Shown: positions 1-64,000 of the stretch, piece by piece
Position numbering within the stretch: the first letter of the stretch is position 1
How the letters are laid out: every line of letters begins with the position of its first letter
Assembly: GCA_000621425.1 (NCBI GenBank)
Contig: KK211275.1
Location: 598,523 to 662,522 of the forward strand
DNA length: 64,000 bases
Source: Lachnospiraceae bacterium AB2028
Lineage (GTDB): Bacteria > Bacillota > Clostridia > Lachnospirales > Lachnospiraceae
Reading direction: 5' to 3'
Position numbers and translations under genes: made by a program
The notes under the pieces: generated by a model
The model's input: the letters and a program-made list of their open reading frames with translations, nothing else
Told to the model about the DNA's origin: nothing
Databases searched by the model: none

Positions 1-473
1 AATAATATGCCCAAATGGTAGTAAAACCTGTTTTTTTTCAGGTACGCTGCATCAGCTGATGAAAGTATATGCGAAAATGAAAAAAGAATAAACACGGGGG
101 GAAAGAAAAAATACAGCAGTTCATGGCCCGTTCCCGGAAGAAAAGTATCAGGTAGACATAAAATAATTATGTAAACCAGCGCAGAAACTACCGTTTCCCA
201 GGTCAAACATAAGCCCCAAGAATAACGATAAATGTACTCTGCCTTATTAAAGTTTTTTAATGAAACCCTATCCTTCATCATACGCCTGCATTCAACAGAA
301 ACACAGAACGGAAACAGAAAGATCAATAATAGGTTCAGAAAAAAAGCAACATAAAAAAACGCTGCCCCTAAGCTGTTAAGCGCAAAACTTGCCATAAACA
401 GAAAGAGACAGGCTCCAAGTGCTGCCGGATAGCTGGCCGTATTCTTTTTTTTAGATTTAGAATTTCCCGCCAT
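1..473 (-). CDS. Partial membrane protein of unknown function (C-terminus outside window)
   Basis: The frame is open from an ATG at 473-471 to the window edge with no stop, so about 157 residues of the N-terminal part are visible. The start overlaps the ybeY stop as TAATG, which suggests translational coupling. After a short basic N-terminus (KSKKK) there are hydrophobic segments at roughly residues 16-56, 90-112 and 121-140, rich in Phe and Leu, so it is an integral membrane protein of at least three or four helices. Position after ybeY is where many Firmicutes carry a diacylglycerol/undecaprenol kinase (dgkA), but I do not see the dgkA signature residues and will not assign it. Confidence 0.7.
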   Translation of the reverse strand, partial: MAGNSKSKKKNTASYPAALGACLFLFMASFALNSLGAAFFYVAFFLNLLLIFLFPFCVSVECRRMMKDRVSLKNFNKAEYIYRYSWGLCLTWETVVSALVYIIILCLPDTFLPGTGHELLYFFFPPVFILFSFSHILSSADAAYLKKNRFYYHLGIL

Positions 474-1027
474 TATCTCTTAAATCCTAAAGGCTCTAAA
501 ATTTCTCGTTGTCTATCTTCCATCTCGATCCTGTCACTGTCCTCAATATGGTCATACCCCAGGAGATGCAGTATGCTGTGTGCTGTAAGAAAAGCAAATT
601 CCCGCTCATAGCTGTGTCCATATTCTCTCGCCTGGCTTATTACCCTTTCATAGCAAATCACAATCTCTCCGAGAATGATTCTGCCATCCTCAGGATCTAT
701 ATAGTCAACGCTGTTAAGCTCATCAAATATGCCGACATCCCCTTTATTACCTGTAGTAAAAGGGATATTGGGAAATGAAAGCACATCTGTAACAGAATCT
801 ATCCCTCTCTGGGAATTATTATATTCCCTGATGGTATCGCCATCCACAACAAAAAGTGAAACCTTGCAGGAACTATTTATAAAATGCAAATCCAGTGCCC
901 TTTTGCAAACTGCTGAAGCTATCTCGATCAGCCTTTCGTCAGGAATATATCCTGCTTCTGAATCTGCCGGAATTTCGATTTCATTTTCAAAATCAATTAT
1001 TATGTTTTCTTCTATTCTGTCTGGCAT
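473..1027 (-). CDS. ybeY: Endoribonuclease YbeY (rRNA maturation factor)
   Basis: Zinc-dependent endoribonuclease acting in 16S rRNA 3' end maturation and late 70S ribosome quality control. The family metal-binding signature HSILHLLGYDH lies at residues 150-160 of the 184-residue product, giving three His ligands, preceded by the conserved TDVLSFP segment. The frame stays open to an ATG at 1063, but that start would lie deeper in phoH and add a Lys-rich tail unlike the family; I chose the ATG at 1027, which still overlaps the phoH 3' end by 35 bases. No strong Shine-Dalgarno sequence precedes either start, so translation is probably coupled to phoH. phoH-ybeY is a conserved bacterial pair. 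Confidence 0.93.
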   Translation of the reverse strand: MPDRIEENIIIDFENEIEIPADSEAGYIPDERLIEIASAVCKRALDLHFINSSCKVSLFVVDGDTIREYNNSQRGIDSVTDVLSFPNIPFTTGNKGDVGIFDELNSVDYIDPEDGRIILGEIVICYERVISQAREYGHSYEREFAFLTAHSILHLLGYDHIEDSDRIEMEDRQREILEPLGFKR

Positions 1028-2006
1028 TATTTTCTTTTTTGTTCCGCTTTTCATAGTTTTCATATGCCTGAACGATCTTCATAACTAAGGGATGGCGCAC
1101 CACATCCCTGCTATCCAGTGCCGCAAAGCCTATGCCTTCCACATTTTTCAGGACTTTCAAAGCTTCTTCAAGTCCCGAAACTGTATTTCCCCCCAGGTCC
1201 TTCTGTGTAAGGTCGCCTGTGATTACCGCTTTGGAGCAAAAACCTATACGGGTCAAAAACATCTTCATCTGCCCCGGAGTGGTATTCTGGGCCTCATCAA
1301 GAATAATATAGGAGTTATCAAGGGTTCTTCCTCTCATATAAGCAAGCGGAGCAACTTCTATAAGACCTTTCTCCATATTCTTCTGGAAACTGTCGGCCCC
1401 CATTATCTGATAAAGCGCATCATATAAAGGTCGAAGATAAGGATCCACCTTACTCTGGAGATCTCCGGGAAGAAAACCTAATTTTTCTCCGGCCTCTATG
1501 GCAGGCCTTGTAAGGATAATCCTTCCTACTTCCTCCGCCTTAAACGCTGTAACAGCCATCGCTATGGCGAGATATGTCTTTCCGGTACCCGCAGGGCCAT
1601 AGCCGAAAGTTATCATATTGTCCCGGATTGAATCTGTGTAATTCTTCTGTCCGGCAGTCTTAGGCTTTATGGGCTTGCCCTGTATGGTACGGCAGATTAC
1701 GTCCTTGTCCAGTTCCACCAGCATGTCCTGATTGTCTTCCCTTGCAAGACTTATGCCGTATTCAAGTTTTTGCCTGTCAATCTTTTTTTCAACCTTCGAT
1801 GACTCTATCAGGTCTATAATAAGCCGGGTCGCCCTTTTAACATCCTTTTCCGCACCGTATATATTCAGCCTGCCGTCACGGTCCGTGATATCAACAGACA
1901 GTTCTGTTTCAATCTTAGTGATAGAACTGTCATACATACCGAAAAGCAGCTTAAGGCTCTCCGCATCAATATCCAGGCTGTATTTGCTTTCTGCATTCTC
2001 GGTCAA
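993..2006 (-). CDS. phoH: PhoH-like ATPase
   Basis: Cytoplasmic P-loop ATPase of the PhoH/YbeZ family, thought to act in RNA or ribosome metabolism together with YbeY. The Walker A motif GPAGTGKT is at residues 137-144 and the Walker B/DEAQ segment (ILDEAQNTTPGQ) at about 236-247; the 337-residue length is typical. The N-terminal 70 residues resemble the KH-like region common in this family. The start is a TTG with AGGAGG seven bases upstream; that ribosome site overlaps the end of the upstream methyltransferase gene, which stops 11 bases before. It overlaps ybeY downstream, so the two are almost certainly co-expressed. Confidence 0.93.
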   Translation of the reverse strand: MTENAESKYSLDIDAESLKLLFGMYDSSITKIETELSVDITDRDGRLNIYGAEKDVKRATRLIIDLIESSKVEKKIDRQKLEYGISLAREDNQDMLVELDKDVICRTIQGKPIKPKTAGQKNYTDSIRDNMITFGYGPAGTGKTYLAIAMAVTAFKAEEVGRIILTRPAIEAGEKLGFLPGDLQSKVDPYLRPLYDALYQIMGADSFQKNMEKGLIEVAPLAYMRGRTLDNSYIILDEAQNTTPGQMKMFLTRIGFCSKAVITGDLTQKDLGGNTVSGLEEALKVLKNVEGIGFAALDSRDVVRHPLVMKIVQAYENYEKRNKKENNARQNRRKHNN

Positions 2007-2017
2007 AATAAGTCCTC

Positions 2018-3421
2018 CTAAAGATTCCTGAGCCCCTTGGGATAATGGTTCTTTATCCGTCCACCGGCAAGCTTAAAACCACCAACCGGTACTCCAAGAA
2101 CTGTAACGGCACCAAAACCTTTATCGTCACCTGAGTATACCCCGTTCAGTATCTGTGATAATCTCAGTTCCTCGCCATGAAGGTATGCCGAAATCTCACT
2201 GCTTCCCGGCAAAAGTTCCAGACGGTTCTTTATACTGCATCCAAACGCCGAAAAAAAATCATGATGTGGAATAAACCGCTTTTTTTCAACACTTCCGATA
2301 CAGACTCCGGTTTTTGTTACGGCTTTTTCAGGCAACCTGTCTATTCCGCTATTGAGATAAAAAAGCAACTCACCATTCCTGAATATGCAGTCCGTATCAA
2401 TATCCGGCACCCCGCTAAAAACCTCTTCTACCAGTTTTAAACTTTCCTTATCTGCCTTTCTTATATTTCCGGACAGCCGCATGTGATCTGTTAAACCGTT
2501 TTTCTCCAGGTCACCCGGCTTTTTGAAATAAGCCATAAACTGACCCTCGCCTTTTGATACATGAGGATAAAATCTATAAGCTGTTCCGTTTTTCAAAGGT
2601 ACGGCAGTTGCATATTTCGTTACTATCTCCGGTGCATCAATAAACTCAAAACCAAGCTCTTCCCGGATAAAATCAGCAATTTCTTCATCTTCCTCCGACG
2701 CATATGTACAAGTGGAATAAACAAGCGTTCCGCCGGGCTTTACCATTGACACTGCATTCCTAAGAATTTCCTTCTGCCTTAAAGCACAGTGTTCAATATT
2801 TGACACGCTCCACTGTTCAATACTCTCCGGATATTTTCTAAACATGCCCTCACCGGAACAAGGGGCATCAACAAGTACAACATCAAAATATGCCGGATAA
2901 ATCTTTGCAAGGTCTTCAGGATACATACATGTAACAGCCACATTTTTGAAACCCATCCGCTCTATATTACTACAGAGTATGTTGTTACGGGCTTTATCCG
3001 GCTCGTTTGAAATAAGTATTCCGCCGTTATCCGCAAGTTTCTGCGCCAGCTGTACGGACTTGCCACCCGGAGCAGCACAAAGATCCAGTACCCTTGATCT
3101 TTCCGGAAGTTCAATCCCTTCAGCCACTAACATTGCGGCAGGATCCTGGGAATAAATCATCCCGGCATGATGATAAGCACACCTCCCAATATGCAGGTCA
3201 TCGTCATAATAATATGCATGCCGCATTCCCGGAATCTTATCATATTTGAGTTCTTTACAAACTTCCGTACATGATTCAAACTGTTCCACAGATATAACGG
3301 CCGTGTTCAGTGAAAAAGCTCTGACTGCAGGGGTTTCAAAGCTCTCCTCAAAATCATGATAATCAGCCCCCAGCTGAATCATCATTCTTTTTTTGAATTC
3401 TTCAGGTAGTTCTGATATCAT
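2018..3421 (-). CDS. RsmF/NOL1-NOP2-Sun family rRNA cytosine-C5 methyltransferase
   Basis: S-adenosylmethionine-dependent RNA m5C methyltransferase, 467 residues. The SAM motif DLCAAPGGK is at residues 113-121. The two catalytic cysteines of this class are present in DAPCSGEGM (Cys188) and STCTY (Cys238), the pair used for covalent attack and product release. After the catalytic domain (to about residue 300) there is a C-terminal region ending GGRIKNHYPKGLRNL, like the RNA-binding tail of RsmF-type enzymes. The exact target base cannot be told from sequence. It begins three bases after the preceding zinc-ribbon gene stops, so it belongs to the same transcript. Confidence 0.9.
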   Translation of the reverse strand: MISELPEEFKKRMMIQLGADYHDFEESFETPAVRAFSLNTAVISVEQFESCTEVCKELKYDKIPGMRHAYYYDDDLHIGRCAYHHAGMIYSQDPAAMLVAEGIELPERSRVLDLCAAPGGKSVQLAQKLADNGGILISNEPDKARNNILCSNIERMGFKNVAVTCMYPEDLAKIYPAYFDVVLVDAPCSGEGMFRKYPESIEQWSVSNIEHCALRQKEILRNAVSMVKPGGTLVYSTCTYASEEDEEIADFIREELGFEFIDAPEIVTKYATAVPLKNGTAYRFYPHVSKGEGQFMAYFKKPGDLEKNGLTDHMRLSGNIRKADKESLKLVEEVFSGVPDIDTDCIFRNGELLFYLNSGIDRLPEKAVTKTGVCIGSVEKKRFIPHHDFFSAFGCSIKNRLELLPGSSEISAYLHGEELRLSQILNGVYSGDDKGFGAVTVLGVPVGGFKLAGGRIKNHYPKGLRNL

Positions 3422-3424
3422 TGG

Positions 3425-5524
3425 TCAATTTCCTGCCCCATGGTCTTCAGGAACTATAGGCGGCGGTGCCGCATAGGATTCAGGCGGAATAAGATCACCA
3501 CGTTGTATCACTTCCCCTTCATTCTTAACAGCCTTGTATATAAAACCATCCTCTATGCTGACCATATAGTAATTGCCGGTTTTCATTGTTAATCCCGATG
3601 TATCAACAGTATATTCCGTAATTATGTAATAAATATGTGGATCCTCCGGCTCTTCCAACTCCCCGGTTTCAGGATCTGCCATATTTCCGGAAACAGCTTT
3701 TCCGTCCTCATCCAGATTTATTGCTGAATCAATAACATATGTATACCTTGTGAGATTGCCGGGAAGATGTCCTTCAATGTCTGCAGTACGCCCCATATTA
3801 AGATTGTACTGTTTGAACGACGCGATTACAGTCTGCAGATCAAGTTCGGAATCAATAGTAAGGTCAAAATCACACTCCGTAACATCACCGGATATACCCT
3901 CCTGTGATATTGCAGCAAATATGAAATGGCTGTGCCCCAATGGCATAGGTATGCCTTCTGAATACTCGTTTGATTCGCCCATAGTAGGCGGTGTTCCGTC
4001 AGTAGTATAGTAAACGGTACAGAATTGGGGAACCTCTGTCTCTATAAGCATCGGCACGGTGTACTCACCGTCCGGCACAGAAATTGCAAGCGCATCAGGC
4101 ACTCTTATATATATCCTGTATGTTGCATTTGCCACTTCCGAAACAACACCATAATTATTAACAAAAATCGCGTTGACCTCGTGACTTCCAAGATTTAACT
4201 GGATAGGCGAAGTATAAAGTGTCGACTGCAAAGTAGGTTCATGACCGTCCAGCGTATAATATATGCTGCCATTTGATCCTGCCGAAAGCGTCAAAGAGAT
4301 TACATCATCATATTCACCGGAGGCATAGGAAAACTCAGGCGGATTAGCCAAATAATCCCTAAAATTGTTTACAATTGTTTCATTGTCGCAAGCTTCAAGT
4401 ATACTCTCTATCATAGGAAAATCCGACTGCTTTTCATAATAAGAAATGATCTCCCTATATGCCCTTTCCTGATTTTCATTCTTTTCATACGCAATTTCCC
4501 AGAGCATTAGAAGAGCCTTTTCATCATCGAAAGCTTCGAAATAATAACGTGCCAGTTTAAACTTCATTTCATCATCACCCGAAGACAAAGTCAGTGCTTT
4601 TTCCATATAATCGATCGCACCGTCAAGGTCGCCCTCAAGGTAAGCTTGTTCAGCCAGCTCCGCCTGATATTCATAAGAACTGCTGCGGTAAACTCTGACA
4701 GAAACAAAATAAACAAGTCCTGCAAGCAAAAGCATTACTATCAGAAAAAGACATGCGTACAGTTTCTTAAAACGACTCTTTGTGGCCGCCAGGAAGAACT
4801 GATGAAAAATGTCATCATCATCGTAGTCATAGGAATCATCATCATAATAATCATCACCTTCGTACTCTTCATCAAATTCAGAGTATTCTTCTTCCGGCTC
4901 TGCATATTCTGCAGCAAGTTCATCACGCTTACCGAAGTCTGATGTATCGCCTCCTTCAGATTCTATATAATCTTCTGCATAATCTTCTTCGTAATATTCA
5001 TCGCCCTCGGATAGCGAGTCTCTATCAGATGTTTCGTCATACTCATCAGCATATCCTTCTGCATCGGTTCCGTAACCGTCAATATCACCAGAATAACCAT
5101 CTTGACTATTAAGGTCATCATTATCCACCGGGTCAACAATGTCATCGTCTTCGTGGTATTCTGTCCCCCCCATAGACTGCATGCTAAATTCTTCAGATTC
5201 TTCGCTGTCGTCTATAGGATTCCCTAAGGCATCAAAAAGAGGACCGTTATAGTCATCGTCATCATGAACTTCATAACCATCCGCATCAAAAACAGGACCA
5301 TCATAAAACAGATTTCCGTCCTCATCATAATAATACCCCGCCTCTATCTCTTCAGGAGTAAGCTCTTCAAGATCCTCATCATCAATAGAGATTTCAGAAA
5401 GGGTATCACTTATTTGGTTTTCAACCTCGGGCTCAAAGTCAGGAATGAATCTAAATTCATGTCCGCATTCAGGACATAAAAGATTTGATTCACCGACTTC
5501 CGCACCACAGACTGGACATATCAT
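3425..5524 (-). CDS. Zinc-ribbon, acidic-linker, single-pass membrane protein with TPR and chitobiase-C-like repeats
   Basis: A 699-residue mosaic of unknown function. Residues 1-25 form a zinc ribbon with two CxxC pairs (CPVC and CPEC). Residues 30-255 are extremely rich in Asp, Glu and Tyr with short GPxFDAxG-like repeats. One membrane helix follows near 265-290. After it come a TPR-like helical stretch (EQAYLEGDLDGAIDYMEKAL) and two modules with YYTLDGHEPT and YYTTDGTPPT, the signature of the chitobiase/beta-hexosaminidase C-terminal fold. By topology the zinc ribbon is cytoplasmic and the repeats are outside. The frame is open to 5581, but GGAGG nine bases before the ATG at 5524 fixes the start. 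It sits between folD and an rRNA methyltransferase. Confidence 0.85.
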   Translation of the reverse strand: MICPVCGAEVGESNLLCPECGHEFRFIPDFEPEVENQISDTLSEISIDDEDLEELTPEEIEAGYYYDEDGNLFYDGPVFDADGYEVHDDDDYNGPLFDALGNPIDDSEESEEFSMQSMGGTEYHEDDDIVDPVDNDDLNSQDGYSGDIDGYGTDAEGYADEYDETSDRDSLSEGDEYYEEDYAEDYIESEGGDTSDFGKRDELAAEYAEPEEEYSEFDEEYEGDDYYDDDSYDYDDDDIFHQFFLAATKSRFKKLYACLFLIVMLLLAGLVYFVSVRVYRSSSYEYQAELAEQAYLEGDLDGAIDYMEKALTLSSGDDEMKFKLARYYFEAFDDEKALLMLWEIAYEKNENQERAYREIISYYEKQSDFPMIESILEACDNETIVNNFRDYLANPPEFSYASGEYDDVISLTLSAGSNGSIYYTLDGHEPTLQSTLYTSPIQLNLGSHEVNAIFVNNYGVVSEVANATYRIYIRVPDALAISVPDGEYTVPMLIETEVPQFCTVYYTTDGTPPTMGESNEYSEGIPMPLGHSHFIFAAISQEGISGDVTECDFDLTIDSELDLQTVIASFKQYNLNMGRTADIEGHLPGNLTRYTYVIDSAINLDEDGKAVSGNMADPETGELEEPEDPHIYYIITEYTVDTSGLTMKTGNYYMVSIEDGFIYKAVKNEGEVIQRGDLIPPESYAAPPPIVPEDHGAGN

Positions 5525-5540
5525 TCCAATAATCCTCCGG

Positions 5541-6377
5541 TCACCGCAATGAAGATATACAATTATCCATAAGCATGGCAATTGTCATGGGTCCAACGCC
5601 ACCGGGCACAGGCGTTATCTTGGAAACATGCGGTTCTACAGAATCAAAATCCACATCACCGCAAAGTTTTCCGTTATCCATTCTGTGGATACCTACATCA
5701 ATAACAACAGCGCCTTCCTTTACATAGTCGGCGTTAATCATTTTAGGCTTACCCACAGCAACTACGAGTATATCCGCTCTCTTGCAGATACTCTTTAAAT
5801 CTTTAGTTTTTGAATGAGCTATTGTCACTGTACCGTTCTCACGCAGCAACAATACCCCCATAGGCTTTCCAACTATATTGCTTCGTCCAACAACAACGCA
5901 CTCCTTACCCGCTATATCCACATTGCTGCGCTTTAAAAGCTGTATAACCCCGGCAGGAGTACAAGATACATAACCTTTCTCACCTATCAGCAGCGCACCA
6001 ACATTAAGCGGATGGAAACCATCCACATCCTTTAAAGGAGATATGCTGCGGATGATCTTGTTTTCGTCAATATGATCAGGAACAGGAAGCTGGACAAGAA
6101 TTCCTTTAACATTGTCATCATTATTAAGCTTTTCAATAAGCTCAAGAAGTTCTGACTCTGTAGTTTCTTTTGGCAGCTCGTAAGAAAGTGACTTTATTCC
6201 AATATACTCACAGGCTTTCTTCTTGTTATTAACATATACGGCTGAAGCCGGATCATCTCCTACAAGAATAACTGCAAGGGTCGCTTCTTTTCCTTCAGCC
6301 TTAAACTTTTCAGCCTCTGCCCTTAACTCATCCTTTATTTCCTTCGATATTCTTTTTCCGTCTATTAGCTCTGCCAT
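5541..6377 (-). CDS. folD: Bifunctional methylenetetrahydrofolate dehydrogenase / methenyltetrahydrofolate cyclohydrolase
   Basis: Converts 5,10-methylene-THF to 5,10-methenyl-THF and on to 10-formyl-THF in the cytoplasm. The 278-residue product has the active-site Tyr/Lys segment YVNNKKKACEYIGI, the QLPVPDHI motif, the NADP-binding GRSNIVGKP loop and the C-terminal PVPGGVGPMT signature. It is preceded by AAAGGG near the ATG and lies 35 bases after fhs, so the two one-carbon genes form a transcription unit supplying formyl-THF for purine and fMet synthesis or the reverse flux. Confidence 0.97.
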   Translation of the reverse strand: MAELIDGKRISKEIKDELRAEAEKFKAEGKEATLAVILVGDDPASAVYVNNKKKACEYIGIKSLSYELPKETTESELLELIEKLNNDDNVKGILVQLPVPDHIDENKIIRSISPLKDVDGFHPLNVGALLIGEKGYVSCTPAGVIQLLKRSNVDIAGKECVVVGRSNIVGKPMGVLLLRENGTVTIAHSKTKDLKSICKRADILVVAVGKPKMINADYVKEGAVVIDVGIHRMDNGKLCGDVDFDSVEPHVSKITPVPGGVGPMTIAMLMDNCISSLR

Positions 6378-6412
6378 GTTTTCCCTTTCTGCCGCTTTAG
6401 CATTTATAAAAT

Positions 6413-8089
6413 TTAAAACAGTCCCACAATATTTCCGTCATCATCTACATCGATGCTATAAGCAGCCGGTGTTGCTGACAGTCCGGGCATAGTAGTTATT
6501 GATCCTGAAAGAGCTACTACAAATCCGGCCCCCGCAGAAACATATACCTCTCTGATATGGAAGGTAAAACCGTCAGGCCTGCCCAATGTCTTAGGATCAT
6601 CCGATAACGAATACTGGGTCTTAGCCATACATACGGGACACTCCCTGAATCCCAACTCTTCGATCTTAGCAATCTGCTTAAGTGCTGCAGGCGCAAATTC
6701 CACATTGCCTGCACCATATATCTTAGTTGCAAGAGTCTCAATCTTCTCCTTAATTCCAAGATCATCGGGATAGAGATAATGGAAATTATTCTCGGAATCA
6801 GCAAGTTTCATTACATCCTTAGCAAGGTCAAGTGCACCTTCGCCGCCCTTTGCCCAAACTTCAGAAACAGAGAAAGGAACATCAAGCTTGCCCAGGATTT
6901 CCTTAAGGCATTCTACTTCCGCATCCGTATCACTGACAAATTTATTTATTGTCACGCATACAGGCAGACCATATGACTTGATATTTTCAACATGCTTAAT
7001 GAGATTGCATGAGCCATTCTTAAGTGCTTCAATATTCTCATTGGTAAGGTCTGCTTTTGCTACACCACCGTTGTATTTTAACGCTCTTATTGTGGCCACG
7101 ATAACAACCGCATCAGGCTTAAGTCCGGCCTTACGGCACTTAATATCAAGGAATTTCTCTGCGCCCAGGTCTGCACCGAATCCGGCTTCCGTAACAGTAT
7201 AATCAGCCAAACGCATTGCAGTCTTTGTAGCGATTATAGAGTTACACCCATGTGCAATATTTGCAAAAGGTCCACCGTGAACAATAGCCGGTGTATGCTC
7301 TAGTGTCTGTATCATATTAGGCTTTATAGCATCTTTTAAAAGTGCTGCCATTGCACCTACAGCATTAAGTTCACCTGCTGTTACAGGCTCGCCGTCCAGA
7401 TTATATGCCACAATGATTTCAGAAAGCCTCTTCTTAAGATCCTTCATATCACTGGCAAGGCAGAAGATAGCCATTATCTCAGATGCAACAGTGATTACGA
7501 AATGATCTTCTCTTACAAAGCCGTCGCCCTTAGCTCCTAAGCCTACAACTATATTTCTAAGACTCCTGTCATTTACATCCATACATCTTTTCCACAGGAT
7601 CTGCCTTGTATCTATACGAAGCTTATTTCCCTGATGGATATGATTGTCTATAAGTGCGGCCAAAAGATTATTTGCTACAGTAATAGCATGAAAATCACCG
7701 GTAAAATGCAGGTTAAGCTCATCCATAGGAACTACCTGTGAATATCCGCCACCGGCAGCGCCGCCCTTCACGCCAAAACAAGGACCCAGTGAAGGCTCAC
7801 GAAGCGCAAGGCAGGTCTTCTGTCCAAGTCTTGAAAGCCCCTGGGCAAGTCCTATCGATACAGTAGTCTTACCTTCTCCCGCAGGAGTAGGATTAATTGC
7901 AGTAACCAGTATCAATTTACCCGGTTTATTATTCTCAATGCTCTCAAGAAAATCTTCAGAAAGCTTAGCCTTGTATTTGCCATACTGCTCAAGGGCATCT
8001 TCCGGTACGTCAAGCTTTTTTGCAACATTTACTATTGGCTCAAGTTTTGTTTCCCGTGCAATCTCGATATCTGTTTTCTGTGCTCCCAT
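6413..8089 (-). CDS. fhs: Formate--tetrahydrofolate ligase
   Basis: ATP-dependent ligation of formate to tetrahydrofolate giving 10-formyl-THF. The 558-residue length fits the family. The P-loop-like TPAGEGKTT motif is near residue 70, followed by the family stretch [20 protein letters not shown] (residues about 96-115) and the C-terminal [20 protein letters not shown] precedes the ATG. No acetyl-CoA synthase genes are nearby, so the pair fhs-folD most likely serves folate one-carbon balance rather than full Wood-Ljungdahl acetogenesis; that is an inference from this window only. Confidence 0.97.
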
Positions 8090-8114
8090 TTTGACCTCCT
8101 GTTTTTTGATTAAA

Positions 8115-11100
8115 CTATATGTTACTCAAGAAATCCTCCAACGTACTCTTATCCATAAGCACCTTTCTTGGATTAGTTCCTTCTTCAGATCCTATAACGC
8201 CCGCCTCCTCCATCTGGTCCACCATACGTGCGGCACGATTATATCCTACTTTGAACACTCTTTGCAACATGCTGGCAGATGCCTTCTGCTTTTCTACCAC
8301 AAAACGGCAAGCATCCGCAAAATATGTGTCGTAATCTTTACCGGAATCAGTAGCAGCACCATCCGATGATGCAGATGCTGAACTTTCCGAATTTGCCATA
8401 CTGGATATCTTTTCGGCAACTTCATTATCATATACATCGTCGCCTGCATTCTTCTTAAGGAACTCAACCACTCGCATAACTTCATCATCAGAAACAAAAG
8501 CTCCCTGCACACGAAGTGGCTTATTGAAACTCTGCGGATGAAAAAGCATATCCCCGTTACCCAGAAGACGTTCGGCGCCTACAGTATCCAGTATAGTCCT
8601 GGAATCCACACCTGATGAAACGCGGAACGCTAAACGGCTGGGCATATTCGCCTTAATAAGTCCGGTGATAACATCCACGCTGGGACGCTGGGTAGCGATT
8701 ATCAGATGTATACCGGCAGCTCTTGCAAGCTGCGTCAGTCGGCATATGGATGCTTCAACATCTTTCTGCGCCACCATCATTAAATCTGCCAATTCGTCAA
8801 CTATAATTACGATATGCGGAAGTTTTTCAACGCCGTTACCTTCAGCCTTTTCATTGTATCCACGCATATCTCTTACAGAAAAATCTGAAAATGCTTTATA
8901 TCTGCGCATCATCTCAGCAACAGCCCATGCCAACGCCGCATTTGCCTGTCTTGGATCCGATACCACGGGCAGCAGTAAATGCGGTATTCCATTATAAACA
9001 GAAAGTTCAACAACTTTAGGATCGATCATGATAAGTTTCACATCTTCAGGTGAAGATTTATACAACAAACTTAAAATCAAAGTGTTTATGAACACTGACT
9101 TACCGGATCCGGTTGAACCGGCCACCAAAAGATGAGGCATCTTGGCAATATCAGAAACTATTATCTTTCCTGTAATATCCTTACCTACTGCGTAAGTAAG
9201 ATTTGCCTGTGAACTCTTATAATCCTTGCTATCAATAAGATCTCTGATAAGCACAGGTATTTTTTCTTTATTTGGTATCTCTATTCCTACAGCAGCTTTT
9301 CCCGGGATGGGAGCCTCGATTCTAACATCCTGAGCGGCAAGGTTAAGTTTGATATCATCTGTAAGATTAAGAATCTTATTGACCTTAGTTCCTGCTTCCG
9401 GCTTTAATTCAAATCTTGTTACCGAAGGCCCCTGGCTTATATGCTCAACAGTTGCCTTGACACCAAAATTCTTAAGCGTATCCTGAAGAAGCATCGCGGT
9501 CTCCTTCAGACTTTCATCCGTATCTCCACCCTTATTCTTTTCATTTACCTCAAGAAGAGATACCGGCGGAACAGTATATGCTTTCTTTTTCTTAACAGGT
9601 TTTGCAGGCGTATCTTTTTTTACCGTTTCAGAACTATCTGAATCAGAAGAATCATTCTCATTCTTCTCCGGCTCCTTGTTTTCCTGCTGGTGTGTTCTTT
9701 CAGTAACAGGTGTAGGCATTCCGGAAAGGTCAGGCGGAAGGAAAGCCCTCATATCCTGCAGCGGTTCAGGCGCATCAATCTTTTCATCGGTCTTATCATC
9801 TGTTGCCGGGTCAGCTTTAACTTCTAACTTATCACTTAAAGCATCGTTTTCTGTTTCTGCCGGCTCAGATAAACGCTCTTCCGTGGAAAAAACAATCTTA
9901 TTAGAATCCTTTTCTTCAGAAATATCATCCAAAGAAGCCACCTTCTCAGAATCATTATCAGATCTGTTTTCCGACTCTTCAATTTTATTATCTGACAATG
10001 TCTCTGCTGGATCAGCAATATCAATTTCATCCGCTTTGCTGTTATCATTTTTTTCAGCAAATAAACTTTCACCGGCCTTATTCGGCTCTGTAACCTCTGA
10101 AGATATTATTTTCACATCTTCATCAGCAATAATCTCAGAAATTGAAAATGAATCAGAAGACTCATTTTTCTGCAAAAGGTCTTCATTTACCTTTATAATA
10201 AGCGGAGCTTCTGTCTCTTTTTTATTTGAAACCGTAGGGGTATTAGCAGATAAAGTATCGTTAAGCGCTGTACTTGTATCTGTATTGGGCAAATCAAGCG
10301 GATTCGGTACTGCATGAATGTCGGCTGCAGAAATCTCCGTTATGTCCCCTAATTCACCGGAACCGTTCATGCCAATGGGCATAAGATCTACAGAATCATT
10401 CTTGAATCCCGTAGGATTGGCTATGATGGTTATCTCATGGATGTCATCAAGTTTCCCTGGTGAAACAAATGTCACAGATTTCTTTTTATCTTTCTCTTTA
10501 TTCTTACGCATACTGCCGGCGAGAATAGCAGCATCCTCAGCCTGTTCTTTCTTAAGCTGCTGTTCCCTGCGCTTATTCTCAGCTTCTTCCCTGCGTCTTT
10601 CGGCCTCTTCCTTACGTCTTGCCGCTTCCGCCTGGGCACGGATATTTTCCTCTGCTTGAATGATCTCATCATCAGGGCTGTTGAAACCGTCAGATTCTTG
10701 GCTCTGCCGCTTTTTTTCAGCCCATCGTTCTCTTGCCTCTTCCCTTTCAAGGGCCTTTTCTTCCTTAAGAGCCCTCTTTTCTTCATTCCGAAGTTTCCGC
10801 TCCTCCAAGCGTCTCCTGCGCCTCTCCAAAGCTTCCCTTCTTTCATCTTCGGAATAGTCATCCTCTGTTACAGTATCCCTGGTAAAAAGAAAATCCTTCA
10901 CATACCCAAGATAAATAAAGAAATCAGGTCCCAGCAACAAAGCAAGACTGATGATCATGAGTAAGATAAGAAGTATAATGGAACCAACAGTACCAAATAT
11001 TTTGTAAAAGCAGAAGGCAAGCATACCGAATAAAACACCGCCACCCTTACCTGCCTGATACAAAAGACTAAGTTTTCCTTCTGTCATATCCGCCATAGTA

Positions 11101-11540
11101 TCAAAGGGCGTTTTGCTGACAAAAGCAGCCATCATTCCAAAAAATACAAGAAAAGCTACGGAACCTATTTTTTTAACAAGCGGGATTCTGTTTTCAATAA
11201 AAAGAGCGCGGTAGATAATATATCCCATGAGAACCACCGGCAGAATATAGGCCATTATTCCCAAAAGACCTGAGAAAAAGACTTTTAAAGCAGGCCCAAA
11301 TGCACCGCTGATCAGGCCTATCATACACAAAAAGATTACCAGCAATACACAAAAAGATACCAGCATGAAAATAAGGAACTTGTCGTCTCCGCTAAGTGAA
11401 TTTCCGCTGCTCTTTTTTCTTCTTGAAGAAGCTGATGTAGCCCCCCTCTTTGGAGTGCTGCGCCGTGCAGATGCACTTTTCTTTGTTGTTTTTTTTCTTC
11501 CCGATGTGGAAGAAGATGTAGTTCTTCTCTTTGTAGCCAT
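8115..11540 (-). CDS. ftsK: FtsK/SpoIIIE DNA translocase
   Basis: Membrane-anchored motor that pumps DNA through the closing septum. The 1141-residue protein has a basic Ser/Thr/Lys N-terminus (residues 1-50), about four membrane helices between 55 and 205, and then a very long charged linker (about 210-660) with an Arg/Glu-rich coiled-coil part and an acidic part. The motor core follows, with Walker A GSTGSGKS near residue 808 and Walker B VDELADLM near 917. The DNA-reading winged-helix gamma domain is at about 1070-1138 ([20 protein letters not shown]). The linker is longer than in SpoIIIE of Bacillus and recalls E. coli FtsK. The ribosome site is weak (AGG, then A/T-rich). Confidence 0.95.
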
Positions 11541-11563
11541 TATTAAAAACCTATCAGATAGAT

Positions 11564-12925
11564 TCAGTCATCAATGTCAAAAAAATCCATGCCGTTCAGA
11601 TCCTCTATATCAAAATGCATCTGCGCGGCCGATACCGGATAATCAAAATCCATATTCCGTGTAATATGTTTCTTGGGATGCGGAAGTGGATTAGCAATTT
11701 TTGCAGCGCCAACATATTTTCCCATAGAGCGAGCACTGCTCTCGATATTAGAAACAATCACATCGTTAGGCAGTTTTAAATTACTGGTTATAGCCGTGCT
11801 TGATCCCTTTCCCATAGGAGACGGCTTTTTTTCTTTAACAGTTTCATCAGCAGTATCCGTTACCCTAACAATCGTTTCTTTTTGAACGTCATCACTGCCA
11901 ACATTAACATTATCAGGCTCCGGTTCCTCATTTTTTACATTCTGAGTACCATCAGTCGATTCATTATTTGTTATTTTTTCAACCGCTTCTTTATCATCAT
12001 CTGATGCATTATTCTCATCATTCTCGACTTTTTCTGTTCTGTCGTCAGCAGTTTCCACAGAATCTTCAGCCGTATCAGTATCCGCATCATTCACAGCTGT
12101 CTTAGTTTCATCCTGTGGCGCAATCTCATTCTCACTTACAGCTGTTACCGTATCAGATTTTCCCTCTTTTTCATCAAAAATCTCAGATGATTTATCTGCA
12201 ACACTCCCCTTATTATCCAAACCTGTCTGATCATTTTCCTTCTTATCGGTCCCAATCTCAGCTTGATCATCCGCTTCCTTACCATCCACGACCTGAACTT
12301 TTTCATCCTGTTCTGTAACAGGTGCAGCCGTCTTTTTAACAGGATAAGCACGATTTCTCATAAAACGACTTCTTTTACGTAGGTCTTCTTCAGGCTGGTC
12401 TTTTTTCTTTGCCTCATATTCAGCCTGCAGTGCCATGGCTGCTTTTACAGCATCAGATATTTCCTTTTGTGGCGCGTTATTCACTTCATCTGATGTTTTT
12501 GTAATATTTGCCTCATCTTTTTTTAACGCAAGCTCCGCCTCGGTGTTAACCGTATCATTGAGAAACTGTTTTTCCTTAAGAGCTTCAGCCTTTTTTTTGA
12601 TTTCCTCAGAAATATCAGTTTCAGGCTCTTTGTCGGCATCAGAAAACTTTTCAGCAGAAGTTTCTTCATCAAAAGCAATGTCCTGTCCTGAAGATAATTT
12701 AGCATCACCTTTTCCAGTCTCAGTTTCGACTGTGTTTTTATCATCATCCAGTCTGGGCGGTTCTATAGCCGGCATCGGATGCAATACAGCACCATTATCT
12801 TCATTATCTTTTTTTTCAGGAGTTTTTTTCAAGAAATCAAGCGTAGCCTCTAATTCACTTAAATTAGGGCTCTCAATATGCTCCATTTCTTCAAATTTGA
12901 GATTTTTTTTCTTTGCAAAAAGCAT
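11564..12925 (-). CDS. Acidic, mostly disordered protein of unknown function
   Basis: I do not recognise this 453-residue protein. Residues 50-370 are low complexity, dominated by Glu, Asp, Lys, Thr and Ala, with no predicted fold. The ends look ordered: an N-terminus starting MLFAKKKNLKFEEMEHIES and a C-terminus with PLPHPKKHITRNMDFDYP and an acidic FFDIDD tail. Such conserved ends on a variable linker suggest a tether or adaptor. A GTG at 12940 overlaps the stop of the glycosyltransferase gene, but GGAGG four bases before the ATG at 12925 is the better ribosome site. It lies immediately before ftsK, which has a similar acidic linker. No membrane segment or signal peptide. Confidence 0.75.
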   Translation of the reverse strand: MLFAKKKNLKFEEMEHIESPNLSELEATLDFLKKTPEKKDNEDNGAVLHPMPAIEPPRLDDDKNTVETETGKGDAKLSSGQDIAFDEETSAEKFSDADKEPETDISEEIKKKAEALKEKQFLNDTVNTEAELALKKDEANITKTSDEVNNAPQKEISDAVKAAMALQAEYEAKKKDQPEEDLRKRSRFMRNRAYPVKKTAAPVTEQDEKVQVVDGKEADDQAEIGTDKKENDQTGLDNKGSVADKSSEIFDEKEGKSDTVTAVSENEIAPQDETKTAVNDADTDTAEDSVETADDRTEKVENDENNASDDDKEAVEKITNNESTDGTQNVKNEEPEPDNVNVGSDDVQKETIVRVTDTADETVKEKKPSPMGKGSSTAITSNLKLPNDVIVSNIESSARSMGKYVGAAKIANPLPHPKKHITRNMDFDYPVSAAQMHFDIEDLNGMDFFDIDD

Positions 12926-12936
12926 AAAACCTCCGG

Positions 12937-13935
12937 TCACTCTCCGTCTGCGCTGCCGGCAGACGACATGTCACTATCCTCTATGAAATAGAGGGGCCTG
13001 TTCTTGACTTCTGCATAAATTTTACCAATATATTCCCCTATGACGCCAAGCGACAGGAGTTGCACTCCCCCCAGGAACCATACAGAAAGTATCAGTGATG
13101 TCCAGCCGCGCTCCACATCATTAGTAAAATATGAAATGAATGCATAAACAGCTGCTGCAAAACAAATAATAAGAACCACTATGCCTATGCTGGTTATCAT
13201 CTGCAGTGGTTTTGTACTAAAGGACGTAATGCCGTTTAATGCAAGGGCAAGCATCTTACGGAAAGGATACTTTGATTCTCCAGCCGTTCTTGCCTTTCTC
13301 TCATAGCTAACTTCGTCGGTTTTAAACCCTAATTGCGGAATAATGCCTCTGATATAAAGGTTTTTCTCCCGATACTCAGCCAAAGCCTCTACCGCCCGCC
13401 TGCTCATAAGCCTAAAATCCGCATGATTATATACAGTCTTTACTCCCATGGCCGCCAAAAGCTTGTAAAACATCTGAGCCGTAGTCCGTTTTAAAAATGA
13501 ATCCGACTTTCTTCCGGAACGCACACCATATACTATATCCGCACCGGCCAGATACTTATCCACCATATCAGAGATGACATTCACATCATCCTGAAGGTCA
13601 GCATCTATGGATATCATCATATCAGCATATTTCTTTGCTGCCATGAGGCCTGCAATAAGCGCACTCTGGTGTCCTCTGTTGGCCGAAAGCGTAACAAAAC
13701 AAACATGATTGCGTTCTTTAGCATACTCACGCAGCATCGGAAGCGTCCTGTCTTTTGAGCCGTCGTTTACGAAGAGCACAAAAGAACTGCTTGCGATTTT
13801 TCCGTCAGCAATCATCCTTTCAATGAGCTCCGTGAGTACATCAACCGTAGTCGGAAGCATCTCTTCTTCGTTATAACAAGGCACCACGATCGAAAGGCAG
13901 TTGCCTTTTTTTAAGTCATTTTCACTATTATTCAT
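12937..13935 (-). CDS. Family 2 glycosyltransferase, DPM1/GtrB-like, with C-terminal membrane helices
   Basis: Transfers a sugar from a nucleotide donor, probably to a lipid (polyprenyl phosphate) at the membrane. The GT-A domain begins SIVVPCYNEEEMLP, contains the ISIDADLQDD metal/donor motif, and the acceptor-side segment with ADFRLMSRRAVE typical of GtrB/ArnC-like enzymes. Two hydrophobic helices occur near the C-terminus (about residues 240-262 and 274-297), followed by the family phrase GVIGEYIGKIYAEVKNRP. The frame is open to 14013, but this would overlap yebC by 86 bases; the ATG at 13935 overlaps the yebC stop by only eight bases and gives the normal GT2 N-terminus. Sugar and acceptor are unknown. 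Confidence 0.88.
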   Translation of the reverse strand: MNNSENDLKKGNCLSIVVPCYNEEEMLPTTVDVLTELIERMIADGKIASSSFVLFVNDGSKDRTLPMLREYAKERNHVCFVTLSANRGHQSALIAGLMAAKKYADMMISIDADLQDDVNVISDMVDKYLAGADIVYGVRSGRKSDSFLKRTTAQMFYKLLAAMGVKTVYNHADFRLMSRRAVEALAEYREKNLYIRGIIPQLGFKTDEVSYERKARTAGESKYPFRKMLALALNGITSFSTKPLQMITSIGIVVLIICFAAAVYAFISYFTNDVERGWTSLILSVWFLGGVQLLSLGVIGEYIGKIYAEVKNRPLYFIEDSDMSSAGSADGE

Positions 13936-14656
13936 CCCAGTTCGTGTAAACGTTCTGAACATCATCATCTTCATCAAGAAGATCGAGTATCCTTGTAAGA
14001 TTCTTGACTGCATCAGGATCCGTTACTTCTACATAATTCTGTGGAATCATGGTAACCTCAGCACTTGCCATAGGAATTTTTTCATCCTCAAAGGCTTTTC
14101 TTACTTCATCAAAAGCATCAGGAGTCGTAAGGATCTCATATGAATCATCTTCTTCACTGAAATCATCAGCCCCTGCATCAAGTGCCTTTTCCATAAGCGT
14201 ATCGGCATCAAGCTCACATTCTTCTTTGTCTATAATGATCTGGCCCTTCTGGTCAAACATAAAGGACACACAGCCCTGTGTACCTATGCTGCCGGTTCCC
14301 TTTGTAAATGCAGACCTTACATTTGCTGCAGTACGATTTTTATTATCCGTAAGAGCCTCCACTATAATCGCGGTTCCGCCGGGACCGTATCCTTCATAGG
14401 TTACGTGTTCATAATTAACATCGCTACCTGCACCTGCAGCCTTCTTTATGCCTCTTTCGATAGTCTCATTAGGCATATTAGCTGCTTTTGCCTTCTGCAC
14501 TACTGTTGCAAGCTTGAAATTGTTATTGATGTCCGGACCACCTTCCTTAACGGCAACGGCGATTTCCCTTCCTAATATTGTAAATATTTTGCCCTTTGCT
14601 GCATCATTTTTTTCCTTTTTGTGCTTAATGTTGGCAAATTTCGAATGACCTGACAT
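13928..14656 (-). CDS. yebC: YebC/PmpR family protein
   Basis: Family now linked to relief of ribosome stalling at proline-rich stretches and, in older work, described as a transcription regulator. The 242-residue product starts with the family hallmark MSGHSKFANIKHKKEKNDAAKG and contains YEGYGPGGTAIIVEALTDN. AGGAGG lies six to seven bases before the ATG. A good sigma-A-type promoter stands just upstream, so transcription can restart here within the long gene run. Confidence 0.95.
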   Translation of the reverse strand: MSGHSKFANIKHKKEKNDAAKGKIFTILGREIAVAVKEGGPDINNNFKLATVVQKAKAANMPNETIERGIKKAAGAGSDVNYEHVTYEGYGPGGTAIIVEALTDNKNRTAANVRSAFTKGTGSIGTQGCVSFMFDQKGQIIIDKEECELDADTLMEKALDAGADDFSEEDDSYEILTTPDAFDEVRKAFEDEKIPMASAEVTMIPQNYVEVTDPDAVKNLTRILDLLDEDDDVQNVYTNWDE

Positions 14657-14692
14657 AAAAACCTCCTACAATTAAATTTACATAACTCAAAA

Positions 14693-14721
14693 ATTATAAC
14701 ATAAACTGCAGTTCGCCGCAA
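14693..14721 (-). promoter_or_regulatory. Promoter for yebC and downstream genes
   Basis: Read on the minus strand there is TTGCGG (14721-14716), a 17-base spacer and TATAAT (14698-14693), about 37 bases before the yebC start. Both boxes and the spacing fit a vegetative sigma factor. Confidence 0.7.
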
Positions 14722-14732
14722 TCCATTACAGC

Positions 14733-16061
14733 CTACTCCTCGTTCCCTTCTTCTGTAGTATTTTCAGTATCATTTACGGTATGAACCGGACTTAAACCCA
14801 CCAGTTTTATGATTTTATCCGCAGCCTCCAGCACCTCGAAATGATAACCGTCTATATCGGTTTCAAAATACTCATTATCTTCCGGAATATGTCCCATCCT
14901 GTCAGTAAGATAGCCGTTTATTGTCTCGAAATCACACTCACCAAAATTAATACCAAAACGTTCGTTTAAGTCATCAAGCCTTGTGAAACCATCTATTTCG
15001 TAAACTTCACCGTCACCGGTTATCATTTCCCGTTCCCTGTCATACTCATCTCTTATGCTGCCGACAATTTCCTCCAATATATCCTCCATGGATACAATGC
15101 CGGAAGTCTGACCATATTCGTCCGTTACGATAACCATCTGCGTATTAGATGATTGCATTTCACTAAACAGGTCGTCTATGCTCTTAGTCTCCGGAACAAA
15201 AAAAGTTTCCAGAAGACTGTCCTTGATATCTGCAAGAGTCGGGTTTCTTTTGGGATTCTGTTCTAAAAGTCTGACCGCGTCCTTGATATGTAATATGCCT
15301 ATGATGTGATCCAGATCCTCATGGTAGACCGGATACCTGGAATAGCTTGAATTCAGTATATCCTTAAGCGCATCTTTAAGCTTGACTGTATCCTCGAAAG
15401 CAGCGATCTTATTTCTTGGCACCTGTATACTTGATGCTTCCGTTTCTGACAGCTCAAAGATATTATTTATCATCCTGGCTTCGCTTTCTTCAATGGTGCC
15501 GCTCTCCTGCCCTTCGTTTACTATCGCTAATATCTCGTCCTCCGTCACATTGTCATCCGCAGGATTTCTCTTTACACCAAATATCCCGGCTAAAAGCCCT
15601 GAAAATGAATTTATTGTAAAAACAAAGGGAGTCAGAACCACTGACAGTATATGCCATATAGAATACAGTTTTTCCGCAAACCTAAGATGATGAAACCGTC
15701 CAAGGTAAAATGGAAACATTATGCCTATAATTCCCCAGACAATAAAAATGGCTGCAAGAATAAGAATATCAAATATCACCGGATGGCTTATGGGAAAAGC
15801 TGCTGTACTGCGAAAAAGAAAATATACAAAAGAAAAATCAAAAGGTACAAGCAGCACCAGCCCCGTACATATAAGCTTTTCCGGATGGTCCTTTACAGAC
15901 GCCCTTCTTTCATCAAGGGTATCCTCATCATCCTGAGACAAAGCTGAAAGTGCAGCAAGATACGCGGTAAACAGGCCATTTATGACCATTGAAAAAACAA
16001 GGAACAGTACCATAAACCTGATTTCGTGAAAAAACTGATCATATGATATATTCATTGTCAT
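14733..16061 (-). CDS. CNNM/CorC-type membrane protein with CBS pair (hemolysin family)
   Basis: Membrane protein of the family proposed to export or sense divalent cations such as Mg2+. The 442-residue product has an N-terminal DUF21/CNNM membrane domain with about four helices (residues 10-165), a pair of CBS nucleotide-binding domains (about 205-335, with YSRYPVYHEDLDHIIGILHI and DEYGQTSGIVSMEDILEEIVG), and a C-terminal CorC/HlyC domain (about 350-425). The ATG overlaps the alr stop as TAATG; a second ATG two codons on has better spacing from GAGG, so the true start may be six bases later. 'Hemolysin' is a historical name only. Confidence 0.93.
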   Translation of the reverse strand: MTMNISYDQFFHEIRFMVLFLVFSMVINGLFTAYLAALSALSQDDEDTLDERRASVKDHPEKLICTGLVLLVPFDFSFVYFLFRSTAAFPISHPVIFDILILAAIFIVWGIIGIMFPFYLGRFHHLRFAEKLYSIWHILSVVLTPFVFTINSFSGLLAGIFGVKRNPADDNVTEDEILAIVNEGQESGTIEESEARMINNIFELSETEASSIQVPRNKIAAFEDTVKLKDALKDILNSSYSRYPVYHEDLDHIIGILHIKDAVRLLEQNPKRNPTLADIKDSLLETFFVPETKSIDDLFSEMQSSNTQMVIVTDEYGQTSGIVSMEDILEEIVGSIRDEYDREREMITGDGEVYEIDGFTRLDDLNERFGINFGECDFETINGYLTDRMGHIPEDNEYFETDIDGYHFEVLEAADKIIKLVGLSPVHTVNDTENTTEEGNEE

Positions 16062-17194
16062 TATCCTCTACGGTAAACCCTGGGTACTCGTTTTCCTATA
16101 TCACAAACTGCTTCATAATTGATGCGGTCAGAAAGCATAGCAAACTCATCCATAGTGATTTCTTCATCACCGTCTCTTCCTACCACGGTAACAATATCCC
16201 CCACGGATATCTCATCATTCATACGTATGTCCACCATAAGCTGGTCCATGCACACGCGACCGACCACATTGTATCTTTTGCCTCTGATAAGAACTACCCC
16301 CTTATTAGAAAGACTCCTGGGGAAACCATCTGCGTAACCTATGGAAACAGTAGCTATCCTGGTCTCCTTATCGGTAATATAGGTTCCGCCGTAGCTTATT
16401 GCCGTTCCGGCAGGTACATCCTTGATAAAGATAACAGAGCTTTTTATCTCCATCGCAGGCTTTATCTTGATGCTGTCCTTATTCACTTCATCAGAAGGCC
16501 AAAGGCCGTATGTTATAATTCCGGATCTTACGATATCAAAATGAAGCTCCGGCATATCAATTATTGCCGCACTGTTTGCACAATGCTTAAGTGGAATCTT
16601 TATGCCATTTTTCTCGATCTCATCCGTAAATTCTTTAAATGTATTCAGCTGCTCATAAGCTGCGGATTTATCCATTTCATCGGCTCTCGCAAAATGAGTA
16701 AATATTCCCTCTACTTCGATTCCGCTCATATAGCTTACCTGTTCAACGAACTCAAGGCCGCGCTTATTCGGAGTTATGCCTATACGCCCCATGCCTGTAT
16801 CAACCTTAATATGAACCTTGCACTTCCTGCCCAGCTGGTTTGCGACTGCATTTATCTTTGATGCAGAATGCAGGTCAAATATCGGGATCCTGATGCCGTT
16901 TGCAACAGCCATGCCGTACATTGCAGGCGCAACATAACCTAAAATAAGTATGGGCTTGTCACAACCGATATGAACTATCTCCATGGCCTCATCTATAGTA
17001 GCGACAGCATAACCCCAGAGTGAATCAACATCTGCAAGGGTCCTTGCTACAGCAACAGCCCCGTGGCCATATCCGTCAGCCTTGATAACAGCCATTATCT
17101 TGGTATCATTAGGTATACGCTCAGCAACAGCAAGAATATTTTCCTTTATATTTTTTAAATCTACGGTAGCACTTACACGTTCTGTATTTAACAT
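16061..17194 (-). CDS. alr: Alanine racemase
   Basis: PLP enzyme interconverting L- and D-alanine for peptidoglycan. The PLP lysine is K38 in VIKADGYGHGA, and the second catalytic base, Tyr, is in ISYGGTY of the C-terminal domain; SIGYADGFPR and GRVCMDQLMVDI are also family signatures. The 377-residue length is usual. GGAGG is just upstream of the ATG. It follows nnr by 14 bases; nnr-alr is a common Firmicute pairing. Confidence 0.96.
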   Translation of the reverse strand: MLNTERVSATVDLKNIKENILAVAERIPNDTKIMAVIKADGYGHGAVAVARTLADVDSLWGYAVATIDEAMEIVHIGCDKPILILGYVAPAMYGMAVANGIRIPIFDLHSASKINAVANQLGRKCKVHIKVDTGMGRIGITPNKRGLEFVEQVSYMSGIEVEGIFTHFARADEMDKSAAYEQLNTFKEFTDEIEKNGIKIPLKHCANSAAIIDMPELHFDIVRSGIITYGLWPSDEVNKDSIKIKPAMEIKSSVIFIKDVPAGTAISYGGTYITDKETRIATVSIGYADGFPRSLSNKGVVLIRGKRYNVVGRVCMDQLMVDIRMNDEISVGDIVTVVGRDGDEEITMDEFAMLSDRINYEAVCDIGKRVPRVYRRG

Positions 17195-17208
17195 ATTTTC
17201 CTCCCCGT

Positions 17209-18762
17209 TTATTTATACACATTCGGAAGATTTCTGATCATGTCTGACGGCAGCATCGCCGCAGCACTTTTTTCCTTTGCTGCTATGTCACCTGCCTTAC
17301 CATGAAACCACACGGCTGATGCGACAGCCCTGCAATGATCCATATCAGTACCTTCAGACTTAACTGTTTTTGACACAAAAGCGGCAATGATCCCGCTTAA
17401 AACATCTCCGCTCCCTGCTGTCGCCATGCCGTCATTTCCGGTATCATTCAAATATACATTATTGCCGTCTGTAACTATAGTAGTGGCATTCTTAGCCACA
17501 ATAATGCCACCAATCTCATCTGCTTTTTGAGCAACGCTTTCCGGACTGCTGCATGAAGTATCCGGAAACAGTCTTGACCATTCACCGGGATGCGGGGTTA
17601 TGACAGTGATCAGTCCCTTTGCTTTCCTGGCTGTCAGAATGTTCATGTTATTGGCTATATGATTAAGCCCGTCAGCATCAATGACTATCGGTTTATCTTT
17701 GGCCAAGGCAACTTCAAGTACACCATCCATTATCAGGGCATTTTTGCCCAGACCACAGCCTATGACTACACAATCACACCAGCTCACGTTTTCTTCCATT
17801 TCCTTGTATGATATTTTGTCGTAAGCCGCAAACATTGCCTCCGGGATTTCATGCATGAGCATCGACAGGTTTTCGCTGTACGAAAGCACCTTAACCATTC
17901 CGGCGCCGGCAGCAAAGCAGGCTCTTGCATTCAATATACACGCTCCAGGCATTCCCTTAGATCCGCATACACACAGTACTTTTCCGAAATTAGATTTATT
18001 TCCGGACGGATTTCTATGCATAATATCTTTAACATCATCTTCTTCTAAACTTAACGGAAGAAGTTCATCCGAGCCTAAAGATAATAAGCCATCCTGATAC
18101 ATCCTGTTTATATCAGGAGTGTTTACAGCCAGATCTTCTATAAGCTGTACCTCGCCGGTATATGTCCTGCCTTTTGAAATCAGACATCCCCTTTTAATAG
18201 CAAAAAATGTCACCGTTTCATCAGCATATACAGCATAGCCTAAAACATCGCCGGTATCAGACGACAGGCCTGTAGGAATATCTACAGCAATAACCTTGCA
18301 TTTTGTTTTTTTCTTTAAATCGTTTATTAAGCAGACAGCCGCCAGGTATTCACCGGAAACAGGACGATTTAATCCTATTCCTAATAAGGCATCAACAACC
18401 GCATCATATCTTTTATTCTCATCAAGGCTTTCAAGTCCCGTAAATAAAACCTCTTTTTCATACAGGGAATCAAGCATCTTCTTTTGGGTCTGCCATTCGA
18501 CGCTGGCATGTTCTATATTGCCTATAACACATACGGTTACGCCCACGCGTGAATTTGCGAGCATCCTTGCAACAGCAAGACCGTCAGCGCCATTATTCCC
18601 TGTACCTGCAAAGACCAGTACTTCATGCTCTGCATGTTTCATTACTGTTTCAAAAACAGCAGATGCAGCATATTCCATCAAAAGTAAAGAAGGAACACCT
18701 GATGTCTCTTTCAGGTATTCCTCAAGGGCTTTTGTCTGTTTTGTTGTCAGTACTGCCTGCAT
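17209..18762 (-). CDS. nnr: Bifunctional NAD(P)H-hydrate epimerase / ADP-dependent dehydratase
   Basis: Repairs hydrated NADH and NADPH. The 517-residue protein joins an N-terminal epimerase domain (YjeF_N, about residues 1-215, with FAGTGNNGADGLAVARML) and a C-terminal ribokinase-like dehydratase domain (about 225-517, with GSKGMPGACILNARA, TPHPGEWSRL and TAGSGDVLSGIIAAF). Both halves look intact. The ATG has no clear Shine-Dalgarno sequence; I keep it because the N-terminal helix matches the family. It lies 40 bases after a coiled-coil gene. Confidence 0.94.
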   Translation of the reverse strand: MQAVLTTKQTKALEEYLKETSGVPSLLLMEYAASAVFETVMKHAEHEVLVFAGTGNNGADGLAVARMLANSRVGVTVCVIGNIEHASVEWQTQKKMLDSLYEKEVLFTGLESLDENKRYDAVVDALLGIGLNRPVSGEYLAAVCLINDLKKKTKCKVIAVDIPTGLSSDTGDVLGYAVYADETVTFFAIKRGCLISKGRTYTGEVQLIEDLAVNTPDINRMYQDGLLSLGSDELLPLSLEEDDVKDIMHRNPSGNKSNFGKVLCVCGSKGMPGACILNARACFAAGAGMVKVLSYSENLSMLMHEIPEAMFAAYDKISYKEMEENVSWCDCVVIGCGLGKNALIMDGVLEVALAKDKPIVIDADGLNHIANNMNILTARKAKGLITVITPHPGEWSRLFPDTSCSSPESVAQKADEIGGIIVAKNATTIVTDGNNVYLNDTGNDGMATAGSGDVLSGIIAAFVSKTVKSEGTDMDHCRAVASAVWFHGKAGDIAAKEKSAAAMLPSDMIRNLPNVYK

Positions 18763-18802
18763 CTGTAATCTGCTTTATAAAAAAGTATTTTCTATATCTG
18801 TT

Positions 18803-19543
18803 TTATTCGCCGGAGCTGTTGTCATTCTCTTTGTTTTCAGTGTTTCCGGAATCGTTCTGGCTGCTATTTCCCTGTGCGCTATCGACCTGCGGCTTTTCAG
18901 CCGTTTCAGGCTCTGACTTTTTAGGCTTTGCACTTCCGGGAGGCACGATCGGATTGTCACCGGGATTGTACTGCATGTCAAAGATATCAATAACTTCAGG
19001 CCCAAAAATATCATGCATGTAGGAATACATCTGCTGTATCTTTATCTTGCATTCCTGACGGCGCACCACATTTTTCTTTAACTCAATACGGATGCCGGCT
19101 ATCCACTCATCAAGTTCTTTTTCTTTTTCGGTCTTTTCCTTGATGACATCATAGCAGACTTCCATTGTATCAAGCATTAAGGCTATATTGACTTCGTTGA
19201 TCTGTGCAGGGAGATCTAAAAGTTCATCCTGGTACTTATCGATCAGCGCATTGCACTCGTTGATGCTGGCCGAATACTCAGCATGCTTAGTCTCAGCATC
19301 ATCTTCGTCCATTACATTCACTATCTTGTCCATAAGATCAGCTTTCTTCTTACGGATGGACTTAAGTTCTGTATTTACCTTGCCCTGCTGTTTTAACAGA
19401 TCTTTTAATTTTTTTTCCTTCTCGATCATCTCCGGTGTATGATCGATGCCTGCCATAAGCTTATACCACTTATTATCAAGTGAAATGATAGGAATCTTTT
19501 TCCCTTTAAGGGCAGGCCTGAAAACATCATCCGTTCTGGACAT
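18803..19543 (-). CDS. Coiled-coil protein of unknown function
   Basis: A 246-residue protein I cannot assign. Residues 1-32 form a small ordered N-terminus (KGKKIPIISLDNKWYKLM). Residues about 35-170 are a strongly heptad-like Lys/Glu/Leu-rich coiled coil with a break near residue 115. The last 50 residues are Pro-, Ser-, Gln- and Glu-rich and probably disordered. No signal peptide or membrane helix. GAGGCGG precedes the ATG. It is 16 bases after icd and 40 before nnr, so co-transcribed with both; the context is housekeeping and gives no specific role. Confidence 0.8.
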   Translation of the reverse strand: MSRTDDVFRPALKGKKIPIISLDNKWYKLMAGIDHTPEMIEKEKKLKDLLKQQGKVNTELKSIRKKKADLMDKIVNVMDEDDAETKHAEYSASINECNALIDKYQDELLDLPAQINEVNIALMLDTMEVCYDVIKEKTEKEKELDEWIAGIRIELKKNVVRRQECKIKIQQMYSYMHDIFGPEVIDIFDMQYNPGDNPIVPPGSAKPKKSEPETAEKPQVDSAQGNSSQNDSGNTENKENDNSSGE

Positions 19544-19559
19544 AAAACCGCCTCTTTTT

Positions 19560-20765
19560 TTACTGGTTTTCCAGAGTTGTCCTGATCTCTTTTATGAAAT
19601 CACCGCTGTTCAAAACCTTTACATCCTTTAATGATGTGATAAGAGCCAGGTCCTTTGTCATGCGCCCGCTTTCTATGGTACCAATGGTTGCTTTCTCAAG
19701 ACGGTCAGCAAAGTCGCAAAGTTCCTTATTGCCGTCCAGCTCGCCACGCTTGCGCAGTGCGCCTGTCCAGGCAAATATGGTAGCCACTGAATTAGTGGAT
19801 GTCTCCTCGCCTTCCAGATGCTTGTAATAGTGTCTCTGTACGGTTCCGTGTGCTGCCTCATACTCATAAATTCCGGCAGGAGAAACCAGGACAGAAGTCA
19901 TCATTGCAAGAGATCCGAAAGCTGAGCTTACCATATCGCTCATTACATCTCCGTCATAATTCTTGCATGCCCAGATGATACCGCCCTTGGACTTCATTAT
20001 GCGGGCAACAGCATCGTCAATAAGGGTGTAAAAATAAGTTATTCCGGCATCCTTGAATCTGTCGCTGTAATCTTTCTCATATATGTCATTGAAAATATCC
20101 TTAAAATTATGGTCATACTTCTTTGAGATAGTATCCTTCGTAGCAAACCAGAGGTCCTTTTTGCTGTCCAGCGCATAAGTAAAGCAGGCATGCGCAAAGC
20201 TCTCTATGGACTTATCAAGGTTATGAACTCCCTGCATGATGCCGGGGCCTTTGAATTCCTGTATAAGCTCCCTGGTCTCGTTTCCGTTTTCATCTTCAAA
20301 TACAAGATATCCCTTACCCGGACCCGGAACCTTTATCTCAACATTCTTATATACATCACCATAAGCGTGCCTTGCAAGAGTTATTGGTTTCTCCCAGTTC
20401 CTTACGCAGGGTTCGATTCCCTTTACAAGAATCGGTGTCCTGAATACTGTTCCGTCAAGGATGGATCTGATGGTACCGTTAGGGCTCTTCCACATCTCCT
20501 TAAGGTCATATTCCTTTACCCTGGAAGCATTAGGAGTAATGGTCGCACACTTAACAGCAACTCCCAGCTCCTTGGTCCTTTCAGCCGCCTCAACGGTTAT
20601 CTTGTCATCAGTCTCATTTCTCTTCTTAAGACCGAGATCATAATATTCAGTATTAAGCTCAATATAAGGTGTTAAAAGTTCATCCTTGATCATCGCCCAG
20701 AGGATTCTGGTCATCTCATCGCCGTCCATCTCAACCAGCGCAGTATTCATAGCTATCTTGCTCAT
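19560..20765 (-). CDS. icd: NADP-dependent isocitrate dehydrogenase (eukaryote-like subfamily)
   Basis: Oxidative decarboxylation of isocitrate to 2-oxoglutarate, feeding glutamate synthesis. The 401-residue protein begins with the [11 protein letters not shown] motif and has the substrate loop [17 protein letters not shown], the metal-site segment YDGDVMSDM and the NADP site [10 protein letters not shown]. These mark the homodimeric subfamily shared with eukaryotes rather than the E. coli Icd type. It is the first gene of the compact run that extends down to position 1 and has its own promoter. Confidence 0.96.
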
Positions 20766-20816
20766 GTAAGTAAGTCTCCTTTTGTGTATTATTCTTTAGC
20801 AGTATCTTTTCGCTGT

Positions 20817-20822
20817 ATTATA
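20817..20822 (-). promoter_or_regulatory. Putative -10 box upstream of icd
   Basis: TATAAT on the minus strand, 51 bases before the icd ATG. The -35 region is weak (TACACC at 17 bases). The gap 20766-20864 holds nothing else I can identify, and I see no convincing terminator for the preceding BspA-like gene. Confidence 0.5.
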
Positions 20823-20864
20823 TCAATTTTTATTAAAACGGTGTAGTGCATTGAAAAGTTCAAA

Positions 20865-22421
20865 TCATTCGTTAGCAAACACACCGTCAGCTACAACCTT
20901 CACATCATCCGGTAGTTCCGGCGATTCCTCTGCCCCTTTGTAACCGATCAGGACACCATCGCCTATAACAAGAAAATCCCCTGCGTTGGGATCGTTTTCC
21001 CATGCCTGGTACCAGGGCGTGTACGCAAAGGCTTTTTCGCCCACCTTTTTTACGCTGTTCGGGATAGAAACATTGCTTAAGCTGTCACAGTGATAAAATG
21101 CACCTTTCCCAATTTCAGTCACCCCATCAGGAATGGATATTTCCGTAAGCCTTGTCCTTGCAAAGGCAAATGCACCTATCTCAGTTATTCCAGACGGTAT
21201 GGTATATGATGTCAGTGTCTGATCAAGATAATGGGAATAATCAGCCGTTTCATTCGGATCAACAGCCGGCAGTTTGCTTCCGTCTGAAACCTCCATGTCG
21301 GAAGACATTATCACATAAGCCCTGTCCGATACTATTTCGCTGCTTCCAAGCAGCTCGCCATCCACATCATCATTGGTAAATGTATACAGTCCGTTGTCGC
21401 TGCTGTCATTATCATTTTCTGCAGTCAAATCAGCAGAACCTTCATCCGAGCCGTCTTCATCCGATGTTAAAAGCTGTCCCCGGCTGTCATCCGAAGTTTT
21501 TTCTTCAGGAACATTCACAAGCTGTGATGAATCATATGTATTAAAATCTCCGCATACATAACCTTTCTCAGATGCATAAGCAGCAGCTGAGGACATATCG
21601 GGGCAGTTAAAATAAAGCGTATCAGGGCATCCGTCAAAAGCAGTCTCATGAATATTACTAAGTGATAAAGGAAGTGTAACCTGCTTAAGGTTCTTGCAGT
21701 CCTTTGCCGCTCCCATGTTCAGTTTCGTTGTCGGAGTCTGAAAAACAAGATTTTCTAAGCTGTCACATGACGCCACTGCATAGTCCCCTATTTCAGGCAT
21801 TCCCGGAACTATCAGCTCTTTAAGATTATCGCAACCCCAGAAACTATAACGCTTAATTTCAGAAACAGTAGACGGTATCGTGTATGTCATATTGCGGCTA
21901 CCGGCAAAATACTGGTACATAACTGTTTTGTCTGCACTGAAAATACCGGAATCGCTGCATACATAATTTATATTTCCCTTATCCAGGGCAATATTCATCA
22001 GGCTGTCACAGTCGCTGAAAGTACCGCTGCCAAGATCATATAAGCCTTTTCCTATAGAAACATACGAAAGGGACGAACATCCCCAGAAAGCAGAGTCTTC
22101 TATTGTTGTGACACTGTCAGGAATCTTTACAGTCTTTAATGAACTGCAGTCCTTAAATGCAGCATAACCTATCGTGGTCACTCCATCAGGGATAGTAACG
22201 GACTCAAGGGTAGTATTTCCACAAAAGGCCTCTGAGCCTATGGTCTTTACCCCTGGAGGAATATTTACGCTGCTTTCATTACCTGTATAAGCAGACAGTA
22301 CCCCATCAGAGATATTAAGCCCGGCATCTGACGCTTTTGCACTGTATATGCCACCTAAAGACAGAACAAGAAGCAGAACTATGGCAGGAATTGCCGTTAT
22401 CACCAATATCCTTTTCTTCAT
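20865..22421 (-). CDS. Secreted BspA-type leucine-rich repeat protein
   Basis: A 518-residue secreted protein. It has a signal peptide (KKR, then a hydrophobic stretch ending near IYSAKASDAG). Two blocks of BspA/LRR_5 repeats follow, at about residues 40-285 and 400-510, recognised by recurring units such as TIGYAAFKDCSSLKTVKIPD. They are separated by an acidic Ser/Asp/Glu linker at about 300-385. It ends on a repeat with no cell-wall anchor or membrane helix, so it is probably released or held non-covalently. BspA-type repeats often serve adhesion. AGGAGG eight bases before the ATG at 22421 decides the start over a GTG three codons earlier. It lies 32 bases after the giant BspA gene. Confidence 0.9.
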   Translation of the reverse strand: MKKRILVITAIPAIVLLLVLSLGGIYSAKASDAGLNISDGVLSAYTGNESSVNIPPGVKTIGSEAFCGNTTLESVTIPDGVTTIGYAAFKDCSSLKTVKIPDSVTTIEDSAFWGCSSLSYVSIGKGLYDLGSGTFSDCDSLMNIALDKGNINYVCSDSGIFSADKTVMYQYFAGSRNMTYTIPSTVSEIKRYSFWGCDNLKELIVPGMPEIGDYAVASCDSLENLVFQTPTTKLNMGAAKDCKNLKQVTLPLSLSNIHETAFDGCPDTLYFNCPDMSSAAAYASEKGYVCGDFNTYDSSQLVNVPEEKTSDDSRGQLLTSDEDGSDEGSADLTAENDNDSSDNGLYTFTNDDVDGELLGSSEIVSDRAYVIMSSDMEVSDGSKLPAVDPNETADYSHYLDQTLTSYTIPSGITEIGAFAFARTRLTEISIPDGVTEIGKGAFYHCDSLSNVSIPNSVKKVGEKAFAYTPWYQAWENDPNAGDFLVIGDGVLIGYKGAEESPELPDDVKVVADGVFANE

Positions 22422-22453
22422 AGTTACCACCTCCTGTTCCTAATTATAATAAT

Positions 22454-25400
22454 TTATTTCTTCTTCTTTTTCGGCTTTCTGTCCTTCCACAGGAACAGTA
22501 CACACGACATGCTCACCATACCTGCTGACAGGAACCACTTAGGCGCTATGCCGTCACCTGTCTTCGGCGTGTCGTCCGCTGACCCTGCCTGCATATGCTG
22601 TGTATTTACAAATACAGAGTACGGCGAGAAGTGGGTAGCAGTAAACTTAATACAAGGAACACCGTCAATGGTTGTAAACTGAGCAGTCTTTTCTTCCATC
22701 TGACCGTTTATGACTACGCCCACTTTATTATTACCGGCATAGCTTACCATTTCGTCAGGTATAGGCAAGGTAATCGTTACTGCCAGGTTTTCGGTATTCT
22801 CTACCTTCATTGTACCAGTCTCATCATACAGCGAGATATCGAATGCAACAAACTTAACATAATCGAACTCATCACCGTACTTATTCCTGAGGGCCTGCTC
22901 TACCTCTGCATACGCAGCAGCAGAATCAGTTATCTTCAGCACAAAATTATCAGTAGATCCGGCAACTGTCGCAGAAGCAAGGTTCTTCTTATTATTGTCA
23001 ATTGTATCAGTAGTAACCCTTACTTCAGTATTGCCCTTACTAGCAGAATTATTGCTAGGGTTATCTTTTCCGCCGGTTCCCGGTGTAGCATTATTGGATG
23101 ATGAACCCGGAGTTGTCGTTCCTGCGCCTGCAGACTTATAGGTTGCTGTAACCTTAACATCGTGCGAAGGCATAATGAATGTGGTGGACACCGCCGTAGG
23201 ATCCGAAAATCCTATGTCGCTGTTAGATGTAGTCCACTTGTCAAATACCTTTCCGTCAGGTGGAGCGTATGCCGTTATTGTAACGACTTTTCCGACACCA
23301 TACTGGCCAGTTCCTGCACCGTTTTCAACAATCACATTAAAGCCCGCTCCGGCAGAAACAGATGCAGGATTACTCGAACTGCTTGCTGTAGAAGATGCTG
23401 TTGCGCGATTTGAAGGCGTTGCTGAAGCCGATGCAGCAGCAGAAGGATTTGTTTTATTTGACGCTTCCCGCGCCGCCGCTGTTGCTGTTGCATAAGCTGA
23501 CGCCTTAGTAGCTTCAGAAACAGCCTCCGCAAGATCCGCCAGATCACCTAAATTCTTGATAATATCAGCAGTAGCCGCTTCTGTTGCCTTTTCAAGCTCA
23601 TCAGATTCAAGCCTTACCGTTCCATCCGGATTGACATCAAAGATATCACCATAATCCTTGGCAATATCCGCCATCTCATTTTCAAGAGCCTTCATAGCGG
23701 CTGCAATAGGACCATAGTCTTCACTGTCAGGTGAAAGTTCATTGAAATCCTTAACCAGCTTATTGTACTTGCTTACAAGATCTTCAACAGCATCAACAGT
23801 CTCTGCCCTGTTTGCACTGGCAGGAGATGCCTTTGCCACTTCTTCCGCTGATTTTTTAAGTGCATCAGCATCCTGCTTGATATTGTCCTCAAGCGGAGTA
23901 GCTTTTTCTTCAAAGATAGCAATCCACTGACGATCTTCTGTAGCGTTATCCAGTCTTGAAGACTCCATGGGCGACCATGACGCAAACGCCCATCCATTAT
24001 GCGACGCAAGCTTAGGCGTAGGGTTATCCCGCGGATACTTATCGTCAGCACCGTTGGTTACCTTATGCTGTTCAAAAATGGTCATATCTTCGTTATAGAA
24101 AGTAAACCAATAATAGGTATCCAGATCTCCGACAACAGTAATATTGTTATAGCCGGCAGGATCATACGCAAGAGTCATCTTGCAGTCGGGATAAGTATGA
24201 ATTACTATCTCCTGCGCCGTCTTGTCAAAAGCAGTTTCAGATATGTTGGAATCACACGGCAGTTTAACCTCGAGATTCTTCGCACCGTCATCAAATGATT
24301 TTGTCTGAATATTCATACAGGTATCGGGCAGAAATACTTCCGTAAGATTATCACATTTATAAAAGCATTCCTGTGGAATCTTTGATACGCTTGTATCTGA
24401 AAGATCAGCCTTAGTAATACCATCACAATCCCTAAATGCAGAATCTGCAATTGAAGATACCTTGGCAAGATTCGGATCATTTGTTGTATTAACCCATCTG
24501 TCCTTGGCAGCACCGCTGACAACACCTCTTGACGGCAGACACTCTTTCAGTTCAAGATCTCCACCCTTATCTTCATAAATTATATAATTGTCATAGAGAT
24601 ATTTCGTGTTTCCGTTTGTTCCAACGCTGGCAAGAGCAGTACACCCCTGGAAAACATGCTCACCTAAGTCATCACAGTCCGCTGATATAATTACAGATTC
24701 AAGACGTTCGCACGAGTCAAAGCAATAATCCGGAATAGACTTAACACCAGGCATATTGATGGACTTAATCCAGTCATTACCTTTAACAGCATCAAACGAG
24801 CGGCCGGGTTCCTCCAAAAGAACCTCCGTACTCTCTGTTGAATAACCGGAAAACAAACCTGCATAGTATCCATCTTCGCAACCTGGCGTAGACACTCCCT
24901 TATAATTTACATTACCGTATACATCACGACGCTTGTTTCCGGCGCTGTCAATAGTCGTCCTATTCTTTAAACTTCCGTCAGGATATTCATCCTTATCATC
25001 ATCAACATAAATCCAGTTCTTCTTGTTATATGTTGTATTAGCAGAATTATTTTCAAGCCATGAAACAACATCCACAGACTCGATTGCCGCCGGCAGTTCC
25101 AGATATTTGGATGCGTTGATCTCATTCATCTGTTCAGTGGTAGGAGAACCAGCTTCAAAAGCAGTCCTTGTAGCCGCCGGCAAATCTTTGTAATGCGGGT
25201 AATCTATCAGAAGGTTTGTGTTCTTTACATTATCATGTATAACATAAAGATTATACGGCTCCTTCATTACATAACAAATATTAATGCTTTTACTATTGAT
25301 CTCATTTGAAGGATCCATCGCATACGAGAACGGCAGATATCCATCATCTATTTCGCCATGGAAATAAAGTTTGTTGCTACTCGTACTAAAAGCATCAGAG

Positions 25401-27922
25401 CCGATATAATTAAGTTTTGACACATCATTTGGTACATTCCAATAAACATGCTCCAGGTTAATGTCATTTTCAAATGCACCATTTCCTATAGATTCTACAG
25501 CTTCGCTTATAAAAATCCTTTTAAGATTTTTACAGTCTGCAAACGCATCATTTCCGATGGTTACAACGCCGTTTCCAAGATTAGCTTCAGTGAGACTCCC
25601 ACAGCCCTTGAAAACAGAATCACCTATCTCTGTTATAGAATCATCCGCTATCTCCAGCTTGACAATATAATTTTTGATACCTTTAAAGCAATCATCCCCC
25701 AGTGCCTTTATATCATAACCTGCAATTTCTGAAGGAACCTTAAGCGGATCAATTGGTGTAGCATTTCCAATAAACTCGCAGCTTACGATTTTAGCAGTGC
25801 CGGCACTCTCATCTATCTCCAGCTCATAGCGGTAAGGCGGTATACCAATCTCATAATGTTCGGTACTTCCATCGTAATAAATGTATGGCACATAGTCGCA
25901 TATGCTTGATACAGCCTTCCATGTACTCTTCCTGGGCCACGCAGGATCAGATGAACCCACAACATACTGGGGGCCGTAAACTGCAAGGTCCTCATTTATG
26001 ACATCCGTAAAGAGCCCGGGCGAAAACTTTACCTTGCTGTTATATGTAGTCAGCGTACCTTTTACGCCAAGGTATACGCGTTCAAGGCCTGAACAGCCAT
26101 GGAAAGTACCATTTGGAATGAACTCAACATCATTGGAGCCAAGTTCCTTTGACATATTCACTGTCTTAAGATTCTGACGTCCGGCAAGAATATAATCGCC
26201 CATTCTTGAACTAACAGTCTTCGTTTGATCATCAGCAACATCCGTAACAGAAAAGGAATATTTTTCATTGTTGATAACACTCTTATATTCGCCCAATTTT
26301 GCCGGAAAACTGAATTCTGAAAGGGAATCCGATCCGCCGGTGCCATCCTTAAGTGCAAAGCAAGCCGTTCCAAAGGCTATAGCATAGTCTTCCGGGAAAG
26401 TTACGCTGGTGAGTTTCGAATCGTTATAAAATGCATATTCACCTATGGTGCATCCGTGGTTTTCCGACATGTCAACGCGTTCAAGAACTTCACAGTCTGC
26501 GAAAGCACCGAAACCTATACTGGTGACACCTGTAGGAATCTTTATTTCTTTAAGAACCTTGCACCCTTTAAAAGCCTCTCTTCCTATGGTTTTTGTCTGG
26601 TTGTTAAGGGTTGCGGTGGTCAGATAAGTACAGTCCTTGAAAACCTCATTTCCTATAAAGGTAACGCTTTCAAGAGTAACTTCCTTCAGGAAAGAATCCT
26701 GAAAAGCATTGTCACCGATATATGCAACAGATCCACCGATTGTGATCCTGTCTACTTTTTCCGTCTCTTTAAAAGCCTCTTTTGCAATGGCCGTAACCAT
26801 TTTGTTACCAAGGTATCTAAATCCGTTGTCATCACAATTATTCGTACTTTCATACTTTGTGACAATATAAATGGTATCGCCGTTCGGTATCGTACCTGTA
26901 ATTTCCGAGCCTTCTTTTCCTGTATAGTATTCGCTTCCCTGTGCGGAATTTGTAAGCGGTGTAAGTGTATATCCGGACAATGAGCTGTTGTCCATTCCGT
27001 TATGGGTATCACAGTAGAATATGCGCTTTATCTCATCAGACATATCCGATCCCTTGCGCGAAAAAGCAGAGATAGACAGTTCGTTGAAAGTAGGAACATA
27101 AGTAGGATCATAACCCGGATCACTTTCGTGTGCAGCCCTCCACTCTGCCAATGCAGTGTCATAATTGTCTTCCCATGCCTCGTAATCATCCGAGAAATAC
27201 CTTCTGAGCTGGTTTACAAGAGCTGATGTGGCTGGATCATTGTCATAGGGGGATTTATCCAGATAAAAATCCTTAGTGTTGCAGGTAGATGTAAGCCATG
27301 AATTATAATTAGCCTCGGAAACATAGTCATAACCGGTAATGATATTTGTAGTAAGGTCCAGCGCCTCAACAGCATATGTGTCATTATAGTCGCTGACGAC
27401 AGCCTGGCTGGTCATACCATTAATGGTATCAATATAGAACTGATACTGCCACATAAGCACCCAGTTATTATTGATCTTAGCTATCTGATATGAATTATAC
27501 TTATTTGCATAATTTTGGGGATCAAGCTTAGCGTCAATATCCGACGTCACACCATTATTTCTTGCCTCATTTGCATCTGTTTCATAGTTAGGTCCCGGGC
27601 CCGTCTCTGAATTGTGATTTCCTGCCTGTATAACGCCTGACTTATCAGAAGGGATAGCCGCAACAAAAAGAGCACTGGCAAGCAGAATACCGCCAAGTGT
27701 CCTTCTTATGACCTTGCCATTGCTCACAGCCTTTACGGATTTCTTCTCAACCGTACTTTTGCTGCTTTTCGCAGTGTTTTCAGCCTTTGCGGCCGCAGCC
27801 TCTTTCTTTCTCTGTTCTTCTATCCGGGCAGACTGTGCCGATACCACCTTCGGCTTACCGGTACTAGTGTTGCTTCCTACCCTGCGTGTAGTCTGTCTGT
27901 TCTTTTCAGAATCTGAACGCAT
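22454..27922 (-). CDS. Giant BspA-type surface protein with PKTGD sorting signal
   Basis: An 1822-residue cell-surface protein. A long basic Ser/Thr/Ala-rich N-region (about 70 residues) precedes a hydrophobic signal/anchor segment (GGILLASALFVAAIP). BspA-type leucine-rich blocks occur at about 370-620, 730-840 and 1085-1250. An InlB-like repeat follows at about 1270-1345, a helical region at 1345-1480, an Ala/Ser/Thr linker and a second InlB-like repeat at about 1535-1605 (KVFDKW, ATYKSAG). The C-terminus is a cell-wall sorting signal: TPKTGDG, a hydrophobic span and a Lys-rich tail. The class B sortase gene directly upstream is the obvious partner. Probable role is adhesion to host or plant surfaces; that is inferred from the fold type. 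Confidence 0.92.
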   Translation of the reverse strand: MRSDSEKNRQTTRRVGSNTSTGKPKVVSAQSARIEEQRKKEAAAAKAENTAKSSKSTVEKKSVKAVSNGKVIRRTLGGILLASALFVAAIPSDKSGVIQAGNHNSETGPGPNYETDANEARNNGVTSDIDAKLDPQNYANKYNSYQIAKINNNWVLMWQYQFYIDTINGMTSQAVVSDYNDTYAVEALDLTTNIITGYDYVSEANYNSWLTSTCNTKDFYLDKSPYDNDPATSALVNQLRRYFSDDYEAWEDNYDTALAEWRAAHESDPGYDPTYVPTFNELSISAFSRKGSDMSDEIKRIFYCDTHNGMDNSSLSGYTLTPLTNSAQGSEYYTGKEGSEITGTIPNGDTIYIVTKYESTNNCDDNGFRYLGNKMVTAIAKEAFKETEKVDRITIGGSVAYIGDNAFQDSFLKEVTLESVTFIGNEVFKDCTYLTTATLNNQTKTIGREAFKGCKVLKEIKIPTGVTSIGFGAFADCEVLERVDMSENHGCTIGEYAFYNDSKLTSVTFPEDYAIAFGTACFALKDGTGGSDSLSEFSFPAKLGEYKSVINNEKYSFSVTDVADDQTKTVSSRMGDYILAGRQNLKTVNMSKELGSNDVEFIPNGTFHGCSGLERVYLGVKGTLTTYNSKVKFSPGLFTDVINEDLAVYGPQYVVGSSDPAWPRKSTWKAVSSICDYVPYIYYDGSTEHYEIGIPPYRYELEIDESAGTAKIVSCEFIGNATPIDPLKVPSEIAGYDIKALGDDCFKGIKNYIVKLEIADDSITEIGDSVFKGCGSLTEANLGNGVVTIGNDAFADCKNLKRIFISEAVESIGNGAFENDINLEHVYWNVPNDVSKLNYIGSDAFSTSSNKLYFHGEIDDGYLPFSYAMDPSNEINSKSINICYVMKEPYNLYVIHDNVKNTNLLIDYPHYKDLPAATRTAFEAGSPTTEQMNEINASKYLELPAAIESVDVVSWLENNSANTTYNKKNWIYVDDDKDEYPDGSLKNRTTIDSAGNKRRDVYGNVNYKGVSTPGCEDGYYAGLFSGYSTESTEVLLEEPGRSFDAVKGNDWIKSINMPGVKSIPDYCFDSCERLESVIISADCDDLGEHVFQGCTALASVGTNGNTKYLYDNYIIYEDKGGDLELKECLPSRGVVSGAAKDRWVNTTNDPNLAKVSSIADSAFRDCDGITKADLSDTSVSKIPQECFYKCDNLTEVFLPDTCMNIQTKSFDDGAKNLEVKLPCDSNISETAFDKTAQEIVIHTYPDCKMTLAYDPAGYNNITVVGDLDTYYWFTFYNEDMTIFEQHKVTNGADDKYPRDNPTPKLASHNGWAFASWSPMESSRLDNATEDRQWIAIFEEKATPLEDNIKQDADALKKSAEEVAKASPASANRAETVDAVEDLVSKYNKLVKDFNELSPDSEDYGPIAAAMKALENEMADIAKDYGDIFDVNPDGTVRLESDELEKATEAATADIIKNLGDLADLAEAVSEATKASAYATATAAAREASNKTNPSAAASASATPSNRATASSTASSSSNPASVSAGAGFNVIVENGAGTGQYGVGKVVTITAYAPPDGKVFDKWTTSNSDIGFSDPTAVSTTFIMPSHDVKVTATYKSAGAGTTTPGSSSNNATPGTGGKDNPSNNSASKGNTEVRVTTDTIDNNKKNLASATVAGSTDNFVLKITDSAAAYAEVEQALRNKYGDEFDYVKFVAFDISLYDETGTMKVENTENLAVTITLPIPDEMVSYAGNNKVGVVINGQMEEKTAQFTTIDGVPCIKFTATHFSPYSVFVNTQHMQAGSADDTPKTGDGIAPKWFLSAGMVSMSCVLFLWKDRKPKKKKK

Positions 27923-28105
27923 ATCTCATCCTCCATATTGCAGCGATGTAAACTGCCTGACATCTTTCCTACAAGCAATTTTCTCCTTATCTGCAAAACA
28001 GTTAATGCTCCTATATATTTTTATCGGCTATTATATCAGCAAGCTTTATAATTCTGCTCACATCAAAAATTCCGGAAATCAAAAGACTTCCGCATAATCA
28101 TCATA

Positions 28106-28134
28106 ATTATATCGTTTTATAGGGATTTCATCAA
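28106..28134 (-). promoter_or_regulatory. Promoter in the 233-base gap before the giant BspA gene
   Basis: On the minus strand TTGATG (28134-28129), a 17-base spacer and TATAAT (28111-28106) form a good vegetative promoter, giving a leader of about 175 bases. A second TATAAT at 28035-28030 has no good -35 box. So the surface proteins can be expressed apart from the sortase. The leader has no structure I recognise as a known riboswitch. Confidence 0.65.
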
Positions 28135-28155
28135 GAAAAATTATGTAAACATATT

Positions 28156-29148
28156 TCAACGAATCTTTTTAGCCACCACTACAAATCTTCCGTTCTCTTC
28201 CTGATAATCACAGGTAGAGAGGGTCAGCAGCTGGTCGCCATATACAGCTGTCACACCGGTATCATAGTAGCTTGCCGCCTTCATCTCATTCATATACGAA
28301 TTAAATTCCTCTTCGGAATCAGCATTTATGAACTGATAGTACTTAAAATTCACATCCATATCTTCATACACCCTGGACCTGAAGGCATACATGACCGCAT
28401 AGGTACCTGTTTCAAATATGGTGTCAAACTGTATCGTTGAATGCTTTTGGTAAAATTTTTCGGATTCATAGTCCGAAAGTGACGAAAACATCCTTCCACT
28501 GGTCAGATGATGACCGTAAATTATATAATTGTCACTCCCCTTAATCACATCACATCCACAGTCAAGGAACAGGCATCCCGCCTTATCATCCTTTCTGTCA
28601 AAGTTATGTGAAAGATAATAGGTATTATCCGTATACTGCATCACCGGATAATCAATTTTTGTATCAGGAATAGTTATCCAGCCGATTATGTCCTTATTTG
28701 AGTTGTAAAGGGTTTTATACTTGTCAAGGATATCAGGCCGCTCCACGTCTTCTTCATTGCTGATCCTGGCTACATAGCCGGTTTCCACATTGCTCATGGC
28801 ATCAGAACCGACCAGGTTCGATAGCTGATCCATCCTTCCGCCGTTTTTGTCAGCAGAGGCATAGTACCAGATAAAATACCCTATGCAGGCTACCGCCACC
28901 GAAGCAAAACCGAATATAAGAAGGTTCCTGCGGAACTTAATCCTTTTCATCTCCTTCTTTATCTGTTTCTGCATCGCCGGCGAATAGTCATTCAGATCCT
29001 TCTTCTCGTCAGAAGCCTTCTTTCTGCTGTCGGTATTGCGCACAGAGACACTGCCAGCCCCATTTTGGCCAGCTGTTGCCGCCCCGGACCTGTTAGTCCG
29101 TTCAGAACTGCGTGTATTCAGTTTTCTTCCGGTATTTCTGTCTGCCAT
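28156..29148 (-). CDS. srtB: Class B sortase
   Basis: Membrane cysteine transpeptidase that cleaves a sorting signal and attaches the protein to peptidoglycan. The 330-residue product has the catalytic His in YIIYGHHLTSG (near residue 213), the catalytic Cys313 in TLSTC and the Arg321 in NGRFVVV; DCGCDVIKGSDNY and the long helix between strands fit class B. One membrane helix at about residues 74-95 follows an unusually long, basic, Ser/Thr/Asn-rich cytoplasmic N-region. The giant protein with a PKTGD signal lies immediately downstream. The ATG lacks a Shine-Dalgarno sequence, and a TATAAA 11 bases upstream hints at a short or absent leader. Confidence 0.93.
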   Translation of the reverse strand: MADRNTGRKLNTRSSERTNRSGAATAGQNGAGSVSVRNTDSRKKASDEKKDLNDYSPAMQKQIKKEMKRIKFRRNLLIFGFASVAVACIGYFIWYYASADKNGGRMDQLSNLVGSDAMSNVETGYVARISNEEDVERPDILDKYKTLYNSNKDIIGWITIPDTKIDYPVMQYTDNTYYLSHNFDRKDDKAGCLFLDCGCDVIKGSDNYIIYGHHLTSGRMFSSLSDYESEKFYQKHSTIQFDTIFETGTYAVMYAFRSRVYEDMDVNFKYYQFINADSEEEFNSYMNEMKAASYYDTGVTAVYGDQLLTLSTCDYQEENGRFVVVAKKIR

Positions 29149-29218
29149 ATCATAATATTTTTATACAAAAATCTTACGAGTACGAATATTGTACTTTGGA
29201 TGTCTCAAATTTTCAAGA

Positions 29219-29233
29219 ATTATAGTGTATAAT
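29219..29233. promoter_or_regulatory. Closely packed divergent -10 boxes between sortase and AP2-like genes
   Basis: The plus strand has TATAAT at 29228-29233, ending six bases before the ATG of the AP2-like gene, which predicts transcription starting at or next to the ATG. The minus strand has TATAAT at 29224-29219, paired at 17 bases with TTGCTC inside the AP2-like coding start. The two boxes are three bases apart, so polymerase could serve only one direction at a time. The -35 element on the plus strand is weak. Confidence 0.5.
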
Positions 29234-29239
29234 TAATCT

Positions 29240-30031
29240 ATGAGCAAACCCGGTGTATATGAGACAACAAAAAAAGACGGAACCGCTTATTACCGCACCT
29301 CCCTTACAAGAAAGGGAAAACATATAAGCCTTGGCAGTTTCGATGACGAAGAAACAGCCCACAGGGCTTACCTTGACGCCTGCGCGCTTTTGGATGATCC
29401 GTCCATACAGATTATAGACTATTCCGATGAACACGCCCTTTCTTTTGACAAATGGGTAAGCCTCATTAACTTCCGGGACAACAGGATGTACATTTCAAAT
29501 CCTATATACATCCTAAAAAAAATGTTCAACTATTATATTTCCCCCACGGAAATACTCAAATTTGATGCAGACGAGCTTTTTTACTACTCGTCACACAAGA
29601 TCATGAAACGGGGCGGTCACTATTTCGTTGCTGATTACGGATTGCAGCTCAATATACGTAACCGTTACGGCATACGCAGCTACGCCGTTGAAGGCAGAGA
29701 CTACATCTTTCTTAATGGAGACATACTGGACTTCAGGTCAGCTAACCTCCAGGTAAACAACCGTTTTATCGGCGTCACCAAAGAAATCCATAAAGGAAAA
29801 ACCGTTTACCGCGCCAGAATACACATAAAGGGAAATTATATCATCGGAGATTACCCTGATGACATCACCGCTGCCATTGCATATAACAAGGCCGCAGACA
29901 TTCTTAATATCCGCGGCATAAAAAAGAATTATGCAAGAAACGATATTGCCGATATCAGCGAAAGCGACTACTGGCAGATCTACAAAGAAGTAAAGATATC
30001 AAAAGCAGTACGCACTTATCTCATGGAATAA
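29240..30031 (+). CDS. Double AP2-like domain protein with decayed HNH-type core
   Basis: A 263-residue probable DNA-binding protein. Residues 5-53 and 177-233 each match the AP2/ERF pattern: GVY/GVT, a Tyr-Arg-x-x-Ile strand, a glycine turn, LGSF or IGDY, and a helix with AYxxA. Between them, residues 152-175 read like the second half of an HNH homing-endonuclease motif (NGDILDFRSANLQV), but the catalytic Asp-His is Ile-Phe. AP2-HNH proteins are usually phage homing endonucleases; this one looks repurposed, perhaps as a regulator. It is on the opposite strand from its neighbours, has no Shine-Dalgarno site, and its 3' end overlaps the convergent GH25-like gene by 16 bases. Confidence 0.78.
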   Translation: MSKPGVYETTKKDGTAYYRTSLTRKGKHISLGSFDDEETAHRAYLDACALLDDPSIQIIDYSDEHALSFDKWVSLINFRDNRMYISNPIYILKKMFNYYISPTEILKFDADELFYYSSHKIMKRGGHYFVADYGLQLNIRNRYGIRSYAVEGRDYIFLNGDILDFRSANLQVNNRFIGVTKEIHKGKTVYRARIHIKGNYIIGDYPDDITAAIAYNKAADILNIRGIKKNYARNDIADISESDYWQIYKEVKISKAVRTYLME

Positions 30032-31170
30032 TCCTCAAAACTTAAGATCATCCTTGCCCCGCCGGCTATTCCGCCCACTTCGCCGTTTAAGTCATACTCC
30101 CACATAGTGAAAGTATAAGGATAAGTCGGCAAGTCACTTACTTCCGAAAGCCAGAATTCATAACCGATCATAGATCCCAGCGAATACTTCTGTATCAGCG
30201 TTTCCTTTGTACCATACAGTATCGGATAATATCCTGCGTCCTCTACAGCCTTCATAAAGGTTATAGCAGCATTTGTCCTGGGGATTTTTTCCATTTCATC
30301 AGTTCTACCCTTTCCAACACCCGGCTTTTCACCGGAAAGTGCAATTGGATATTCAAGGGTTATTGAATTCTCACTGATGGTATTTAGCACAAATATAGCC
30401 TCTTCATAGGCTTCGGCAGTATTTACGGCCGCCGTCACAAAATAAACGCCTATATCAAGCCCCGCGCCCCTTGCCCTGGTGTAATTATCCAAGAAGTTTT
30501 CATCAAGAGAGATTTCGCCCGATGCATACCCTCTCTGGCCGAGTCTAAGCATCACAAAGTCAACACCGGATGATTTTAATTTGTTAAAATCAACATAATC
30601 TTCATCCTTTGAAATATCAACACCTGCATAGCTTTTTCTACTATTGTTCTCATAATATTTCATAAAAGGTTTCTGATAAACAAAGCCCGCATTCTCATAT
30701 ATATTTTTTTGAAGATAAGGATTGATCTCAACCCATTCTTCCGATCCATCCGCATGGGTTATAAGAGTATGCTTGCCATCTGTCGCCGGATCCTCAGGTT
30801 CAGGAGTTGGCGTAGGCGTAGCTGAAGCAGCCGAAACTGTTCCGTCCTCACCACCATCCTCCGGATAATCATCCCAGAAATCCAGATCCGACGCCGTCAG
30901 GGTACTACCGCTTATGAGCTCATCTACCGACTGACCTGACTTGGCCGCCTCTTCACTTTCAAGTGCAGTTCTTGCTGCTGAATTTACCCTATTCGGACTT
31001 TTTCCTTTATTGGCAATGAGTACAACCCCAAGGGTAATAAGCACAAAAAGCCCTATTATAACAATAGAGCTCCTCACTGCCCTGGACGACGCTTCCTTTC
31101 TATAGGACTGCTCCCTCCGTTCCGCCTCATCCGCAGAAAAATCATCTTCAAAATCATCATCTAGTCTCAT
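30016..31170 (-). CDS. Membrane-anchored GH25 (lysozyme-like) protein with altered catalytic motif
   Basis: A 384-residue protein with an acidic cytoplasmic N-terminus, one membrane helix (residues 35-53), a Pro/Thr-rich stalk (about 112-130) and a GH25-fold domain from about 180 to the end (GVDISKDEDYVDF, VDFVMLRLGQRGY, GLDIGVYFVTAA, WEYDLNGEVGGI). In active GH25 muramidases strand 4 carries Asp-x-Glu; here the segment reads PIALSGE, so the Asp is Ser279 while Glu281 and the first Asp185 remain. It may have reduced or changed activity, or only bind wall. The ATG has no Shine-Dalgarno site and a TATAAT lies 20 bases upstream, implying a very short leader. Confidence 0.82.
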   Translation of the reverse strand: MRLDDDFEDDFSADEAERREQSYRKEASSRAVRSSIVIIGLFVLITLGVVLIANKGKSPNRVNSAARTALESEEAAKSGQSVDELISGSTLTASDLDFWDDYPEDGGEDGTVSAASATPTPTPEPEDPATDGKHTLITHADGSEEWVEINPYLQKNIYENAGFVYQKPFMKYYENNSRKSYAGVDISKDEDYVDFNKLKSSGVDFVMLRLGQRGYASGEISLDENFLDNYTRARGAGLDIGVYFVTAAVNTAEAYEEAIFVLNTISENSITLEYPIALSGEKPGVGKGRTDEMEKIPRTNAAITFMKAVEDAGYYPILYGTKETLIQKYSLGSMIGYEFWLSEVSDLPTYPYTFTMWEYDLNGEVGGIAGGARMILSFEDYSMR

Positions 31171-31189
31171 GGATAAGATAATAGCACAA

Positions 31190-31195
31190 ATTATA
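31190..31195 (-). promoter_or_regulatory. Putative -10 box of the GH25-like gene
   Basis: TATAAT on the minus strand, leaving about 12 bases of untranslated leader with no ribosome site. The -35 region is A-rich without a TTGACA match. Confidence 0.4.
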
Positions 31196-31253
31196 GTATT
31201 TTGTACTAATATCTTTTGATTTTATGCAGAAAAAATGTAATAATATATTTTAA

Positions 31254-31316
31254 GGTGTCAAAAGTGTTTGACAGCACACAAGCTCGCTTGCAGTGATGGC
31301 AAACACTTTGGGCACC
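31254..31316. repeat. Inverted repeat with 17-base arms in the divergent intergenic region
   Basis: GGTGTCAAAAGTGTTTG (31254-31270) is matched by CAAACACTTTGGGCACC (31300-31316) on the other strand, with the inner ten bases perfect and 15 of 17 overall. The 29-base loop contains CAAGC-TC-GCTTG. Immediately downstream are the palindrome AGGGATTTATCCCT (31336-31349) and a direct repeat GCGGATTGC (31350-31358 and 31369-31377). It lacks a T-run, so it is not a plain terminator. The 271-base gap 31171-31441 otherwise holds only the ribosome site of the next plus-strand gene. It looks like a dispersed intergenic repeat or operator. Confidence 0.6.
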
Positions 31317-31441
31317 CCCTGTATGCGCGAGTAGTAGGGATTTATCCCTGCGGATTGCGAATGCAAGGGCGGATTGCAAGCGCGAAACACGACACAAGCC
31401 GTTAAAAAAAATCAGCTTTTTTCTATGCAGAAAGGATCAAC

Positions 31442-32563
31442 ATGAAGGTACTTAACGGAGATTTCACGGACATCGAACCCCAATACCCCATTGAGGCTTT
31501 GCTTGAAGAAGACGAAACCAAAGAAGACATTCTTTTTATAGATATCGAAACCACAGGGCTTACTCCTGAGAACTCTAACCTTTACATGATCGGAGCTGCC
31601 TACTTTAAGGATAACGGTTGGCATTACATACAGTGGCTTGCCGAAAAATACGAAGAAGAACTGCAGATACTTAAGGCATTTGCCGAGTTTTCCGACAGGT
31701 TCAAACTTTTGATCCATTATAACGGAAATCGTTTCGACCTCCCCTATCTGATAAAAAAATGTGAGCAGTTTAATCTGGTGTTTGACCTTGAAAGATTTCG
31801 CGGACTGGATATATACAGAAGAATCTCCGTATACAGAGATATCCTGGGACTTCCGGATGTAAAACAAAAAACCATTGAATCATTCCTTGGTCTTGACCGT
31901 GATGATATTTATTCCGGTGGTGAACTTATCAGCAAATATCACGATTTTGTATGCTATAGCGATCAGAAACTTCTTACAGAGCTTATACTTCATAACCGTG
32001 AGGATATCAAAGGCATGCTTATCTGTATATCCATGCTTTCATATCCCGATATGTTCCTCAAGCCCGTCCGTGTGATGGGTGTAAGAGCCAATTATTATGA
32101 TGACGCCAGGAAAAAGCGATGTCAGGAAATAATCATGAAACTACGATTTACTTCACCGCTTCCCAAACCGCTTTCTTTCAGAGGACTGGGGTGTTATTTC
32201 TCCGGAAACGGATTGGATGGTGTATTGAAAGTTCCTCTCTACGAAGAAGAAATGAAATATTTTTACGCAAATTTCAGGGACTATTATTACCTGCCGGCTG
32301 AGGATATCGCAATACACAAGTCCATCGCCACTTTTGTGGACAAAGAGCACCGTATACAGGCCAAAGCTGCCAACTGCTACACCAGAAAAAAGTCTCACTT
32401 CCTGCCGCAGTGGGATGTCATATTCTCGCCTTTCTATAAAAGAGAATATAAGTCAAAAGAAATATTCTTCGAACTTACAGATGAATTCAAGACCAGCCGC
32501 AGCGGTTTCAATCTCTATGCCGAGCATGTACTTTCGGCCATGTTTGAGTACGGTGAAAGATAA
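31442..32563 (+). CDS. YprB-like RNase H-fold 3'-5' exonuclease domain protein
   Basis: A 373-residue protein with a DEDD-type nuclease domain. Residues 30-190 contain FIDIETTGL (Asp34, Glu36), IHYNGNRFDLPYL (Asp99) and HNREDIKGM (Asp188), the acidic quartet used for two-metal catalysis. The pattern is that of the YprB/RNase_H_2 group. The C-terminal 180 residues are not recognised. AAAGGA lies five to six bases before the ATG. It is a plus-strand single gene closed by a bidirectional terminator, so it is its own unit. Substrate is unknown; DNA repair or RNA turnover are both possible. Confidence 0.85.
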   Translation: MKVLNGDFTDIEPQYPIEALLEEDETKEDILFIDIETTGLTPENSNLYMIGAAYFKDNGWHYIQWLAEKYEEELQILKAFAEFSDRFKLLIHYNGNRFDLPYLIKKCEQFNLVFDLERFRGLDIYRRISVYRDILGLPDVKQKTIESFLGLDRDDIYSGGELISKYHDFVCYSDQKLLTELILHNREDIKGMLICISMLSYPDMFLKPVRVMGVRANYYDDARKKRCQEIIMKLRFTSPLPKPLSFRGLGCYFSGNGLDGVLKVPLYEEEMKYFYANFRDYYYLPAEDIAIHKSIATFVDKEHRIQAKAANCYTRKKSHFLPQWDVIFSPFYKREYKSKEIFFELTDEFKTSRSGFNLYAEHVLSAMFEYGER

Positions 32564-32588
32564 GGTTTAAACTGAATATACATGACCC

Positions 32589-32632
32589 AAAAAGAACCGG
32601 TGTTCATTAGCGTGAACACCGGTTCTTTTTTT
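32589..32632. terminator. Bidirectional intrinsic terminator
   Basis: A perfect 18-base stem, AAAAAGAACCGGTGTTCA, a six-base loop and its complement, flanked by A-run and T-run. It separates the convergent YprB-like gene (plus) and cheR (minus) and can stop transcription from both sides. Confidence 0.93.
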
Positions 32633-32662
32633 GTTCCCCAATACTTAAACTACACTATTTTC

Positions 32663-33454
32663 CTACAGTTTCTTCTCATAGAAAAACGAATTCTTACGAA
32701 TATAATTCATGGATTTATAATTAATTATCTGTTCCGTACTTCCTATGAACAGCACACCTTCATTTACCAGTGACTCATTGAATCTCCTGAAAACATCATC
32801 TTTAGCTTCTTCCGTAAAATATATCAGCACATTTCGGCAAACTATCATATGGTAATCCTTCGGATAATTCTTTTCAAGAAGATTAGCCTGCTTAAATGTG
32901 ACACGGCTCTTTATCTCATCACTTATCTTATAGGATGTACCGATTTTCTCAAAGTATTTATCCTTGAATTCCTGCGGAACAGCCTTTATAGACTTATCGC
33001 TATAAATACCATTTTTAGCCTGAGCAAGAATCTGGTTATCGATGTCCGTCGCATAAATCCTGATCATATTTAGCGGAATATGCTTTGAAAGCGCCATAAC
33101 CAGCGAATATGGCTCATCTCCCGTTGAGCAGGCTGCAGACCATATCTTAAGATTCTTTCCAAATTTCTTTATCAGCTCAGGAATCACTTCTTTGTCAAGG
33201 AACTCCCACTGGTCAGGATTCCTGTAAAATTCGGATACATTAATGGTCATATACCCAAGGAATTCTTCCCTTACTTCCCTGTCGTTCTTTACATGGTCAC
33301 AGTATTCTTCGTACCCGCTGAACTTTCTTTTGTTGATAAGCGTATCCAAACGGCGTTTCATCTGATTTTCTTTGTAGGCATTAAGATCCACGCCGGTTAT
33401 CTGCATTATACGCTTTTTCAGATATTCATAATCTTTATCATTGCTTCCAGCCAT
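32663..33454 (-). CDS. cheR: CheR-type protein-glutamate methyltransferase
   Basis: SAM-dependent methylation of chemoreceptor glutamates. The 263-residue product has the N-terminal helical domain, the receptor-active-site segment NVSEFYRNPDQW, the SAM motif WSAACSTGDEPYSL, the ATDID acidic motif and the CRNVLIYF motif. GAAAGGGG precedes the ATG. It stands alone between two terminators, with no chemotaxis or flagellar genes in the window, so its receptors must be encoded elsewhere. Confidence 0.94.
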   Translation of the reverse strand: MAGSNDKDYEYLKKRIMQITGVDLNAYKENQMKRRLDTLINKRKFSGYEEYCDHVKNDREVREEFLGYMTINVSEFYRNPDQWEFLDKEVIPELIKKFGKNLKIWSAACSTGDEPYSLVMALSKHIPLNMIRIYATDIDNQILAQAKNGIYSDKSIKAVPQEFKDKYFEKIGTSYKISDEIKSRVTFKQANLLEKNYPKDYHMIVCRNVLIYFTEEAKDDVFRRFNESLVNEGVLFIGSTEQIINYKSMNYIRKNSFFYEKKL

Positions 33455-33494
33455 AATTCATAACCCCTTTCCTCACGCAACCAACTGCGATAAT

Positions 33495-33528
33495 AAAAAA
33501 CAGGACTCACCCAATGAGCAAGTCCTGT
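33495..33528 (-). terminator. Intrinsic terminator after rpsA
   Basis: On the minus strand ACAGGACT (33528-33521), a 13-base loop and AGTCCTGT (33507-33500), followed by a run of T (33500-33495). It ends the cmk-ispH-rpsA unit and lies 15 bases after the rpsA stop. Confidence 0.88.
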
Positions 33529-33543
33529 AATTATTAAACAGAA

Positions 33544-34659
33544 TTATTCTGCATCCTCATTATTAGCAGGCTCGGTAGCAGTTTCTTCTTCCTCTTCCTC
33601 AGGAGCAAGCTCTTTCATGCTGAGAGAGATCTTATGATCAGCAATGTTCACATCAACGATCTTTGCCTCGATCTCATCACCAACACTGAGTACATCAGCA
33701 GGTTTCTCAATTCTCTTACGGCTGATCTGTGATACGTGAAGCAGTGCATCAACACCCTCTGAAAGCTGAACGAATGCACCAAAATCGGTCATTCTTGCAA
33801 CCTTTCCCTTAACTGTAGCGCCAACAGGGAACTTGTCAGCTACATCAAGCCAAGGATTGTTCTCATCGAACTTAGCGGAAAGAGCAACCTTCTCGCCCTC
33901 AATCTTCTTAACGATAACCTTTACAGTATCGCCCTTTTTGTATACATTCTGTGGATAATCAATCCTGCCCCAACTCATCTCAGAGATGTGAAGCAGACCA
34001 TCGATTCCTCCGATATCAACGAATGCACCAAAGCTTGTAACATTCTTAACTGTACCTTCAACGATATCGCCTTCCTGAATCCTCTGAAGAGCCTCTTCCT
34101 TTTCTTTATCATGACGTTCTTTAAGAAGAGTCTTACAGTCACCGATATATCTGTGCTTTGCAGGAACGAACTCGCTCATGTAGAATTCGATCTCCTGATC
34201 AGCAAATACATTAAGATTCTTAGTAAATACATCAGATGCAAGGCTTGCAGGTATAAATACTGAAACCTCATCAACCACCGTTACCAGACCACCCTTTACA
34301 ACATCTGTAACCTTGGACTTAAGAACTGTGTGATTGTTGTAAGCATCTTCAAGAACCTTACTGATCTTCTCAGATGCAACCTTCTTGTGTGAAAGAACAA
34401 CCTGGCCGTCTCCGTCATTAAGCTTAAGCACTTTAACGCTCAGAGTATCGCCAACCTTCACTGCCTCGGTAAGATCGATGGATGCATCGTTGCTGTATTC
34501 ATTCTTAGTAACGATTCCGTCTGACTTATAACCGATGTTAACAGCTATCTCGTTCGGTGTAACGGAGAGTACCTTTCCTTCAATAATGTCGCCTGTGTGG
34601 ACATTTTTGAATGAATCTTCCAATAATTGTTCAAACTCGCTTTTTGTCGTTTCGGACAT
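33544..34659 (-). CDS. rpsA: Ribosomal protein S1-like RNA-binding protein (four S1 domains)
   Basis: A 371-residue protein with four S1 OB-fold domains at about residues 15-85, 100-165, 193-262 and 278-348; domains 3 and 4 are the best conserved (VTSFGAFVDIGGIDGLLHISEMSW and the FGAFVQLSEGVDALLHVS stretch). Firmicute S1 proteins assist mRNA binding or translation. The C-terminus is Glu-rich. GAGGAGG nine bases before the ATG at 34659 fixes the start. It overlaps the end of ispH by 29 bases in a different frame. In many Clostridia the two genes are fused in a single frame; here they are separate. Confidence 0.93.
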   Translation of the reverse strand: MSETTKSEFEQLLEDSFKNVHTGDIIEGKVLSVTPNEIAVNIGYKSDGIVTKNEYSNDASIDLTEAVKVGDTLSVKVLKLNDGDGQVVLSHKKVASEKISKVLEDAYNNHTVLKSKVTDVVKGGLVTVVDEVSVFIPASLASDVFTKNLNVFADQEIEFYMSEFVPAKHRYIGDCKTLLKERHDKEKEEALQRIQEGDIVEGTVKNVTSFGAFVDIGGIDGLLHISEMSWGRIDYPQNVYKKGDTVKVIVKKIEGEKVALSAKFDENNPWLDVADKFPVGATVKGKVARMTDFGAFVQLSEGVDALLHVSQISRKRIEKPADVLSVGDEIEAKIVDVNIADHKISLSMKELAPEEEEEETATEPANNEDAE

Positions 34660-35488
34660 AGTTTTGAACCTCCTCAATAATATTATTTGGGGTGGAAGCC
34701 CCCGCTGTAATTCCTACCGAACCGTCAGAAGTAAAATCAGTCTGAAGCAGATCATCAAGCTTTCGGATGAAGTACGTCTTATTGCATTCCTCTAAGCATA
34801 TCTCATACAGTCTCCTGCTGTTGGAACTCTTGAGGTCTCCAATAACGATCATCGAGTCAACCTCTGATGCAATACTGCGTGCTTCCTTCTGATGCTTTTC
34901 TGTCGCATTGCAGATAGTATTCACAACGTTACCATTATATATTTTATTTTGTAAGATTTCAACAATTTTTTCAAACTTTTTGTAATTAAATGTTGTCTGA
35001 CTGACAACACATACCGGAAGCTGTGTTTTAGGAGTAAATGTCTCAGCTTCCTCCGCTGTCATAATAACGGAATATTCTCCGCGGCACCACCCCACAATGC
35101 CTTCCACTTCCGGATGCTTCGGATTACCGATGATCACGATCTCATTATTTTCACTTTCTTTATCAACTATGTCATGTATCCTTTTCACAAAAGGACAGGT
35201 CACATCTATATAATCAATGCCCTTTTTTTCAAGCAGTTCTATTATATTCCTTCCCACGCCGTGAGAACGCAGAATCACGGTACCGGATTCCAGATTCTTA
35301 AGTTCATTCTCAGTATCCAATACTTTTACGCCCTTATCCGCAAGCGCCCCAATGACCTCATCATTATGGATCACCGGACCGTAAGTGTATATCTCACCGC
35401 CAGTCTCAGCCATCTCAAAGGCTTTATCAACTGCTTTTTTTACGCCGAAACAGAATCCGGCTGTTTTTGCAACTATTACATCTGACAT
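34631..35488 (-). CDS. ispH: 4-hydroxy-3-methylbut-2-enyl diphosphate reductase
   Basis: Iron-sulfur enzyme of the last step of the MEP pathway, making IPP and DMAPP. The 285-residue product has the three cluster cysteines in TAGFCFGVKKA (Cys13), VTCPFVKRIH and NTICNATEKHQ, and the His-containing RSHGVG and GNPKHPEVEG motifs. The final codons overlap the rpsA start. Upstream lies a 194-nt near-palindrome and then cmk, the usual clostridial partner. Confidence 0.96.
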   Translation of the reverse strand: MSDVIVAKTAGFCFGVKKAVDKAFEMAETGGEIYTYGPVIHNDEVIGALADKGVKVLDTENELKNLESGTVILRSHGVGRNIIELLEKKGIDYIDVTCPFVKRIHDIVDKESENNEIVIIGNPKHPEVEGIVGWCRGEYSVIMTAEEAETFTPKTQLPVCVVSQTTFNYKKFEKIVEILQNKIYNGNVVNTICNATEKHQKEARSIASEVDSMIVIGDLKSSNSRRLYEICLEECNKTYFIRKLDDLLQTDFTSDGSVGITAGASTPNNIIEEVQNYVRNDKKRV

Positions 35489-35522
35489 ATGAAATCCCTT
35501 ATCAACTGATTACATTCAATAC

Positions 35523-35716
35523 TTTCAAAGTCTGAGCAGCCGGCTGTCTTATGTCTGCAGATCGATAGCGAGCGACTGAAGTTTTACGCCCGATTTCGGC
35601 GGTGCGACGCGACCCGGTTCATTAGGAGCCAAAGCACCGTCCGAGTGATCGGGCGCAAAACGAAGGTAGCGAAGCGTGATCTGAAGACATATGCGGGAGG
35701 CTGCGTAACTTTGAAA
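35523..35716. repeat. 194-nt near-palindromic element between cmk and ispH
   Basis: The whole gap can fold as one long interrupted hairpin. Paired blocks, outside to inside: TTTCAAAGT (35523-35531) with 35708-35716; GCAGCC (35536-35541) with 35699-35704; ATGTCT (35551-35556) with 35685-35690; CAGATC (35558-35563) with 35678-35683; TTTTACGCCCGAT (35582-35594) with 35648-35660, one mismatch; CGGTGC (35600-35605) with 35634-35639. The tip is GGTTC-ATTAG-GAGCC. GC content is higher than the neighbouring gaps. It could be a structured RNA, a MITE-like repeat or a processing/attenuation signal; I do not recognise the family. It fills the gap 35489-35720, where I see no promoter. Confidence 0.75.
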
Positions 35717-35720
35717 TAAT

Positions 35721-36398
35721 TTACCCGATCTTCTCGTTTACGATTTCTAACAGTCTCTGATGCACTTCATCTATTCCCATATCAGAAGTATCCACCAGTA
35801 CCGCATCATCAGCCCGCTTAAGGGGTGCTATCTCACGGTTCATATCACGTTCATCACGCTCAATTATATCTGCCTCGATCACTGCAAGATCACATTTTTC
35901 ACCCTTTGCCGTAAGTTCGTCATAACGGCGTTTTGCCCTTACCGCACTGGATGCAGTAAGGTAAATCTTAACCTTAGCATCAGGAAGAACCACCGTGCCG
36001 ATATCACGGCCATCCATTACTACGCTCTTGGTCTTTGCAAGTTTTCTCTGCAGTTCCATCAGTTTGGTCCTTACATCAGGATTCTTGCTGGAAATGGATG
36101 CCATTCGGCTTACTTCCTCAGTACGAATGAGTCCGTTTACATTTTCGCCGTTAAGAAGGACAACCTGCTCACCATTAACAAAATCAATGGATATATCCGC
36201 ATCCTGACAGGCTTTGCTGATGCCACCATCGTCTTCTGCGGATATTCCTTTCTTGATCATATATAACGCCATTGCACGGTACATCGCCCCTGTATCCACA
36301 TATATAACGCCAAGGCCTGCGGACAGTCTCTTGGCAATAGTGCTTTTTCCTGCCCCTGCAGGTCCGTCAATAGCAACTGCATAAATCTGTTCTGACAT
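35721..36398 (-). CDS. cmk: Cytidylate kinase
   Basis: Phosphorylates CMP and dCMP with ATP. The 225-residue product begins with the P-loop AIDGPAGAGKSTIAKRL, and has the DTGAMYRA, MDGRDIGTVVLPDA and RAKRRYDEL motifs of the family. GAAAGGAG lies close to the ATG. It follows a lipoprotein gene by 68 bases and precedes the near-palindromic element and ispH. Confidence 0.96.
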   Translation of the reverse strand: MSEQIYAVAIDGPAGAGKSTIAKRLSAGLGVIYVDTGAMYRAMALYMIKKGISAEDDGGISKACQDADISIDFVNGEQVVLLNGENVNGLIRTEEVSRMASISSKNPDVRTKLMELQRKLAKTKSVVMDGRDIGTVVLPDAKVKIYLTASSAVRAKRRYDELTAKGEKCDLAVIEADIIERDERDMNREIAPLKRADDAVLVDTSDMGIDEVHQRLLEIVNEKIG

Positions 36399-36466
36399 AA
36401 TGCTCCTTTCCGCCTTCTGTGGCTAAAAAATAGAATCGGTATTAGCAAACCATCTAATCCTAAAAC

Positions 36467-38149
36467 TTAATCCCACCAATAACTTCCGAAAAATCTGTCT
36501 ATATGCTCACCATTTATCCCCACCTCAAACACTCCTGAAAGAGCAGGGCCTTCGACGATATATGTATCCGGATCATTCTGCGAAAGCTCATAATTCCTTA
36601 TGAACCATTCTATCGGCTTGTCACCTTTTTCATAATTTGCAAAAAAGTCCGTATTGCAGGTATCATCAAATACTGTATTCCTGTCGATCACAAGATCTAT
36701 GGTATATCCGGTACCGATATCTTCACATCCCGGATACCAGACATTTGTCTCGGACACCTGTACATCTTTTATTACCACTGTATCATCTGAAACATCATAC
36801 TGCAGATCTCCGTAATTGATATATGCAACATATACATACTTACGGGCGCCAGTAAATTTTACATACGCATCCGGGTACACAGCCTTAACTGCATCCAGGG
36901 CTGCATTCGCCTCTTCTTCGCTCTCATACCTTCCGGCAGTCAGGCAGTAAAACGGCTTGCTGTTAAGATTTTCCCATTCCGGCGAATAAGTAACATAGCT
37001 GTCAAAACCGCTGTCATAAAGATCCATAGCCTTTTCTACAGCCTTATCCTCACCTTTTTCCGCTGCGATCCAGATTCCGTAAAAACCGTCCGAATATTCA
37101 CCGAATATCGCTGACGGATCCGGGTCCCCTGCAAACTCATCCACATAGACAGACGGTATATCATCTGTTTCGATCCGTGAAAATCTCATTTCACCGGGAA
37201 GTATATAAAGCTCCGTATCCTCATCCGCTGTAAGCACCAGCTCACCGCCGCTAACTTCATATGACGCAGAATATTCACATGGCAGGCCGCCGCATCCAAG
37301 CATTGAAACTGTAGAAGTAATAACCCCGTCGGAAACATCATATCCGCCGCCGGCATATACCACCTCAGCACCGGGCGTTTTCTGATATGCAAAGAAGTTA
37401 TCGCCCATAAACTCAAGATACACAGGATAATCCCCCTCGTGCGCAACCCATACACCCTGAAGATCCGCTTCACCGGCGCCGTTGTCACCTTTTAAATACG
37501 TAAATACGTCTTCTACGCGTTCATCCTTAAGGAACAGCCTTCCGCCGTACTCCTTAGGGCACAGGAATTCTTCATTGTCAAAATTTTCAAACTGAAGGCC
37601 TTCATCCGTAAGCGTAATGGTACCATCCTGACCGTTGTCCCAGTATTTACCCGCCTGAGACATAACAGAAAACCTGAGTTCCCTTACCTGCACCGAATCT
37701 CCGTCCGCACTTTCCATTTCGGCAGTTTCAAAAGGAACAAACTCGCTGGCCCAGAAACTGTAACTTTCGAGCGAATCATCGTCATTCGCTATCGCATAAC
37801 CGCAAAAAGCATACAGATTATCCCCGAAGGTAAAGACATTCATTATCAGATATTCTTCCCCGCCTGTATCCCCGGCACCGTAATGATAACTGTACTTTCC
37901 ACACATGCGCTGTGCAAGGCTGTTGCCTGTCAAATCAGATATCCCTGTATCAGATAAACCTAAACTATTCCCACCGTCATCGCTCTTGGATCCATTGTCG
38001 TCATCCCCAGTTTCTTCAGTTTCTTGTTCTTCTGTTTCCTGCGGATTTTCTTCAGATGAAGAATTATTTACCGGCATGCTACAGCCCGCAAGCATCGAAA
38101 CACACATCACACCCGAGATCACTTTTAATAAATTTTTTCCTTTTATCAT
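36467..38149 (-). CDS. Lipoprotein with SPOR-like segment, function unknown
   Basis: A 560-residue exported lipoprotein. The signal sequence ends in the lipobox LAGC, followed by a Ser/Asn and then Glu/Asp/Gly-rich tether of about 50 residues. The mature part has beta-rich segments I cannot assign, and a stretch at about residues 355-425 (FYCLTAGRYESEEEANAALD, then YVKFTGARKYVYVAY) that resembles a SPOR-type peptidoglycan-binding fold. The frame is open to 38182, but the ATG at 38149 has GAAAGG upstream and gives a normal signal peptide. It lies between a flavoprotein and cmk in the same direction; the context does not reveal a function. Confidence 0.82.
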   Translation of the reverse strand: MIKGKNLLKVISGVMCVSMLAGCSMPVNNSSSEENPQETEEQETEETGDDDNGSKSDDGGNSLGLSDTGISDLTGNSLAQRMCGKYSYHYGAGDTGGEEYLIMNVFTFGDNLYAFCGYAIANDDDSLESYSFWASEFVPFETAEMESADGDSVQVRELRFSVMSQAGKYWDNGQDGTITLTDEGLQFENFDNEEFLCPKEYGGRLFLKDERVEDVFTYLKGDNGAGEADLQGVWVAHEGDYPVYLEFMGDNFFAYQKTPGAEVVYAGGGYDVSDGVITSTVSMLGCGGLPCEYSASYEVSGGELVLTADEDTELYILPGEMRFSRIETDDIPSVYVDEFAGDPDPSAIFGEYSDGFYGIWIAAEKGEDKAVEKAMDLYDSGFDSYVTYSPEWENLNSKPFYCLTAGRYESEEEANAALDAVKAVYPDAYVKFTGARKYVYVAYINYGDLQYDVSDDTVVIKDVQVSETNVWYPGCEDIGTGYTIDLVIDRNTVFDDTCNTDFFANYEKGDKPIEWFIRNYELSQNDPDTYIVEGPALSGVFEVGINGEHIDRFFGSYWWD

Positions 38150-38205
38150 AAATGCTGCCTTTCTATCACTTTTTCCATACACAACAATGAATAATTATAA
38201 CACCT

Positions 38206-39681
38206 TCACTCCGCGGCCGCCACGCCTGCTGCATGTCCTGTGGACCAGGCAATCTGAAGGTTAAATCCACCTGTATATGCATCTACATCCAGCATTTCTC
38301 CGGCAAAGTAAAGCCCCTTCGTAAGCTTTGATTCCAGGGTATGGGGATCTACCTCTTTTACATTTACTCCACCGGAAGTGATAATGGCCTCATTGAAATC
38401 CCGCGTGCCGCTTACGACAAAATGCATCCCCTTAAGATTCCGGATGATAGCCTGCCGCTCTTCTCTGGTAATCTTATTAACCGGCTTTTCAGGATCAATA
38501 CCTGCAATATCAGGAAAGACTTCCCGCATCTTTCCCGGAACCAATGTAGCAATATAATTCTTAAAAAGTTTATTCCCGTTTGCTTCGAGTTCTTTTATTA
38601 TCCGTTTTTCAAGGTCTTCTTCCTTCACAGCCGGCTTTAAGTCTATATAAAGATCAGCCGTTTCTCCGGAAACACATATATTTTCGTTGTGCCCGAAATC
38701 ATTGGACTTATCGAACTTCTTTGAATAATCTTTTCTTATGGCATTATTTTCATCCAGCATCCGTGATACGCCGCCATATTTTCTGCTGTATTCCGATGAT
38801 GCTGTAAGGATAAGCGGACCGCTTATTCCGAAATGTGTAAAAAGCAGCTCTCCAAAGCCTTCGGAAATAATCTTTTTCCCGTTCTTTAATTCAATACTTA
38901 CATTCTTAAGGGCTAACCCCTGCATCTTCCTGCAGTTTTCATCCTTTATGACCAGCGGTACAAGTGCAGGGCGAAGAGGTTTGATGCTGTGTCCCAGCGT
39001 TGTGAGCGTCCTGAAAAAAATTCCGTCAGATCCGGTGACTGGATAGGATACGCCGCCGGTAGCCACTATAACAGCATCTGAATAAAATTTTTCACCACTT
39101 TCCAGCAGCACACCCATTACCCGGTACTTATACTGCAACTTTTTCTTTTTTTCTTTTTTCCCTGATTCGTTTGCGTCAGTCAGAAAGCCGCTCTGTATAT
39201 CAGTCTCATTCCGGGCCAGATCTGTACTGTGTAATCCCTCAAAATCAACAGCCTCCCTAAGCAGCCCTGCCACACGACAGTTCTTTACAAACTTTACACC
39301 ATTCTTTTTTAATTTCCTTTCAAGGGCTGATATAACATCCGCAGACCTGTCAGACACAGGAAAAACACGGTCAGCCCGCTCGGTCTTAAGCGGACAACCG
39401 TTTTTCTCAAAGAATTTCTTCACTTCATCGTGATCAAATGCATATATGGAACTGTATAAAAATTTTGGATTGTTTACCACATGAGAAAAGAATTCTTCAG
39501 TTGGGCAGTCATTTGTAAGATTGCACCTGCCCTTTCCTGTAATAAAAAGTTTCTTCCCGGCCTTTTCATTCGACTCAAACAGAGTTACCGCAGCACCTTT
39601 ATCAGATGCAGCTATAGCAGCCATCATCCCTGCAGGTCCGGCACCAATGACTATGACATTGCGGACGCCATCACATTCCAT
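38206..39681 (-). CDS. HI0933/YhiN-family FAD-dependent oxidoreductase
   Basis: Flavoprotein of unproven substrate. The 491-residue product has the N-terminal dinucleotide motif VIVIGAGPAGMMAA, the family phrase GKKLFITGKGRCNLTN, a central VATGGVSYPVTGSDG and the C-terminal second FAD motif GLYFAGEMLDVDAYTGGFNLQIAWSTG region (residues about 455-485). Relative to typical members (about 410 residues) it carries two insertions, at about 165-185 (Lys/Glu-rich) and about 320-350. The ATG overlaps the rpiR-like gene by 11 bases, so translation is coupled. Confidence 0.9.
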   Translation of the reverse strand: MECDGVRNVIVIGAGPAGMMAAIAASDKGAAVTLFESNEKAGKKLFITGKGRCNLTNDCPTEEFFSHVVNNPKFLYSSIYAFDHDEVKKFFEKNGCPLKTERADRVFPVSDRSADVISALERKLKKNGVKFVKNCRVAGLLREAVDFEGLHSTDLARNETDIQSGFLTDANESGKKEKKKKLQYKYRVMGVLLESGEKFYSDAVIVATGGVSYPVTGSDGIFFRTLTTLGHSIKPLRPALVPLVIKDENCRKMQGLALKNVSIELKNGKKIISEGFGELLFTHFGISGPLILTASSEYSRKYGGVSRMLDENNAIRKDYSKKFDKSNDFGHNENICVSGETADLYIDLKPAVKEEDLEKRIIKELEANGNKLFKNYIATLVPGKMREVFPDIAGIDPEKPVNKITREERQAIIRNLKGMHFVVSGTRDFNEAIITSGGVNVKEVDPHTLESKLTKGLYFAGEMLDVDAYTGGFNLQIAWSTGHAAGVAAAE

Positions 39682-40534
39682 CAGCTAACTCATCTCCCCT
39701 GTATGTCTGCAGGCCGTTCCAGAGAGCCTCCATCTGCTCAAGGTTGTTCTTTACAAAGGTCTCATCATTGATATAAAGTCCCACTATAAGAGCATTTATA
39801 ACGCTCATAGGAGCTACAAGTGAATCCGCAATTGATATCATGTCGGATTTTGCCCAAAGATTACAAGATGAATACATATTCATGGGAGAATACTCTGAAT
39901 CAGTAATCGAGATCAGACGCGCTTTCTTTTCGTTGCCGTATTCCATAGCTTTTAAAGTACGCATGGAATATCTGGGAAAACTTATTCCAATCAGAACATC
40001 ATCATGATTCAGCCAGAAAAGCTGCTCGTATATCTCACTTATATTCATACTATCGATGACTTTTACATCCGGACGGATCATATTAAGATAAAAGCCCAGA
40101 TATGAAGCTAATGGAGCGCATGTCCTGATTCCGATAATATAAACATGAGCAGCCTCTTTTATAAGTTTAAGTGCCATATCATATACACCGGAATCCACCA
40201 GATGAATGGTATCGACGATATTCTGCGCATCAGATACGAGTACACCCTTCAATATCTCGTTCCTGTTCTTTCTGTAATGAACAGTAGAATTCTGTGCTTT
40301 ATTTGTAAGCTTGGACTGAATATGGCTTGCAACTTCCTTCTGGAAATCAGAATAACCGTTATAGCCCAGCATCACTGCAAAACGTACCACCGTCGACTCA
40401 CTGGTACCGCAAGCCTCTCCAAGTTTGGTAGCTGTCATAAATGCAGCCTTATCCGGGTGGTTCAATACATAGTCGGCAATCTTCTTCTGCCCCTTGCTCA
40501 TACTGTCATATAAGGCATTTATCTCATCTATCAT
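39671..40534 (-). CDS. MurR/RpiR-family transcriptional regulator
   Basis: A 287-residue sugar-phosphate-responsive regulator. The N-terminal helix-turn-helix domain (residues 1-77) has the family phrase SKGQKKIADYVLNHP and ATKLGEACGTSESTVVRFAVMLGYNGYSDF spanning about 33-62; the SIS sugar-phosphate isomerase domain covers about 125-260 (IGIRTCAPLASYLGFYL). GGAGGAG precedes the ATG. It heads the run with the flavoprotein, lipoprotein and cmk, but no sugar-uptake genes are adjacent, so its regulon is not evident. Confidence 0.92.
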   Translation of the reverse strand: MIDEINALYDSMSKGQKKIADYVLNHPDKAAFMTATKLGEACGTSESTVVRFAVMLGYNGYSDFQKEVASHIQSKLTNKAQNSTVHYRKNRNEILKGVLVSDAQNIVDTIHLVDSGVYDMALKLIKEAAHVYIIGIRTCAPLASYLGFYLNMIRPDVKVIDSMNISEIYEQLFWLNHDDVLIGISFPRYSMRTLKAMEYGNEKKARLISITDSEYSPMNMYSSCNLWAKSDMISIADSLVAPMSVINALIVGLYINDETFVKNNLEQMEALWNGLQTYRGDELADGM

Positions 40535-40644
40535 GGTAAAATCTCCTCCAATTCGTGCAAGGTGATGAAATACCCTGCACGCCCCACCGGGCTGTATTCG
40601 ACACTATCCGAAAACTCTCCTTATGCAGTCCGTGCGATAAATGT

Positions 40645-40675
40645 AAAAAATTCCCGTGGGCAACGCCCACGGGAA
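40645..40675 (-). terminator. Intrinsic terminator of the decarboxylase operon
   Basis: On the minus strand TTCCCGTGGGC (40675-40665), a three-base loop and GCCCACGGGAA (40661-40651), followed by six T (40650-40645). A perfect 11-base stem 32 bases after the stop of the last operon gene. Confidence 0.95.
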
Positions 40676-40707
40676 TAATAATAACACAAATCTATTACAA
40701 TAATCAA

Positions 40708-42150
40708 TCAGACAGGATACGCTCCGTTAGCTGTGTCAGCCTTCTTTGCATCAACCTTCTCCTGCTGAGCCTCACGATACTTGAAGAACTCTGTCGCAAC
40801 CTGAGGGAACAGTGCATAAGAAAGCACATCCTCTTCCTGCTGCTTGTACTGCTTCATCTCGCTCTCGATAGACTCAAGCTCGGGCTCAGTGTGACCTGTT
40901 GCCTCTGCACTTCTTGCAGTAGAACGGGGCTCACCGGGAATAACCTTGTCGATAACAGCCTGGTCCATAGGCTTAACAGTCTGACCATAGTTGCCGCGAA
41001 GGAGATCCTTGAACTCACCTGTAGCCATCTTGTATCTCTCGCCCATGAGGACATTGAATATAGCCTGTGTACCAACGATCTGTGATGAAGGTGTAACAAG
41101 AGGTGGCTCACCGCAGTCCTTACGAACACGCGGAATCTCCTCAAGCACATCATTGTATCTGTCTTCAGCATGCTGTTCTTTCAGCTGGCTAACCATGTTG
41201 GAAAGCATACCGCCGGGTACCTGATAAAGCAGAGTCTTGATGTTAACACCAAGAACCTTGGTGCTCATAAGGCCGCTCTCAATGCACTCTTCACGATAAG
41301 GTCTAAAGTAATCAGCGATCTCAGCAAGGAGATTCTGATCGAAACCTGTATCATAAGGTGTACCCTTGAATGTCTCAACCATAACCTCGGTAGCAGGCTG
41401 AGATGTACCAAGTGCGAAAGGACTGATAGCACAGTCGATGACATCAACGCCGGCCTCAACAGCCTTTAAGTATGTCATTGAAGCAACACCTGAAGTGTAG
41501 TGTGTATGAAGCTGGATAGGAAGCTTTGTGCTCTCCTTCAGCGTCTTAACAAGCTCAGCTGCCTTGTAAGGTACAAGAAGACCAGCCATATCCTTGATAC
41601 AGATGGAATCAGCACCCATCTCCTCGATCTTCTTAGCCATATCAGCCCAGTAATCAAGAGTATAAGCATCACCAAGCGTATAAGAAAGAGCTATCTGGGA
41701 CTCACCACGGCCTTCCTGCTTCTTGATCTTATTTGTAGCATCAACAGCAGCCTGAAGGTTACGGATATCATTAAGACAGTCAAAGATACGGATTACATCG
41801 ATACCGTTTGCTATGGACTTCTCAACGAAAGCATAAACCACATCATCTGCGTAAGGACGATATCCTAAGATGTTCTGTCCTCTGAAAAGCATCTGTGTCT
41901 TTGTATTCTTAAGACCGTCACGGATCTTTCTGAGTCTCTCCCAGGGATCTTCCTTAAGGAATCTAAGGGATGCATCGAAAGTAGCACCGCCCCAGCACTC
42001 TACTGAATTATATCCGACTTTATCAAGCTTATCGAGAATCGGAAGCATTATCTCTGTCGGCATTCTGGTTGCTATCAGTGACTGATGAGCATCACGGAGA
42101 ACTGTTTCCGTAATCTTAACCGGCTTCTTTGCAATATTTTCTTCAGCCAT
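40708..42150 (-). CDS. oadA: Oxaloacetate decarboxylase alpha / transcarboxylase 5S-type carboxyltransferase subunit
   Basis: Moves a carboxyl group between oxaloacetate (or pyruvate) and biotin. The 480-residue protein has ETVLRDAHQSL (metal Asp19), the carbamylated-lysine segment ICIKDMAG (near 183) and the HTH metal motif in QLHTHYTSG, then the conserved carboxylase domain (about 290-470). It lacks a C-terminal biotin domain; the biotin carrier is a separate gene in the operon, as in transcarboxylase 5S and in pyruvate carboxylase subunit B. It is the last of five co-directed genes and is followed by a strong terminator. Whether its in vivo keto acid is oxaloacetate is inferred. Confidence 0.93.
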   Translation of the reverse strand: MAEENIAKKPVKITETVLRDAHQSLIATRMPTEIMLPILDKLDKVGYNSVECWGGATFDASLRFLKEDPWERLRKIRDGLKNTKTQMLFRGQNILGYRPYADDVVYAFVEKSIANGIDVIRIFDCLNDIRNLQAAVDATNKIKKQEGRGESQIALSYTLGDAYTLDYWADMAKKIEEMGADSICIKDMAGLLVPYKAAELVKTLKESTKLPIQLHTHYTSGVASMTYLKAVEAGVDVIDCAISPFALGTSQPATEVMVETFKGTPYDTGFDQNLLAEIADYFRPYREECIESGLMSTKVLGVNIKTLLYQVPGGMLSNMVSQLKEQHAEDRYNDVLEEIPRVRKDCGEPPLVTPSSQIVGTQAIFNVLMGERYKMATGEFKDLLRGNYGQTVKPMDQAVIDKVIPGEPRSTARSAEATGHTEPELESIESEMKQYKQQEEDVLSYALFPQVATEFFKYREAQQEKVDAKKADTANGAYPV

Positions 42151-42207
42151 TATATTTTCCTCCTATGTCGTTTATCTAACAAATATTATTATTTCAGCAT
42201 GCCGATA

Positions 42208-43374
42208 TCAGAATACTCCGAAGATCGCCATAAATGTTCCGGCTGCAACGGCAGTACCGATAACACCTGCTACATTAGGTCCCATTGCATGCATCAGCAG
42301 GAAGTTTGTAGGATCTGCTTCTGCACCAACCTTCTGTGAAACTCTGGCAGCCATGGGAACCGCCGATACACCGGCTGAACCTATGAGAGGATTTACCTTG
42401 CCGCCTGTAGCTACACACATTATCTTTCCGAAAAGTACACCGGCAGCGGTACCGAATGAGAATGCCACCAGACCGAGTACAACTATGAAAAGTGTATCTG
42501 TGTTAAGGAAAGCCTCAGCACTTGTGGTAGCACCTACAGATGTACCAAGTATGATAACAACTATATACATGAGTGCGTTTGATGCTGTCTCTGTCAGCTG
42601 TCTAACTACTCCGGACTCACGGAACAGGTTACCTAACATAAGCATACCGATAAGAGGAGCTGTTGTAGGAAGAACCATTGATACCACGATAGTAATGATG
42701 ATCGGGAAAAGGATCTTCTCCAGTTTCGTTACAGGTCTTAACTGACCCATCTTGATAGCTCTTTCCTTCTTTGTGGTAAGGAGCTTCATGATAGGCGGCT
42801 GAATGATAGGCACAAGTGACATATAGGAATATGCCGCAACGGCGATAGGTCCAAGATACTTGGTCTGTCCCAGCTTACCGGCAAGGAAGATTGATGTAGG
42901 ACCGTCCGCACCGCCTATGATTGAAATAGCAGCTGCAGCCTTGTCGTTGAAATCAGCCCATCCCATAGCACCTGCGAAAAGTGCTCCGAAATAAGCAGCA
43001 AAGATACCGAACTGAGCAGCTGCACCCAAAAGGAAACTCTTGGGATTTGCGATAAGCGGACCGAAGTCAGTCATCGCGCCTACACCCATGAAAATGAGTG
43101 AAGGAAGTATAGCCCACTCATCAAGCATATAGAAATAATACAGTAATCCACCAACACCATTCGGTGAATCTTCTATGCTCATCATGATATCCGGATAAAT
43201 ATTAACCAGCAGCATACCGAAAGATATCGGAACTAAGAGCAGCGGTTCAAATTCAAAACGGATAGCCAGGAATAAGAACAGGAGAGCCACGCCGATCATG
43301 ATCAGATTTTTATAGGAAAAATCCGGATTCATGAACGCCATCTGGTTAAGCAGATTTTCTAAAATCTCACCCAT
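42208..43374 (-). CDS. oadB: Na+-pumping decarboxylase beta subunit
   Basis: Integral membrane subunit that decarboxylates carboxybiotin and exports Na+. The 388-residue protein is hydrophobic throughout with about nine to eleven helices and contains the conserved ion-site motif SIIGGADGPTSIF and the ending LMHAMGPNVAGVIGTAVAAG. Shared between oxaloacetate, methylmalonyl-CoA and glutaconyl-CoA decarboxylases, so the substrate is set by the partner carboxyltransferases, of which two types occur in this operon. AGGAGG lies 11 bases before the ATG. Confidence 0.95.
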   Translation of the reverse strand: MGEILENLLNQMAFMNPDFSYKNLIMIGVALLFLFLAIRFEFEPLLLVPISFGMLLVNIYPDIMMSIEDSPNGVGGLLYYFYMLDEWAILPSLIFMGVGAMTDFGPLIANPKSFLLGAAAQFGIFAAYFGALFAGAMGWADFNDKAAAAISIIGGADGPTSIFLAGKLGQTKYLGPIAVAAYSYMSLVPIIQPPIMKLLTTKKERAIKMGQLRPVTKLEKILFPIIITIVVSMVLPTTAPLIGMLMLGNLFRESGVVRQLTETASNALMYIVVIILGTSVGATTSAEAFLNTDTLFIVVLGLVAFSFGTAAGVLFGKIMCVATGGKVNPLIGSAGVSAVPMAARVSQKVGAEADPTNFLLMHAMGPNVAGVIGTAVAAGTFMAIFGVF

Positions 43375-43412
43375 TGGTTTACTAACCTCCTAAAAATTTG
43401 CTTCAATAACTG

Positions 43413-43784
43413 TTAGTTGAGAGTTGCAAGTACCTGGCCTGCGTCAACAGAATCACCAACTGCACAGTTAATGCTGGCAACAGTTCCGTCCTGAGGTGCA
43501 ACCTGAGGAATCTCCATCTTCATAGCTTCAACGATAAGCACTGCGTCACCCTTCTTTACTGCATCGCCTACATTCTTCTCAATTTTGAATACCTTACCTG
43601 CAGCGCCTGCTTCGATCTTTACAGAACCAGCGCTTCCGCTTGCTGCTGCAACCTTAGGTGCTGCTTTGGGAGCTGCCTTTGGAGCTGCCTTGGGTGCTGC
43701 TGCGGGAGCTGCACCATTTCCGGCACCTTCTTCTACTGTTACGTCATATACACTGCCGTTTACGGTTATTGTATAGTTTTTCAT
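43413..43784 (-). CDS. Biotin carboxyl carrier protein of the decarboxylase complex
   Basis: A 123-residue protein. A short N-terminal beta segment (MKNYTITVNGSVYDVTVEEG) is joined by an Ala-Pro-Lys-rich flexible linker (about residues 24-50) to a biotinyl domain at about 53-123 with the biotinylation motif EAMKMEI. This matches the 1.3S subunit of transcarboxylase and the delta/gamma biotin subunits of Na+ decarboxylases. The swinging linker lets biotin visit the carboxyltransferase and OadB. AGGAGG precedes the ATG. Confidence 0.95.
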   Translation of the reverse strand: MKNYTITVNGSVYDVTVEEGAGNGAAPAAAPKAAPKAAPKAAPKVAAASGSAGSVKIEAGAAGKVFKIEKNVGDAVKKGDAVLIVEAMKMEIPQVAPQDGTVASINCAVGDSVDAGQVLATLN

Positions 43785-43819
43785 TTGTGTTTCCTCCTGA
43801 AATGATTTGTGTTAAAAAT

Positions 43820-44629
43820 TTACCTTACCTTGCGGATGCTTCTTACAACAAAACCGTCTGTTGAAGATGCACCCTCATACGCCGCAATAGCCGCTGCAAT
43901 GACAGCAACCAGTTCAGTATCGTCTGTATCAGTCTCTTCGCGGGTAATGATATCCTCTATCGTCTTTTCAACAGCCGCAGGTGCAGAAGGCTCCTTCTTT
44001 TTGCCCATTTCCTGCAACTTAGGAATAATGCCCATAGCCGTTATTATGAAGGAAATAACGATAAGCATTACAAATACGGTGCCCATACCGATAGCTGTAT
44101 TAACGCCCGCCTTTTTCATTGACTCACCAAGTGTAAGGTCTACATTGGTAGTAATGCTTGTGATATGACGGTTGTCATCGAAGATGATCTCCATACTTCC
44201 GTTTCTAACGGACCCCTTAAGCGGGATAGTAACTATAGCCTCATCTTCAGTAACATCGATTTCCTTTTCAAGGGAACCGTCCGCAGCCGTTACGGGCTGG
44301 GGATCACCGATATCAACAGCTGAAGCCTTATATGACTCCGCTGCTTTCGTCAGAGTCCTGGCATCAAGATAGAAACCGAAACTCTTTCTGAAAGCCTCAC
44401 CCTGATCCACATTCTCATCATCAGTCACCATGCTTAATACAGCAAGATCATCTGCATGTTCCTCAGCAGAAGCGATCATCACATAATTATAGACCATATC
44501 GGAGATATTCATTATCTGAGCTATCTCCTGCTCTGTCTGAATGCGAGTCGGCTCCTTTTCGTTTCCGCATGCGGTAAGACCAACGAGGCAGATCAGTGTG
44601 AGTAACAGAATACTCAATTTTTTTCTCAT
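43820..44629 (-). CDS. Lipoprotein fused to OadG-type gamma subunit
   Basis: A 269-residue protein with an unusual arrangement. Residues 1-21 are a lipoprotein signal ending LTAC. A soluble domain of about 160 residues follows, presumably outside the cell. A membrane helix at about 183-203 (FVMLIVISFIITAMGIIPKL) and a cytoplasmic tail with IEDIITREETDTDDTELVAVIAAAIAAYEG-like sequence resemble OadG, the small subunit that assembles oxaloacetate decarboxylase. The start is the ATG at 44629, eight bases after GAGAGG, rather than the TTG two codons earlier. It lies between the 12S-type and biotin carrier genes. Assignment as gamma subunit rests on context and the C-terminal part. Confidence 0.8.
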   Translation of the reverse strand: MRKKLSILLLTLICLVGLTACGNEKEPTRIQTEQEIAQIMNISDMVYNYVMIASAEEHADDLAVLSMVTDDENVDQGEAFRKSFGFYLDARTLTKAAESYKASAVDIGDPQPVTAADGSLEKEIDVTEDEAIVTIPLKGSVRNGSMEIIFDDNRHITSITTNVDLTLGESMKKAGVNTAIGMGTVFVMLIVISFIITAMGIIPKLQEMGKKKEPSAPAAVEKTIEDIITREETDTDDTELVAVIAAAIAAYEGASSTDGFVVRSIRKVR

Positions 44630-44650
44630 AATCAAAACCTCTCTTTAGCT

Positions 44651-46042
44651 TTATGCAAATAACATTTCGAATGCGTAAACAAGATGCTTTCTTGTATCAG
44701 CGGGATCGATGATGTTGTCTACATAGCCACGCTTTGCAGCAGACTCAGCGCTGTTCTGAAGTGCTGCATATTCCTTAGCCTTCTCATCGATAAGTGCTGC
44801 ATCCTTTCCGTCATACATAAGCTTAGCAGCAAGCTTTGCATCCATGGGTCCGATCTCAGCATCAGGCCATGCATATGTAAGGTCGCAGCCAAGTCCCTTT
44901 GAATTCATTACAGCATAAGCAGATCCCAGAGCCTTGCCTGTTATAAGGTTTACTCTTGCTACATCGCAGTTTGCGAAAGCATGTGTAAGCTCGGCCACTG
45001 CCCTTGCCACACGCTTCTCGGAGCACATGCATGCCTTGAAACCTTTAACATTGGTAACAGTAAGTACAGGGATTCCGAAGCTGTCGCAGAAATATACGAA
45101 ATCTGCAGCCTTGGATGCACCGTTTGCGGAAATGACAGCATCAAATTTCTCAGCTACCTTTCCGTCATCACCGATAATCTCAGTTCTGTTTGCAACACAG
45201 CCTACTGTCATGCCGTCAAGAAGGATGAAACCTGTCACCATATCCTTGGCATAACCGGCCTTGCACTCTATAAAATCATTATCATCAGCAATCTGTGAAA
45301 GAAGAATTGAAGTATCTCCGATAGCACCGGTGATATCCGGTGTCTTTCTGTTCAGATCATCATTTGTATCCGTAACAGCCAGTTCCTCGTTGTTGGAAGG
45401 CAGTATGGAAACAAGTTTTCTTATGGATGCATAGATTTCATCGGCGTTTCCGACAAAATCAGCATTTCCTGACTCCTTGCCCTGGAAATCAGCAGAAGAT
45501 GTGTCACACTTCTCTGTGTAGTTTCCGTCAACTGAGTTGGGAGAATTTACAAAAAGCTTTCCTTCCTTTTCTTCCATGAATGTGAAATCACTCATAGCTG
45601 TTGAAAAAGCAAGTCCGCCTCCGCAGTTGCCGAATACAGCCATGATCTGAAGTACAACACCCTTGGCATAAGCCTGCTTGCTGTAAATCTCTGCCAGTGC
45701 ATTGAGGGCATCTGTTGACTCCTGCAGTCTTACGCCTGTGGAATCGATGATACCTACAACCGGTGTACCGGTCTTCAGTGCCAGATCATAAAGTCCTGTG
45801 ATCTTTTTGGCATGCATCTCACCTATGCTTCCACCGAGAACTGCAGCGTCCTGGCTGAATACATAGACGGGCTTTCCTTCGATGCTTCCGTATCCGGTAA
45901 CAACACCGTCTGACGGAGCAAAGTTCTGTTTCAGATCAAAATCGGTAGCGCGTGCTGTCACTCTCGCACCGATCTCAACGAAACTTTTGTCATCGAGTAA
46001 CGCATTGATACGATCACTCGCCGAGCCTGTTGAACTACTCAT
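44651..46042 (-). CDS. 12S/MmdA-type acyl-CoA carboxyltransferase subunit
   Basis: A 463-residue crotonase-fold carboxyltransferase of the propionyl-/methylmalonyl-CoA group. The N-terminal oxyanion-hole region has STGVRLQESTDAL and FGNCGGGLAFSTAMSDF; the C-terminal half has VTNVKGFKACMCSEKRVARA and GKALGSAYAVMNSKGLG. It is some 50 residues shorter than typical MmdA, and the C-terminal oxyanion glycine pair is GS instead of GG. It opens the operon; GGAGG lies seven bases before the ATG. Together with the 5S-type subunit at the other end it makes a complex able in principle to handle both a CoA ester and a keto acid. Substrate not proven. Confidence 0.85.
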   Translation of the reverse strand: MSSSTGSASDRINALLDDKSFVEIGARVTARATDFDLKQNFAPSDGVVTGYGSIEGKPVYVFSQDAAVLGGSIGEMHAKKITGLYDLALKTGTPVVGIIDSTGVRLQESTDALNALAEIYSKQAYAKGVVLQIMAVFGNCGGGLAFSTAMSDFTFMEEKEGKLFVNSPNSVDGNYTEKCDTSSADFQGKESGNADFVGNADEIYASIRKLVSILPSNNEELAVTDTNDDLNRKTPDITGAIGDTSILLSQIADDNDFIECKAGYAKDMVTGFILLDGMTVGCVANRTEIIGDDGKVAEKFDAVISANGASKAADFVYFCDSFGIPVLTVTNVKGFKACMCSEKRVARAVAELTHAFANCDVARVNLITGKALGSAYAVMNSKGLGCDLTYAWPDAEIGPMDAKLAAKLMYDGKDAALIDEKAKEYAALQNSAESAAKRGYVDNIIDPADTRKHLVYAFEMLFA

Positions 46043-46128
46043 CCTTTTACCTCCACTTGATTACTTAGATATTTTGTAAAATGTTATGGCCAAATCAATG
46101 ACCTTTTACATATTCACATGCAAAGTCG

Positions 46129-46134
46129 ATTATA
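46129..46134 (-). promoter_or_regulatory. Putative -10 box of the decarboxylase operon
   Basis: TATAAT on the minus strand, 86 bases before the first ATG, in the only sizeable gap between scpB and the operon. The -35 region is A/T-rich with no clear TTGACA. No terminator with a T-run is evident after scpB. Confidence 0.5.
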
Positions 46135-46176
46135 ACACAAAGAACCTACAAATAATAGAAAAATTTTTGTATTTTT

Positions 46177-47094
46177 TCAGATATCTACGATTATTCCCGT
46201 ATCATCCCCGTCGTCATTGTCACCGCCCAGAGCTTCCTGCTCAGCCTCGGCCTTGAAAGTCTCCTTTAAGTCCTCGCTCATCTCAGGCAGTTCGTTTATG
46301 CTTGTTACGCCGAAAGCCCTTAAGAACTGCTCCGTAGTACCGAAAAGCAGGGGCTTTCCCGGAGCCTCAAGACGGCCAACTTCTTCTATAAGTTCGTACT
46401 CTACTAGACGATTTATGGCATGGTCCGCACTTACGCCACGGATCTTTTCGATCTCGGATTTAGTTACAGGCTGCTTATATGCAACGATGGAAAGGGTCTC
46501 AATTACAGAATCCGTAAGGGAATACCTCTTCGGGTGCTTTGCAAGTTTTACCAGCCGGTCATAATATTCAGCCTTTGTGCCCAGCTGAAAGGAATCCTCC
46601 AGACGAACGATATTTATGCCCCGGCCTTCTTCGGCGTACTGTTTTTCAAGATTGGAAACAGCCTCCTCAAGCTCTTCCTCTGTAAGGCAGAGCACCTCAC
46701 AAAGCCTTTCTGATGAAACAGAATTACCGTAAGCAAAAAGAATAGCCTCAAGGGCAGCCTCAGGATGTGCCGGCTTGGTCACCACCTGTGAATCCTCTGT
46801 ATCGTTGTCGCCAGGGTCATCTGCATCATTTTCAGATCCGACAGTTACATCATCTGCCTGACGGACATTTTCGTCAACAGCATCAACTTCATCGGAAACG
46901 GCAGTAATATTTTCACTAATCTCGCCCTCATCCGATGCATCAGTTTCTGCTTCATCATCTTCAGATTTTTCTGTTTCTTCAACAGCATCTTTAGCTACAA
47001 CTGTCTCTTCAGAATCCGTTTCCGCAGAAACTTCCTCTACAGCACTCTCTTCTTTTACTTCTTCATTTATATTTTCGTTGTTCAGTTCTTCCAT
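46177..47094 (-). CDS. scpB: Segregation and condensation protein B with acidic N-terminal extension
   Basis: Kleisin-associated winged-helix protein of the SMC-ScpAB condensin. The 305-residue product is longer than the usual 180-200: residues 1-105 are an acidic, disordered Glu/Asp/Val/Ala-rich extension, and the ScpB fold runs from about 108 (HPEAALEAILFAYGNSVSSE) to 275, with RYSLTDSVIETLSIVAYKQP and APGKPLLFGTTEQFL. The start is uncertain: a TTG at 47103 lies three bases after AAGGG, and the ATG at 47094 lies 12 bases after it. It follows scpA by 39 bases. Confidence 0.92.
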   Translation of the reverse strand: MEELNNENINEEVKEESAVEEVSAETDSEETVVAKDAVEETEKSEDDEAETDASDEGEISENITAVSDEVDAVDENVRQADDVTVGSENDADDPGDNDTEDSQVVTKPAHPEAALEAILFAYGNSVSSERLCEVLCLTEEELEEAVSNLEKQYAEEGRGINIVRLEDSFQLGTKAEYYDRLVKLAKHPKRYSLTDSVIETLSIVAYKQPVTKSEIEKIRGVSADHAINRLVEYELIEEVGRLEAPGKPLLFGTTEQFLRAFGVTSINELPEMSEDLKETFKAEAEQEALGGDNDDGDDTGIIVDI

Positions 47095-47133
47095 CCTGTC
47101 CAATTTCCCTTTTCATAATTTTTAATAAACAGA

Positions 47134-47919
47134 TTACAATATCGCAAAGCTGCTTTCCAGGCTTATCTCGCCTGCATCAGGCGCCCGCTCGATGAGTATA
47201 TCATCAAAGATATTATCCTGCTTTATGACAATCTGACCGATCTTTATAAGCTCAAGCACGACCAGGAAACTTACGATTATGTCCAGCTTGCTATACTGGC
47301 CTTCCAGCAGCTCCCTGAAGGAACATATCTCATGCTCGTTCAGGTACCTTATGATCTGAGTCTGTTTGCCTTCCAGCGAAACCTCATCCTTGGTTATATT
47401 GCCGAATTTGCTCCTTATGGGATCGATCCTGTCCTCGGCACGCTTAAGGATTCCGTTGTAGATCTCAGTAAGCTTCATCAGGTTCACATCCCTCAGCAGA
47501 TCATCATAATCAAGGGGAGCCCTGTATTCCTCAACCTCCTTGGGAAGAGTCGGCTCCTTGAAAACGCTCTTGCCGGCATCAACATACCTGTCCTTAAGCT
47601 CATACGCCATGTACTTGTACATCTTGTACTCAAGCAGTTTCTCCACCAGCTCAGCCCTGGGGTCTTCCTCTTCGCCTTCCTCATTGACTTCCTTTGGCAG
47701 AAGCATGCGGCACTTTATGTCTATGAGAGTAGCTGCCATGACGATGAACTCGCTCATTACATTCATGTCGCTCTGCTCCATGGCATGGAGATACTCCAGG
47801 TACTGGTCCGTTATTTCCACGATGGGGATATCATAGATATCCACCTTATTCTTTTCTATCAGATGCATAAGAAGGTCGAGAGGTCCTTCAAAAACTTCCA
47901 GTTTGATCGATAACGGCAT
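47134..47919 (-). CDS. scpA: Segregation and condensation protein A
   Basis: Kleisin subunit of bacterial condensin, bridging the SMC heads. The 261-residue product has the N-terminal family signature FEGPLDLLMHLIEKNKVDIYDIPI (residues about 10-33) and YLEYLHAM, a helical acidic centre and the C-terminal winged-helix segment SKLDIIVSFLVVLELIKIGQI (about 210-230). GGAG precedes the ATG. scpA-scpB order is standard. Confidence 0.96.
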   Translation of the reverse strand: MPLSIKLEVFEGPLDLLMHLIEKNKVDIYDIPIVEITDQYLEYLHAMEQSDMNVMSEFIVMAATLIDIKCRMLLPKEVNEEGEEEDPRAELVEKLLEYKMYKYMAYELKDRYVDAGKSVFKEPTLPKEVEEYRAPLDYDDLLRDVNLMKLTEIYNGILKRAEDRIDPIRSKFGNITKDEVSLEGKQTQIIRYLNEHEICSFRELLEGQYSKLDIIVSFLVVLELIKIGQIVIKQDNIFDDILIERAPDAGEISLESSFAIL

Positions 47920-47971
47920 ATTGCTGACTCCTTACTAAATCAATTAATTTTTAAACTCACTGAATAAATTC

Positions 47972-48856
47972 TTATTTTGTTCTTCTGTCAGGCAGAAGAT
48001 CCACGCACACCAGCTCCCCGGGGTTAAACACTCTCACCGGCAGTGTATGGGTTCCCATTCCGCAGCTTACTATCTGCTTCTTTCCGCACTCATTAAACAT
48101 ACCGAAAGTGTACTCCGGAAAGAGCCTGTATTTCGGTGATATCACGCCGCCTATGAAAGGCAGTTTCATGATTCCGCCATGATAATGTCCGGAAAGTGTC
48201 AGATCCGCTCCCCAGCCTGCATAGTCACGGATATATTCCGGTGTGTGGGCTATTAGTATATTAAAATACTTTTCATCCAGCTCCCCCACAGCAGAATCCA
48301 GGTAGGCAAAAGGCAGCCGTAGCCGTCCTTTTCGATTTTTCAAATAATAGTCCTTATGCAGTGCCAGGCCTTTAATACAGATACCGTCGCCTCTCCTTAT
48401 GTATTCATCATTATCCAGGACTGTGGCTCCTGCTTTTGCAAACCTTTCCATCATTTCCTTATAAGTAAAGGAGAAAAGATCCGGCAGCCATTCCACTCTC
48501 TGCTCATGATTACCCGGTGCAAAATAAATGGGATACTTAAGTGACAGCTTCCTTATCAGGCTCTCTGCCGTATCAACAGTTGATTCTGAAGTTCTGCCCA
48601 GGTTCTTTCCTGACATGATATCGCCGCTCATTATCACAAAGTCCGGCTTAAGCCTGTCTACAGCCGCTACCAGCCGTTTGTTATCCGGCCCGAATTCCTT
48701 GCCGTGAAGGTCCGTAATCTGTACGAAACGCACCCGTTTCTTTATCTTTTTTGACTTCAACCTGTACCTCGTGACGCAGAAATCATTCACATCGCTTATT
48801 ATCACCCCAGTGAAAAAAGCAAAGCAGGCCGAAAATATGAATAAAATAAAGCCCAA
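47972..48856 (-). CDS. Membrane-anchored calcineurin-like metallophosphoesterase
   Basis: A 294-residue phosphoesterase with an N-terminal membrane helix (residues 2-24) and the complete two-metal motif set: QITDLHG, IMSGDIMSG, PGNHEQR, the single His in ILIAHTPE and SGHYHGG. The group includes YkuE/YaeI-like enzymes acting on phospholipid head groups or UDP-sugar lipids; the substrate here is unknown. The start is a TTG with GAGGTGAG about nine bases upstream, the only start that keeps the helix. It has its own promoter downstream of the rpsU terminator. Confidence 0.9.
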   Translation of the reverse strand: MGFILFIFSACFAFFTGVIISDVNDFCVTRYRLKSKKIKKRVRFVQITDLHGKEFGPDNKRLVAAVDRLKPDFVIMSGDIMSGKNLGRTSESTVDTAESLIRKLSLKYPIYFAPGNHEQRVEWLPDLFSFTYKEMMERFAKAGATVLDNDEYIRRGDGICIKGLALHKDYYLKNRKGRLRLPFAYLDSAVGELDEKYFNILIAHTPEYIRDYAGWGADLTLSGHYHGGIMKLPFIGGVISPKYRLFPEYTFGMFNECGKKQIVSCGMGTHTLPVRVFNPGELVCVDLLPDRRTK

Positions 48857-48894
48857 AAGCTCTCACCTCTCACTATATTTAGCTACGCTTGTGG

Positions 48895-48923
48895 ATTATA
48901 TCACAAGATATTGTTGCTTGAAA
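48895..48923 (-). promoter_or_regulatory. Promoter of the metallophosphoesterase gene
   Basis: On the minus strand TTTCAA (48923-48918), a 17-base spacer and TATAAT (48900-48895), about 38 bases before the TTG start. Confidence 0.6.
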
Positions 48924-48949
48924 AGATTACATAACATCGGATTTATCAC

Positions 48950-48980
48950 AAAAAAACCGCCCGGAATTTCCGGACGGTTT
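48950..48980 (-). terminator. Intrinsic terminator after rpsU
   Basis: On the minus strand AAACCGTCCGG (48980-48970), a five-base loop and CCGGGCGGTTT (48964-48954) with one G-T wobble, followed by T. It lies 14 bases after the rpsU stop. Confidence 0.92.
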
Positions 48981-48994
48981 CATAAATTTAAAGA

Positions 48995-49171
48995 TTAGCT
49001 ATATTTACGCTTTCTCGCAGCTTCGGATTTCTTCTTACGCTTTACGCTGGGCTTCTCATAATGCTCGCGCTTGCGGATTTCCTGCTGGATACCGGCCTTA
49101 GCACAACTTCTCTTGAAACGGCGAAGAGCGCTCTCAAGATCCTCATTGGGCTTAACTTCGATTTTTGCCAT
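48995..49171 (-). CDS. rpsU: 30S ribosomal protein S21
   Basis: Small basic 30S protein. The 58-residue product has the canonical S21 sequence from [20 protein letters not shown] through the Lys/Arg-rich tail, exactly the usual length. A TTG at 49183 also lies in frame but directly abuts GGGAGG; the ATG at 49171, 12 bases after it, gives the standard N-terminus. It is a single-gene unit with its own promoter and terminator. Confidence 0.96.
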
Positions 49172-49242
49172 TGTCTGATTCAACCTCCCTCTCAGCCATA
49201 ATTAAGTGCACCGACTGAATAAGGCTTTCATGCACGATGACC

Positions 49243-49272
49243 ATTATACCTTTATTCCTGCATACAAGTCAA
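49243..49272 (-). promoter_or_regulatory. Strong promoter of rpsU
   Basis: On the minus strand TTGACT (49272-49267), an 18-base spacer and TATAAT (49248-49243), about 71 bases before the ATG. The leader contains GTGCA...TGCAC (49236-49207 region), a possible small hairpin around the ribosome site. Confidence 0.82.
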
Positions 49273-49321
49273 GAAGAACTTTCACGAATATGCAGTGCGG
49301 ACATTAGGTCATGCCGGCATA

Positions 49322-51997
49322 TTAACCGAGCTGTCCCGTCACCACATTTATAGCTTCCTTCAGTGCATCAGGTATGCCTGCAGGATTCTTGCCTCCGGCC
49401 TGGGCCATATTGGGTCTTCCGCCGCCGCCACCGCCTACAAGGGATGCAACGCCCTTTATAAGATTACCCGCATGGGCGCCCTTTGCTATAGCATCATCAG
49501 TTGCCATGGAAACGAGATTAACCTTTCCGTCAGTCTCGGATGCAAGCAGGATCACACCTGTTCCCAGCTTTTCCTTAAGCTTATCGCCCAAATCACGGAG
49601 ACTGTTCATATCAGCACCCTTAACCTCAGCAGCTAAGAACTTAACGCCTGAAATCTCAACCACTTTATCCATTATGTCATCAAGCTGACCTGATGCAGCC
49701 TTGCTCTTTAAGGATGTATTCTCGCTCTTTAATGCACGCAGCTCTTCCTGCAGCTTCTTTATGTGGTCAGCCAGTTCAAAAGGCGTAGTCTTTAAAAGCG
49801 CAGCAGCCTCATTTGACTTTTCCTCAAGTTCGCTATAGTACTTGCGTACATTAGCACCTGTTATAGCCTCCACCCTGCGCACGCCGGCTGCGACGCCGTT
49901 CTCTGACAGTATCTTAAACTGGCCTATATCAGATGTATTCTTTACATGGGTACCGCCACAAAATTCCTTTGAGAAATCACCCATGGAAACTACCCTTACA
50001 GTCTCGCCGTATTTCTCACCAAAGAGCGCCATTGCACCGGTCTTCTTAGCCTCTTCCACGCTCATTACTGCCGTTTCTACAGGAATGCCCTCTGCAATCT
50101 TCTCATTGACGATATCTTCGACTTTCTTAAGTTCCTCAGCCGTCATAGCCTGGAAATGAGAAAAGTCAAATCTTGTTCTCTCGCCGTCCTGATATGAGCC
50201 CTGCTGTTCTACATGGCTGCCCAGCACATCACGGAGTGCCTTCTGAAGAAGGTGGGTAGCACTGTGGTTTTTGCAGGTTGCGCTCCTGAGGGCATTATCA
50301 ACTGCGAACTCAGCCTCGCTCCCCTTCCTTATCATGCCGCTTATAACCACGCCGTGGTGAGCATATTTATTACCGACTAATTTCTCAACTCCGGTTACAT
50401 TGAACTCACCATCTGCAGTCCTGATCACACCCTTATCGGATTCCTGACCTCCCATGGTAGCGTAGAAGGATGTCTTATCCGCAATGATAGTTCCGTTCTG
50501 TCCCTCAGCAAGGATATCAGTAAGTTCTGAAACAGTCTTGCCGTCAACTTCCTCATCCTTTGACATAATTGCAATAGCAGCTTTCTGTACAAGGGTATCA
50601 TATCCGGTAAATTCGGTAGCCGTTGTATATCCGTCAAATACGGATGCATCTGCCCCCATATATGTGGTAACCTTTCTGGCCTTCCTTGCAGTATCCTTCT
50701 GGTTCTGCATGGCCTTGTCAAAACCATCCTTATCTACATCGAAACCTTTCTCTGAAAGGATCTCGATGGTAAGGTCCAGCGGGAATCCGTATGTATCATA
50801 AAGCTTGAATGCATCATCACCTGAAAGTGTCTTTGCACCCTTTGCCTTCATATCGTCTTCCATAGTAGCCAGGATATTAAGTCCCTGATCGATGGTCTTA
50901 TCAAAAGCCTGCTCCTCTTTTGTAAGGACATTCAGTATGAAATCCTTCTTTTCATCAAGCTCGGGATAACCGTCCTTTGACTCGTTTATAACAGTCTTAG
51001 CAAGCTCTGCCATAAAGAGACCGTCTATGCCAAGCTTCCTGCCGTGTCTTGCTGCACGCCTGATTATACGCCTCAGCACATAGCCCCTTCCTTCATTGGA
51101 AGGCATGATGCCGTCTGAGATCATGAAGGTCGAACTTCTGATATGGTCTGTGATAAGCCTTATGGAAACATCCTTTTCCTCATCGGTCTGGTACGTTGCC
51201 CCGGCCAGAGTGCATATTCTGTCACGGATTGCTTTCATGGTATCGATATCGAATACGGAATCAACATCCTGGACAACTACAGCCAGTCTCTCAAGACCCA
51301 TGCCGGTATCGATGTTCTTATTTGCGAGCTCCGTATATCCGCCTTTGCCGTCACCGTCAAACTGTGTGAATACATTGTTCCAGACTTCCATGAATCTGTC
51401 ACAGTCGCAGCCCACCTTGCAGTCAGGCTTTCCGCATCCATACTTTATGCCGCGGTCGTAATAAATCTCTGAACAGGGACCGCAGGGACCTGCGCCATGC
51501 TCCCAGAAATTGTCACACTCGCCTGTCTCGGGATCACGGTAGAACCTTGTGATCTTTTCAGCCGGTATTCCGATCTCCTTGTTCCAGATCTCGAAAGCCT
51601 CGTCATCCTCACCGTAAATCGAAGGATAAAGCCTGTCCGGATCCATGCCAACAGTCTCGGTAAGGAACTCCCAACTCCACTTGATTGCCTCGTGCTTAAA
51701 ATAATCACCGAAAGAGAAATTACCCAGCATCTCGAAAAACGTCAGATGTCTTGCAGTCTTACCCACATTATCGATGTCACCGGTACGGACACATTTCTGG
51801 CAGGTTGTAACTCTTTTTCTCGGAGGAGTTTCCAGTCCCGTGAAATAAGGCTTAAGCGGTGCCATTCCGGCATTTATCAGCAAAAGCGACTTATCATTGT
51901 GGGGAACAAGTGAAAAGCTGTTCATCTTAAGATGATCCTTGCTCTCAAAGAACTCAAGATACATTCTTCTCAGTTCGTTAACGCCATACTTCTCCAT
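49322..51997 (-). CDS. alaS: Alanine--tRNA ligase
   Basis: Charges tRNA-Ala. The 891-residue product has the class II core (residues 1-240, with FFESKDHLKMNSFSLVP and TCQKCVRTGDIDNVG), the tRNA-recognition domain, the editing domain with the zinc-binding NHSATHLL and FCGGTH motifs (about 570-680), and the C-terminal C-Ala domain ending in the Gly-rich GGGGGGRPNMAQAGG stretch. AGGAGG lies eight bases before the ATG. No T-box leader is visible upstream. Confidence 0.97.
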   Translation of the reverse strand: MEKYGVNELRRMYLEFFESKDHLKMNSFSLVPHNDKSLLLINAGMAPLKPYFTGLETPPRKRVTTCQKCVRTGDIDNVGKTARHLTFFEMLGNFSFGDYFKHEAIKWSWEFLTETVGMDPDRLYPSIYGEDDEAFEIWNKEIGIPAEKITRFYRDPETGECDNFWEHGAGPCGPCSEIYYDRGIKYGCGKPDCKVGCDCDRFMEVWNNVFTQFDGDGKGGYTELANKNIDTGMGLERLAVVVQDVDSVFDIDTMKAIRDRICTLAGATYQTDEEKDVSIRLITDHIRSSTFMISDGIMPSNEGRGYVLRRIIRRAARHGRKLGIDGLFMAELAKTVINESKDGYPELDEKKDFILNVLTKEEQAFDKTIDQGLNILATMEDDMKAKGAKTLSGDDAFKLYDTYGFPLDLTIEILSEKGFDVDKDGFDKAMQNQKDTARKARKVTTYMGADASVFDGYTTATEFTGYDTLVQKAAIAIMSKDEEVDGKTVSELTDILAEGQNGTIIADKTSFYATMGGQESDKGVIRTADGEFNVTGVEKLVGNKYAHHGVVISGMIRKGSEAEFAVDNALRSATCKNHSATHLLQKALRDVLGSHVEQQGSYQDGERTRFDFSHFQAMTAEELKKVEDIVNEKIAEGIPVETAVMSVEEAKKTGAMALFGEKYGETVRVVSMGDFSKEFCGGTHVKNTSDIGQFKILSENGVAAGVRRVEAITGANVRKYYSELEEKSNEAAALLKTTPFELADHIKKLQEELRALKSENTSLKSKAASGQLDDIMDKVVEISGVKFLAAEVKGADMNSLRDLGDKLKEKLGTGVILLASETDGKVNLVSMATDDAIAKGAHAGNLIKGVASLVGGGGGGRPNMAQAGGKNPAGIPDALKEAINVVTGQLG

Positions 51998-52020
51998 TAC
52001 AGAAAATCCTCCTTAAATAT

Positions 52021-52044
52021 GGCCGTCCACAAAAGTGAACGGCC
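52021..52044 (-). terminator. Hairpin between the CHAP-like gene and alaS
   Basis: On the minus strand GGCCGTTCAC (52044-52035), TTTT, and GTGGACGGCC (52030-52021) form a ten-base stem with one wobble. The following bases are ATATTTAAGG, without a true T-run, so termination may be partial; it may instead shape the alaS leader. Confidence 0.55.
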
Positions 52045-52076
52045 GTTGCATTTTTATAAATCTTAATTTAAATTAA

Positions 52077-53027
52077 TTATCTTGCCCAGATGGTATCAAT
52101 ATATACAAGTCCTGTACTGGGATTAGCAAGATCGATCACTCTGCCCCAGTGTACGCTTGAATTATAGTTTGCCTCAGTAACCGTTACAGTATGTCCGTCA
52201 GCATGTACTTCTGTTATAACAACAGTATGCTGATCATTGTTGGTACGGGGGCTGTCACCTACATGCAGTACAGGAAGGTTATTCCAGGATGCAGGGATCT
52301 GAACGATAGGGCACTGATAGTCAGTTGCATACTCAAGCATATCCATCATGTATCCATAGCAGCCCATCCCAAGGAAATGTCCGGGACCATAGCCTTCGCA
52401 TGAAACAGTATTATAGTAATGTGTTCCATTCGTATAATATGTACCTTCGGTATATCCGGGAACATTCTTTCTTCCCATTATCTTGTTGTAGACATATTCT
52501 TCAGGAAGATATGTGCCTGCTGTTGTAAGCAGTCCGGTAGGCTGCGTTACTACTGTTGTTGATGATGAGCCGGCAGGACCTGCAGCATTAGGCCATCTTC
52601 CCTCTGCCTTTCCGCAAAGCAGATAATGCTGATAAAGAAGTGCAGGATCTGTTCCGAATGCTGCTTTTACATCGGCATATTTTGATGCATAAAATACAGG
52701 ATCAAATCCGTCTATATAACTGGATGATGCAGCAGTTGATGTTCCGGCAGGGCCTGCAGCATTGGGCCATCTTCCCTCTGCTTTTCCGCAGAGCAGATAG
52801 TGCTGATATAAAAGTGCAGGATCCGTTCCGAACGCTGCCCTTACATCAGGATACTGATTTGCATAGAAGACGGGATCAAAACCGTCTATGTAATTATCCC
52901 CACCACGAGCAACTACCCGCTCGTCTGCACCGGCATTATCAGCTGCCTGCACAGGCATAACAAGAAATGCTGACAGTGACAGAGCCAGCGCTGCCATTAC
53001 GATTTTCTTAAAAGATTTCAATGCCAT
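52077..53027 (-). CDS. Secreted CHAP-like cysteine peptidase/amidase with duplicated module
   Basis: A 316-residue exported protein. A signal peptide (residues 1-28, cut near VQAADN) is followed by two almost identical modules of about 58 residues (47-104 and 105-155) containing FDPVFYA, KYADVKAAFGTDPALLYQHY and GKAEGRWP, a pattern recurrent in Lachnospiraceae secreted proteins. The C-terminal domain (about 170-316) has Cys in GMGCYGYMMDML, His in DQHTVVITEV and Asn/Trp in ANYNSSVHWGR, the order of the CHAP/NlpC-type fold. Probably a peptidoglycan amidase or endopeptidase. At DNA level the repeats recur with a 174-base period (about 52570 and 52744). AGGAGG precedes the ATG. Confidence 0.83.
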   Translation of the reverse strand: MALKSFKKIVMAALALSLSAFLVMPVQAADNAGADERVVARGGDNYIDGFDPVFYANQYPDVRAAFGTDPALLYQHYLLCGKAEGRWPNAAGPAGTSTAASSSYIDGFDPVFYASKYADVKAAFGTDPALLYQHYLLCGKAEGRWPNAAGPAGSSSTTVVTQPTGLLTTAGTYLPEEYVYNKIMGRKNVPGYTEGTYYTNGTHYYNTVSCEGYGPGHFLGMGCYGYMMDMLEYATDYQCPIVQIPASWNNLPVLHVGDSPRTNNDQHTVVITEVHADGHTVTVTEANYNSSVHWGRVIDLANPSTGLVYIDTIWAR

Positions 53028-53116
53028 AATCCAACCCTCCTACATTTATATTTTTGATATAAGCATCAGATAGTATTTTATCACATTATTAATATAAAAT
53101 GTATCGATTTAAGCAT

Positions 53117-53142
53117 AATAAAAGCCGTCCGTTAAGACGGCT
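53117..53142 (-). terminator. Intrinsic terminator after tRNA-Thr
   Basis: On the minus strand AGCCGTC (53142-53136), a six-base loop and GACGGCT (53129-53123), then TTTATTA. It starts four bases after the tRNA 3' end. Confidence 0.88.
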
Positions 53143-53146
53143 ATTC

Positions 53147-53219
53147 AGCTGAAAAAGGGACTCGAACCCTCGACCCCTTCATTACGAGTGAAGTGCTCTA
53201 CCGACTGAGCTATTTCAGC
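53147..53219 (-). tRNA. tRNA-Thr (anticodon CGT)
   Basis: A 73-base cloverleaf on the minus strand: acceptor GCTGAAA/TTTCAGC, D arm GCTC/GAGC, anticodon arm CTTCA/TGAAG with loop CTCGTAA (anticodon CGT, codon ACG), T arm with TTCGAGT loop, and discriminator base T. CCA is not encoded. It has its own promoter and terminator. Confidence 0.96.
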
Positions 53220-53229
53220 AACAAACAAA

Positions 53230-53258
53230 ATTATAAACATTAATGATTCATTTTACAA
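53230..53258 (-). promoter_or_regulatory. Promoter of tRNA-Thr
   Basis: On the minus strand TTGTAA (53258-53253), a 17-base spacer and TATAAT (53235-53230), placing the transcript start within a few bases of the tRNA 5' end. Confidence 0.78.
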
Positions 53259-53314
53259 GTAAAAAATGTAAGTATTCAGTATCCCCTACAAAGGTTCTAA
53301 ACAGTTACTATCAA

Positions 53315-54409
53315 TCAAGAGTTGTCCGCATCCTTGATATGCACATCCAGCTGATCAAAAGGAATCGCAACACCATTCTCATCAAAGCTCTTTTTCACAT
53401 GCTCTGTGAAATACCATTTAGCCTCGAAATAGTCTTCATTCTTAACGAAGGCCCTTACTCCAAGCGTGACAGCAGAAGAATCTAAGGACTCCACATATAC
53501 CTTCTTGGGAAGGTCATTAAGGATCAGTTCACATCCCCCAAGCACCTTCAATATAACCTCACGCGCCTTATCTATATCAGCATCGTACGCGATCCCCACC
53601 GTAAGAATTAGCTGACGCATAGGCGCCATGTTCACATTGATAAGTGATGTATTGGCAAGGGGACCATTGGGAAGTACCACAGTCCTTCCGTCCAGGGTAT
53701 GGAGCTTTGTATAAAAAAGCCCGATTTCCTTTACCACGCCCTCATTGCCGTTGTTATCCTCGTGGATATAGTCCCCAAGCTTAAATGGCTTTAGCAACAG
53801 TATAAGGACACCGCCGGTGATATTGGACAAACTTCCCTGTATTGCAAGAGCTATGGTAACACCGGCACTACCTAACAGCGCAACCAAACTGGTAGTTTCC
53901 ACACCAAAATACGATGCGATATAAATCAAAAGCAGCGCAAAAAGAGAAACCTTTACCAAAGAATCAATAAAGTGCCTTATGCTAAGGTCCACCCTTGCTT
54001 TTTCAAGGGATTTCCTAAGGATGATCCTTATGATCTTGATAAGGTAACATCCTCCAACCAGTATGATCAGTGCAAAGGTAGCTTTTATAGCAAAAGCCGT
54101 TGCCCTGGTAGGCAGTGTCTGCATAAACTGCTGAAATGCACTTAGGTTTTCCGTGATCTCAGCCACGCTTTCCGCAGCCGCCTCCGAGATTGTAGCAGCA
54201 TTAGAGGATGTGGTATCACAGGAAACAGAGTTCGCGGATACTGCATCAATACCTGCCGCAATATCAGAAGAAACACTTCCGGAACTTTCCGGTCCCCTGA
54301 AAAACCATCTCTGTCCTACGGCCACAGCTGCATTTGACGAAACGGACGCCGGTACATCACCGGCACCGAACAGTCCATCAAAAAAATTTATCAGATCATA
54401 AATGAACAT
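53315..54409 (-). CDS. mscS: MscS-family mechanosensitive channel
   Basis: Small-conductance mechanosensitive channel releasing solutes on hypo-osmotic shock. The 364-residue product has three membrane helices (about 102-128, 150-170 and 172-200), the pore helix with GSAGVTIALAIQGSLSNITGG, and the cytoplasmic beta domain with KLGDYI. Before the helices is an odd 90-residue Ser/Ala-rich N-terminal segment without similarity to known MscS. The ATG is three bases after the stop of the branching-enzyme-like gene, so the two are coupled, an unusual pairing. Confidence 0.92.
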   Translation of the reverse strand: MFIYDLINFFDGLFGAGDVPASVSSNAAVAVGQRWFFRGPESSGSVSSDIAAGIDAVSANSVSCDTTSSNAATISEAAAESVAEITENLSAFQQFMQTLPTRATAFAIKATFALIILVGGCYLIKIIRIILRKSLEKARVDLSIRHFIDSLVKVSLFALLLIYIASYFGVETTSLVALLGSAGVTIALAIQGSLSNITGGVLILLLKPFKLGDYIHEDNNGNEGVVKEIGLFYTKLHTLDGRTVVLPNGPLANTSLINVNMAPMRQLILTVGIAYDADIDKAREVILKVLGGCELILNDLPKKVYVESLDSSAVTLGVRAFVKNEDYFEAKWYFTEHVKKSFDENGVAIPFDQLDVHIKDADNS

Positions 54410-54412
54410 ATC

Positions 54413-56938
54413 TTACTTCTTCTTTTTCGTGCCTTTATACTCGCTGCCGGATGCGATCTTAGCCTCGGCCTCCGCGATCTTCTTTTCAAGCTCTGACTTA
54501 ATGTCTTCCCTGATCTTTTCCTTTGCGTCAGATATCATGAGTTTTTTCTGCTCTTCTTCCTTTTTGATCCTGATCTTTTCAGCCTTACGCTTCTCGATGA
54601 TGCCCTGTTCTTCCTTTGTATACGGAAGATAAGCAAATACCGATACAGACAAAGGCTTTAAGTGTACACAGATTGAATTATCGAAACCGTTGCACTTTTC
54701 ATCCCTTGCAAGGATCAGGTTAGGATTTGCGGACTCGCTTCCGCCATATGCCTCATCAGCTGAGCAGAGCATCTCCTGATACTTTCCGTCCTCGGGAACT
54801 CCGGTCTCATATTTCGGATAATCAACATTCGCAAAATTGAACAGCACAAGCAGTTCGTCGTTACCGTTCTTTCTCACGAACGAAAGCACATTGCTCTCTA
54901 TGGCGTTCTCGTCCACCCACTTGAATCCCTCTTCCGAAGTATCGGATGAAAGAGCCGGATGCTTTGTATAGAAACGGTTCAGATCCCTGATGAAATTCTT
55001 GAAATACTGCTGGCTCTCGCTGTATGTATTAAGGTCTATACGCTTGCCTGCATCAAAAGAATCTGATACGCCTATTTCCTGGCCCATAAATGTGGACATC
55101 TTTCCTACATGGAAAAGCTGATAAGCAAATAAAAGCTTTAAATTCTCCCACTTGGTAAGTTCGTCGCCGTTTACCCTGGAATACAGGCCGCCCTGACCGA
55201 AATCCAGATGTGAATGTGTCACGGGAAGTATGTAATTCTCACAGTACTGGTAGAGAGTGCTGTCAGTAAGCTCCTGATGATAATGCTTTCTCTCAATCGG
55301 ATCCTTGGAAAGGTAATCTGCCAGCTCATTGGTGAAATTAGGATCAGCCTTGTAATCAAAGCCAAGGGAAGTCTCGCCCTTGCCGGTAACAGTGCTGTAT
55401 CCGCTGGACTCTTCCGCAATGGTAAATATGCCATCGTTCATATCGTGAAGCATGCGGTTGGCTTCCTTAAGGAAATCAATTGTATCGAGATTCTCCACGC
55501 CGCCGTACATATTCGGCGTCCACTCACCGGGATTTCTGTAATAATCAAGATACAGCATTCCTGTAACATCTGAGAATACAAAAGCGTCGATATGATATGC
55601 TTCCGCCCAATATCTAAGGGATGACAGAAGGTATTCCCTTACCTCAGGACGCTTTTTATCAAATATGAACATACCTGTCCTGGGATCCATGCCCATACGG
55701 TAGTCGCCGTATTCATAGATGCTGGTTCCGTCATAGCCGCCAAGGCCGGACTCTATATTGCTGAAGTCAGTGATAGTCCACTGCATTATGACACCGATGC
55801 CTGCATTATGCATCTTATCTACAAATCGCTTATAGTCATCCGGCTTACCATAACGCCATGTAGGAGCAAAGAAAAGCGCCGGGTGGTAGCCGCAGGAATT
55901 ATCATCCGGATATTCCATAAAAGGCATAAGCGAAACATGGGAATAGCCCATATTCTTTACATACTTTGCAAGCCCATCAGCAAGCTCTGCAATATTTACA
56001 TTTTCACCTTCCGTGCCACAGGATGAAAGGGGCACTTCATAAATATTAAGGGGAATTGCTTTGTCCGAATCCTTTTCTCCCTGCTCCTTTGGAATGTATG
56101 CCGCCTTTTTGCGTTCCTTCATCCACTTTGCGTCATCCCAGTCATATGAGGACTCATAGGTAACCTGGCTTGCGCCGTCCCTCTTTGCCTCCTGCATAAA
56201 GCAGTAAGGATCAGCCTTCATGGTCTTTGCACCGCCGTGCATTACCACTTCAAATTTATAATTGTCCCCTTCTTCAATACCGGGAACAAAAAGCTCGAAT
56301 ATACCGCTGCGGTTACGCCTGTTCATGGGCGTTTCCAGGCCGTTCCACTCATTGAAATCACCCACAACGCTCACCCTAATAGCATTAGGTGCCCACACCC
56401 TGAACATACAGCCACGGACATTCTTTACGCTCTTTTTATGTGCGCCCATATAGAGATAGGTCTTATTGTCCGCACCGGATAAAAACCTGTCCTCGTCAGT
56501 CTCAGCAATTTCCTGACGGAAATTATAAATATCCCTGATATCCCTTATGCGGTACTTCTTGGGCTTTTTCTTTTTTAATGAAGAGGTCTTCTTTTCATCA
56601 GCATCATCCTCGGAATCGGATTCTCCCTTTTCTTCTTCTACGGGATATTCAATATGATACTTATAATCAAAACGGTCAATTCCGGGAAGGACCGCCGCAA
56701 AGAATCCGGTTTCGTCAGCCATTTCCATCTTTACTTCTTCCTTTACCGTCCTGCCCCTGGTGCCCTTTGTATCATCCACATAGACATACACATTTTCGGC
56801 TCCCGGAAAAAAACACTGAATAAGGGACTGCCTGCCCACATTGTGGGAGCCGAGAAATTCATCAGGTGCGTCACACTCACCGTATACCACTTCCTCGATC
56901 TTCGCCCAGTCCATCATGTTGTAAAGTTTCTTGTTCAT
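54413..56938 (-). CDS. Glycogen branching enzyme-like protein, predicted catalytically inactive
   Basis: An 841-residue GH13 homologue closest in pattern to GlgB. An N-terminal domain (1-100), an acidic/Lys-rich insert (102-128), a CBM48-like module (about 175-265) and the (beta/alpha)8 barrel (about 300-640) precede an all-beta C-domain. Barrel scaffolding matches GlgB (YEYGDYRMG, GMLYLDY, GGVENLDTIDFLKEANR, YCENYILPV), but active-site signatures are altered. Region I DWVPGHF is QWTITDF (386-392). Region II DALRVDAV is DAFVFSDV (451-458), losing the Arg (V454) and nucleophile Asp (S456). Region IV SHDEV is THSHL (574-578), losing the Asp. The acid Glu in IAEESS is kept. A glycan-binding or regulatory role is likely. 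Operon: DUF1015 upstream, mscS downstream. Confidence 0.88.
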   Translation of the reverse strand: MNKKLYNMMDWAKIEEVVYGECDAPDEFLGSHNVGRQSLIQCFFPGAENVYVYVDDTKGTRGRTVKEEVKMEMADETGFFAAVLPGIDRFDYKYHIEYPVEEEKGESDSEDDADEKKTSSLKKKKPKKYRIRDIRDIYNFRQEIAETDEDRFLSGADNKTYLYMGAHKKSVKNVRGCMFRVWAPNAIRVSVVGDFNEWNGLETPMNRRNRSGIFELFVPGIEEGDNYKFEVVMHGGAKTMKADPYCFMQEAKRDGASQVTYESSYDWDDAKWMKERKKAAYIPKEQGEKDSDKAIPLNIYEVPLSSCGTEGENVNIAELADGLAKYVKNMGYSHVSLMPFMEYPDDNSCGYHPALFFAPTWRYGKPDDYKRFVDKMHNAGIGVIMQWTITDFSNIESGLGGYDGTSIYEYGDYRMGMDPRTGMFIFDKKRPEVREYLLSSLRYWAEAYHIDAFVFSDVTGMLYLDYYRNPGEWTPNMYGGVENLDTIDFLKEANRMLHDMNDGIFTIAEESSGYSTVTGKGETSLGFDYKADPNFTNELADYLSKDPIERKHYHQELTDSTLYQYCENYILPVTHSHLDFGQGGLYSRVNGDELTKWENLKLLFAYQLFHVGKMSTFMGQEIGVSDSFDAGKRIDLNTYSESQQYFKNFIRDLNRFYTKHPALSSDTSEEGFKWVDENAIESNVLSFVRKNGNDELLVLFNFANVDYPKYETGVPEDGKYQEMLCSADEAYGGSESANPNLILARDEKCNGFDNSICVHLKPLSVSVFAYLPYTKEEQGIIEKRKAEKIRIKKEEEQKKLMISDAKEKIREDIKSELEKKIAEAEAKIASGSEYKGTKKKK

Positions 56939-56967
56939 CAGTTAACCCCTTCTCTTATTTTTCAGTA

Positions 56968-58206
56968 TCAGATCAAATGTATAAATATACCGCTCCTAAG
57001 CTTCGGCTCAAACCAGGTGGATTTAGGCGGCATAAGCCTTCCTGCATCAGCCACAGCAAAAAGTTCAGCTATTGATGTGGGATACATTGAAAATGCAAGG
57101 CCGTTATCAAAACCGTCAGCCCTGGTCTTAAGCTCATCCAGACCCCTTATTCCGCCAACAAACTCTATACGGTTATCGGTCTTGGGATCCTTTATTCCAA
57201 GGATGTCATCCAGGACATATTTCTGAAGGATTGCAACATCCAGACCGTCCACGGGATCATTACTCCTGTACTCATCCTTTATGGTAATGCTATACCACTT
57301 GCCTGCAAGGTACATTCCAAAATTCCCCTTTGCCACAGGCTTGTATGCGCTGTCAGCCGGCTCACCGATTTCAAAGAATCCTGCCATCTTATCCATGAAC
57401 TGGTCTGCATTAAGACCGTTTAAGTCATGGACAACCCTGTTATAGTCCATGATCATCAGCTCCTTATCAGGAAAGATAACAGACATGAAGAAATTAAACT
57501 CTTCATCTCCGGTATATCCGGGATTCTCAGCCCTGCGCTTAAGTCCTACCTTAACTGCAGATGCGCATCTGTGGTGTCCGTCAGCGATATAGATAGAATC
57601 AATGCCTGCAAAAGCTTCGCCTATAGCCTTGATATCAGCATCATTGTCTATGATAAACACACGATGTCTGATACCGTCATCAGAAACGAAATCATAAAGT
57701 GCTTCGTTTTTCTTGGTTCTTTCAACAACCTCGTTTATCACAGCATTCTCACGGTATGCAAGGAATATAGGGCCGGTCTGTGCAGAGCAGGTGTCCACAT
57801 GGCGTATCCTGTCTTCTTCCTTGTCAGCCCTTGTATTCTCGTGCTTCTTTATAACTGCATTCTGGTAATCATCAATGGATGCGCAGGCAGCAATGCCTGT
57901 CTGTGTACGGCCGTCCATTGTAAGCTCATAGATATAATAAACAGCCTTTTCTTCCTGTATAAAACGTCCATCTGTGATGCGTTCCTTAAGCATCTCGGAT
58001 GCCTTTGCGTATACTTCGGGAGCGTATGTATCCACGCTGTCGTCAAACTGTGTTTCAGCCCTGTCGATTGCTAAGAAAGATTCGGGATTCGCATCCACGA
58101 CAACCTTAGCCTCTTTCCTGCTGTATACGTCATAAGGAAGGGCTGCTATTTTGCTTTCCATTCCCTTTCCCGGTCTAACTGCCTTAAACGGTCTGATGAT
58201 TGCCAT
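56968..58206 (-). CDS. DUF1015 family protein
   Basis: A 412-residue cytoplasmic protein of unknown biochemical role. It has the family opening IRPFKAVRPGKG and AALPYDVYSRKEA, and the conserved YIADGHHRCASAVKVG motif near residue 210, whose Asp-Gly-His-His-Arg suggests a metal or phosphate site. In Clostridia this family commonly sits beside serA and serC, as here, which suggests a link with serine metabolism. GGAGG precedes the ATG. A terminator and a promoter separate it from serA, so it heads a unit with the branching-enzyme-like and mscS genes. Confidence 0.9.
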   Translation of the reverse strand: MAIIRPFKAVRPGKGMESKIAALPYDVYSRKEAKVVVDANPESFLAIDRAETQFDDSVDTYAPEVYAKASEMLKERITDGRFIQEEKAVYYIYELTMDGRTQTGIAACASIDDYQNAVIKKHENTRADKEEDRIRHVDTCSAQTGPIFLAYRENAVINEVVERTKKNEALYDFVSDDGIRHRVFIIDNDADIKAIGEAFAGIDSIYIADGHHRCASAVKVGLKRRAENPGYTGDEEFNFFMSVIFPDKELMIMDYNRVVHDLNGLNADQFMDKMAGFFEIGEPADSAYKPVAKGNFGMYLAGKWYSITIKDEYRSNDPVDGLDVAILQKYVLDDILGIKDPKTDNRIEFVGGIRGLDELKTRADGFDNGLAFSMYPTSIAELFAVADAGRLMPPKSTWFEPKLRSGIFIHLI

Positions 58207-58268
58207 TGTATATTCCTCCGGTAGTATTTAATTTATGCAGTCTGCTCACAGACCACATATTCTGTATA

Positions 58269-58298
58269 ATTATACTCTAAAATGGGCTATTTCTCCAA
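58269..58298 (-). promoter_or_regulatory. Promoter of the DUF1015 unit
   Basis: On the minus strand TTGGAG (58298-58293), an 18-base spacer and TATAAT (58274-58269), about 62 bases before the ATG. Confidence 0.7.
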
Positions 58299-58336
58299 TT
58301 GTTTTTATCATACCGAATACCCCGATGCTTATTGCA

Positions 58337-58367
58337 CAAAATAAGGCCGGCTAACAGCCGACCTTAT
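58337..58367 (-). terminator. Intrinsic terminator after serA
   Basis: On the minus strand ATAAGGTCGGCT (58367-58356), a three-base loop and AGCCGGCCTTAT (58352-58341) with one G-T wobble, followed by TTTTG. Ends the serC-serA unit. Confidence 0.88.
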
Positions 58368-58394
58368 CTTAAATAATATGATTTTACTTGATAA

Positions 58395-59561
58395 TTACTT
58401 TATTACCCTTACCCTGATAACATCATCGATAGCATTAAGCTTAGCAATGATATCATCATTTGCAGGCGAATCAACATCGATAAGGGTATATGCATAATCT
58501 CCCTTGGACTTGTTGACCATGTTGGAAATATTGATGCCCTGGTCACCGAAAAGTGCGGTGAACTTTGTGATCATATTTGCCAGGTTCTTGTGGCAGATGG
58601 TAATTCTGCCTGCAGTCTGGCACACACCTGAATCAACATTAGGATAGTTAACAGAGTTGATTATGTTTCCGTTCTCTAAGAAGTTCTGTATCTCATCAAC
58701 AGCCATAACAGCACAGTTATCTTCTGCCTCTGCAGTAGATGCACCAAGGTGAGGAAGAAGGATAACACCTTCCTTGCCTGCTGTAGTAGGATTAGCAAAG
58801 TCGGAAACGTACTTGCGAATCTTACCTGCAGCAATGCCGTCAAGAACAGCCTGCTCGTCAGCAAGAAGATCACGGGCAAAGTTAAGAATGATAACACCTT
58901 CCTTCATCTGGTCGATGGCTTCCTTATTGATCATTCCCTTTGTAGCATCCATAAGAGGTACATGTATGGTGATGAAATCACACTGCTTATAGATATCATT
59001 TACATCAGATACATGATGAACACCTGACTCAAGGCTCCAAGCAGCCTTAACAGACAGATAAGGATCATAACCATAAACATCCATGCCAAGGCTCATTGCA
59101 GCATTTGCAACCTTTACGCCGATAGCACCGAGACCGATGATACCAAGTTTCTTGCCCAGTATCTCTGTACCTGCGAACTTCTTCTTTTCCTTCTCTGCAA
59201 CCTTTGCGATATTCTCATCAGTAGCATCGCTCTTTACCCACTCTATACCGCCTACGATATCTCTGGAAGCGATAAGCATACCTGCAAGAACCAGCTCCTT
59301 AACAGCATTTGCATTAGCACCGGGTGTGTTGAATACTACGATTCCTTTCTCAGCGCACTTATCCAGCGGGATATTGTTTACGCCTGCACCTGCTCTTGCT
59401 ACTGCAAGTAGCTTGTCTGAAAGCTCCATATCGTGCATTGCGGCACTTCTTACCAGGATGGCATCAGCCTCATTTACGTCATCAGTCTTAACATAATCGC
59501 TTGAAAAGTTATCCAATCCGATATTTGCAATGGGATTGAGACAATTGTATTTATAAGCCAT
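58395..59561 (-). CDS. serA: D-3-phosphoglycerate dehydrogenase
   Basis: First step of serine synthesis, oxidising 3-phosphoglycerate with NAD. The 388-residue product has the substrate-binding RAGAGVNNIPLDKC, the Rossmann motif GLGAIGVKVANAA, the catalytic Arg in NFARDLLADE and His in LPHLGASTAEAEDNC. The C-terminal ACT domain (about 315-388, VNKSKGDYAYTLIDVD) allows serine feedback. It lacks the intervening ASB domain of long forms. It lies 26 bases after serC with GAGAGG before the ATG. Confidence 0.96.
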   Translation of the reverse strand: MAYKYNCLNPIANIGLDNFSSDYVKTDDVNEADAILVRSAAMHDMELSDKLLAVARAGAGVNNIPLDKCAEKGIVVFNTPGANANAVKELVLAGMLIASRDIVGGIEWVKSDATDENIAKVAEKEKKKFAGTEILGKKLGIIGLGAIGVKVANAAMSLGMDVYGYDPYLSVKAAWSLESGVHHVSDVNDIYKQCDFITIHVPLMDATKGMINKEAIDQMKEGVIILNFARDLLADEQAVLDGIAAGKIRKYVSDFANPTTAGKEGVILLPHLGASTAEAEDNCAVMAVDEIQNFLENGNIINSVNYPNVDSGVCQTAGRITICHKNLANMITKFTALFGDQGINISNMVNKSKGDYAYTLIDVDSPANDDIIAKLNAIDDVIRVRVIK

Positions 59562-59587
59562 TTTAACTTACCTCTCTATTATCAGAA

Positions 59588-60670
59588 TTACTTATTCTCA
59601 GTTTCAAACTTCTTCATGAATTCTACAAGTGCCTTTACGCCTTCGATAGGCATAGCGTTGTAGATGGATGCCCGCATTCCGCCTACGGATCTGTGACCCT
59701 TAAGGTTTTCAAATCCTGCAGCCTTAGCCTCGGCAATAAACTTGGCATTAAGCTCCTCGCTGTCTGTTACGAAAGGAACGTTCATAAGTGATCTGTCTTC
59801 CTTGCGTACTGTTCCTCTGAACATTGCAGACTCATCAAGGTAATCATAAAGCACTGCAGCCTTCTCTTCGTTGATCTGCTTCATTGCATCCAGACCGCCC
59901 ATCTTCTGTATCCACTTGAATACCTTGCCGCAGATATAGATTCCGTAGCAGGGAGGTGTATTGTAAAGTGAATCAGCATCTACCTGAGTCTTATACTTCA
60001 TGATGGTAGGTGTTCCGGGAAGTACATCATCAGTAACAAGGTCTTCTCTGATAATAACGATAACAACACCTGCAGGTCCGATATTCTTCTGAACACCGCC
60101 GTAGATGAGACCATACTTTGTCACATCCATGGGCTCAGACAGGAAGCATGAAGATACATCAGAAACAAGAGTCTTGCCCTTTGTGTTAGGAAGGGTCTTG
60201 AACTTTGTTCCGTAGATTGTATTGTTCTCACAGATATATACATAGTCTGCATCAGGTGATATAGGAAGATCTGAGCAGTCAGGTATATAAGAGAATGTCT
60301 TATCCTCGGATGATGCAATCTTGTTTGCTGTACCGTAAAGTTTTGCTTCGTTGAAAGCCTTCTTAGCCCACTGACCTGTAACGATGTAGTCAGCAACCTT
60401 ATTCTTCATAAGGTTCATGGGAATCTGAGCAAACTGAAGGTGTGCTCCGCCCTGAAGGAAAAGCACTTTATAATTGTCGGGAACATTTAAAAGTGAACGA
60501 AGGTCAGCCTCAGCTGTCTTGATTATCTCGTCGTACACCTTTGACCTGTGGCTCATCTCCATAACGGACATTCCACATCCGCGGTAATCCAGCATCTCCT
60601 CTGCAGCTTCTTTTAATACTTCCTCGGGTAATACTGCCGGTCCGGCCGAGAAATTGTACACTCTGCTCAC
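59588..60670 (-). CDS. serC: Phosphoserine aminotransferase
   Basis: Second step of serine synthesis, PLP-dependent transamination of 3-phosphohydroxypyruvate with glutamate. The 360-residue product starts VYNFSAGPAVLPEEVL, carries the HRSKVYDEI and LQGGAHLQFAQIPMN segments and the PLP lysine in YGGVQKNIGPAGV. The start codon is GTG with AGGAGG eight bases upstream. It is the first gene of the serC-serA unit, with a promoter just upstream. Confidence 0.96.
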   Translation of the reverse strand: MSRVYNFSAGPAVLPEEVLKEAAEEMLDYRGCGMSVMEMSHRSKVYDEIIKTAEADLRSLLNVPDNYKVLFLQGGAHLQFAQIPMNLMKNKVADYIVTGQWAKKAFNEAKLYGTANKIASSEDKTFSYIPDCSDLPISPDADYVYICENNTIYGTKFKTLPNTKGKTLVSDVSSCFLSEPMDVTKYGLIYGGVQKNIGPAGVVIVIIREDLVTDDVLPGTPTIMKYKTQVDADSLYNTPPCYGIYICGKVFKWIQKMGGLDAMKQINEEKAAVLYDYLDESAMFRGTVRKEDRSLMNVPFVTDSEELNAKFIAEAKAAGFENLKGHRSVGGMRASIYNAMPIEGVKALVEFMKKFETENK

Positions 60671-60727
60671 TTCTTTTTCCTCCTTGTAGGTAAATGTATG
60701 TTGCGTCTTTTCAGTAAAGACTATAAA

Positions 60728-60757
60728 AGTTTACTACCAAACATGTTATTAAGTCAA
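60728..60757 (-). promoter_or_regulatory. Promoter of serC-serA
   Basis: On the minus strand TTGACT (60757-60752), an 18-base spacer and TAAACT (60733-60728), about 57 bases before the GTG. A weak A/T-rich hairpin (TTAAGA...TCTTAA) overlaps the -35 side and may act as an ilvB terminator. No leader peptide or riboswitch was recognised. Confidence 0.62.
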
Positions 60758-60775
60758 TTAAGATTTTATTCTTAA

Positions 60776-62536
60776 TCAGCCTTCTTCTTTTGCCAGGTCA
60801 TCTGCATCAAAAGCTGTATCAAGGGGCTTTCCGCCTGGAACCATGGGGAACACCTTATCATCCTTCTCTATCTGGCAATCGATGACGAACGGTCCCTTTG
60901 CATTAAGTGCCCTCTTTATTGCAGGACCAACCTCTTCCTTCTTTGTGATGCGCACTGCCTCACAGCCAAGGCCTTCAGCAACTTTCACGAAATCAACTGC
61001 ATCATCCAGCACGGTCTGTGAATAGCGCTCGCCGTAGAAAAGGGTCTGCCACTGCCTTACCATTCCCAGCACATGGTTATTCACTATGATCTGGATAACA
61101 GGGATGTTGTACCTTGATGCTGTTGCCAGTTCGTTCATGTTCATTCTAAAACACCCGTCACCGCCGATATTAACGACTACCTTATCAGGACGGCCCACTT
61201 TAGCACCGATAGCAGCACCGAGACCATATCCCATGGTACCGAGTCCGCCGGACGTGATAAAGGTCCTGGGCTCCTTGAATTTATAGTACTCAGCTGTCCA
61301 CATCTGATGCTGTCCAACATCCGTTGAGATTATGGCATTTCCCTTAGTAGCCTTGTAAAGCTCTTCTATCACATATGGGCAGGTCAGCATGCTTTTGTCA
61401 TATGAAAGCGGCATCTCCTTTTTCATTGTCTTTATATGCTTCATCCAATCTGTATGCTTTTGGGCAGGAAGTTTTTTGTTTATAAGGGAAAGCACTTCCT
61501 TTAAGTCGCCTACAACAGCACAGGTAGTCTGAATGTTTTTATTTATCTCAGCAGCATCAATATCAATGTGAAGGATCTTAGCCTGTGATGCAAAAGTCTT
61601 GGGATTGGATACTACACGGTCAGAGAACCTTGCGCCCAGTGAAATCAGCAGGTCGCACTCACATACTGCCCTGTTGGTGGTCTTGGATCCGTGCATACCG
61701 ATCATTCCGGTATACCTGTCATTATTTTCATCAAAAGAGCCTTTGCTCATAAGAGAGCCGCAGACTGGTGCGTCAAGCTTTTCTACAAACTCTGCAAGTT
61801 CTTTTGAAGCGCCGCTTATTACAGCACCGCCGCCCACATAGATCATGGGTTTTTCGGAATTTTTCAAAAGCTCAACAGCCTTTTTGATATCCTCGCTGTC
61901 ATACTGCTTTTTCTCAACAGGCATAACAGGCTTTGCAGGTGTATAAAGACAGGTTGCAGCAGTCACATCCTTTGTGATATCCACAAGCACAGGTCCGGGT
62001 CTTCCGCTCTTTGCGATCTGGAAAGCCCTCCTGATGGTATCTGCAAGGCGTGTAACATCCTTTACGATATAGCCATGCTTTGTTATGGGCATGGTAATGC
62101 CTGCGATATCAACCTCCTGGAAGGTATCCTTACCAAGCCAGGGAAGCGTAACATTTGCGGTGATAGCAACAAGGGGCACGCTATCCATATACGCAGTTGC
62201 TATACCGGTAACAAGATTGGTCGCGCCGGGGCCGCTGGTAGCCAGACAGACTCCGACTTTTCCGGTAACCCTTGCATAGCCGTCAGCCGCATGGGCAGCG
62301 CCCTGCTCATGGCTTGTAAGCACATGTCTTATCTCTGATGAATGTTTATAAAGTTCGTCGTAAATATTAAGGATAGAGCCTCCGGGATAACCGAAGACAG
62401 TATCAACGCCCTGCTCTTTCAGGCACTCAACAACAATCTGTGAGCCTGTAAGCTCACGTGGAGCATTTTTCCCTGTCTTTGCTGTTTTCTTTACTGCATC
62501 ACTTTTTGCTGAAGCATTTTTTGCTCTGCCTGCCAT
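60776..62536 (-). CDS. ilvB: Acetolactate synthase, large (catalytic) subunit
   Basis: Thiamine diphosphate enzyme forming acetolactate or acetohydroxybutyrate, first common step to valine, leucine and isoleucine. The 586-residue product has the TPP glutamate region FGYPGGSILNIYDEL and HEQGAAHAADGYAR, the central FAD-type domain (SLGARFSDRVV) and the TPP/Mg motif GDGCFRMNMNELATA...NN. A basic 25-residue N-terminal tail rich in Ala and Lys is atypical. AGGAGG precedes the ATG. It follows ilvD by 37 bases; no regulatory small subunit gene (ilvN) is next to it. Confidence 0.95.
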   Translation of the reverse strand: MAGRAKNASAKSDAVKKTAKTGKNAPRELTGSQIVVECLKEQGVDTVFGYPGGSILNIYDELYKHSSEIRHVLTSHEQGAAHAADGYARVTGKVGVCLATSGPGATNLVTGIATAYMDSVPLVAITANVTLPWLGKDTFQEVDIAGITMPITKHGYIVKDVTRLADTIRRAFQIAKSGRPGPVLVDITKDVTAATCLYTPAKPVMPVEKKQYDSEDIKKAVELLKNSEKPMIYVGGGAVISGASKELAEFVEKLDAPVCGSLMSKGSFDENNDRYTGMIGMHGSKTTNRAVCECDLLISLGARFSDRVVSNPKTFASQAKILHIDIDAAEINKNIQTTCAVVGDLKEVLSLINKKLPAQKHTDWMKHIKTMKKEMPLSYDKSMLTCPYVIEELYKATKGNAIISTDVGQHQMWTAEYYKFKEPRTFITSGGLGTMGYGLGAAIGAKVGRPDKVVVNIGGDGCFRMNMNELATASRYNIPVIQIIVNNHVLGMVRQWQTLFYGERYSQTVLDDAVDFVKVAEGLGCEAVRITKKEEVGPAIKRALNAKGPFVIDCQIEKDDKVFPMVPGGKPLDTAFDADDLAKEEG

Positions 62537-62573
62537 CTGTATCTCTTCCTCCTGATACTATTTTAGTAATTGT

Positions 62574-64000
62574 TCAGTCTTTTCCGGGGATCTTAAGTAT
62601 CGCACCGGTATTTCCGGAAGTAACAAGCTCACGGTATCTTGCAAGATATCCCGTAACTTCCTTTACAACAGGCTTCCACTCAGCCTTTCTCTTTGCCATC
62701 TCTTCATCGGAGATCTTGACATCCAGCTTGTTAGCAGGGATATCGATGGAGATGATATCGCCTTCGTGAACAAATGCTATAGGTCCGCCCACTGCAGCCT
62801 CGGGTGATACATGGCCGATGGAAGCTCCCCTTGAAGCACCGGAAAATCTTCCGTCAGTGATAAGTGCAACAGATGCTCCAAGTCCCATTCCTGCGATCGC
62901 AGATGTAGGATTGAGCATTTCCCTCATGCCGGGGCCGCCCTTAGGTCCTTCGTATCTGATCACAACAACATCGCCTTCCTTTATCTTTCCGCCAAGGATT
63001 GCAGCGATAGCATCCTCTTCGCAGTCAAATACCCTTGCAGGTCCTTCATGAACCATCATCTCAGGAACAACTGCGCTTCTCTTTACGATACCGGTATCAG
63101 GTGCAAGATTACCCTTAAGCACTGCAATACCGCCGTTAGGCATAAACGGATTGTCTATAGGTCTGATGACCTCAGGATCCTTATTTACAGCATCCTTGAT
63201 GTTTTCTCCTACTGTCAGACCGGTAACAGTCAGGCAGTCTGTCTTTAAGAGGCCCTTCTTGTTGAGCTCGTTCATGACTGCATATACGCCGCCTGCCTCG
63301 TTTAAGTCCTCCATATATGTAGGACCTGCAGGTGCCAGGTGGCAGAGATTAGGTGTTCTGTCGGAAACCTCATTTGCGATCTCCATATTGATTTCTACGC
63401 CAGCCTCATGAGCAATAGCAGGAAGATGGAGCATAGTATTTGTGGAGCATCCAAGTGCCATATCAACAGCAAGAGCATTCATGAATGCATCTTCCGTCAT
63501 GATATCCCTGGGACGGATATTCTTTTCAAGCATCTCCATTACTTTGTAGCCTGCTGTCTTAGCAAGGCGTATGCGAGCTGAATAAACAGCAGGGATGGTT
63601 CCGTTTCCGCGGAGTCCCATACCGATTGCCTCTGTCAGGCAGTTCATGGAGTTTGCAGTATACATACCTGAACAGGAACCGCAGGTAGGACAAACTTTTT
63701 CTTCGTACTCAGCAAGTTTCTCCTCTGTCATTGTGCCTGCAGATACGGAACCTACAGCCTCAAACATTGAAGAAAGCGATCTCTTCCTTCCGTCAACACG
63801 GCCTGCAAGCATAGGGCCGCCTGAAACAAACACTGTAGGAACATTAACCCTTGCAGCAGCCATTAAGAGACCGGGAACATTCTTGTCGCAGTTAGGTATC
63901 ATTACAAGAGCATCGAAACCATGAGCCCTTGCAAGACACTCAGTAGAATCAGCGATCAGATCACGGGTCACCAGTGAGTACTTCATTCCTGTATGTCCCA
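62574..64000 (-). CDS. ilvD: Dihydroxy-acid dehydratase (5' end outside window)
   Basis: Iron-sulfur dehydratase of branched-chain amino acid synthesis. About 475 C-terminal residues are visible; the frame continues through the window edge ([14 protein letters not shown]), so the visible ATG at 63986 is internal, matching the family position near residue 80. The cluster-binding cysteines in [11 protein letters not shown] and [16 protein letters not shown] are present, as are the Mg/substrate segment [12 protein letters not shown] and the C-terminal [21 protein letters not shown]. Paired with ilvB downstream. Confidence 0.96.

Follow-up and report, generated by a model that had tools for sequence, protein, structure and literature searches.

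The question raised by this locus is why a bacterium would keep an intact gene for a glycogen branching enzyme (GlgB) whose catalytic centre has been erased. The gene lies on the minus strand, at 54413..56938, of the window, the 64,000-nucleotide stretch of DNA from Lachnospiraceae bacterium AB2028 that was analysed. It comprises 841 codons and a stop, contains no internal stop and carries AGAAGGGG upstream of its ATG, so that the intact frame and good ribosome signals noted in a preliminary description are confirmed. The barrel scaffold of GlgB, proposed in the same description, is likewise recovered: the product, called here pseudo-GlgB, matches Pfam GlgB_N, CBM48, Alpha-amylase and Alpha-amylase_C, scores above the cut-off of TIGR01515 and has GlgB profiles as its best matches. 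It thus has the domain set of GlgB (GH13_9), and in an AlphaFold2 model, as in the structural matches, the CBM48, barrel and C domains are predicted to fold intact. Its architecture of N1 plus CBM48 is that described for 'Type 1' GlgB in the relevant passage of PMC6339891. The N1 domain (GlgB_N, PF22019; residues 1-104, 56627..56938), which in the dead groups described below changes more slowly than the barrel, is followed on the same strand by the CBM48 (PF02922; residues 164-245, 56204..56449), whose Trp198 corresponds to E. coli W159 of glucan site IV, and by the (beta/alpha)8 barrel, placed by the model and the structural matches at about residues 296-660 (54959..56053). A C-terminal beta domain (PF02806; residues 674-769, 54632..54919) begins with Trp674, the equivalent of E. 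coli W628 of glucan site VI, and the protein ends in a charged tail (residues 770-841, 54416..54631) modelled as a single long helix from 775 to 829.

We take the catalytic residues of E. coli GlgB, each with its accepted role, to be Y300, D335, H340, R403, D405, E458, H525 and D526, and in the alignment these fall within the expected motifs. Against the K-12 protein, pseudo-GlgB has exchanged D335 for Q386 and H340 for D391 in the former region I (MQWTITDF, residues 385-392, 55763..55786), R403 for V454 and the nucleophile D405 for S456 in the former region II (DAFVFSDVTGMLY, residues 451-463, 55550..55588), and D526, the third catalytic Asp, for Ser576 (55211..55213); only E458, the general acid/base (Glu509, 55412..55414), and H525 (His575) are kept. 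All seven residues are present in the same alignment in 28 active long copies, five short, five mid and three third-type copies. The replacements listed in the preliminary description (nucleophile Asp, neighbouring Arg, region IV Asp, region I signature) therefore stand; its statement that the general-acid Glu is kept is true of the window copy and does not hold generally, as only 14 of the 33 genus copies, and none of the 58 from Butyrivibrio, have this Glu. Because the aligned motif segments are equal in length in the window long copy and in the short GlgB of the same genome, Asp457 stands one place past the nucleophile position and not in it. Asp457 was also considered as a displaced nucleophile and set aside on the aligned residues, the motif being as long as in active copies, the acid/base varying and the third Asp being gone throughout the genus. 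Compared with bacterial GlgB as known, the protein thus differs in its nucleophile, third Asp, region I Asp and His, and Arg, and in a charged C-terminal segment predicted to be helical. On these aligned residues we firmly regard pseudo-GlgB as a conserved pseudoenzyme for which branching by the known mechanism would be impossible.

The same loss recurs across Lachnospiraceae genomes. Among 35 genomes searched from the window genus, the long copy was found in 33, the exceptions being two incomplete assemblies (G004, 67% complete; G021, 81%), and all 33 copies lack both the nucleophile Asp and the third Asp. The Arg of the R403 position and the His of region I are missing from all of them, the region I Asp survives in a single copy, 17 retain the His that precedes the third Asp position, and the replacing residues vary from species to species. 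The second group is Butyrivibrio, named through a 100% match of one of its genomes (G557) to a protein of Butyrivibrio sp. LC3010. The long copy is present in 58 of 61 genomes drawn from this genus, the other three being 60-72% complete, and the nucleophile Asp is found in 0/58 (Ser in 36, Ala in 10, Pro in eight, Thr in four); the acid/base position holds Lys in 52 and Arg in six, and the third Asp position Glu in 53 and Asp in five. A named scan gave 274 confirmed loci, and among the best 80 of these, the set of seven catalytic residues is complete in 46 long GlgBs and incomplete in 34, namely 29 of the window group, L189, L214 (Butyrivibrio sp. LC3010) and the three copies L178, L196 and L216. 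At least two groups of rumen bacteria hence hold an intact gene for a GlgB with an erased catalytic centre, usually beside a working copy. A search of 72,556 plasmid records gave 940 matches to the protein, all below 60% identity, and the five matches listed are annotated as GlgB, from Azospirillum and Rhizobium. The copies L178, L196 and L216, which keep the nucleophile and acid/base and have the third Asp replaced by His and the region I His by Gln, form a separate group that possibly represents an intermediate stage of loss.

As to descent, trees from which the motif columns were excluded join the dead copies of the window genus in one group that nests inside the active long GlgBs, with a support of 100 in a quick tree and of 100/100 in a careful one. 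At least three changes of state are needed on the 64-row tree to separate dead or part-dead copies from all others: one in the window genus and Butyrivibrio jointly, one in L189 and one in the group of L178, L196 and L216. The union of the window genus and Butyrivibrio as sisters is weakly supported (84/64), so that four losses are possible and a single origin of the dead state in these two genera is tentative. The dN/dS of the dead copies is 0.029-0.098 (Nei-Gojobori, 13 pairs), comparable to that of the neighbouring mscS (0.030-0.081) and DUF1015 (0-0.092) where these genes were found, ratios that are rough because several pairs have dS above 1. The sequences thus show a protein that descends from an active, N1-bearing Lachnospiraceae GlgB, has lost the nucleophile and third Asp, and has kept its frame under purifying selection.

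A second, intact GlgB, which the preliminary description had suggested looking for, is indeed present in the window genome: a short GlgB of 650 aa (L061) with intact motifs adjoins a glycogen phosphorylase gene, and a third GlgB-like copy, GlgX and the glycogen synthase GlgA are also encoded. The third copy (L062, G000:C6:12586-14175, 625 aa) has intact motifs of a divergent type, and two genes near it, of 569 and 590 aa, cluster with each other. The five short copies mapped on E. coli GlgB have seven of seven catalytic residues. A whole second GlgB with all four motifs was found in eight of 11 genomes with a dead or part-dead long copy; in the other three it is in pieces at contig ends (G330, G334) or split over two frames (G339). 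The split copy (L238, G339:C88:5933-7799) may reflect an assembly error in this metagenome-assembled genome. No short-GlgB match was found in G020, a 72% complete genome of the window genus with a dead copy. Whole or in pieces, the second copy occurs in 20 of the 20 genomes searched, and genomes with an active long copy have one too; its presence is therefore uninformative on which lineages lost catalysis and was rejected as the explanation. Redundancy was open to all lineages, whether their long copy is dead or active.

What selection has kept may be read from the distribution of constraint. Mean pairwise column identity in the dead genus and in live copies is 0.64 versus 0.49 for N1, 0.43 versus 0.22 for the tail and 0.46 versus 0.73 for the barrel, and the N1-barrel and tail-barrel contrasts were reached in 0 of 10000 permutations. 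Because the groups are of unequal depth, each pair was also compared by its distances; the dead genus has a median N1/barrel ratio of 0.70 (136 pairs), Butyrivibrio one of 0.87 (1634), the part-dead copies one of 1.38 (3) and the live set of 28 active relatives one of 1.86 (378), the pairs being non-independent. Constraint is thus inverted where catalysis died, the N-terminal domain now changing more slowly than the barrel, and at 65 of the 209 sites invariant in active relatives, catalytic motifs included, half or more of the genus representatives carry another residue. The relevant passage of a study of octaose-bound E. coli GlgB describes twelve glucan sites and reports reduced activity upon mutation of site I, IV, VI or VII (PMC10254366); the surface-site residues were taken from its Table 1. 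Among the 17 genus representatives and the 58 Butyrivibrio copies, the Trp of site IV is kept in 13 and 55, respectively, and that of site VI in all. Representative residues of sites I, VIII and XII are lost in the genus representatives, and the site I column is a gap in all 30 Butyrivibrio copies examined. Retention of the two tryptophans fits glucan binding without catalysis, although demands of folding may also have kept Trp198 and Trp674, and N1 and the tail could owe their raised conservation to a function that has nothing to do with glycogen.

The reading that we favour, with a confidence little better than even, draws on the analogy with plant ISA2: pseudo-GlgB would be a non-catalytic, glycogen-binding paralogue of GlgB that serves as a scaffold or regulator, and so the bacterial counterpart of that plant protein. 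Under the proposed mechanism, a GlgB paralogue lost its catalytic residues and selection retained the gene; the protein would bind alpha-glucan through its CBM48 and C-terminal surface site, N1 and the long C-terminal helix would attach it to a partner, for which the candidates are the active GlgB, glycogen synthase, a further pseudo-GlgB molecule and, where it occurs, MscS, and the resulting assembly would shape or localise glycogen as ISA2 does with ISA1. A glucan-binding or regulatory role had already been put forward in the preliminary description, and it gains support in the sequence from the mostly kept W159 and W628 equivalents and from the raised constraint on the N-terminal domain.

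ISA2 is described in the relevant part of PMC12510319 as a noncatalytic GH13 paralogue that is retained and has an extra N-terminal beta domain. Like it, pseudo-GlgB is a GH13 paralogue that has no nucleophile, changes faster in sequence and is kept by selection beside an active paralogue, and in both an N-terminal beta-sandwich domain precedes the CBM48 (PMC12510319). Features of such a case that were found here are loss of the catalytic residues, selection on the gene and a paralogue with intact motifs in the genome. By the same account, ISA2 differs in having a debranching enzyme (GH13_11) as its ancestor and ISA1 as its binding partner, whereas pseudo-GlgB has a branching enzyme as parent, only candidate partners and an N1 inherited from active GlgB. 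Identity with ISA2 proper, that is, descent from a GH13_11 isoamylase, was rejected, as the protein nests within long GlgB and has GlgB as its best profile match. Another bacterial GlgB domain reported as non-functional, again with a second GlgB that is thought to branch, is that of the Waddlia GlgA-GlgB fusion, although there the authors, in the passage concerned, blame the fused N-terminal synthase and not a loss of catalytic residues (PMC7935935). Butyrivibrio hungatei MB2003 carries, according to the relevant section of PMC5716241, a glgB2 (bhn_I1458, 824 aa) annotated as branching enzyme together with a 663-aa glgB1; its length, and the genus in which 58 of 58 long copies have no nucleophile, suggest that glgB2 is of the dead type. 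A Butyrivibrio fibrisolvens glgB, which may be either the long or the short copy, was reported active in 1991, as cited in a passage of PMC9960391. A review table notes some archaea with 'one inactive isoform' (PMC11046441), a likeness limited to an isoform being called inactive, since that passage states neither family nor reason. Among the matches listed from openly licensed PMC papers, no title or abstract describes a GlgB with lost catalytic residues.

Other explanations start from the neighbouring genes or from what is left of the barrel. The gene for a mechanosensitive channel, mscS (53315..54409, minus strand; Pfam MS_channel domains), lies three bases downstream of the pseudo-GlgB stop, and the protein could tether or sense glycogen beside this MscS of the same operon, tying the state of the reserve to turgor. 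We consider this osmotic coupling unlikely, even though mscS directly follows the long GlgB at 65 of the best 80 of 274 loci, the DUF1015, GlgB and MscS genes stay joined in two gene contexts, and the tail, which forms a long helix in the model, carries a short motif in 28 of 29 dead-genus loci (9/46 live, 0/3 part-dead and 1/2 other dead loci, among the same best 80 of 274). The pairing is also found beside active copies (37/46 live, 24/29 dead-genus, 3/3 part-dead and 1/2 other dead loci, two of the nine live loci that have no mscS leaving no room downstream to judge) and therefore does not explain the catalytic loss. Moreover, five dead-genus loci, which form one subclade with a common motif type, keep the dead gene without mscS, and the five genomes of this type that were searched hold only a distant MscS (27-29% identity) in four cases and none in one. 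In Butyrivibrio mscS was found downstream at 10 of the 30 loci; among the 20 without it one offers no room, so that it is absent at 19 of the 29 loci with room to judge. No mscS was found within the 1389-1557 bases downstream of each of 16 long copies from other families, one of which (L265) is missing the AEES string in the motif check. The link with mscS first seen in the window thus stands as a three-base gap and an old arrangement of Lachnospiraceae, and fails as a necessary one, given its absence at 5/29 dead-genus and 19/29 Butyrivibrio loci: it is old but dispensable. At three loci (L193, L198, L219) a His-rich frame of 123-169 aa with HTHTHVG-type repeats replaces mscS after an active long GlgB.

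Distinctly unlikely, in our estimation, is that the barrel was remodelled to bind a new ligand or perform new chemistry through Asp/Glu457, with Lys/Arg509 in Butyrivibrio and Asp/Glu418 and Tyr467 in the window genus. Position 457 is Ala in all 28 active representatives and acidic in every nucleophile-less copy (L141-L168, L175, L189, L214 and the Butyrivibrio copies), with Asp in 28 and Glu in five of the 33 from the window genus and Asp in 58/58 from Butyrivibrio and in L189, which sits apart from both genera in the trees and lost its nucleophile separately; it is Ser or Cys in the nucleophile-keeping L178, L196 and L216. Tyr467 and an acidic residue (Asp/Glu) at 418 are found in 17/17 genus representatives, and the former pocket is partly conserved in Butyrivibrio, with Arg at the R403 position, Asp457 and a basic residue at 509, each in 58/58. 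A plain scaffold would need neither the acidic 457 nor this conservation, which therefore count against the favoured explanation and are the main results at odds with it. Against a new pocket, 418 and 467 differ in Butyrivibrio, the remaining pocket positions vary widely in the window genus, the barrel has lost most of its constraint, and Asp457, which lies immediately N-terminal to helix 458-462 in the AlphaFold2 model, could simply cap it; the acidic residue may thus be a helix cap or part of a new pocket. It is still less probable that the dead copy acts as an inhibitor, competing with the intact GlgB for chains and so limiting branching: the co-occurring second GlgB and the two mostly kept glucan surface residues would allow it, but the replacement of 65 of 209 active-invariant sites, catalytic motifs among them, makes capture of a donor chain in the old cleft doubtful. 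That the gene is a decaying pseudogene or an assembly error, for which the loss of catalytic residues is the only argument, is a negligible prospect, ruled out by full frames, purifying selection (dN/dS 0.03-0.10) and the same state across many genomes of two genera; the preliminary description, too, had held that it is no decaying pseudogene.

A further scenario, possible if well short of probable, is that the long GlgB of Lachnospiraceae had a second, non-catalytic task before catalysis was lost. Branching being left to a short GlgB, the chemistry would then have been dropped, and the task retained, in at least three lineages; in the two rumen genera the protein would have become a dedicated glycogen scaffold, whose remodelled pocket (acidic 457, and a basic residue at the acid/base place in Butyrivibrio) senses a ligand and passes the state of the reserve to a partner, originally MscS. 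Returning to the scaffold or regulator favoured above, if its role is ISA2-like then noncatalytic control of alpha-glucan structure extends beyond plants. The repeated and independent loss of catalysis with the rest kept parts the binding and architecture of GlgB from its chemistry and provides a natural experiment on the function of N1. Automatic counts of carbohydrate genes would be inflated by a copy unable to use the known mechanism, because TIGR01515 places pseudo-GlgB above its cut-off and calls it a branching enzyme.

The upstream side of the locus is less constant. The DUF1015 gene (56968..58206, minus strand; PF06245) ends 29 bases before the pseudo-GlgB start, and DUF1015 was picked directly upstream of the long GlgB in 25 of 29 genus stretches, in two wider gene contexts; no solved relative of it was found at E up to 1. 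In 14 of the 29 (L104-L116, L129) the upstream context consists of genes other than serC-serA; of these stretches, 10 have DUF1015 picked there and four an opposite-strand frame that is probably a gene-picking fault. In L123-L125 serA and serC were not seen; in L124 and L125 the gene lies close to a contig end. Because of these 14 stretches, the link to serine metabolism drawn in the preliminary description is weak, and a serine-operon role was set aside as the core of the function; among openly licensed PMC papers none was found that joins 'DUF1015' and 'serine'. The long GlgB of L104-L116 and L129, in most cases accompanied by DUF1015 and MscS, stands in its other context as if relocated as a unit, often behind a frame of 1186 aa. 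Terminator-like hairpins, by pattern match only, follow mscS (53123..53142, minus strand) and lie between serA and DUF1015 (58345..58359, minus strand), in a region with 11 terminator-like patterns versus 5.6 in shuffles and 21 promoter-like patterns versus 19.2. Elsewhere in the window, a protein of 316 aa encoded at 52077-53027, for which no match was found in Pfam or NCBIfam, has a signal-like N-terminus and two near-identical stretches of about 45 residues.
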